A program made the translations under genes and the position numbers. From contig JADBLN010000063.1 of assembly GCA_014894455.1 (NCBI GenBank), positions 1-34,450 on the forward strand: 34,450 nucleotides of DNA. The letters run 5' to 3'. The notes below the pieces were generated by a model. It was not told the origin of the DNA, made no database searches, and saw nothing but the letters and a program-made list of their open reading frames with translations. This document shows positions 1 through 34,450 of this stretch, in pieces (the stretch's first letter is position 1; each line of letters starts with the position of its first letter). Source of the DNA: Acidobacteriota bacterium. GTDB lineage: Bacteria > Acidobacteriota > Aminicenantia > Aminicenantales > Saccharicenantaceae.

Positions 1-443
1 TCCGGTCCGCGGAGGAACTGGAGGAGCTCGAACGGCCGGACGACCGTCCGGGCGTGGACGAACGCGCCGGAGGCGGCGCAGAAGTCGTCGACCTTCCGGA
101 CGTCGACGCTCAACCGCTCCGTAGGCAGGCGCAAGCCGTCGAGGTCGGACCACGCCGCGATCCGCGGCTCCTTGACCTCGCCGATGATACCGGCCTGCCG
201 GCTCTCGAAACGGCACCCCCATTCGTCGATGTAGACGCCGGGTTCGTACTCGTTTCCGGTCGTCTTCAGCGGCTTCGTCAGAAACGGCGGGGATTGGACG
301 ATGTCGTCGGGGAATCTGGCGCGGATGGCCGCGAGCTCGGCCGGCCAGGTCCTTTCGGCCCAGGGCAGGACCCAGAGCTGACGGGGGATCCTTTCCGGCG
401 ACCGGAATTCGAGAGCGTCGACGACGAGTTCGCGCGAGATCAT
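1..443 (-). CDS. Uroporphyrinogen decarboxylase-family methyltransferase, N-terminal part (runs off window)
   Basis: Translating the minus strand from the ATG at 443 gives about 147 residues before the window edge. The text begins MISRELVVDALEF and contains ERIPRQLW, YEPGVYIDEWGC and PRIAAWSDLDGL. These are typical of the N-terminal half of URO-D-fold corrinoid methyltransferases (MtaA/MtbA/CmuA-like). Such enzymes move a methyl group between a corrinoid protein and a thiol or tetrahydrofolate acceptor in the cytoplasm. The gene lies 51 nt after the stop of the corrinoid protein, on the same strand and in the same reading phase. An in-frame TGA upstream rules out a longer fusion. No strong ribosome binding site is visible. 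The zinc-binding C-terminal half is outside the window, so a true heme-biosynthetic HemE cannot be formally excluded, but the corrinoid neighbour argues against it. Confidence 0.75.
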   Translation of the reverse strand, partial: MISRELVVDALEFRSPERIPRQLWVLPWAERTWPAELAAIRARFPDDIVQSPPFLTKPLKTTGNEYEPGVYIDEWGCRFESRQAGIIGEVKEPRIAAWSDLDGLRLPTERLSVDVRKVDDFCAASGAFVHARTVVRPFELLQFLRGP

Positions 444-494
444 GTCCGTGGGCGCGGGGCGGCCTTCGTCCGGGTCGTTCGTGCCAGGACGCCG

Positions 495-1118
495 TCAGGC
501 GGCGATGAGCCGGCCGATCTCCTCGACGGCCGAAGCGGCGTCGGGGGCGAAGCCGCGGGCCCGGATCTGGTTGGCGTAGTCGCGGGTGACGGGCGCCCCG
601 CCGATGACGACGGGGATCCCGAGGCCCGCCGCCTCGACGGCGTCGACAACGTTCTTCATCTGGACCATGGTCGTCGTCAGCAGCGCCGAAAGGGCGATGG
701 CCCCGGCCCCGTTGGCCTTGGCCGCTTCGAGATATTTCTCGGGCGTGACGTCGACGCCGAGGTCGACGATCTTGTAGCCGTTGCCGCGGAGCATCATGGC
801 CACCAGGTTCTTGCCGATGTCGTGGAGGTCGCCCTTGACCGTGCCGATAACGACGATCCCCCGGGGCTTCACGCCGGCTTTGGCCAGGTGGGGCTCGAGC
901 TTGCCCAGCCCCGCGTTCATGGCCCGGGCGGCGACCAGGACCTCGGGGATGAAGACCTCGTTGTTCTTGAACAGGACGCCGAGCCGTTCCATGCCGGGGA
1001 TGAGCCCTTCGTTCAGGATCTGGGCGGCCGGCAGTCCGGCGGCCAGCGCTTGGTCGACCAAGGATTCAACGTCCGCTTTTTTCCCTGCGATCAGGGCTTC
1101 CTGCATCTCTTTGAACAT
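495..1118 (-). CDS. Corrinoid (cobalamin-binding) methyltransferase protein, MtbC/MtaC-like
   Basis: 207 residues, the usual size for the small corrinoid subunits of methanol, methylamine or methoxy-aromatic methyltransferase systems. Residues about 1-85 match the helical B12-binding cap (QALIAGKKADVESLVDQAL). Residues about 88-205 form the Rossmann-like B12 domain. The cobalt-ligand signature GDLHDIGKN carries the lower-ligand His, followed by a SALLTTTM segment and the VVIGGAPV loop. It accepts a methyl group from a substrate-specific methyltransferase and passes it to a URO-D-type partner, which is the next gene downstream. The start ATG has a GGAG-rich ribosome binding site about 5-12 nt upstream and a clear promoter at 1154-1182. 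The substrate methyltransferase is not visible, so the methylated substrate is unknown. Confidence 0.9.
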   Translation of the reverse strand: MFKEMQEALIAGKKADVESLVDQALAAGLPAAQILNEGLIPGMERLGVLFKNNEVFIPEVLVAARAMNAGLGKLEPHLAKAGVKPRGIVVIGTVKGDLHDIGKNLVAMMLRGNGYKIVDLGVDVTPEKYLEAAKANGAGAIALSALLTTTMVQMKNVVDAVEAAGLGIPVVIGGAPVTRDYANQIRARGFAPDAASAVEEIGRLIAA

Positions 1119-1153
1119 CTCGCCTCTCCTCGTCTATCTTAAATAATGAGGGT

Positions 1154-1182
1154 AGGATACCCCAAGATTTCCCCTTTTTCAA
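1154..1182 (-). promoter_or_regulatory. Sigma-70-type promoter of the corrinoid operon
   Basis: Read on the minus strand, TTGAAA (1182-1177) is 17 bp from TATCCT (1159-1154). Transcription would start near 1147, giving a leader of about 30 nt before the ATG at 1118. It lies back-to-back with the plus-strand promoter of the sugar isomerase gene. Confidence 0.65.
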
Positions 1183-1196
1183 GACCTGGCAATCTG

Positions 1197-1224
1197 TTCA
1201 AACGGTCGCCAATTCTGCTATGAT
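1197..1224 (+). promoter_or_regulatory. Candidate promoter of the catabolic cluster
   Basis: TTCAAA (1197-1202) is followed after 16 bp by TATGAT (1219-1224). The -10 box covers the upstream ATG at 1220. If the promoter is real, translation must start at the ATG at 1244 instead. Confidence 0.45.
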
Positions 1225-1243
1225 GAGGGGGACGGACAGGGAA

Positions 1244-2239
1244 ATGAAAAAGCTCAAAGTCGGAGTCGACAGCTACAGCCTGAAACCCCTCGACCTCTCC
1301 CCCTTCGAGCTCCTCGAATGGGCGGTCATGAACGAGGCCGACGGCGTCCAGTTCTCCGAGGTCAACGTCCCGCCTGGACAGGTCCTCGACAAGACCTTTC
1401 TGGAGGAGCTCCGCAGCTACGCGGAGGAGAACCGCCTCTACGTCGAGTGGGGCGGCGGGGAGCACATCCCTCTCGACCTCGCCACCGGGAAGGCCAAGGA
1501 CATCGCCGCCGGGAACCGCAAGGCGGCAGAGCAGGCCGTTCACCTGGGCTCTTCGACGGTCCGGTCCTGCTCGGGCGGCCTGATGCGCTGGAAAAAAGAC
1601 TCCCCGCCGACCGACGAGTTCCTCCGGCTGATGGCCGCCGCCCTCCGCGAGCAAAAGAGCATGCTGCGGGATCACGGCGTCGTCCTGGCCATCGAGACGC
1701 ACTTCGAGTTCACCTCGTTCGAGCTCGTCCGGCTGTTCGACATGTGCGGCGCCGCGCCGGGCGAATACCTGGGCGTCTGCCTCGACACGATGAACCTCCT
1801 GACCATGCTCGAAGACCCGCTTCTCGCCGCGCGCCGCCTCCTCCCCTGGGTCGTGACGACCCACATCAAGGACGGCGGCCTGGCGCTCACCGGGGACGGG
1901 TTCGTGTCCTTCACGGCCGAGGCGGGCAAGGGCGTCCTGGATTTCGCCGCGATCTTCGAAACGCTGGCCACCGCCCACCCGAAGATCAACCTGACCGTCG
2001 AGGACCACGGCGGGGATTTCCTCATCCCGGTCAACGACCCGGATTTCCTGGCCCGTTTCCCCGACCTCGCCGTACCCGAGCTCGTCCGCCTGCTCGGCCT
2101 CTCCGTCCGGACGCGCGAGCTCATGGACGAGGGCAAGCTCGCCGTGCTCCCTCGGGAGCGCTGGCCCGGGGCCTGCGAGCGCCGGGTCAAGCGCGACCTC
2201 CTCGCCGTCCGCCGCATCGTCGAAGGGCGGCCGCGGTAA
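1244..2239 (+). CDS. Sugar phosphate isomerase/epimerase family protein (xylose isomerase-like TIM barrel)
   Basis: 331 residues from the ATG at 1244. An in-frame ATG at 1220 would add eight residues, but it falls inside a candidate -10 box and the family-like sequence begins at MKKLKVGVDSYS. The protein reads as an AP-endonuclease-2/xylose-isomerase-like barrel. Visible features are VGVDSYSL on strand 1, ADGVQFSEVN, ETHFEF with a metal-ligand-type Glu/His, GVCLDTMN, TTHIKDGG and NLTVEDHGG. These Glu, Asp and His positions are the usual metal ligands. Family members isomerise or epimerise keto/aldo sugars, inositols and related polyols. It heads a plus-strand cluster with 6 nt to the next gene. 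The substrate cannot be deduced. A C-terminal basic extension after residue about 290 is not part of the barrel. Confidence 0.8.
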   Translation: MKKLKVGVDSYSLKPLDLSPFELLEWAVMNEADGVQFSEVNVPPGQVLDKTFLEELRSYAEENRLYVEWGGGEHIPLDLATGKAKDIAAGNRKAAEQAVHLGSSTVRSCSGGLMRWKKDSPPTDEFLRLMAAALREQKSMLRDHGVVLAIETHFEFTSFELVRLFDMCGAAPGEYLGVCLDTMNLLTMLEDPLLAARRLLPWVVTTHIKDGGLALTGDGFVSFTAEAGKGVLDFAAIFETLATAHPKINLTVEDHGGDFLIPVNDPDFLARFPDLAVPELVRLLGLSVRTRELMDEGKLAVLPRERWPGACERRVKRDLLAVRRIVEGRPR

Positions 2240-2245
2240 GGCCCG

Positions 2246-3568
2246 ATGGCCGCGCACGCGATATTCCGGCTGCGGACGGCCGAAGAGCTCCGCGACGAAG
2301 CCGGCCGCCTCGGCCTGGAGATCCCGTACGAGGAGAAAACCTCCATCCTGCTCGAAATGGCCCCGGTCGCCGGGCGGAGCGTCCCCAACCGGCTGGCCGT
2401 CCTGCCCATGGAAGGGGCCGACGCGGAGGCCGACGGGGCGCCGTCCGAATGGACCTTGCGGAGGTATAGACGGTATGCCGCCGGCGGCAGCGGCCTCATC
2501 TGGTGCGAGGCGACGGCCGTCCGGCGTGACGGCCGCTCCAACCCCGGCCAGCTCATGCTCACCGAAAAAACGCTCGGCGGTTTCGGCAAGCTGGCCGACG
2601 AGGTCCGCGCCGTGGCGAAAAAGGAGTGGGGGCCCGCCCACCGGCCCCTCCTCGTCCTCCAGCTGACCCACTCCGGCCGTTTCTCCAAGCCCGAAGGGAC
2701 GCCCAGCCCGATGATCGTCCAGCACAACCCGCACCTCGACCCGCTCCACGGCCTGCCGCCCGACTATCCTCTCGTCTCCGACGGAGAGCTCGAGGAGGTC
2801 CGGGACGACTTCGTCGCGGCGGCCGAGCTCGCCGCCGCCGCGGGTTTCGACGGCGTCGACGTCAAAGCCTGCCACGGCTACCTCGTTGCGGAGACCCTGG
2901 CCGCCTTCAACCGCACGGAAAGCCGCTACGGCGGTCCCTTCGAGAACAGGACGCGGCTCCTCCTCGAAACCATCCGTCTCATCCGGGAGGAGGCGCCCGC
3001 GCTTCTCGTGACCAGCCGTCTCTCCGCCTCCGACACCGTGCCCTTCCCTTATGGATTCGGGATGGACCCCGAGGCGCCGGAAAGGATCGATCTGGCGGAG
3101 ACGAAGGCGCTCGTTTCGCTCCTCGCCCGGGCCGGCGTCGGCTTCCTCTCGGTTTCGCTGGGCATCCCCTACTGGAAGCCGCACTTCGGCCGGCCGTTCG
3201 ACGAGCCCGTCCCGGGCGGAAAGCTCCCCGAGGAGCACCCGCTCGAAGGGGTCGCCCGCCATCTCCGGATCGCCTCCGAGCTCCAGCGCTCCTCGCCGGG
3301 GACGGCCCTCGTCGGCGCCGGTTACTCCTGGCTCCGCGCTTTCGGTCCGGGAGTCGGCGCGGCCATGGTCGCGTCCGGCCGGACGGCCGTCGTCGGCCTG
3401 GGCCGCGGCGCCCTGGCCTACCCGGATTTCGCCAAGGACCTGGCCGCACGGGGGCGTCTCGACCCGCGCAAAGTCTGCACGACCTGCTCGCTCTGCTCGC
3501 ACCTTCTCCGCCAAGGCCGGAGAACGGGCTGCGCCGTCCGCGACGCCGAGGTCTACGGGATCTCATGA
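2246..3568 (+). CDS. Old yellow enzyme/NADH:flavin oxidoreductase, single-barrel form
   Basis: 440 residues. The order of motifs is that of the FMN-binding barrel of the 2,4-dienoyl-CoA reductase/old yellow enzyme group. VPNRLAVLPMEG is the N-terminal FMN strand. LQLTHSGRFSKP holds the QLxHxGR signature. DVKACHGYLVAETL and SRYGGPFENRTRLL form the conserved HGYL...YGG...NR motif. The C-terminus has four cysteines spaced C-x2-C-x2-C-x11-C (starting at CTTC), resembling the 4Fe-4S site of FadH-type enzymes. The FAD/NAD(P) half of FadH is absent. Electrons may therefore come from a separate partner, possibly the flavoprotein at 4332. It overlaps the next gene by 4 nt (ATGA), which implies translational coupling. 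The exact substrate, an enone or unsaturated acid, is unknown. Confidence 0.85.
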   Translation: MAAHAIFRLRTAEELRDEAGRLGLEIPYEEKTSILLEMAPVAGRSVPNRLAVLPMEGADAEADGAPSEWTLRRYRRYAAGGSGLIWCEATAVRRDGRSNPGQLMLTEKTLGGFGKLADEVRAVAKKEWGPAHRPLLVLQLTHSGRFSKPEGTPSPMIVQHNPHLDPLHGLPPDYPLVSDGELEEVRDDFVAAAELAAAAGFDGVDVKACHGYLVAETLAAFNRTESRYGGPFENRTRLLLETIRLIREEAPALLVTSRLSASDTVPFPYGFGMDPEAPERIDLAETKALVSLLARAGVGFLSVSLGIPYWKPHFGRPFDEPVPGGKLPEEHPLEGVARHLRIASELQRSSPGTALVGAGYSWLRAFGPGVGAAMVASGRTAVVGLGRGALAYPDFAKDLAARGRLDPRKVCTTCSLCSHLLRQGRRTGCAVRDAEVYGIS

Positions 3569-4227
3569 GCGCGCCGTTCGGGGCCATCTTCGACATGGAC
3601 GGCGTCATCGTCGACAACAGGAAATACCACGTCCTGGCCTGGAAGGCGTTCGCCCGGAAGCACGGCGTCCCGTTCGACGCCCGTCACTTCAAGGACCACC
3701 TTTTCGGCCGGGTCAACCGGGAGATCTTCATGGGCCTTTACGGCCACGCCCTGCCCGAGGCCGAGGTCATCGCCTGGGCCGAGGAAAAGGAAGCCGTCTA
3801 CAGGTCCATCTACAAGGGCCATGTCGAACCGGCCCGCGGACTCGTCGCGTTCCTGCGCCGGCTCGCCGACCGCGGGATTCCGGCGGCCGTGGCCACTGCC
3901 GCGCCGCGCGTGAACCTCGATTTCGCCCTGGACGAGGCGGGCCTGCGGCCCTACTTCCTGGCTCTCGTCGACGTCGGCCAGGTCCTGCGGGGAAAGCCGG
4001 CCCCGGACCTCTATCTCAAGGCGGCCGAGGCCATCGACGTCCCCGCCGCCCGGTGCGTCGCCTTCGAGGACTCCTACCCCGGCCTCGAATCGGCCCTGGC
4101 CGCCGGCATGAAGGTTGTCGGTCTCACGACCACGCACTCGCGCCGCGAGCTCGACCGGGCCCACCTCGTCGTCCGCGATTTCGAAGGGCTCAGCGTCGCC
4201 CGCGTCGAATCGCTCCTCGCCCCATAG
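3565..4227 (+). CDS. HAD-superfamily hydrolase, beta-phosphoglucomutase-like
   Basis: 220 residues, typical of subfamily IA HAD enzymes. The nucleophile motif FDMDGVIVDN gives Asp10 and the acid/base Asp12. The cap domain begins with YHVLAWKAFARKHG. Motif II is the Thr in AVATAAP, motif III the Lys in RGKPAPDLYLKAAE, and motif IV is FEDSYPGLESA. The wording DMDGVIVDN followed by a helical cap and the KPAPD segment is most like beta-phosphoglucomutase or sugar-phosphate phosphatases. The start codon overlaps the stop of the oxidoreductase gene. Next to a sugar isomerase, a role in processing a phosphorylated sugar is plausible but inferred. Confidence 0.85.
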   Translation: MSAPFGAIFDMDGVIVDNRKYHVLAWKAFARKHGVPFDARHFKDHLFGRVNREIFMGLYGHALPEAEVIAWAEEKEAVYRSIYKGHVEPARGLVAFLRRLADRGIPAAVATAAPRVNLDFALDEAGLRPYFLALVDVGQVLRGKPAPDLYLKAAEAIDVPAARCVAFEDSYPGLESALAAGMKVVGLTTTHSRRELDRAHLVVRDFEGLSVARVESLLAP

Positions 4228-4274
4228 CTCCGGCAGGGTCCTTGCGACCCTACCTGGCGCTGACCGCAGGCAGT

Positions 4275-4302
4275 TTGACGGCGGAAGGCGAGTTGGGATA
4301 CT
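4275..4302 (+). promoter_or_regulatory. Candidate promoter of the flavoprotein/SDR pair
   Basis: TTGACG (4275-4280), a 16-bp spacer, then GATACT (4297-4302), in the 104-bp gap after the HAD gene. The start would be near 4309, with AGGAA and AAAGG stretches ahead of the ATG at 4332. It suggests the flavoprotein and SDR can be transcribed separately from the three upstream genes. Confidence 0.5.
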
Positions 4303-4331
4303 TTAGCCGCAGGAACGAAAGGCCGCCGGGC

Positions 4332-6350
4332 ATGAAAAAATCGGTCATTCGGGTCGGCCGCACGGCCTACCCGGTTTATTCCCTGAACACGCTCGTCATC
4401 GGCAGCGGAGCGGCGGGGCTCAACGCCGCGGTCCGCCTGGACGAGTTCGGGCAGACCGACGTCGCCGTCGTCACCGACCGCTTCGGGGCGGGGACGTCTG
4501 CCAATTCCGGCTCCGACAAGCAGACCTACTACAAGCTGTCCCTCGCCGGCGACCGCCCCGACGCCGCGTTCGACATGGCCCGCGACCTCGCCGCCGGCGG
4601 CTCCATGCACGGCGACATCGCCCTGGCCGAGACCCAGGGCTCGCCCGAGGCCTTCTTCCACCTCGTCGGTCTCGGCGTCCCCTTTCCTCACGACCGCTTC
4701 GGGGCCTACGTCGGGTACAAGACCGATCACGACCCTCGCCAGCGGGCGACGTCGGCCGGGCCGCTGACCTCCCACCTCATGTTCCGGGCCCTGGCCGCGG
4801 AGGTCCGGCGGCGGAAGGTCCGCGTCTTCGACCGCCATGAGGTGATCGCCCTGCTGACGGAAGGCGCGGGCGCGGCGAAACGGGTCATCGGAGCCGTGGC
4901 CCTGGACAAGAAGAAGCTGTCCTCGGCGAACTTCGGCTTCGTCCTCTTCAACGCCACGAACGTCGTCATGGCGACGGGCGGACCCGGAGGAATGTACGAG
5001 CACTCGGTCTATCCCGAGAGCCAGACGGGCTCGCACGGGCTTCTCTTCGAGGCCGGCGCCGTGGCCCAAAACCTGACCGAATCCCAGTACGGCCTCGCCT
5101 CCATCGAATTCCGTTGGAACGTCTCCGGCGCCTACCAGCAGGCCGTGCCGCGATACATCTCTACGGACGCCGGCGGCGGCGACGAGCGGGAATTCCTCAA
5201 CGACTTTTTCCCCGATATGGGCCGGCTGGCCACGGCCGTTTTCCTCAAGGGTTACCAGTGGCCGTTCGACCCGCGGAAGGCCGTCGACGGCGGGTCATCA
5301 CTCGTCGATATCCTCGTCTACGAAGAGACGGTCGTCAAAGGGCGGCGGGTCTTCCTGGACTTCAGACACGACCCCGACGGCGGCGGAAAACTCGAGCCGT
5401 TCGAGACGCGCCTGCTCGCCCCTGAAGCCTTCGCCTATCTCGAAAGGTCCGGCGCCCTTCTGCCGACACCCATCGCCCGGCTCCTTAAGATGAACCGGCC
5501 CGCCGTCGATCTCTACAGGTCCCGCGGCATCGACCTTGCCCGCGAGCCGCTCGAGGTCGCCGTCTGCGCCCAACACAACAACGGCGGGTTCAGGGGATCG
5601 ATATGGTGGCAATCTAACGTGCGCGGCCTGTTTCCCGTCGGCGAGGTCTGCGGCACGCATGGCGTCACCCGTCCGGGGGGCTCGGCCCTCAACGCCGGCC
5701 AGGTCGGAAGCGCCCGGGCGGCCCTCTTTATCGCCCGCCGGCGCGCCGGACGCCCAATGTCCGTCGCCGATTTCGTCCGCGCAACCAAGGCCCAGGTCCT
5801 GGCGAAAAGCGAACAGGCCCGGGCCATGATCGGCCGAAAGGACGGGCGGGCGCTCTCGCCGGAGTCGTGCCTGGCCGAGGTCCGGCAGCGGATGTCGGCT
5901 TGCGGCGCCGCAGTCAGAAATCCGGAGGAGGTCCGGTCCGAGAAGGCGGCGGCCCGGGAGTTGTGGCGGAGGGCCCGGCGGGAGATCCGGGTTCGTTCGG
6001 CGCGTGACCTTCCGAAGGCGTTCAAGGCCCTGGACCTCAGCCTGACCCACGCCGTCTATCTCCAGGCCGTCGGCGAGTATCTCGACCGGGGCGGGAAAAG
6101 CCGGGGCTCCTGCCTCGTTCCGGACTCGTCCGGACGCAAGCCCCATCCGCTTCTCGAAGACCGCTGGGCGTTTTCCCTGACCAGCCCTTCCGATTTCGTC
6201 AGCAGGAACATCCTCGAGGTTTGGCTCGATAAAAAAGGGCAGGTTCGTAAACGGTGGCTCCCCGTCCGGCCCCTGCCTCCGGCGGAGGGCTGGTTCGAGA
6301 CGGTCTGGAACGATTTCATGAAGGACGCGATCATCGTCGAGGAGGATTAG
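4332..6350 (+). CDS. FAD-dependent oxidoreductase, fumarate reductase/succinate dehydrogenase flavoprotein-like
   Basis: 672 residues from the ATG at 4332. The open frame extends far upstream but that part overlaps the HAD and OYE genes in another frame and is not coding. VIGSGAAGLNAAVRL (about residues 21-35) is the FAD dinucleotide-binding loop. Later come NSGSDKQTYYK, VVMATGGPGGMYE, QTGSHGLLFEAGA and HNNGGFRGSIWW. LFPVGEVCGTHG and PGGSALNAGQVGSARAA match the second FAD segment of FrdA/SdhA/AprA-type flavoproteins. The C-terminal 170 residues are a helical domain with a less conserved sequence. There is no cytochrome or iron-sulfur subunit beside it, so it may be a soluble C=C reductase or dehydrogenase. 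The SDR gene follows after 2 nt. Confidence 0.82.
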   Translation: MKKSVIRVGRTAYPVYSLNTLVIGSGAAGLNAAVRLDEFGQTDVAVVTDRFGAGTSANSGSDKQTYYKLSLAGDRPDAAFDMARDLAAGGSMHGDIALAETQGSPEAFFHLVGLGVPFPHDRFGAYVGYKTDHDPRQRATSAGPLTSHLMFRALAAEVRRRKVRVFDRHEVIALLTEGAGAAKRVIGAVALDKKKLSSANFGFVLFNATNVVMATGGPGGMYEHSVYPESQTGSHGLLFEAGAVAQNLTESQYGLASIEFRWNVSGAYQQAVPRYISTDAGGGDEREFLNDFFPDMGRLATAVFLKGYQWPFDPRKAVDGGSSLVDILVYEETVVKGRRVFLDFRHDPDGGGKLEPFETRLLAPEAFAYLERSGALLPTPIARLLKMNRPAVDLYRSRGIDLAREPLEVAVCAQHNNGGFRGSIWWQSNVRGLFPVGEVCGTHGVTRPGGSALNAGQVGSARAALFIARRRAGRPMSVADFVRATKAQVLAKSEQARAMIGRKDGRALSPESCLAEVRQRMSACGAAVRNPEEVRSEKAAARELWRRARREIRVRSARDLPKAFKALDLSLTHAVYLQAVGEYLDRGGKSRGSCLVPDSSGRKPHPLLEDRWAFSLTSPSDFVSRNILEVWLDKKGQVRKRWLPVRPLPPAEGWFETVWNDFMKDAIIVEED

Positions 6351-6352
6351 GC

Positions 6353-7159
6353 GTGGCAAACAAGGAACGGAAGTCGGCCCCGGCCGCCGTAGTCACGGGC
6401 GCGGGACAGGGCATCGGCCGGGGCATCGTCCTGGCGCTGGCCCGGGAGGGTTACGATATCGCCGGGATCGACATCGTCTTCGACCCCCGGAATAGGAAGA
6501 AAGGGCTCTTCGAAGTCAAAGAGAAAGTCGAAAAGCTCGGCCGGCGGTTCCTGCCCATCGAGGGCGACATCGCCCGGCTCGAGGATCACGACCGGATGCT
6601 CGACGCCGCCGTCGCCGAATTCGGCGCGATCGACGTCCTGGTCAACAACGCCGGCGTCGCCCCGGCGAAGCGCGTCGACATCCTGGAGACGGCGCCGGAA
6701 AGCTACGACCGGCTCCTCGGCATCAACGCCCGGGGGCCGTTCTTCCTGACCCAGAACGCGGCCAGGAGAATGGCCGCACGGAAAGGCGCGCGCCCGGACG
6801 CGCCGCCGTCCATCATCTTCATCACCTCCATCTCGGCCGCCGTCTCGTCGACGTCGCGGGCCGAGTACTGCGTCTCCAAAGCGGCTCTGAGCATGACCGC
6901 CACGCTTTTCGCCGACGCCCTGGCGGACAAGGGCATCAACGTCTACGAGGTCCGGCCCGGGATCATCGCCACGGACATGACCGCCGGCGTCAAGGACAAG
7001 TACGACCGGCTGATTGCCGGAGGCCTCGTCCCCCAGGGACGCTGGGGCCTGCCCGAAGACGTCGGCCGGGCCGTGGCCGCTTTGGCCCGGGGCGACCTCG
7101 CCTTCTCGACCGGAGCCGTCGTCGAAGTCAGCGGCGGCATGAACATCCGCCGGTTCTGA
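6353..7159 (+). CDS. SDR-family short-chain dehydrogenase/reductase (FabG-like)
   Basis: 268 residues from a GTG start. GGAGG sits 7 nt upstream, inside the end of the flavoprotein gene, which decides the start. Classical SDR features are present: TGAGQGIGRG for the cofactor, GDIARLEDHD for the adenine pocket, VLVNNAGVAP, Ser in ITSISAAVSS, and the catalytic Tyr-x3-Lys in YCVSKAALS. PGIIATDM and the C-terminal TGAVVEVSGGMNI are usual for the family. It would oxidise or reduce a hydroxyl/keto group with NAD(P). Clustering with an isomerase, OYE, HAD and FAD enzyme suggests one step of a polyol or sugar-derived pathway; that link is inference. Confidence 0.9.
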   Translation: MANKERKSAPAAVVTGAGQGIGRGIVLALAREGYDIAGIDIVFDPRNRKKGLFEVKEKVEKLGRRFLPIEGDIARLEDHDRMLDAAVAEFGAIDVLVNNAGVAPAKRVDILETAPESYDRLLGINARGPFFLTQNAARRMAARKGARPDAPPSIIFITSISAAVSSTSRAEYCVSKAALSMTATLFADALADKGINVYEVRPGIIATDMTAGVKDKYDRLIAGGLVPQGRWGLPEDVGRAVAALARGDLAFSTGAVVEVSGGMNIRRF

Positions 7160-7176
7160 CCACGCCCGCGGCGCGT

Positions 7177-7206
7177 TTGGCAGAGCCGCTGGCGGTGTGG
7201 TATCCT
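7177..7206 (+). promoter_or_regulatory. Sigma-70-type promoter of the LiaF-like gene
   Basis: TTGGCA (7177-7182), 18-bp spacer, TATCCT (7201-7206). A GGAGGG ribosome binding site follows at 7217-7222, four bases before the ATG at 7227. Confidence 0.6.
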
Positions 7207-7226
7207 AGACGGGAACGGAGGGAAAA

Positions 7227-7919
7227 ATGACCGAACAGAAAACCCAAGGCCGCATTTTCTGGGGCCTTTTGCTCATCGTCCTGGGAGTTCTCTTCCTGCT
7301 CGACCAGATGCACCGCCTGGATTTCGGCGACCTCGTCGGACGTTACTGGCCGGTCATTTTCATCCTCATCGGCATCTCCATCCTTCTCAGCAACAACTTC
7401 AAGAACGTCGGGTCGGGAGTATTCTTCATCCTCTTCGGGGCGTTCTTCCTCCTTGTTCGGATGAGGATCTTCGAGCAGACGGTCTGGCACTTCGTATGGC
7501 CCCTGGCCATCATCGGGGTCGGTTTCTGGATCCTCCTCCGACCGTCCCTGTCCTGGAACAAAAAAAAAATCCCTGAAATGACCGCCGACGACCTGGCCAT
7601 CAGCCAGGTCCTTTCGGGGACGTCGCGCAAGGTCGAATCCCAGAACTTCAAGGGCGGCAAGGCCGATGTCGTCCTCGGTTCGGCCGAAGTCGACTTCCGC
7701 GGGGCGCGCCTCTCCGGCGGCCAGGCGACACTGCTTCTTTCCGTCGTCCTCGGCAGCATCGAGCTCACCGTCCCGCACGAGTGGCAGGTCGTCCTCGAGG
7801 GGACGCCCGTCCTCGGCTCGATGGACAGCCGGAAAAAGACCATTCCGGACGCCGAGAAAACGGGAACGCTTTTCATCAAGGGGTCGGCCGTCCTCGGCTC
7901 GATCGAAGTCAAGGAGTAG
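7227..7919 (+). CDS. LiaF-like membrane protein (N-terminal helices plus C-terminal beta domain)
   Basis: 230 residues. The first ~110 residues contain about four hydrophobic helices (FWGLLLIVLGVLFLL, YWPVIFILIGISILL, GVFFILFGAFFLLV, FVWPLAIIGVGFWILL). After a charged linker, residues about 145-230 form a glycine-punctuated beta domain with the recurring pattern VLGSxE (VLGSAEVDF, VLGSIELTV, VLGSMDS, VLGSIEV). This is the layout of LiaF/DUF5668-type proteins, some of which sense cell-envelope stress in Firmicutes. No LiaRS-type two-component system is next to it. A role in envelope sensing is inferred from the family only. The next gene begins 8 nt after its stop. Confidence 0.75.
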   Translation: MTEQKTQGRIFWGLLLIVLGVLFLLDQMHRLDFGDLVGRYWPVIFILIGISILLSNNFKNVGSGVFFILFGAFFLLVRMRIFEQTVWHFVWPLAIIGVGFWILLRPSLSWNKKKIPEMTADDLAISQVLSGTSRKVESQNFKGGKADVVLGSAEVDFRGARLSGGQATLLLSVVLGSIELTVPHEWQVVLEGTPVLGSMDSRKKTIPDAEKTGTLFIKGSAVLGSIEVKE

Positions 7920-7927
7920 GCCCGCCG

Positions 7928-8722
7928 ATGAAGAAAGCCACTTTCTGGTTCCTAGCCGTCGTCATCACACTGGGGTCGGCCGTATACCAACGCATGACAG
8001 GCCCGACCTACCCCCTGCGGGGAAAGGCGGTCGTGGCCGGGACCGAGGTCAAGTTCAAGCTGCCCCGCAGCGCCGAGACCGTCCGCGACGCCGAGGTCCG
8101 GCTCCCCGCGCCGGCCCCGCTCCAAGGCTATCTCGAATACAAGCGGTTCAAGACCGAAGACGCGTGGACCCGCGTGGTGCTCGCCCGTGAGGGCGGCGGT
8201 CTCGTCGGGCTTCTGCCCAAACAGCCGGCGGCCGGGAAGCTCCTCTACACGATCAACCTGACCGGAGGATACGTGACCACGCCGGTTGCGGGCGAGGACC
8301 CGGTCGTCATCCGTTTCAAGAATCCCGTCCCGGCCTGGATCATCATCCCCCACGTACTGGTCATGTTCGCGGGGATGCTCCTGTCGACGGCGGCCGGCCT
8401 GGCCGCGCTCGACAAGAAGCGAAACCCCCGGCGCTTCGTCCTCTGGGCGGTCGCCCTTCTCTTCGTCGGAGGCTTCATCCTCGGCCCGCTCGTCCAGAAG
8501 TTCGCCTTCGGTGTCGCTTGGGCCGGGTTCCCGGCCGGCTTCGACCTCACGGACAACAAGACCCTCATCGCCCTCCTGTTCTGGATCGCGGCCCTCATCG
8601 CGGGCCGCAAAGGGAAGCCGGCCAGGCCATTCGTGCTGGCGGCGTCTCTCGTCACCCTGTTGATCTTCCTCATCCCGCACAGTCTGTTGGGGTCCGAGCT
8701 CGATTACTCGAAAATGCAATAG
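7928..8722 (+). CDS. Membrane protein of unknown function
   Basis: 264 residues. It has an N-terminal hydrophobic segment (about 5-20), then about 110 residues predicted to be extracytoplasmic and beta-rich (YPLRGKAVVAGTEVKFKLPR, EVRLPAPAPLQGYLEY, VVIRFKNPVP). Four helices follow (IIIPHVLVMFAGMLLSTAAG, FVLWAVALLFVGGFILG, TLIALLFWIAALIAG, FVLAASLVTLLIFLIPHSL). The ATG is 8 nt after the LiaF-like stop, and an AAGGAG sits at the end of that gene, so the two are probably cotranscribed. I do not recognise the family. The layout, a soluble domain followed by a short helical bundle, would suit a transport or signalling accessory protein. Confidence 0.75.
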   Translation: MKKATFWFLAVVITLGSAVYQRMTGPTYPLRGKAVVAGTEVKFKLPRSAETVRDAEVRLPAPAPLQGYLEYKRFKTEDAWTRVVLAREGGGLVGLLPKQPAAGKLLYTINLTGGYVTTPVAGEDPVVIRFKNPVPAWIIIPHVLVMFAGMLLSTAAGLAALDKKRNPRRFVLWAVALLFVGGFILGPLVQKFAFGVAWAGFPAGFDLTDNKTLIALLFWIAALIAGRKGKPARPFVLAASLVTLLIFLIPHSLLGSELDYSKMQ

Positions 8723-8724
8723 GC

Positions 8725-9030
8725 TTGGCGGGCGGAGCGGCTGACGACATTTTATTAAGACGCTTCTTCAAAAAAATGCGCCGGGTGCCACAAGGGGATC
8801 TTCGCGCCTAAGGGCTTGAAGCTCGATCCTGCCCACATCGCGGCCATCCTCGACAAGCCGAGCCAGGAGGTCCCGACCCTCAAGATCATCGATACGAAAG
8901 ATCCCGGCGCGAGCTATCTTCTCAAGAAGGTCCGCCGGGAAAGCGATATCAAAGGCAAGCCCATGCCTCCCCCAAAGGCCCTCACCGCCGCGGAACTTCA
9001 AATCATCGAAACCTGGATCTTAGGACTGAA
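8725..9030 (+). pseudogene. Remnant of a class I cytochrome c domain
   Basis: From 8771 one frame reads KKCAGCHKGIF, with a CxxCH haem motif at 8777-8791. It continues through DTKDPGASYLLKKV and GKPMPPPKALTAAELQ (axial Met and terminal helix) to IIETWILGL. This is a complete small cytochrome c fold of the type seen in DUF1549/planctomycete-like cytochromes. The frame has no start before CAGCH: a TAA lies at 8756-8758. The other frame, open from the TTG at 8725, meets it at a run of seven A (8770-8776). One base fewer would join them. No export signal is present and the reading frame runs straight into the palindromic repeats at 9034. I call it a decayed fragment. A sequencing indel in the A-run is the alternative. 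Confidence 0.6.
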
Positions 9031-9033
9031 GCT

Positions 9034-9132
9034 CCACGGACTTACGTCCGTGGGATCTACCCTTTGCAGGCGTTGGAGCGCCTGTCCCCGAAGCGGGGAA
9101 TTCGCTATTCCTCCACGGACTAACGTCCGTGG
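9034..9132. repeat. Cluster of four short palindromes (REP-like)
   Basis: Two copies of an 8-bp-stem hairpin, CCACGGAC...GTCCGTGG, lie at 9034-9053 (loop TTAC) and 9113-9132 (loop TAAC), flanked by CTCC on the left and GG-ATC on the right. Between them are CAGGCG/CGCCTG (9067-9084) and TCCCCG-AAG-CGGGGA (9085-9099). The array sits between the broken cytochrome domain and the convergent TonB gene. It resembles bacterial interspersed REP units, which are mobilised by RAYT transposases; none is in this window. It could also end transcription from both sides. Confidence 0.75.
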
Positions 9133-9181
9133 AATCCCGCGAAGGGGATTGAAATAAACCGGTCAATATCTTCAAGACGTT

Positions 9182-11116
9182 CTAACGCTCCGCCGGCTTG
9201 CGCGTGACCGTGACCAGGGGCTCTTTGAGGTAGATTTTTAGGGTCTGGCTCAGAAGTTCCTTCACCTCGAGGATTGACAGGTTTCCGACCTGGATGTCGC
9301 CCACCAAGGGATAATTGATGCGTCCCTCGGTCGATACCAGGCAGGTCTGTTTGAGCTCCGGCATGCCATTGGTGCCGATGTCGAGCGTATCGCCGGGCTG
9401 GATGAAGTTATCCTTTAGCTGGAAGCGGACGGTCACGGTGAAGACGACGGGCACGGCCTTGCCGTCAATGACGAGCGGCTCGTAGACCCACTGCCGGACG
9501 GAGTCGATGGCCGCCTGGTCGAGGAGCGGGATCGAGCGCAGGACCATGACGTCCTTGACCCGGCCTTCCTCGTCGGTCTTGACCCCGAGAATGACGACGC
9601 CCTCCACCAAGGCCACTCGGGCAATCTCCGGGTAAACGGGAGCGACTTCCTTGACGAGCTTCGGCGGCTTGATGTCGTTTTCGGCCCGGACCGCGCCCTG
9701 GGCGAATTTGTCGAGCGTCTTCCCCTTGTCGCCTTCTTTGAGCATGAAGCGGACGGTGACGGTGAAGAGGACTTTGCGGGGCTTGCCTTCGATGACCAGG
9801 GGTTCGTATTTCCACTGCTTGACGGCTTCGATGGCCGCCTGTTCGAGGAGCGGGATGGAGCGCAGAACCCTGACGCCGATGACGTTGCCCTGCTCGTCGG
9901 TCTTGGCCTCGAGGATGACCATGCCCTCAACCCGGGCCTGGCGGGCTATCTGCGGATAGACGGGCGCGACCTCCTTGATGAGCTTGGGCGGCTTGATCTC
10001 GCCCACGGCCCGGACGGCATCCCCCTCGAATTTCTGGAGGTCCTGAGCGCTCGCCCCGCCGCCCGCGACGCTTCCGGCGACTCCGCCCGTGACTCCTCCG
10101 AAGACACCGCCCTCGACACCTCCGGCCACGCCTCCCCCGACGCCCGTGGACACGCCGCCCTGGACCCCGCCGACCACTCCCTCCACGCTCGGTTTTTTCT
10201 TCTCATCCAGCATAAACCTCACGGTCACAGTGAAAGTGACCTCTTGCGGCTTCCCGTCGACGACTATGGGCTCGTAAACCCACTGCTTGACAGCGTCCAT
10301 AGCCGCCTGGTCGAGGGCGGGGATGCTCCTGAGGACCTTGACGCCGGCGACCCGACCGTAGAGATCGGTCGTCGCCTCCATGATGACGACGCCTTCCACC
10401 CCGGCTTTTTCCGCCTCTTCGGGATAGACTGGGTCAACCGTCTTGATGAGCTTGGGCGGCATGACCTTTCCGCCTCCGCTCAGCACGCCGCCGACGACTC
10501 CGCCGGGAACATCGATCTTTTCCCCGCCGGTGCCCGTCGGCTCGCCGAGCCAGCGCGCGACCCTCAAGGTGATGAAATAGGGCTTGAGCTGGGTGTCTTC
10601 GAATCCTAATACAACCGCGCTTTTATCCGGCAGGGAGAATTCCGTGTCCAGCAGGTTGGATTTCTTCTCGCGGCTCTGTTCGTAGACTTCGATCCGGAAA
10701 TGGTTGCGCTCGGGCAAGCGGCCGGGCGTGACCATGACCAGGTATTCCTGTCCGTTCAGCCGGAACATGTGGAAGGCTTTCTCGGACTTGTCTTTCACCC
10801 AGACGAGGTTGGCTTCGGTCAGAAGGCTGAGGTCCTTCAGACCGTAGACCTTCTTGATCCCTTGCTCGGTGACCAAGTCTTCCTCGGGGCCAACGTTGAT
10901 GAAGTTCATGAATTTGAGGTAGGACGAGGTCACCGGCTTGGCCGGCTCCACCGATTTCTCCCGGACCCCCTCGAGGATCCTCATCTTCAGCTCGAAAGCG
11001 GAAGCGGCCGTTTTCGCGCTTTGGACGGCTTCATCGCCGCCCGCCGCGGCCGGCGGCGCGGCCGCCCATAACCCGACGAGGGTTCCTGCCAGCAAGAATA
11101 GGATCGTTCTTTTCAT
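9182..11116 (-). CDS. Exported protein with three TonB C-terminal domains and a polysaccharide-export-like domain
   Basis: 644 residues. A signal peptide occupies about 1-25 (LLAGTLVGLWAAAPPAAA). Residues 26-200 form a unique region rich in beta segments. Three TonB C-terminal domains follow at about 221-303, 376-460 and 484-568. Each has PPKL(I/V)K...P.YP, then VLRSIP.L.QAA, then QW.YEP and FTVTVRF. GGV-rich linkers lie at 204-211 and 312-353. Residues about 572-637 (IQPGDTLDIG, GRINYPLVGDI, LKEPLVTVT) match the Wza-type polysaccharide export N-terminal domain. There is no membrane anchor, so it should be periplasmic or bound to the outer membrane. GGAGGGG precedes the ATG. It follows the ECF sigma/anti-sigma pair by 13 nt and is probably cotranscribed. 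Whether it energises receptors or binds peptidoglycan or glycan is unknown. Confidence 0.8.
   Translation of the reverse strand: MKRTILFLLAGTLVGLWAAAPPAAAGGDEAVQSAKTAASAFELKMRILEGVREKSVEPAKPVTSSYLKFMNFINVGPEEDLVTEQGIKKVYGLKDLSLLTEANLVWVKDKSEKAFHMFRLNGQEYLVMVTPGRLPERNHFRIEVYEQSREKKSNLLDTEFSLPDKSAVVLGFEDTQLKPYFITLRVARWLGEPTGTGGEKIDVPGGVVGGVLSGGGKVMPPKLIKTVDPVYPEEAEKAGVEGVVIMEATTDLYGRVAGVKVLRSIPALDQAAMDAVKQWVYEPIVVDGKPQEVTFTVTVRFMLDEKKKPSVEGVVGGVQGGVSTGVGGGVAGGVEGGVFGGVTGGVAGSVAGGGASAQDLQKFEGDAVRAVGEIKPPKLIKEVAPVYPQIARQARVEGMVILEAKTDEQGNVIGVRVLRSIPLLEQAAIEAVKQWKYEPLVIEGKPRKVLFTVTVRFMLKEGDKGKTLDKFAQGAVRAENDIKPPKLVKEVAPVYPEIARVALVEGVVILGVKTDEEGRVKDVMVLRSIPLLDQAAIDSVRQWVYEPLVIDGKAVPVVFTVTVRFQLKDNFIQPGDTLDIGTNGMPELKQTCLVSTEGRINYPLVGDIQVGNLSILEVKELLSQTLKIYLKEPLVTVTRKPAER
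10058..10183 (-). repeat. GGV-coding minisatellite in the triple-TonB gene
   Basis: This stretch encodes residues about 312-353, a run of Gly-Gly-Val-x units. The DNA is a degenerate 12-bp tandem repeat. A related array lies in the other TonB gene at 24832-24924. Length change between strains would keep the frame. Confidence 0.7.
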
Positions 11117-11129
11117 CTCACCCCTCCAA

Positions 11130-11606
11130 TCAAGGATTTTTTGTCGCCCAGACGAAGACGGTGTCCGTCCCCTGGGGCTGGTAGACGAAGGTTTGGGCGG
11201 GCGCTCCGCCCACGTTGACGTAATCGATCTGGAACCGGTCGGCCGCGCCGACGAAGCCGGGGCCGAAGCCCGGTTTCTCGACCTCCCGGAGCAGCCAGAA
11301 GCCGGTCACGGCGACGACAGCCGCGGTACCCATGGCTGCGGCCCATCGCCAGCCCGCGCCCGCCGGGTTCGGCGGTGCTTCCGGGACCGGCGTCCCGCGG
11401 CCCGCTTGGGAGGAGATCCGTTCCCAAAGGTCCACGGGCATTCCGACCCGGTCCGAGGAGACGAAGAGCCTTCCGGCCTCCGCCCGGCTGAGGAGCCGCG
11501 CCTGGCATTCCGGGCATCTTTCCATATGGTTCCGGATGAGAAAAGCCCGGAGCGGACGGATGGGCAGGGCGACGTAGATGACATCAACTATTTTGCAGAA
11601 GGCCAT
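11130..11606 (-). CDS. Zinc-finger anti-sigma factor (membrane-anchored)
   Basis: 158 residues from the ATG at 11606. The open frame extends further upstream inside the sigma gene. I chose this start because GGAG lies 8-9 nt ahead, giving a 23-nt overlap with the sigma gene. His27, Cys31 and Cys34 (NHMERCPECQ) form the H-x3-C-x2-C signature of ZAS anti-sigma domains. One transmembrane helix lies at about 87-107 (WRWAAAMGTAAVVAVTGFWLL). A short periplasmic tail of about 50 residues follows. The expected role is to hold the upstream ECF sigma factor at the membrane until a periplasmic signal arrives. The TonB-type protein encoded 13 nt downstream is the obvious candidate for sensing partner; that is inference. 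Confidence 0.78.
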   Translation of the reverse strand: MAFCKIVDVIYVALPIRPLRAFLIRNHMERCPECQARLLSRAEAGRLFVSSDRVGMPVDLWERISSQAGRGTPVPEAPPNPAGAGWRWAAAMGTAAVVAVTGFWLLREVEKPGFGPGFVGAADRFQIDYVNVGGAPAQTFVYQPQGTDTVFVWATKNP

Positions 11607-12156
11607 GGTCGTTCTCCAGCAAGGCTTTGATTTTCCGGCGGGCGTTGAAAAGATAAACTCGGGCTGTCGACGCCGAGCACGCAAGGACCACGGAGATATC
11701 CCGGGCCGTGCAGCCCTCGTTCGCCCAGAGGCAGAGGGCCGTCCGTTCGCGCGGCGAGAGCTTGGTCAGGAGGGCCGAAGGCAATGGTTCGGGGTCGGCG
11801 GGATGGGGATTTCCGCCCCGTTCGGCGACGGCCGGCTCGAAGCGGGCCCGGGCCGAGAATTCGGAAAAGCGCCGCTTTTTCCTGATCATGTCGAGCGACC
11901 TCCTGTAGACGATGGTCAGAAGCCAGGTCTTGAAGCTCCTCGACGGGTCGTAACGCGCGAGATGGCGGAAGACCTGGAGGAAGGTCTCCTGGCAGACGTC
12001 CTCGGCGTCCTGCCTGTTCCCGACGACGTTGAGGGCCACGGCCATGACCAGATTCCCATAAGCATCGACCATCGCCCGGCTGGAAACGGAGCTCCCCCGA
12101 AGGCAACCGTCGATGATCTCTTTTTCGTCCAAGGCAGGCTTCTTTCCTTTTTCCAT
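11584..12156 (-). CDS. ECF-type RNA polymerase sigma factor
   Basis: 190 residues with two recognisable domains. Sigma-2 spans about 10-95: YGNLVMAVALNVVGNRQDAEDVCQETFLQVFRHL, written here only to show the DAED/QETF core, then SFKTWLLTIVYRRSLD. Sigma-4 spans about 125-180: LSPRERTALCLW and ARDISVVLACSASTARVYLFNARRK, the helix-turn-helix that reads the -35 element. There is no sigma-1.1 or sigma-3 domain, as usual for group 4. Its last codons overlap the anti-sigma gene. The ATG at 12156 has only a distant G-rich ribosome binding site (about 13 nt). Target promoters cannot be named from this window. Confidence 0.88.
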   Translation of the reverse strand: MEKGKKPALDEKEIIDGCLRGSSVSSRAMVDAYGNLVMAVALNVVGNRQDAEDVCQETFLQVFRHLARYDPSRSFKTWLLTIVYRRSLDMIRKKRRFSEFSARARFEPAVAERGGNPHPADPEPLPSALLTKLSPRERTALCLWANEGCTARDISVVLACSASTARVYLFNARRKIKALLENDHGLLQNS

Positions 12157-12248
12157 AGAGAATACGCCGTCCCCCCGAGGGGCGTTTAGGGGGAAACGGC
12201 CCCCCTTCTATTCCTACACCTTTCCGTCTGGGGTGTCATCCATGTTTC

Positions 12249-12260
12249 TGAACGAGTTCA
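12249..12260. promoter_or_regulatory. Palindrome upstream of the ECF sigma gene
   Basis: TGAAC-GA-GTTCA is a perfect 5-bp inverted repeat with a 2-bp centre, about 95 bp ahead of the sigma start. It could be an operator. It sits in a 130-bp gap (12157-12289) in which no convincing -35/-10 pair was seen. Confidence 0.35.
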
Positions 12261-12369
12261 AACAATAAGTACCTTTATATTTGAGGCGAGGAGGACAGCC
12301 GAACCCCGACTTTGGGAGAGTTTAGCCGGGCAGCGTGCCGGGCGAAAACAGATGGAATGGGGACCTGAT

Positions 12370-12400
12370 GGGGGACATGTACTTTTAGTACGTGTCCCCC
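12370..12400. repeat. GGGGGACA/TGTCCCCC palindrome
   Basis: A 13-bp stem with one mismatch and a 5-bp loop (TTTTA), inside the MITE-like element. The core GGGGACA-N-GTAC is shared with the palindrome at 12466. Confidence 0.8.
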
Positions 12401-12465
12401 TTCCGGTAAATATCTTAGTAGCCTGTTGGCTATAAGATCAGAAGGGGGACCTGAAGGGGGATCAG

Positions 12466-12514
12466 AATGGGGACACGTACCTCCGGTACATGTCCCCATT
12501 CGTACCGGAGGTAC
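12466..12514. repeat. Second GGGGACA palindrome with an extra half-unit
   Basis: A 15-bp stem (AATGGGGACACGTAC, 12466-12480) pairs with 12486-12500 across the loop CTCCG, with one mismatch. It is followed by a small hairpin GTACC-GGA-GGTAC (12502-12514) and then another GTACATGTCCCCC half, so the unit looks partially duplicated. Confidence 0.75.
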
Positions 12515-12601
12515 ATGTCCCCCATCACTGCCAAAACGGGCGGCGACCGATGCGGCGTCCCAAACTCTCCCAGAGGGGAAGTGCTGTCCTCCGAGCCGAT
12601 T

Positions 12602-12630
12602 TTGACAATCTGCGGCGTCTTTGTTAAATT
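12602..12630 (+). promoter_or_regulatory. Promoter of the PAS-GGDEF/S9 peptidase operon, near-leaderless
   Basis: A perfect TTGACA (12602-12607), 17-bp spacer, TAAATT (12625-12630). The expected start point is about 12636-12638, two to four bases from the ATG at 12640, with no Shine-Dalgarno sequence. The mRNA may be leaderless or nearly so. Confidence 0.65.
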
Positions 12631-12639
12631 CATTCGCGC

Positions 12640-13613
12640 ATGGCCGAGAGACAGCGCAAAAGACCGAAGCGGACGCCGCCGGACGCGCCTGCCGCGCCCG
12701 TTTTCCGGGTCGGCGAAGACCGCTATAAGGCGCTCGTCGAACAGCTCCCTGTCGGCGTCTACCGGACGACCCTCGACGGCATGATCATCGAGGCCAACGC
12801 CGTCCTGGCCCGGATGCTGGGCCACAAGAGGCCCCAGGCCCTCTTCAACTGCAACGTCAAGGACTTCTACGTCAGGGGCGAGGACCGCTCCCGGCTCCTC
12901 GAGAAGCTGTCTTCGAAGCCCACGTCGTTCCAGGAGTTCGAGCTCCGGCGCGTCGACGGCCGGAGATTCTGGGTTCGCAACTATTGCCGCGGCGTCAAGG
13001 GGCCCGACGGGTCGATCCACCACCTCGACGGCATCCTCGTCGACATCACCGATAGGAAAACGGCGGACAGGAAGCTCGAACTCGCCCGGCGCAAGCTCCA
13101 GATGACCAACGAGAAGCTCGAAAACCTGTCCCTGACCGACCACCTCACCGGCCTCCACAACCGCCGGGGTTTCTTCACCTTCGGTCTCCAGCAGATGAAG
13201 TTCGCCAAGCGCCTCAAGGAAGACAATTACCTGGTCTTCCTCGATATCGACTACCTCAAAGAGGTCAACGACCTGCACGGCCACGCGGTCGGGGACCAGC
13301 TCCTGCAGGGCGTCGCGACCATCCTCAAGAGCACGCTCCGGGAATCCGACGTCATCGGCCGGATCGGCGGGGACGAGTTCGCCGTCCTGGCCATGCGCTC
13401 CAAGGGCTTGGGCGAACGGGCCCTCCTGGCCAGGATCGAGGAGGGCGTCCAGGCGTTCCGCATGAAAAAGTTCAAGAACCTGCGCCTGTCCGTGAGCATG
13501 GGCCTCGTCCGCGTCGATCCCCAGAAATACCAGCAGCTCGACGATTTCCTGGCCCACGCCGATTTCCTGATGTATCAGCAGAAACGAAGCAAGGAAAGAC
13601 AAGGAAACCTGAC

Positions 13614-13617
<4 letters not shown>
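12640..13617 (+). CDS. PAS-domain diguanylate cyclase
   Basis: 325 residues. A basic N-terminal tail is followed by a PAS domain at about 28-140 (YKALVEQLPVGVYRTTLDG; GILVDITDRK marks its end). A coiled linker (about 141-165) leads to a GGDEF domain at about 166-318. The catalytic GGDEF at 243-247 is intact (RIGGDEFAVL), the metal Asp is in FLDIDYLKEVND, and the product-inhibition motif RxxD (RESD, 234-237) lies exactly five residues before it. It should make cyclic di-GMP under feedback control, with the PAS domain sensing a cytoplasmic ligand or redox state. No transmembrane segment is present. Its stop overlaps the peptidase start by 4 nt (ATGA), so the two are translationally coupled. Confidence 0.9.
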
Positions 13618-16517
<2,900 letters not shown>

Positions 16518-16876
16518 ATGCCGAAGGCACGGGGGAGGCTCCGGGCCGCTGTGGACACCTGGGCAAAGCCCGCCCTCATCGCTTCGCGCATGAGGACTGC
16601 AAAGCCTGGGGCCCCGGCCGCCGTTGCTCCCGGCCGCGTTTACGAGGTTTCCTGGAAAAGCGGCGCCTGAAACCGGACTCTTTTGGGGTTGAGAAGAACG
16701 CTGGCTGGCGAGGCGCCAAGGTTTCAAAGGAAAAGGAAGCGGGGCTAAGGAGGATCCCTCTCCAGCCAGCATGTTCATTATATGGGAGGCGTTTCTCGCT
16801 TGTCAATCCCAAAGTGCGATGTTTCGGATATTTTTTCAAGCCGCGGCCGGCATCCTTCGCTTCGGGAGGAGAGGAC
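16518..16876. other. Gene-free gap with an inverted repeat in the msr leader
   Basis: This 359-bp gap holds no credible gene. GCTGGCTGG (16700-16708) is the exact complement of CCAGCCAGC (16762-16770), enclosing 53 bp rich in GGA/AAG. A smaller GGTTTC...GAAACC pair lies near 16640-16673. No good -10/-35 pair was found; TTGTCA at 16800 lacks a well-spaced partner. The repeats could form a leader RNA structure or end the peptidase transcript. Confidence 0.45.
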
Positions 16877-17770
16877 ATGCCTAACAAGGTAAAAAAGACG
16901 GATAAAGAGTGGAAGGCCGCTCTCACGCCGGAGCAGTACGACGTCATGCGCAAGTGCGGCACGGAGCAGCCCTTCGCCGGAAAGTACAACGACTTCTGGG
17001 AAAAGGGAGTCTACATTTGCGCCGGATGTGGAACGCCTCTTTTCCTCTCCGACGCGAAATACGAGCACGGCACGGGCTGGCCGAGCTTCGCGGCTCCCGT
17101 GGAGGAGAAGAGCCTCGAATACCGCGACGACTATTCTCTGCTGTCGAAGCGCATCGAGGTCCGTTGCTCGGTCTGCGGCGCCCACCTGGGGCATATCTTC
17201 GACGATGGTCCGTCGCCCACGTTCCTCCACTACTGCGTCAACTCCGCAGCCCTTGATTTCAAGCCCGAAGCGCAAGCGAAGACCGCGGGCCGGGAGACGG
17301 CGGCGATAGAAACGGCGACCTTCGCGGCCGGCTGTTTCTGGGGCGTGGAACACAAGCTGGGAAAGGTCCCCGGCGTCGTCTCCACCGCCGTCGGCTACAC
17401 CGGGGGGAAGAGCGTCAACCCGACCTACGAGGAAGTCTGCACGGATAGGACGGGCCATGCCGAGGCCGTCCAGGTGACCTTCGACCCGAAACGCATCAGC
17501 TACGCTGAACTCGTCCGCCGCTTCTTCGAGGCCCACGACCCGACGCAGGTCGATCGCCAGGGACCCGATCACGGCACCCAGTACCGGTCGGCCATCTTCT
17601 TCCACGGCGAAGCCCAGAGGGAGGCGGCCCGCCGCGTCATGGACGAAGTCGAAAAATCGGGCCAATACAAGAAACGCCTGGCCACGGAGCTCGTCCCGGC
17701 GTCCGCATTTTACCAAGCGGAAGAGTACCACCAGAAATATTACGAAAAGCACGGCGTCGTCTGTTACTGA
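16877..17770 (+). CDS. msrBA: Bifunctional methionine sulfoxide reductase MsrB-MsrA fusion
   Basis: 297 residues from the ATG at 16877, with GGAGG 7 nt upstream; the open frame further upstream is noncoding. MsrB (about 10-128) comes first. It has zinc cysteines in CAGC (48, 51) and CSVC (97, 100), GTGWPSF, HLGHIF and the catalytic Cys120 in HYCVNSAAL. MsrA (about 146-297) has the catalytic Cys153 in AGCFWGVE, VGYTGG, TGHAEAVQV and DHGTQYRS. A resolving Cys is likely at 296 in GVVCY. Together they reduce both diastereomers of methionine sulfoxide using thioredoxin. No signal peptide is seen, so it is probably cytoplasmic. The B-A order differs from the A-B order of PilB-type fusions. Confidence 0.95.
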   Translation: MPNKVKKTDKEWKAALTPEQYDVMRKCGTEQPFAGKYNDFWEKGVYICAGCGTPLFLSDAKYEHGTGWPSFAAPVEEKSLEYRDDYSLLSKRIEVRCSVCGAHLGHIFDDGPSPTFLHYCVNSAALDFKPEAQAKTAGRETAAIETATFAAGCFWGVEHKLGKVPGVVSTAVGYTGGKSVNPTYEEVCTDRTGHAEAVQVTFDPKRISYAELVRRFFEAHDPTQVDRQGPDHGTQYRSAIFFHGEAQREAARRVMDEVEKSGQYKKRLATELVPASAFYQAEEYHQKYYEKHGVVCY

Positions 17771-17907
17771 GCCCCGCGGCCGATCCGCTCCGGGATCCCC
17801 TGTCGGAAACTTCTGGCATGAATCTTGAAGAGAAGAGAATAGAGGACCAGGAGGACAGGATGAACAGGGTAGAAATTGAGGCCGCTATCAGGCTGGAAAG
17901 GCCCGAA

Positions 17908-17925
17908 CAGGCCGATCTCGGCCTG
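17908..17925. repeat. Perfect hairpin in the msrBA-sigma gap
   Basis: CAGGCCGA-TC-TCGGCCTG, an 8-bp stem with no T-run after it. It is the only strong structure in the first half of the 337-bp gap between msrBA and the sigma gene. A short open frame at 17818-18021 crosses the gap but looks noncoding. Confidence 0.6.
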
Positions 17926-17953
17926 GGAAAGGGCGGGAATGTAAAGTTTTTTA

Positions 17954-17982
17954 TTGACAAGGCCAGCCGGATGTTGTATCCT
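17954..17982 (+). promoter_or_regulatory. Promoter of the RpoD-family sigma gene
   Basis: TTGACA (17954-17959), 17-bp spacer, TATCCT (17977-17982). Transcription would start near 17989, leaving a leader of about 120 nt. The leader has a CACCC-TCA-GGGGGTG hairpin near 18005-18021 and an ACTCC/GGAGT pair near 18041-18060. These do not match a riboswitch I know. Confidence 0.7.
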
Positions 17983-18107
17983 CCCCCCTTCATTTGCGAC
18001 GGTCCCACCCTCAGGGGGTGAAACGATTCCGGCCTCAACTCCGTTGGAAGAACTGGAGTCTAGGGCTAGAATAAATGAAAAAAAAGGCTTTACTTAGGGA
18101 GACGACC

Positions 18108-19547
<1,440 letters not shown>

Positions 19548-19563
19548 CCGGCCGTCCTGCCGG
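19548..19563. terminator. Hairpin directly after the sigma gene stop
   Basis: CCGGC-CGTCCT-GCCGG starts at the base following the TGA and lies between two convergent genes. The stem is only 5 bp and there is no T-run, so this is a weak terminator candidate. Confidence 0.35.
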
Positions 19564-19591
19564 CGGGGACGAGATCCAGTACCGCGCCGCG

Positions 19592-20500
19592 CTACGCTCT
19601 CAGATGGATGAGGGCCTGCATGGCGGCCACGCATCCTTCGCCGGCGGCGGCGACGACCTGGAGCCCGCCGCAGGTGATGTCCCCCGCGGCGAAGACGCCG
19701 GGGATGTTGGTCCGCTGGAAACGGTCCACGGCGACGCACTGCTTGTGGTCGAGGACGAGCCCGGCCCGCTCGAACAGGGGACCGGCCGGGATCTCGCGGA
19801 ATAAGAAGACGGCCGAAACCGGGACGATTTCCGCCCCGGACGCGCCTTCCACGAGGACGGCCTCCACCCGCTCGGCGCCGCGGATCTCCTTGATCTTCCC
19901 GTCCCTGCGGATGGAGACCCCTTTTTCTTCGAGGGCCCGGACGGCCGGCGAGTCCAGCCCGCCGGGTTTCCCCGGCACCCAGAGGACCCGGCAGCCCATC
20001 GCCTGGAGGGCGCCAACCTCCTCCAGGGCCGCCTCGGAATGCCCGACCGCGGCGACCGTCGCGCCCCGGAAAAGCGGTCCGTCACATGTGGCGCAGTAGC
20101 TGACGCCCTGCCCGAGGAGCCGGTCCTCACCGCCGATCAGGCGCTCCTTGGGCATGGGTTTCCCCGTGGCCAGAATGACCGCCCCGGACTCGATGACGGC
20201 GTCCTTGGTCGTGACGTACTTCCGGTCGCCGTCGAGGGCGAAAGCGATGGCGTCGCCGGCGACGACCTCGGCCCCGAAGGACAAGGCCTGGCGGCGGATG
20301 ATATCCAGGAGCTCCCCGCTGTCGATCGAGGGGAAGCCGGGATAATTCTCGAGCTTGTAGTCGATCCGCAGGCGGGAAGATCCGCTCCCCTCGAGGATGA
20401 GGACCTTCTTCCCGGCCCGGGCGGCGTAAATCCCCGCCGTCAGCCCGGCCGGCCCGGCTCCGACGATGAGGATGTCCGTCTTGAGCGTCTTGATGCTCAT
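19592..20500 (-). CDS. Thioredoxin reductase-like FAD protein lacking the NADPH signature
   Basis: 302 residues. FAD binding is shown by LIVGAGPAGLTAG (12-24) and the C-terminal GVFAAGDIT. The redox-active pair is Cys136 and Cys139 in SYCATCDGP. The fold and length are those of low-molecular-weight thioredoxin reductases. The pyridine nucleotide domain is altered: the usual GGGxSA loop reads VGHSEAALEE. The HRRxxxR motif that grips the NADPH phosphate is absent (VLWVPGKPGG instead). Related enzymes without this motif use ferredoxin or other donors, so the electron source is uncertain. The gene lies 3 nt after the small membrane protein gene and is the last of a three-gene minus-strand unit. 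Confidence 0.85.
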   Translation of the reverse strand: MSIKTLKTDILIVGAGPAGLTAGIYAARAGKKVLILEGSGSSRLRIDYKLENYPGFPSIDSGELLDIIRRQALSFGAEVVAGDAIAFALDGDRKYVTTKDAVIESGAVILATGKPMPKERLIGGEDRLLGQGVSYCATCDGPLFRGATVAAVGHSEAALEEVGALQAMGCRVLWVPGKPGGLDSPAVRALEEKGVSIRRDGKIKEIRGAERVEAVLVEGASGAEIVPVSAVFLFREIPAGPLFERAGLVLDHKQCVAVDRFQRTNIPGVFAAGDITCGGLQVVAAAGEGCVAAMQALIHLRA

Positions 20501-20503
20501 GGC

Positions 20504-20962
20504 TTATCGGACATTCCCGGCGCCGCGGACGACGAGCCGGCCGCTGTCGGCGACCTTCCATTCGTTCTCGCGCAGGATGTAAAGGACGGTCCGCCGGATC
20601 TCGCGGTTGTCCTCCCCCTTGATCCAGATGTCCACGACGGCCCAATCCTCGAGGCCCTTGAACGTCATTTCCAGGACGGCGACGCGGGCCCCGACGAGCT
20701 TCGAGCCGCGGAATTTTTTGAGGACCGCGGCGTTCCGGCCGTAGTTGCGGAACTGGAAGGGCAGAAGGTCCTTCTCTTCGTAATCGGTCTTGATGGACTG
20801 CTCGAGCTCGGTCGCGGGCTGGTAATAGGCGTCCATCGTCGTCCAGGCGAAGTCCTTGGTCGGGTCCGCGCCGGGCCCCGACCCCTTGACCAGGAAATAG
20901 ACGCCCACGGCGACGGCGTCGATGAGCAGGAAGATGAACAGCATGCGCAGCGGTTTACTCAT
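20504..20962 (-). CDS. Small membrane-anchored protein of unknown function
   Basis: 152 residues. One N-terminal hydrophobic helix (about 6-25, MLFIFLLIDAVAVGVYFLV) suggests an anchor. The remaining 125 residues form a soluble alpha/beta domain, with FRNYGRNAAVLKKF, ARVAVLEMTFKGLEDWAVVD and VLYILRENEWKVADSG. The last part resembles NTF2-like or lumazine-type snoaL folds seen in exported small proteins, but I cannot assign a family. The start overlaps the end of the XRE/ImmA-type gene by 8 nt, and the reductase gene follows 3 nt after its stop, so the three are likely one operon. Confidence 0.7.
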   Translation of the reverse strand: MSKPLRMLFIFLLIDAVAVGVYFLVKGSGPGADPTKDFAWTTMDAYYQPATELEQSIKTDYEEKDLLPFQFRNYGRNAAVLKKFRGSKLVGARVAVLEMTFKGLEDWAVVDIWIKGEDNREIRRTVLYILRENEWKVADSGRLVVRGAGNVR

Positions 20963-22052
20963 CGGACCCTCCTGTTGCCGGTGTCGGCGGCGCGGGCGGG
21001 TGGCCGCCCCTGGCCTTCTCCAGAGCGGCGGCCTCGGCGAGGAGCAACCGGTAGCGGTCGGACGGTAGGACCCGGGATTTCCGGAAGAGCGTTCGCGCCC
21101 GGCGCTCCTCCTGCCCGGAGAGGCCGCCGAAAACCTCCTGCTCCCGGTCCTCCGGATTGCGTTTGAAGAATTCCTCGAATTTCGCCTCCGGGAGATGGCC
21201 GCGGCCGCGGAGGGTTCGCAGCATGGCCCGCGTGCTCACGCCGAAGTACCTCTTGAGGAACAGAACGTCGTCGAACCCCAGGCCCTTCGAGCGGATGTCT
21301 TTTTCGATGAGCTCCCGGAGCTTGGCCGGCGGGACCAGGAAACGGGAGGCGAAGGTCTGGGCGAACTGCTCTCGCGGCGGATAGAGGGAGACGTACTCGT
21401 CGACGACGACGTCGGGATTGTCGATGATCGGGCTGTCGTCCCTGTCCATGAGGTAATGGCCGTAGAGGTGGGCGGCGATGAAGGTCTGGAGCCCGGGCGG
21501 CTCGTTGGCGTTGATCAGGGCGAAGGCGGCCTTCCTGTCAGCGTCGAACACGAAGACCCCGGCGATCCGGGCTTCCTCGGGAAGCGTCTGGCGGACGATC
21601 CGGCAGCCGTTGACCTCGCAGAGGGCCAGGACGTCGCGGATCGGTTCGTTGCCGAGACCCAGGCGGCGCCTTTCCTCCTCGGCCAGGCGTTCCGGGGAGA
21701 TCCGGGAGTACTGGGGGGCGAGGTCGAGCCGGCGGCCCGTCAGCTCCTCGAGCAGGAGGTATTTATCGCAGGTCGCCCGGAACTTCTGGAGGTCCTTCCG
21801 GACCCGCTCGTCCGTGAGCCCGAGGGCGAACAGACTTTCGAACGCCGGCCTCTTCTCTTCGAAGAAATAGGCGACGTTCTTGTTCAGGAACCCGGCGATC
21901 TTGAGGAGGGTCTCGAAACTCGGCGTCCTCTTGCCGGACTCGAGGAGCGAGATGTACTCCGACGACAGGCCCAAGGCCTTGGCGAACGAGCCTTGGCTGA
22001 GGTTGACCTCCTCGCGGGCCCGCTTGAGTCTTGTCCCGAAAAGCTTGTCCAT
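20955..22052 (-). CDS. XRE-family regulator with an ImmA/IrrE-like domain whose protease motif is degenerate
   Basis: 365 residues. The N-terminal XRE helix-turn-helix (about 6-62) contains LKRAREEVNLSQGSFAKAL and SSEYISLLESGKRTPS. The central domain (about 105-260) has the layout of ImmA/IrrE metalloproteases: a motif with two His, then E228 in EQFAQTFASRFLVPP. The HExxH motif reads H195-L-Y-G-H199, so the catalytic Glu is replaced by Leu. The C-terminal 100 residues are charged and helical, with a FEEFFKRN segment. Known relatives with intact motifs cleave phage or toxin-antitoxin repressors. Here DNA binding with a sensor function is more likely than proteolysis. A palindrome overlaps its own promoter. 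Confidence 0.82.
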   Translation of the reverse strand: MDKLFGTRLKRAREEVNLSQGSFAKALGLSSEYISLLESGKRTPSFETLLKIAGFLNKNVAYFFEEKRPAFESLFALGLTDERVRKDLQKFRATCDKYLLLEELTGRRLDLAPQYSRISPERLAEEERRRLGLGNEPIRDVLALCEVNGCRIVRQTLPEEARIAGVFVFDADRKAAFALINANEPPGLQTFIAAHLYGHYLMDRDDSPIIDNPDVVVDEYVSLYPPREQFAQTFASRFLVPPAKLRELIEKDIRSKGLGFDDVLFLKRYFGVSTRAMLRTLRGRGHLPEAKFEEFFKRNPEDREQEVFGGLSGQEERRARTLFRKSRVLPSDRYRLLLAEAAALEKARGGHPPAPPTPATGGSDE

Positions 22053-22080
22053 GACGGCGCACCCCCTGGGCTGCGACGGT

Positions 22081-22109
22081 AAGATAACATGAGGTTAGCG
22101 GTGTGTCAA
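22081..22109 (-). promoter_or_regulatory. Promoter of the XRE operon with overlapping operator-like palindrome
   Basis: On the minus strand TTGACA (22109-22104), 17 bp, TATCTT (22086-22081). The palindrome TAAC-N5-GTTA (22085-22097) covers the -10 box edge and part of the spacer. That position suits autorepression by the XRE protein encoded 29 bp downstream. Confidence 0.6.
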
Positions 22110-22142
22110 ACCCCAGACTCCCAGGAATCAACCCATTCGACT

Positions 22143-22479
22143 CCCCGGGCTGAAGCCCGAGGTATATCCAGGGTTAATACTGAGCGGCGCTTTTTACCCC
22201 GATTTAAAAATCGGGGTTTCGCGCCGCGAACGTATGAATGCCGAGGCCGGGCTTCCCACCGGCTTTGCAGTGCCGGTGCTGGAGACCGGCAAGGGCGGTG
22301 GCAGGACCGGGGCCGGGCTTCCCAGTCCCGGTCCTAACAAGACCGGGGCCTCGCTTCTCATCCCCGCCCTGAAAGGCGGGACTTAGCATCGGCGAACGGG
22401 TCAACAGCGGCCGGGGCGGGCGGGGCGCCGCGGTCCACTTCCGCCGCACTCGCCCTTGGAGATAAGCCACGGGCGAGTG
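22143..22479. repeat. Array of at least six hairpins
   Basis: Stems, in order: CGGGCT-GA-AGCCCG with flanking CC/GG (22143-22162); GCGGCGC...GCGCCGC (22184-22227) enclosing the perfect ACCCCGATTT-AA-AAATCGGGGT (22196-22217); CACCGGC...GCCGGTG (about 22258-22279); AGGACCGGG...CCCGGTCCT (22303-22335); CCCGCC-CTGAAA-GGCGGG (22363-22380); and CACTCGCCC...GGGCGAGTG (22447-22479). GGCCGGGCTTCCCA occurs twice (near 22245 and 22311). The gap 22110-22510 has no credible gene. It looks like a REP-type cluster or a highly structured transcript. Confidence 0.7.
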
Positions 22480-22510
22480 TCCCTTGACCGGCCGGAACGC
22501 TAAAAAAAGA

Positions 22511-22538
22511 TTGACAAATCCCAGGGAGCCCTTAGAAT
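22511..22538 (+). promoter_or_regulatory. Promoter of the second PAS-GGDEF gene
   Basis: TTGACA (22511-22516), 16-bp spacer, TAGAAT (22533-22538). The start would be near 22545, just 17 nt before the ATG at 22562, and it lies downstream of the hairpin array. Confidence 0.65.
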
Positions 22539-22561
22539 GGAAACACATACAAGAAAAAGCC

Positions 22562-23515
22562 ATGGCTGAAGAAAATATCCTCGAAATCTTCCAGGGAGTC
22601 ACTAAGAATCTCTGCAACAGCGTCCTCAACCAGGTGCAGGACGCTGTCGTCTGCCTAGACAAGGACAGGAAGGTCGTCTACTGGAACAAGGCGGCCGAAC
22701 AGATGTCGGGGATCGAGGGAGCTCATATCCTGGGGAGGGCCTGCTTCGAGGAACCGGCCCTGTTCGTGGATTTCGGCGGCGTCAACGTCTGCCGGGACAA
22801 GTGTCCCGTCGCCATGACCCTCAAGGACGGCGCGCCGCGAGAGCTCGACATCTATCTCCAGCACAAGCAAGGGTTCCGCATGCCGGCCTCCCTCAGGATC
22901 ATCCCCGTGCTCAAGGAGGACGGCGAGATCATCGGGGCCGTCGAGACGTTCACCAGTACCGCGCCGAAAGTAACCCTGCCCCTCAACCTGGCGGAACTCG
23001 AGAAAATGGGCCTCGTCGAAACCGAGACGGGCATCCCCTCCAAACCATACCTGGACATGACGCTGAACACCCGCCTGGAGGAATTTCAGAAGTACGGCCT
23101 GCCGTTCGGGCTGATCTACGTCGACCTCGACAATTACGGCAAGATCCTCGAGAAGTACGGCCGTTTCAACGCCAGCAAGATCGTCCGGACCGTCGCCCGG
23201 ACCCTGCACAAGAACATCCGCTTTTTCGACATCGTCGGCCGCTGGGGCACCGAGGAATTCCTGGTCGTCCTCCTCAACATCGACGACAGCCGGCTGGACA
23301 TCGTCGCCAACAAGCTCCGCCTCCTCATCGCCGAATCCTACATCACGACCGAGACGGGGATGCTCAACGCCACGGTGTCCATGGGCGCCAGCATCGTACT
23401 CCGCTACGACACGGTCGAATCCCTCATCAAGCGCGGCGAGCAGCTCATGATGCACAGCAAGTGGCTGGGCAAGAACCGCGTCAGCATGAGCTTCGTCCAG
23501 AAAGAGATGATCTAA
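22562..23515 (+). CDS. PAS-GGDEF protein with variant GTEEF active site
   Basis: 317 residues from the ATG at 22562; the promoter position excludes upstream starts. The PAS domain is about 20-130 (VLNQVQDAVVCLDKDRKVVY, YWNKAAEQMSG). A cysteine cluster reads CRDKCPVAM at 77-85. A GGDEF-fold domain covers about 150-315 (IYVDLDNYGKILEKYG, SMGASIVLRYDT). The signature reads G229-T-E-E-F in GRWGTEEFLVV, so the second Gly is replaced by Thr. The inhibitory RxxD site is kept (R220-F-F-D223, five residues ahead). Activity is uncertain: the metal-binding acidic residues are present, but the GTP-binding turn is changed. It may be a receptor for cyclic di-GMP rather than a cyclase. Confidence 0.85.
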   Translation: MAEENILEIFQGVTKNLCNSVLNQVQDAVVCLDKDRKVVYWNKAAEQMSGIEGAHILGRACFEEPALFVDFGGVNVCRDKCPVAMTLKDGAPRELDIYLQHKQGFRMPASLRIIPVLKEDGEIIGAVETFTSTAPKVTLPLNLAELEKMGLVETETGIPSKPYLDMTLNTRLEEFQKYGLPFGLIYVDLDNYGKILEKYGRFNASKIVRTVARTLHKNIRFFDIVGRWGTEEFLVVLLNIDDSRLDIVANKLRLLIAESYITTETGMLNATVSMGASIVLRYDTVESLIKRGEQLMMHSKWLGKNRVSMSFVQKEMI

Positions 23516-23523
23516 ATAGAGGG

Positions 23524-24426
23524 TTAGAAAGAGGCCGGAATCTTGGCCTTGATAGAGTTCGCTTCGGCGACGAAAAGGACCTCGTTGTTCTTTCCGGTCA
23601 GGCTTAGCCGCAGGCCGGTGCTTCTGAACACCCATTCCGAAGATAGACTCACCCCCCCCGATGAGAGGGCTCTTCCCCAGTCCTCGGTCTTTTCGGCGTC
23701 AGCCTGGTCCCGCCAAACGACGTTATCGTAGCGCGGCTCGCCGACTTTTTCGTTGAGGAAATCCCTGATCTTTTTGTAATCGGCGATATAGCGGTTCTTG
23801 TCCGCGTACTTTTCGAGGAGATGGAGGCGGACGGCGACGAGCTTCTCGTCGTTGAGGACGTAGGCGAGGAGGCACTTCTTTCCCAGGAGGTTGCGGTTAT
23901 AGCTCAGAAGCTCGAGGTCCCCGGTAACTTCGCGGGCGAGCGGGCGGCCTTCGGCCCGCAGGATGCCCGTTTTTGTCTTTCCCCACTCCATCTTGGGCAT
24001 GGGTTCACCCGTCAGATCGATCTCCTTCGGGTCGACAATCTCGATCTCGCCCTCCCCGGGGGTCAAGTTGACGACCCTGAGGGTGGAGTCGAGCTTGCGG
24101 ACGAATCCATCAAAAACGTAGCCGGCAAGCGTCCGGCCCGAACGCGAGGATACGAAGATGACGTAGAACCAGTTGGTCCGGAACTTGATCGCGCTCGACA
24201 GCCTCACGATCGCGCCCTGGGACAGCGTCTCGAGGACCGGACTGCGGCTGTCGGGCTCGAGATAGATGGCGGCCTTGTCGGCCGTGATCTGGAGCCGGAC
24301 GGTGGTTTCCGCGCGGGCAGGCCCCGGAAGAAACGCGAGGCCAAGAAGGAGCAAGAGGGCGACGGCCGCGGACCGGGCCGCGCGGCCGGCACGGCCGCTA
24401 TTCCCGTGACTCCTAGGCATTCTCAT
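23524..24426 (-). CDS. Exported protein with an N-terminal SH3-like domain
   Basis: 300 residues. A basic, then hydrophobic N-terminus (VALLLLLGLAFLPGPARA) is a signal peptide of about 39 residues. Residues about 42-112 look like a bacterial SH3 domain (AIYLEPDSRSPVLETLSQG, TNWFYVIFV, GYVFDGFVRKLD), which commonly binds peptidoglycan. The remaining 185 residues are not recognised. They contain LLGKKCLLAYVLNDEKLVAV and a C-terminal strand VSLSSEWVFRSTGLRLSL. The gene is convergent with the PAS-GGDEF gene, with 8 bp between the stops. Downstream of the TonB gene on the same strand, separated by 105 bp, it may have its own promoter; only a poor TTACCA/GATAGT pair is visible. Confidence 0.75.
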   Translation of the reverse strand: MRMPRSHGNSGRAGRAARSAAVALLLLLGLAFLPGPARAETTVRLQITADKAAIYLEPDSRSPVLETLSQGAIVRLSSAIKFRTNWFYVIFVSSRSGRTLAGYVFDGFVRKLDSTLRVVNLTPGEGEIEIVDPKEIDLTGEPMPKMEWGKTKTGILRAEGRPLAREVTGDLELLSYNRNLLGKKCLLAYVLNDEKLVAVRLHLLEKYADKNRYIADYKKIRDFLNEKVGEPRYDNVVWRDQADAEKTEDWGRALSSGGVSLSSEWVFRSTGLRLSLTGKNNEVLFVAEANSIKAKIPASF

Positions 24427-24531
24427 GGCGTTCCCATCTTTCCGAGAACATACTATCTGATGGGACGCCGAAGCTGGTAATCCCCGCCAGAGATGATATC
24501 GAGGGGGATATTCCTCACCCCGCGAGGGGGG

Positions 24532-25530
24532 TCATTTCAGCTGGAACCTGACCGTCACCGTAAAGATGACCGGCCGAGGCCTGCCGTTGATGACCATGGG
24601 CTCGTAGACCCACTGCCGGACGGCGTCGATGGCCGCCTGGTCGAGAAGCGGGATCGACCGCAGGACCTTCACCCCGATGACTCGCCCGTAGACGTCCGTC
24701 GTCGCCTCGACGATGACGATACCTTCCACCCGGGCCTGGCGGGCGATCTCCGGATAAAGCGGCGCCACTTCCTTGACCAGCTTGGGCGGCTTGACGTCGC
24801 CGATGGCCCGGACGGGCGCTTCCATTTCGCCGACGACTCCACCGAGGACGCCGCCGACGACTCCACCCAAGACCCCGCCGACGACGCCGCCCTCGACTCC
24901 GCCCTCAACGCCGCCTTCGACACCGATGTCGGAGAGCGTTTCCTCGGCGATCTGCTCGGGGATCTCGACGGGCGCGACGAGCCGCCCCGGTTCGACCTGG
25001 GCCGTGGCCTGGACGCGCTTGATCCGCGCGCTCGCCGCCGCACTCTTCTTCTTGGCCGGAGGAGGAGGCGGCGGCGGCGGGGGCGGAGGCGGCGCGAGGA
25101 AGGCGCTGTAGACCTCGACCGTCGGCAAATCCCCAGTCCGCATCAAAGGTAGGACGATGAGCAGGAGGAGGATCGCCGCGTGGGCGGCCAGGGACAGCGG
25201 AAAGATCGCCGCCCTCGTTCTCGCCCGGCTTTCCGGATGATAGAAGGAATCCTTGAACATTTCGACCTCCGCAACACGGGATGCGGGGGCTCCGGCCTGC
25301 CGCCGGTCGATCCCGGCCCGGACGCGTCCGGAAAAAGAGGCCCAGTAGTCCGCTTCGCGCGGAACGGCGGGAGACGTTTTGGGAAGTCGGTCGAGGTCCC
25401 GGATAAAATCGAGGTCGCGCCGGCACGCCGGACAGGCTTGGAGATGCTTCTCCACCCGCGAGCGGTCGGTTTCCCGGAGTTCGCCGTCGGCATAGGCCCC
25501 GATGAGTTCCTGGAATTTTCGGTGTCTCAT
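24532..25530 (-). CDS. Anti-sigma zinc finger fused to a TonB protein
   Basis: 332 residues in one uninterrupted frame. Residues 1-45 are a ZAS/zf-HC2 anti-sigma domain, with His29, Cys33 and Cys36 in KHLQACPACRRDL, the same H-x3-C-x2-C as the separate anti-sigma at 11130. A transmembrane helix lies at about 107-130. A run of 12 prolines (147-158) and a Lys/Ala-rich stretch follow, then GGV repeats (203-233) and a TonB C-terminal domain (248-332: PPKLVKEVAPLYP, VLRSIPLLDQAA, QWVYEP, FTVTVRFQLK). Topology is thus a cytoplasmic anti-sigma head, one membrane pass and a periplasmic TonB arm. The ATG follows the sigma stop by 1 nt, with GGAG 6 nt ahead. This would let receptor engagement tug directly on a sigma-binding head. 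Confidence 0.88.
   Translation of the reverse strand: MRHRKFQELIGAYADGELRETDRSRVEKHLQACPACRRDLDFIRDLDRLPKTSPAVPREADYWASFSGRVRAGIDRRQAGAPASRVAEVEMFKDSFYHPESRARTRAAIFPLSLAAHAAILLLLIVLPLMRTGDLPTVEVYSAFLAPPPPPPPPPPPPAKKKSAAASARIKRVQATAQVEPGRLVAPVEIPEQIAEETLSDIGVEGGVEGGVEGGVVGGVLGGVVGGVLGGVVGEMEAPVRAIGDVKPPKLVKEVAPLYPEIARQARVEGIVIVEATTDVYGRVIGVKVLRSIPLLDQAAIDAVRQWVYEPMVINGRPRPVIFTVTVRFQLK
24832..24924 (-). repeat. GGV-coding minisatellite in the anti-sigma-TonB gene
   Basis: A degenerate 12-bp tandem array encoding Gly-Gly-Val-x units (residues 203-233). Related in sequence to the array at 10058-10183. Confidence 0.75.
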
Positions 25531-25531
25531 C

Positions 25532-26122
25532 TCAAGCTCCCCTCTCCAGGGAATCCGTCAGGAGGCCTTTCAGCTTCTGCCGGGCCCGGTTGAGCCGGGA
25601 CATGACGGTGCCGATCGGCAGGTCGAGGGTCCGGGAGATCTCCTCGTAACTCATGCTCTCGTGGAACCTCAGGACGAAGACGCTTCTCTGGTCGGCCGAG
25701 AGCGATGCCACCGCCTGCTCGAATCGGGCCTCGAATTCGGCCCGCTCCAACCGCTCCTCGGGGCTGTCGGCCGGCGCGGAGAAAGGCATCCTCCGCGCTC
25801 CGAACGTCCCTTCCTCGAGCGGCCGCTCCCGCTTCCGGGCCTTGAGATAATTGAGCCCGGAGTTGAGGGCGATCCTGCGGAGCCAGGGGTAAAGAGGCCA
25901 TTGCGCGTCGAACCGGGCCAGGGCGAAATAGGCCTTGATGAAGGTTTCCTGGGCCAGGTCGTCGGCCGACTGGTGGGCGCCGGTCAGGCGCCGGCAGAGG
26001 GCGTAGACCCTCTGCCGGTATTTCCGGACCAGGCTTTCGAAAGCGTCCATGTCTCCCTGCTGGGCTTTCCGGACGAGGACGGCATCCTCCGGATGCTCGG
26101 GCGGCCTCGTCGGAGCTCCCAT
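25532..26122 (-). CDS. ECF-type RNA polymerase sigma factor (RpoE-like)
   Basis: 196 residues. Sigma-2 covers about 20-95 (AFESLVRKYRQRVYALCRRL, SADDLAQETFIKAYFAL, LYPWLRRIALN). Sigma-4 covers about 135-190 (ASLSADQRSVFVLRFHESMS, YEEISRTLDLPIGTVMSRLNRARQ, written here as two pieces because both helices of the helix-turn-helix are clear). The wording, especially DLPIGTVMSRLNRAR, is close to RpoE/SigW-type ECF factors. It ends one base before the anti-sigma-TonB gene starts, so the two are coupled. It is distinct from the ECF factor at 11584, with little identity outside the core motifs. No consensus sigma-70 promoter is visible upstream; autoregulation through its own promoter is possible. Confidence 0.9.
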   Translation of the reverse strand: MGAPTRPPEHPEDAVLVRKAQQGDMDAFESLVRKYRQRVYALCRRLTGAHQSADDLAQETFIKAYFALARFDAQWPLYPWLRRIALNSGLNYLKARKRERPLEEGTFGARRMPFSAPADSPEERLERAEFEARFEQAVASLSADQRSVFVLRFHESMSYEEISRTLDLPIGTVMSRLNRARQKLKGLLTDSLERGA

Positions 26123-26141
26123 AGGTCATACACCTCGCGGC

Positions 26142-26153
26142 GGAAATAATTCC
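26142..26153. promoter_or_regulatory. GGAA-N4-TTCC palindrome ahead of the second ECF sigma gene
   Basis: GGAA-ATAA-TTCC lies 20 bp upstream of the sigma ATG. On the minus strand it reads GGAATTATTTCC, whose GGAA start is reminiscent of ECF -35 elements. A matching -10 is not obvious. Confidence 0.3.
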
Positions 26154-26234
26154 ACTTTCATGATACACCTTTTGGGGGAGCCTGTCGCCCGGGTTCGAGC
26201 CGGCCGCGGCCGGGCCGGAAACGCGGGTGCGAGA

Positions 26235-27068
26235 TCAGGACGGTCCAGGATCCCCATCGCCCGGTTCGAGGGCGATGAGCTCCCGGAAGAGGCGTTCCCG
26301 CTCTTCGATGATCCTCCGATATTCAAGCCGGTGGAAGCGGCGGAGGTCCGCGCCGGTCAGCCCGCCGTCGAGCCAGACGCGGCTCATCGGGAAGACCTCG
26401 GGGTTGAGGTGGACGGTGTACATGTGCCAGATGAGGATAGCCAGGAAGGCCAGGATGGCCTCGTAGCCGTGGATGACGACGAAGACCTGGTGGAGCCACA
26501 GCGGGAACAATCGCAGGGACAGCCCCGGGCCCCACATGAAGAACCCGGTCACGATCATGACGGCCGAACCCCAGAGCAGGGACCAGTATTCGAATTTCTC
26601 GACGAAGCTGTAGCGGCCGAATTCCGGGATCCGCTCGAAGCGCCAATATGGATGCCGTTCGAAGAAACGGCGGAAGAGCCCGCGCCGGCGGAGGAAACCG
26701 GAGAGGCCCGCGTTGTGCCCGACCGTCGTCAAGGCGTCTTTGATGTCGTTCGCCCGCGGCGCCCTGTCCCTGAAATTCCGCCGGCCCCTTTCGGTGAGGA
26801 GCGTGTAGAGGACATGCCAGACAAGGTCGGCGATGAGGACGACGGCGCCAGCGCGGTGGAGGATCCCCCTCAGGGCGTGGGCGCCGCCGCGGCCGGCGAT
26901 TGACCGGATGACGCCGACTTCCCCGGACATGAGGGGCAGGCCGGTGAGCACGAGCAGGATAAAGGAGGCAGCCAGAAGCCCGTGCTGCCAACGCTCGGCC
27001 CGGTTCATTCGGACAAAGATCTCATCATCCGGAATTAGGACGGCCGGATCTATGGTTTTTTCGTCCAT
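26235..27068 (-). CDS. Membrane cytochrome b (formate dehydrogenase gamma/Ni-Fe hydrogenase cytochrome b-like)
   Basis: 277 residues with four hydrophobic helices: about 28-47, 68-91, 162-180 and 192-217. Candidate haem-ligand histidines lie in the helices: His29 (RWQHGLLAASF), His71 and His85 (LHRAGAVVLIADLVWHVL), His200 and His215 (VIHGYEA...LIWHMY). The amphipathic N-terminus and the MSRVWLDGG/RRIIEERE tail face the cytoplasm. Diheme b subunits of this type pass electrons between the quinone pool and a periplasmic partner. It is the last gene of the operon, and its start overlaps the pentahaem cytochrome by 19 nt. No catalytic dehydrogenase or hydrogenase subunit is adjacent, so direction and substrate are open. 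Confidence 0.82.
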   Translation of the reverse strand: MDEKTIDPAVLIPDDEIFVRMNRAERWQHGLLAASFILLVLTGLPLMSGEVGVIRSIAGRGGAHALRGILHRAGAVVLIADLVWHVLYTLLTERGRRNFRDRAPRANDIKDALTTVGHNAGLSGFLRRRGLFRRFFERHPYWRFERIPEFGRYSFVEKFEYWSLLWGSAVMIVTGFFMWGPGLSLRLFPLWLHQVFVVIHGYEAILAFLAILIWHMYTVHLNPEVFPMSRVWLDGGLTGADLRRFHRLEYRRIIEERERLFRELIALEPGDGDPGPS

Positions 27069-27718
27069 CGTTCTCTCGTTCGACGAAGGAGGTCGACCCC
27101 GACATAGAGGAGGAAGAATCCGGTCATGACTCCGATGAAGACCTTGTAAAGGACTTTGACGATTCCGGCCGGAGAACGGCCGGACGATACAGGGAGCTCA
27201 TGGACATGGCCCTTGGCGAAGTTCGCAGTTGCCCCCGGATGGCATTTTCCGCACGTCCCTGGCCGGTTGGCGGCGTGAACGGAAGAACCGGGGTCGGAGG
27301 AAGGGAGGACGTCGTGGGTGCCGTGGCAGTCCTTGCAAAGAACCGGTTTGGCCGCCAAGCGGGGGCTCGAAGTTCCGTGGACCCCGCCCGGAGAGGTCCG
27401 ACCGTAGACTTCGTGGCAGTTCGAGCAGGTCGCGGCCTCGAGGTTTCGGGCGTGTGGAAAGTCCTCGAACCCCTTGAGGTCGGCATGGCAGCCGATACAG
27501 CCGACGCCCGCCCGACCGTGGACGGAGGCCGCGAACGGCTTGGGATTCAAATAAACCGGTTTCCCGGCCGACGACTTGAGTTCGGCATCGTCGTGGCAGA
27601 CGAGGCACGTCCGGTCATCGTCCTGCGGGGAGAACGCGGGCGAGGCGGCGGCAGCCAGGAGCGCGGCGCCGATGACGCCCACGCCAAGCCACGCTTTCGA
27701 CATCTTTCGCACGGCCAT
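27050..27718 (-). CDS. Pentahaem c-type cytochrome with C-terminal membrane anchor
   Basis: 222 residues from the ATG at 27718, four bases after the tetrahaem cytochrome stop. A second ATG at 27703 is possible. The open frame upstream of these overlaps the tetrahaem gene and is not coding. An N-terminal signal (VGVIGAALLAAAASPAFS) is followed by five CxxCH motifs: CLVCH (38), CIGCH (74), CSNCH (98), CKDCH (128) and CGKCH (156). Additional His residues (such as SVHGRAG, GVHGTSS, GTHDV, SVHAAN) could be distal ligands. A helix at about 189-210 (KVFIGVMTGFFLLYVGVDLL) anchors the C-terminus in the inner membrane. It should relay electrons in the periplasm between the cytochrome b and an unknown acceptor. 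Confidence 0.88.
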   Translation of the reverse strand: MAVRKMSKAWLGVGVIGAALLAAAASPAFSPQDDDRTCLVCHDDAELKSSAGKPVYLNPKPFAASVHGRAGVGCIGCHADLKGFEDFPHARNLEAATCSNCHEVYGRTSPGGVHGTSSPRLAAKPVLCKDCHGTHDVLPSSDPGSSVHAANRPGTCGKCHPGATANFAKGHVHELPVSSGRSPAGIVKVLYKVFIGVMTGFFLLYVGVDLLRRTRERWTKKP

Positions 27719-27722
27719 GGAT

Positions 27723-28244
27723 CTACTTAGTAGGGACAGGGTGCTTGATCGTCTCCCAGGCCGCCTTGAAGTCGAAGGCCTTCCCGTGTGGGTTCTGATG
27801 GCACTGCATGCAGTGGGCTTGGATGGCCCCGGGGTCCGGGTAGAGGACGAGGCCGTTCTGGACCGCCTTCTCCTTGTCCTGCATGATGGCGAGCTTCCTG
27901 TAGCCGCTTCCCGCCCCGTGGCAGACCTCGCAGGTGACTCCCTCGCTCTTGAGCTCCGGAGCCTTGGCGGCGAGCGGCGCGTGACAGCCGAGACATTGCG
28001 CGTTCTCCGGGGGATTCGATGCGCCCGTCGATTTGGCGACTTCAAGGGCCTTGGGCGTCGTCAGGCTGGCGCAGGATTTCGCGTGCAGGCTGGCCTCCCA
28101 AATCGTGAATTGCCGGCCCTGGAGTTCCGCCTTGTGGCAGAGCTTGCAGCTCGAGGCGCCGACATAGGTGGCGTCCTTGGCGGCAAGGAAAATCGCGAGC
28201 GCGGCGATGGCCATAGCGAGGACAAACCAGGCGGTTTTCTTCAT
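27723..28244 (-). CDS. Tetrahaem c-type cytochrome (cytochrome c554-like)
   Basis: 173 residues. An uncleaved or cleaved N-terminal hydrophobic segment (about 5-22) directs export. There are four CxxCH sites: CKLCH (33), CLGCH (84), CEVCH (105) and CMQCH (145). The phrase GASSCKLCH, the IWEASLHAKS segment and the VTCEVCHGAGSGY motif are like cytochrome c554/c'-beta-type small multihaem proteins. ASLHAKS and NPHGKAF offer distal His ligands. It lies 13 nt after CcsA, so haem attachment and apoprotein are made from the same message. The physiological partner is unknown; nitrate, metal or oxygen detoxification roles are all possible. Confidence 0.88.
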   Translation of the reverse strand: MKKTAWFVLAMAIAALAIFLAAKDATYVGASSCKLCHKAELQGRQFTIWEASLHAKSCASLTTPKALEVAKSTGASNPPENAQCLGCHAPLAAKAPELKSEGVTCEVCHGAGSGYRKLAIMQDKEKAVQNGLVLYPDPGAIQAHCMQCHQNPHGKAFDFKAAWETIKHPVPTK

Positions 28245-28257
28245 GCCTGTTCCTTTA

Positions 28258-29046
28258 TTATCCGTAGCTGTGGAGCCCGGCGAGCAGGTAGTTGACGCCG
28301 AAGTAGGTGAACAGGGCGGCCAGAAAGCCGGCGATGGCGATGACCGCCGAGCGTTTCCCCTTCCAACCCATGACGATCCTCGTGTGGAGGTAAAGGGCGA
28401 AGACGAACCAGGTGATCAGGCTCCAGACTTCCTTGGGGTCCCAGGCCCAATAGCGTCCCCACGCCCGGTAGGCCCAGACCATGCCGAAGATAAGCCCCCC
28501 GAGAGTGAACAGCGGGAAGCCAACGGCCACGGCCCTGTAGCTGAGGGCGTCGAGCCTCTCCTTCTTTTCCTCCGTGTCGGCCGCAAGATAGAGGAGGCTT
28601 GAAACGAAGGCGACGGCGAAAAACGCCTCGCCGAGAAGCGTTACCGAGACATGGAGCCAGAGCCAGTAGCTCTGGAGCGCCGGCACGAGGGGCGTCGCCT
28701 CCTTGGGCATGAGCGGGGACGAGGCCAGCGCGACGAGGCCGACGACGATGAGCATGAGGTAGGCCCCGAGGCGCGGCACGCGGGACTTCCGGCTGAAAAC
28801 GATCAGGGCCACGACGACCGCCCAGGAGAGGAACGACAGGGATTCATACATGTTGGTGAACGGGGCGTGACGGCTGACCACGGTCCTCAGGATGAGGGCG
28901 GCGGTATGGGAAACGAGTCCGGCCGCCGCCAGGACGAGCCCGTTTCTGGCCCACTTCTCCCTCTTGGCGAACAGCGAAGCGAAATAGACGACGAGAGCCG
29001 TGGCGTAAAGCGCGAAGGCGATGGTGAAAAGTGTCGACTCGGTCAT
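28258..29046 (-). CDS. ccsA: Cytochrome c maturation protein CcsA (system II haem handler)
   Basis: 262 residues from the ATG at 29046, which overlaps the ResB stop by 4 nt. The frame upstream is noncoding. About eight transmembrane helices are visible. The Trp-rich haem-handling WWD segment reads WGRYWAWDPKEVWSLITW. Conserved His residues include those in SRHAPFTNMYES, LWLHVSVTLLG and LYLHTRIV. With ResB it forms the CcsBA synthetase that exports haem and joins it to CxxCH motifs of periplasmic apocytochromes. Downstream genes encode nine such motifs in total. No CcdA or ResA is in the window. Confidence 0.92.
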   Translation of the reverse strand: MTESTLFTIAFALYATALVVYFASLFAKREKWARNGLVLAAAGLVSHTAALILRTVVSRHAPFTNMYESLSFLSWAVVVALIVFSRKSRVPRLGAYLMLIVVGLVALASSPLMPKEATPLVPALQSYWLWLHVSVTLLGEAFFAVAFVSSLLYLAADTEEKKERLDALSYRAVAVGFPLFTLGGLIFGMVWAYRAWGRYWAWDPKEVWSLITWFVFALYLHTRIVMGWKGKRSAVIAIAGFLAALFTYFGVNYLLAGLHSYG

Positions 29047-30398
29047 GCCGGCCTCCTGGCTGAATCGAAGATCTGGTCGAATTCGGATTGGAACGCCTCC
29101 CGGCTTTTGGCGGCCTGGCCGCCGGCGGTCACTTCGATCTTGCCCTGGACCTCTTCGAGGACGACCCGGATCTCCCGGGGCGGCCAGTAGAAGGCCAGGA
29201 AAAAGCCGGCCGTGACGAGGAGGCAGCCGAGCCAGATGAAGTTCACGCCCGGGTCCTTGGCCGCTTCGAGGACGGAGTACGGGGCCGCCGCGTAGTTTTT
29301 CAGCACGAAAGCGAGGGTGGACTGACCGGCCGCGTGCCCCTGGCCGAAATCCGGGTACTTGGCGAAGATCCATCCGGAAAAAACGCGCTCCTCCCCTTTC
29401 CACGCTTCGACCATCGCCGCGGGATTGTTGGGCTCCTGGGAACGACTCTGGACCTTGTTCCCCTCGCCGATGACGAAATCGGGGACGAACTGCCGGACGA
29501 CGACGTGGCTGACGTCCGCGTCGTCGACAGGGGCCCGTTCGCCGACCTTCAAAGCGACGGTCTTGGAGAAAGCGGAGTCGGCCCGTTTCCTGACCTCCAG
29601 CTCAAGCCGCGGGTTGTCCCAATCCCAGCCGTAGCTCATCTGGTAGAAGGAGAAACCGCGGTAAGAGAGCGGGCGGTTGACTTCGACGATCCGGGTGAGC
29701 ACGGGAGCCCCGTTCTCGAGGACGGTGACCGTGCTCTTCCAGGCCTTGACCTCGCCCCGGGGATAGTATTCCGTCTCGAACTTGTCCAGGCGGACCCGGA
29801 AGGCAGCGTGGGGGACATCCGCCGTCTGGCCCTCGAGAAGGGGGACGTCCACCCGGTGTCCCCCGAGGCCGCTCGTGAACCCTCCGGCGAGGATGACCAG
29901 CAGGCCGAGGTGGACGATGTCGGACCCGAACACGCCGAACCGCCTTTTCCTGGCCAGTAGGGCGACCCCGTTTTCCCGGCCGTATTCAGTCAGCAGGTAA
30001 TGCCGGGAGCGCAGGAGTCCGGCGATCCTGTCCTTGGCCGCGGCGACCGGTAGCGCGAGGCGGAACCGGCTCTTGACCTTCATGGTCATGAGGGTTTGGG
30101 AGTTCGCTTCGACGGAAGGCCCGAACGCCCTTCGCCACTTAGGCCCGAATCGGGAGACCGTGCAGACGACCGTGTTCAGGGCGAAGAGAAGGAGAAGGGC
30201 CAGGTACCAGAAGGACTGGTAAAGGCGCGTCAGCTGGAGCGAAACGAAGAGCCCGGACGAGCCGCCGTAGCGGGCCGCGTATTCGGCGGCGCTACTGCCC
30301 TGGGGGATGAGCGTCCCCAGGATCGAGGCGAGAGTTATCAGGATGAACAGGACGATGGCCAGTTTGATCGAAGCCAGAAACTTCCATACTGATTTCAT
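29043..30398 (-). CDS. resB: Cytochrome c biogenesis protein ResB/Ccs1
   Basis: 451 residues from the ATG at 30398, preceded by GGAGAACGA; 15 upstream in-frame residues are excluded because the promoter lies there. Three transmembrane helices lie near the N-terminus: about 8-31 (KLAIVLFILITLASILGTLIP), 57-80 (YLALLLLFALNTVVCTVSRF) and 152-172. A large periplasmic region spans 175-390 (MSYGWDWDNPRLELEV, DFVIGEGN), and a last helix is at about 391-412. The GTLIPQG turn is a family mark. ResB and CcsA together perform system II haem ligation. The gene heads a five-gene operon with two multihaem cytochromes and a cytochrome b. Confidence 0.92.
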   Translation of the reverse strand: MKSVWKFLASIKLAIVLFILITLASILGTLIPQGSSAAEYAARYGGSSGLFVSLQLTRLYQSFWYLALLLLFALNTVVCTVSRFGPKWRRAFGPSVEANSQTLMTMKVKSRFRLALPVAAAKDRIAGLLRSRHYLLTEYGRENGVALLARKRRFGVFGSDIVHLGLLVILAGGFTSGLGGHRVDVPLLEGQTADVPHAAFRVRLDKFETEYYPRGEVKAWKSTVTVLENGAPVLTRIVEVNRPLSYRGFSFYQMSYGWDWDNPRLELEVRKRADSAFSKTVALKVGERAPVDDADVSHVVVRQFVPDFVIGEGNKVQSRSQEPNNPAAMVEAWKGEERVFSGWIFAKYPDFGQGHAAGQSTLAFVLKNYAAAPYSVLEAAKDPGVNFIWLGCLLVTAGFFLAFYWPPREIRVVLEEVQGKIEVTAGGQAAKSREAFQSEFDQIFDSARRPA

Positions 30399-30442
30399 TC
30401 GTTCTCCACGGTCCGGCGGCCGGCGCCGCCAAAACACTATCA

Positions 30443-30471
30443 ATATTATCGGATTTAACTTTTTTTCGCAA
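30443..30471 (-). promoter_or_regulatory. Promoter of the resB-ccsA-cytochrome operon
   Basis: On the minus strand TTGCGA (30471-30466), 17 bp, TAATAT (30448-30443). It stands 22 bp from the divergent promoter of the membrane protein gene, so a regulator bound between them could affect both. Confidence 0.5.
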
Positions 30472-30493
30472 CCCGCCGGGCGGATGATAACCC

Positions 30494-30523
30494 TTGAACC
30501 TTTCAGGCAAATCCTCGTAGAAT
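30494..30523 (+). promoter_or_regulatory. Promoter of the polytopic membrane protein gene
   Basis: TTGAAC (30494-30499), 18-bp spacer, TAGAAT (30518-30523). The leader ends in a strong AGGAGG ribosome binding site at 30560-30565. Confidence 0.55.
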
Positions 30524-30570
30524 GGTGCGGGGAAAAGCTCGAAGTTCCGTCTTATTAGCAGGAGGTGACT

Positions 30571-31524
30571 ATGACGATCCTGTTCATGGAACCGCTCAGC
30601 CGCGCCTGGAAGCGGATGAAACTTGCCCTTTTCAACCCTTTCGACATCCACACGTGGTTCGTCGTCGGCTTCAACGCCTTTCTGGCCGGCCTGATGGACG
30701 CCACCAGCGGCGCGGGCGGGTCGCGAATCCAGAAGAACGCGCGCTTCGGCGAATTCATTCATTTCCCGCGGACGGCCTGGGACTGGCTGATGAGCCATCC
30801 GGGCTGGGCCATCGCCATCCTCTTCGCGGTCGTCGTCGGGATCGCCGTCGTGGTCGTCCTCACCTGGGCCAGCTCACGGGGCGTGTTCATGTTCCTTGAC
30901 AGCGTCGTCCATGCCCGCGCGGAAATCGCCAAGCCCTGGAGGGAATACCAAAAAGAAGGCAATTCCCTGTTCGTCTGGCGGATCCTCTTCGGCATCGTCT
31001 GCATCGCCATGTTCACCGCGCTCGCCGCCTTTTTCTTCATCCAGGCGGCCGCCCTCTACGACGGCGGTCTCGGCCGGGCCCTGCCCATCGCCTTCATCGT
31101 CGGCCTGGGGCTCATCTTCCTGGCCCTTCTGCTCTTCTGCGGCTACATCACCCTCTTCCTCACGGACTTCGTCGCCGCCCTGATGTACAAGCACCGCATC
31201 TCCGCCGGCGCGGCCTGGAAGCTCTTCCTCGACGTCTTCAAGAAGTATCCTTTCCACTTCATCGGCTTCGGCATCATCACGTTCCTGCTCATGCTCGTCT
31301 TCGTCTTGGCCGTTATCGTCGCCGGCCTGATCACCTGCTGCATCGGCTGGCTCGTCCTTATCATCCCCTACATTAGTACGGTCGTGACCCTGCCGATGTG
31401 GTACGCTTACCGCGCGTTCAGCCTGGAGTTCCTGGCCCAGTTCGGCCCGGAATACAATGTGTTCCCGGTCCCGGCCGCCACGGAGACCCCGGCGCCCGCA
31501 GCGCCCACGGCGTCGGTGAGCTGA
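30571..31524 (+). CDS. Polytopic membrane protein of unknown function
   Basis: 317 residues. AGGAGGTGA immediately precedes the ATG at 30571, which decides against a GTG six bases upstream that lies inside the ribosome binding site. An N-terminal cytoplasmic or amphipathic stretch (ILFMEPLSRAWKRMKLALF) begins like DUF975/DUF7544-type glycerophosphodiester-associated membrane proteins. Six hydrophobic segments follow (about 75-97, 137-160, 172-195, 228-262 counted as two, 267-285). LMYKHRISAGAAWKLFLDVF is a conserved-looking cytoplasmic loop. A Pro/Ala/Thr-rich tail ends the protein. I do not assign a function. It is divergent from the cytochrome operon. Confidence 0.75.
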   Translation: MTILFMEPLSRAWKRMKLALFNPFDIHTWFVVGFNAFLAGLMDATSGAGGSRIQKNARFGEFIHFPRTAWDWLMSHPGWAIAILFAVVVGIAVVVVLTWASSRGVFMFLDSVVHARAEIAKPWREYQKEGNSLFVWRILFGIVCIAMFTALAAFFFIQAAALYDGGLGRALPIAFIVGLGLIFLALLLFCGYITLFLTDFVAALMYKHRISAGAAWKLFLDVFKKYPFHFIGFGIITFLLMLVFVLAVIVAGLITCCIGWLVLIIPYISTVVTLPMWYAYRAFSLEFLAQFGPEYNVFPVPAATETPAPAAPTASVS

Positions 31525-31534
31525 AGGGTTGCAT

Positions 31535-31553
31535 CGGCCGCCCTCGGGGGCCG
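31535..31553 (+). terminator. Possible stem-loop after the membrane protein gene
   Basis: CGGCCGCC-CTC-GGGGGCCG pairs over eight positions with one mismatch, 10 nt after the stop and followed by GAAAAGGG. There is no T-run, so its activity is uncertain. Confidence 0.3.
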
Positions 31554-31635
31554 GAAAAGGGCGTAATCCGGCGGGGGCGGGGTCCCTAGGGCCCGCTGGC
31601 GATGGCGTGCAGGAGTGCTAGCACAGAGCGGAGCG

Positions 31636-31664
31636 TTGAACCCGCCGCCTCCCCATGATATAGT
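31636..31664 (+). promoter_or_regulatory. Promoter of the secreted protein gene
   Basis: TTGAAC (31636-31641), 17-bp spacer, TATAGT (31659-31664), then GGAGGG (31697-31702) eight bases before the ATG at 31711. Confidence 0.65.
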
Positions 31665-31710
31665 CGCATCTGCCGGACGTCATCGAACCGAATCTCGGAG
31701 GGAATCTGAC

Positions 31711-32634
31711 ATGACCATGATGCAGGCGAGCAGGCGCGGGGCGTGGCCAAGGACGGCGGCGGGGCTGACGGTCCTCCTGGCCGTGGCGATCTGCGTGTCC
31801 GTACTGGCGGCGCGGACGGACAAGCTCCAGGGCGCGGGCATCCGCAGCTCCACTTATGGCCGCCCGAACGACCCCGGCCCGGGGTATTGGGCGCGCACCG
31901 GGACCGAGATCGCCGCCAAGTTCCCCGGCGCGAAACCGGAAGCCATCTGGATCGTGAGCCGGCTGAAGGGCCGCGGCACCGAAATGTCGTTCCCGGTCCC
32001 TCCCGGCGGGGACCCGCTCATCACGGGGATGCCCGAAGACATCAGCGAGCCGGCGCTCCAGCTCTTCGACAAGCTCGGCTACCGCGTCTGGCTCCAGACC
32101 GAGCCGGGCTGGGCGCCCGTCGACAAGGCCTTCCACGTGATGCTCGACCGCTACGGCCATCATAAGTGTGTCATCGGGGTCGGCGTCGACATCGAGTGGC
32201 ACCGCTCCAATAACCCCGACCTTGGCGACCCGGTGACCGACAAGATGGCCAGGACTTGGCTGGCGGCGGCCCGGTCTCATAACCCCTCCTACCGCATGTT
32301 CCTGAAGCACTTCCGCGAGAACGTCATGCCCCCGACCGTCCGCGACGGCATCATGTTCGTCGACGACAGCCAGATCTACAAGTCGGCGGACGAGATGATC
32401 GACGAGTTCGCCAAGTGGGGCAAGACCTTCGCCCCGGCGCCCGTCGGGTTCCAATACGGCTACCAGACCGACAAGCCGTGGTGGGGCAAGATGAAGGACC
32501 CCGTCAAGGAGATCGGCGACCGCATTCTGGCCGCAACGCCGAACACCGAGACGCTGATCTGGGTGGATTTCTCGGTCCAGGACGTCTTTCCGCCCGACCC
32601 GTCCAAGGGAGACCGTGTCCCTCCGAAGAAATAA
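31711..32634 (+). CDS. Exported protein of unknown function, possibly barrel-fold hydrolase-like
   Basis: 307 residues. A basic N-terminus and hydrophobic segment at about 15-36 (AAGLTVLLAVAICVSVLAA) indicate export or anchoring. The mature part has alternating hydrophobic strands and helices: AIWIVSRLKG, LGYRVWLQTEPG, CVIGVGVDIEWH, YRMFLKHF, DGIMFVDDSQ, PVGFQYGYQ and TLIWVDFSVQD. The order and the acidic residues at strand ends (DIEWH, VDDSQ, WVDFS) would suit a TIM-barrel glycosidase-like fold such as the DUF4434 or endo-alpha-galactosaminidase-type groups, but I recognise no family signature. The nearest neighbour on the other strand is a kelch lipoprotein. Function is unassigned. Confidence 0.72.
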   Translation: MTMMQASRRGAWPRTAAGLTVLLAVAICVSVLAARTDKLQGAGIRSSTYGRPNDPGPGYWARTGTEIAAKFPGAKPEAIWIVSRLKGRGTEMSFPVPPGGDPLITGMPEDISEPALQLFDKLGYRVWLQTEPGWAPVDKAFHVMLDRYGHHKCVIGVGVDIEWHRSNNPDLGDPVTDKMARTWLAAARSHNPSYRMFLKHFRENVMPPTVRDGIMFVDDSQIYKSADEMIDEFAKWGKTFAPAPVGFQYGYQTDKPWWGKMKDPVKEIGDRILAATPNTETLIWVDFSVQDVFPPDPSKGDRVPPKK

Positions 32635-32764
32635 AGCACGAAATGATGATATCGCCCGCCGCGGGGCCAACGTCAGCGCGCGAGCCGGGCGGCCGTCCCA
32701 TACCCCCCTCTTGGCATAGCCCCATACTGGATTTTGGCTCCTCAACGCGAATAGCAGGCGCCCC

Positions 32765-34180
32765 CTATTGGGTCTCACGCCACAAGTCGTTGAGCCAACC
32801 TCCCTTACCCTCGGAATCTATGCCATATCCCCCGAAGAGCCAGAGTTTGCCCTGGAAATCGATCCAGGATACAGAAAAATACCTTCCTCCGGGGACGTTT
32901 GACAAATCGGCCGTGCTCTGCGTGCCATAGGCGCCCCGCTTACCATGGGAACTGCTGCCGGATTCCCAAGTCCAAGCAAGGGTTGTGGGGTCATACTTCC
33001 ACAGGTCATTAAGCCAACCATCATTGCCGGCCAAATAATAGCCGAATCCTCCGAAGAGCCAGAATTTCCCAGCGGGATCGAGCCAGGAGACCGCCGCATA
33101 CCTTCCTCCGGGGACGTTTAACGAGTCGGCCGTGCCCAGCGTGCCGTAGGCGCCCGCCTGATCACGGGCGCTACTGCCGGATACCCAGATCCATTCCAGG
33201 GTTGTCGGGTCATACTTCCACAGATCATTGAGGTCGCCACGAGCGCCGGTCGTATCTAAGCCTTCTCCCCCGAAGAGCCAGAGTATGCCGCTGGAATCGA
33301 TCCAGGTCACAGCGTGTTCTCTTGCCCCGGGGACGTTTGACGGGTCGGCCGTGCCCTTGATACCGTAAGTGCCCGCCTGATCACGGGCGCTACTACCGGA
33401 TACCCAGGTCCATTCGAGGGTTGTCGGATCATACTTCCACAGGTCATTGAGCCAGCCTTTAGTGCCGGCCGAATCATAACCATATCCCCCGAAGAGCCAG
33501 AGTTGACCTTGGGGATCGATCCAGGATACGGCCCCCAATCTTCCCCCGGGGACGTTTGACGGGTCGGCCGTGCCCTGCGTGCCGTAAGTGCCTATCTGAT
33601 CTCCGGTATCACTGCCGGACACCCAGGTCCATTCAAGGGTCGCCGGGTCATACTTCCAGAGGTCATTTAGACTGCCGAAATGGCCGGTTTCATAATAGCC
33701 TAGTCCCCCGAAGAGCCAGAGTTTGCTGCCTGAATCGAGCCAGGACACAGCCCACTTTCTTGCCCCGGGGACATTTGACGGAGCGGCTGTACCCTTCATT
33801 CCGTAGATGCCCGCCTGACCATATGTGCTGCTGCCGGACACCCAGGTCCAGGCAAGGGTTGTCGGATCAAACTTCCAGAGGTCATTGAGCTGGCCGATAT
33901 AGCCGGTCGAATCATAGGCATATCCCCCGAAGAGCCAGAGTGTGCCGCTGGAATCGATCCAGGTCACACCTTGTTCTCTTGCCCCGGGGACGTTTGACGG
34001 AGCGGCCGTACCCTTGATACCGTAAGTGCCCGCCTGATTGACCGTCTTGCTGCCGGACACCCAGGCCCATTCAACGGTCGATACCGGCGTTGCCCCGCCG
34101 CCGTCTCCGCTCCGTTCGCAGGCGGAAAGCAACGCCAAAAATGAAAAAACCAATATCCCCAAATTCCTTGCGCTCTTCAT
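32765..34180 (-). CDS. Kelch-repeat lipoprotein
   Basis: 471 residues. The signal ends in the lipobox LLSAC with the lipidated Cys at 21, so the mature protein is probably tethered to a membrane. It is followed by a Gly-rich spacer. Six nearly identical kelch units of 73 residues then fill the rest. Each contains a WVSGS start, GTYGxKGTA, SNVPGAR or SNVPGGR, (V/A)SW(I/L)D, LWLFGG, and LNDLWKYDPTTLEW. Six such units would close a beta-propeller. The last unit ends in NDLWRETQ, and WAWVSGS before the first unit may supply the closing strand. Kelch propellers bind proteins or glycans. The ligand is not inferable. A promoter is at 34341-34368. Confidence 0.88.
   Translation of the reverse strand: MKSARNLGILVFSFLALLSACERSGDGGGATPVSTVEWAWVSGSKTVNQAGTYGIKGTAAPSNVPGAREQGVTWIDSSGTLWLFGGYAYDSTGYIGQLNDLWKFDPTTLAWTWVSGSSTYGQAGIYGMKGTAAPSNVPGARKWAVSWLDSGSKLWLFGGLGYYETGHFGSLNDLWKYDPATLEWTWVSGSDTGDQIGTYGTQGTADPSNVPGGRLGAVSWIDPQGQLWLFGGYGYDSAGTKGWLNDLWKYDPTTLEWTWVSGSSARDQAGTYGIKGTADPSNVPGAREHAVTWIDSSGILWLFGGEGLDTTGARGDLNDLWKYDPTTLEWIWVSGSSARDQAGAYGTLGTADSLNVPGGRYAAVSWLDPAGKFWLFGGFGYYLAGNDGWLNDLWKYDPTTLAWTWESGSSSHGKRGAYGTQSTADLSNVPGGRYFSVSWIDFQGKLWLFGGYGIDSEGKGGWLNDLWRETQ
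32800..34080 (-). repeat. 219-bp tandem repeats coding for kelch units
   Basis: The unit recurs every 219 bp. For example the CCGAAGAGCCAGA block appears about every 219 bases from 32835 to 33930, six times. DNA similarity is high enough for unequal recombination, which would add or remove whole propeller blades in frame. Confidence 0.8.
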
Positions 34181-34340
34181 ACGACCTCCGTCTCTCTATT
34201 CCTTCTTGCCGCCAAGAATGCCCGCTTTCGCCAACTTAACTCACTCATCCTTATCTTTTGCCGTGGCAGGCCATGCCGCGCCGCGATAACAGCTCAATGA
34301 AGAGGATCTGCTCAAAAATACTCTACGCATATTCCCAACA

Positions 34341-34368
34341 AGAATAGTCCAATATTGCCTATTGTCAA
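34341..34368 (-). promoter_or_regulatory. Promoter of the kelch lipoprotein gene
   Basis: On the minus strand TTGACA (34368-34363), 16 bp, TATTCT (34346-34341). Transcription from here leaves a leader of about 150 nt. The rest of 34181-34450 holds no credible gene and is more AT-rich than the coding sequence around it. Confidence 0.6.
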
Positions 34369-34450
34369 GTTCCATCTATCAGATCATCCCCTGGAAGTGT
34401 ATTCTTGGCCTAAACATCCAATTATGTCTCTAGGCCCAAGTGAAAAAATG

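What the first reader, a model, noticed from the sequence alone, without database searches (positions are those of the whole stretch)
12290..12592. 303-bp MITE-like element with internal palindromes next to a diguanylate cyclase promoter
Ends are exact 10-bp inverted copies, with a second 11-bp matched block inside each end and no coding capacity. The interior holds GGGGACA-GTAC palindromes. The right end stops 9 bp before a perfect -35 box, so insertion may have shaped cyclase expression.
Basis: seen in the sequence. Interest (0 to 1): 0.58.

Follow-up and report, generated by a model that had tools for sequence, protein, structure and literature searches.

The report
Folded mobile repeat invaded by palindromes
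The 303-base stretch is a worn copy of an apparently undescribed family of about 200-base, elaborately folded, probably mobile repeats of one group of Aminicenantes bacteria, broken open by ordinary short palindromic repeats and parked just in front of a promoter that was there already.

Summary
The inverted ends and palindromes are real, but the segment is a composite. (1) Its ends (12285-12347, 12531-12597) are the arms of a repeat family, here called A. Intact copies are ~200 nt with several helices, occur in 12 of 13 held genomes of the genus and match nothing in Rfam. In 17 copies, 29 of 65 base pairs changed on both sides, against 12.6 in shuffles. (2) The window copy has lost its core to REP-like palindromes (B): 49 exact copies in this genome, none of the control pattern; in three relatives B flanks RAYT-like genes. 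This genome has no Y1 transposase hit. (3) The -35/-10 pair is native: all ten genomes that keep the cyclase have it, including five without a recognisable element. (4) A looks mobile: for 24 of 52 copies the nearest relative is in the same genome (4.8 expected), and 12 of 53 right ends lie 6-7 nt before TTGA, mostly -35 boxes. "MITE-like" is partly right; no clear target duplication or matching transposase was found. Whether the fold works as RNA or single-stranded DNA is open.

The parts
12285..12347 (+). left arm of the family A copy (5' strand of the outer helices)
   Evidence: 82-92% identity to A copies in G012 and G001; 12284-12341 matches the intact G001 element at E 8e-12
12290..12299 (+). 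left 10-bp inverted end (part of helix P1)
12313..12323 (+). left 11-bp inner matched block
12348..12530 (.). inserted cluster of REP-like palindromes (family B) in place of most of the A core; borders approximate
   Evidence: absent from the orthologous G001 element
12371..12399 (.). B palindrome 1
12469..12497 (.). B palindrome 2
12502..12522 (.). truncated B palindrome 3
12531..12597 (+). remaining core fragment (GCCAAAACG) and right arm of the family A copy
   Evidence: 12553-12607 matches the intact G001 element at E 9.5e-8
12583..12592 (+). right 10-bp inverted end (part of helix P1)
12602..12607 (+). -35 box TTGACA of the native cyclase promoter
   Evidence: present in all ten orthologous loci
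12625..12630 (+). -10-like TAAATT, spacer 17
12640..13617 (+). PAS-GGDEF diguanylate cyclase gene (context)
   Evidence: PF00990 E 1.7e-36
11584..12156 (-). divergent ECF-type sigma factor gene (context)
   Evidence: PF04542 E 9.7e-22, PF08281

Best explanation
The segment is a decayed copy of family A, a non-autonomous mobile intergenic repeat of about 200 nt, whose core was interrupted by a cluster of REP-like palindromes (family B) and then partly lost. Shown: A is dispersed and amplified lineage by lineage; its fold is kept through compensatory changes and is stronger on one strand; its right end often lies directly before a native -35 box. Inferred: A spreads in trans with an enzyme that is not its own and recognises the folded strand, most likely as single-stranded DNA, joining the right end next to TTGA(C/T) and so leaving the promoter intact. 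B is inferred to have been spread by a RAYT transposase that this genome has lost or whose gene is missing from the assembly.
For: Arms match intact A elements, 86 matches in 11 of 13 genus genomes, and 83 core hits in 12 of 13. The orthologous site in G001 has an intact A with the same ends, that in the closest relative G004 has none. Covariation: 29 of 65 pairs with changes on both sides, shuffles 12.6 sd 2.0, slid structures 6-13. Forward strand folds better than reverse (-52.5 against -39.9; -61.0 against -27.0). Nearest relative in the same genome for 24 of 52 copies, 4.8 expected. TTGA 6-7 nt after the right end in 12 of 53. B: 49 exact copies, control 0, next to RAYT-like genes in L195, L196, L197. 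B splits another A core in G012 C283.
Against: No transposase bounded by A arms was found; no clear target duplication (mean shared word 5.21 against 4.89 sd 0.15, 5 of 200 shuffles as high). The left end of A is ragged. Recurrent occupation of the same sites in several species could also be old insertions with gene conversion. On pairs predicted on both strands there is no clear G-U over A-C excess (10:6 and 6:6). A single-stranded-DNA route is inferred, not shown.
Confidence: 0.6

Rival explanations
1. Family A is a functional structured non-coding RNA (possibly itself mobile), and the conserved fold is that of the RNA.
For: Covariation over the whole length, conserved wobble pairs and forward-strand preference, loop motif UGUYUGAG..GCGAGUU kept while the helix around it is replaced by another sequence in G008.
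Against: No promoter-like site points into the + strand in any of 58 copies (1 of 58 for the reverse strand), while 6 and 7 of 58 have promoters pointing outwards. No Rfam match. Copies vary in number and place.
Confidence: 0.25
2. The segment is a classical MITE of a DDE transposon, moved by a transposase that binds the terminal inverted repeats.
For: Inverted ends, no coding capacity, intergenic, multicopy in relatives.
Against: The end sequences vary between copies with compensation, the inverted repeat runs the whole length as a multi-helix fold, no matching transposase, no clear target duplication.
Confidence: 0.12
3. Compensatory changes in A come from template switching inside quasi-palindromes, not from selection on a fold.
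For: The outer helices are long inverted repeats, the kind of sequence this mutation process acts on (recalled, no call).
Against: Internal loops and wobble pairs stay conserved, whereas template switching would tend to make arms perfect; forward and reverse strands differ.
Confidence: 0.1
4. The segment is an old, vertically kept part of the cyclase promoter region.
For: Element or right-arm remnant at the same place in G000, G001, G005, G012 and G006; the junction GAGCCGATTTTGACA is identical in G000 and G001.
Against: No recognisable element in five of ten loci, including the closest relative G004; the same family sits beside unrelated genes.
Confidence: 0.15

Closest known systems
REP / REPIN sequences of RAYT (TnpA-REP) transposases
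   Same: Family B: short intergenic imperfect palindromes, many copies, flanking RAYT-like genes (abstract of PMC2817692 read)
   Different: In this genome no RAYT is detected; models score below the NF047646 cut-off. The palindromes sit inside another repeat.
Pneumococcal BOX elements
   Same: Modular, intergenic, mobile-looking repeats with a stem-loop fold as RNA and no coding role (abstract and one section of PMC3049150 read)
   Different: No sequence relation tested. BOX has terminal repeats and target duplications and internal boxB modules; A has interchangeable outer arms on one core and abuts -35 boxes. Only a likeness of organisation is claimed.
Bacterial MITEs (ERIC, Correia, RUP and others)
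   Same: Non-coding, inverted ends, intergenic, near genes (passages of PMC10969869 read)
   Different: No fixed terminal repeats, no shown target duplication, no parent transposase; the adjacent promoter is native
HEARO / omega RNA of IscB (recalled)
   Same: Multicopy structured element of a few hundred nt
   Different: No Rfam match; no RRXRR hit in 13 genomes, though that control was silent

Membership tests
REP/RAYT system (family B) | Many short intergenic palindromes | tested here: met
   49 exact pattern matches in G000, control 0
REP/RAYT system (family B) | Palindromes flank a RAYT gene in a relative | tested here: met
   L195, L197 on both sides within about 100 bp; L196 close on one side, about 600 bp off on the other
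REP/RAYT system (family B) | Cognate RAYT in the same genome | tested here: not met
   0 PF01797 hits in G000 (96% complete); could be lost or unassembled
REP/RAYT system (family B) | RAYT model above the curated cut-off | tested here: not met
   NF047646 52.7-59.4 bits, cut-off 80
MITE (family A / whole segment) | Terminal inverted repeats | tested here: met
MITE (family A / whole segment) | Target site duplication | tested here: inconclusive
   34 copies, mean shared word 5.21 against 4.89 sd 0.15; borders uncertain
MITE (family A / whole segment) | Parent transposase with the same ends | tested here: inconclusive
   No recurrent partner gene next to 55 copies; no exhaustive search of full genomes was possible
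MITE (family A / whole segment) | Multicopy and dispersed | tested here: met
Known Rfam RNA family (family A) | Covariance model match | tested here: not met
BOX element (family A) | Sequence of boxA/boxB/boxC modules | not tested
   Only organisation compared from the paper

The most novel reading that the evidence does not exclude
Family A is a new kind of single-strand mobile element: a ~200-nt multi-helix strand copied around the genome by a borrowed HUH transposase and placed directly upstream of TTGAC, so that it settles at -35 boxes without breaking them and spaces divergent promoters apart, with interchangeable outer arms on one core.
Probability: 0.25. Interest if true: 0.7.

Novelty: new variant of a known kind. 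Interest (0 to 1): 0.5.

Why it matters
Family A joins a large covarying fold to apparent mobility and to repeated placement beside promoters, in a group whose small repeats I found nothing printed about. It offers a concrete test of whether a large folded strand can move as single-stranded DNA. It also shows that an inverted-ended segment can be two nested repeats of different origin.

Tried and rejected
Single 300-bp MITE: rejected, no second full copy in the genome. Promoter created by the insertion: rejected, promoter present in all ten loci. Known RNA family: no match. Reverse transcriptase partner: PF00078 in only 3 of 13 genomes. IscB partner: none, but uninformative because the control was silent. 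Cargo or partner gene: the recurrent neighbours among 55 copies look like orthologous host genes (the names recD2, lepB, glgA, jag and ispF are my reading of the sequences, no family search was run on them). Preference of B for A: 5 of 7 palindromes in 51 loci (356.8 kb) lie within about 300 bp of A, but both sit in intergenic DNA, so it is not claimed (the count used a poorer pattern). Target duplication: inconclusive. A regular left end: not found; an upstream copy of the right arm occurs before most G008 copies only. Literature: Aminicenantes with 'structured RNA' and with 'repetitive extragenic palindromic' gave 0 papers; a broader search listed nothing on Aminicenantes; searches served for comparison. 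One search's automatic end-finding misplaced the ends of WIN, L125 and L116; one search places TTGA at 6 for them.

Full report
What is there. The inverted ends, the inner matched block, the palindromes and the -35 box are all as described. The fold is far stronger than in shuffles on both strands. The segment lies between a divergent ECF-type sigma factor gene and a PAS-GGDEF cyclase gene.

It is two repeats, not one. Searching the whole genome with the segment gives 116 matches; apart from the segment itself none covers more than 80 of its 321 bases, and all fall in the palindrome-bearing middle. In a search of 40 genomes (own included), palindrome matches are spread over the genus, while a second set in G012 and G001 matches only the left end. 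At the same place before the orthologous cyclase, G001 has an element with the same ends but another interior (L030). Used as a query, that ~200-nt element finds 86 matches in 11 of 13 genus genomes. The window holds its two arms, 12284-12341 and 12553-12607 in that search. Between them the core has been replaced by palindromes.

Family A. Two types of outer arms share one core. The 17-copy alignment of type 1 supports one fold: 65 pairs, 95.8% of cells paired, 29 pairs changed on both sides against 12.6 (sd 2.0) in shuffles and 6-13 when slid. A model of the core finds 83 hits in 12 of 13 genus genomes and one weak hit in the 81 other genomes of the order; G002 has none, and G008 has ten copies of a diverged subfamily with type 2 arms. 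In G008 the helix that never varies in type 1 has a different sequence but still pairs (by eye). Rfam has no match. The + strand folds better than the reverse strand in both types, though pairs predicted on both strands show no clear wobble bias (G-U 10 and A-C 6; 6 and 6).

Mobility. Of 55 unique copies, 44 have genes called on both sides: 18 divergent, 23 codirectional, 3 convergent (simple gene calling trained on the window). The closest relative is in the same genome for 24 of 52 copies, 4.8 expected. At five intergenic sites used in several species, 11 of 15 comparable copies resemble another copy of their own genome more than the copy at the same site elsewhere (one further copy has no other in its genome, one was left out). 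That fits lineage-wise spread into favoured sites, or gene conversion. At the cyclase site an element is present in G000, G001 and G005 (behind an N gap), right-arm remnants in G012 and G006, and nothing recognisable in G004, G010, G011, G003 and G002; three of 13 genomes gave no cyclase match.

Promoters. In all ten loci the -35/-10 pair is present, so it is native. In 12 of 53 right ends TTGA starts 6 or 7 nt after CCGAG; 14 further occurrences are spread over the other positions of the 40-nt flanks. Three of the 12 are the cyclase site and two one other shared site, so nine sites are independent. Most are -35 boxes with a -10 at 16-18 nt (with three ends corrected). L105, without an anchor, has the same arrangement by eye. 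Promoter-like sites pointing outwards were found in 6 and 7 of 58 copies, pointing into the + strand in 0 and into the reverse strand in 1, against 0.5-0.9 in shuffles. This speaks against routine transcription of A from a sigma-70 promoter of its own.

Family B. The palindromes number 49 in this genome by exact pattern and 0 for the control. In L195, L196 and L197 they flank genes that match the RAYT model NF047646 below its cut-off. The listed matches fall into two forms that are reverse complements and differ from a perfect palindrome at one conserved position, which marks orientation. G000 has no Y1 hit, although 10 of 13 genus genomes do. B also splits an A core in G012 C283 and lies beside A remnants at the cyclase site of G006 and in G008.

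Verdict. How A moves, and whether it works as an RNA or as single-stranded DNA, is not settled.

Noticed in passing
window 9185-11116 (-): One 644-aa frame matches three TonB C-terminal stretches and a polysaccharide-export domain (PF03544 x3, PF02563), an unusual combination; its DNA repeats inside itself and at 24533.
   Followed up: partly
window 32768-34180 (-): Kelch-repeat protein gene whose DNA shows a 219-bp period.
   Followed up: partly
L091 (G005 C38): The cyclase promoter and gene start occur twice around an N gap, once without and once with the element: an assembly artefact or two strain alleles.
   Followed up: no
L096/L097 (G004 C21): The cyclase gene of the closest relative matches in two adjoining pieces, suggesting a frameshift.
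   Followed up: no
L182-L191 (G008): Most G008 copies of A have a second partial copy of the right arm directly upstream, as in a tandem array.
   Followed up: partly
L029 (G012 C2): A copy with a type 1 left arm and type 2 arm sequences further in, a possible chimera of the two types.
   Followed up: no
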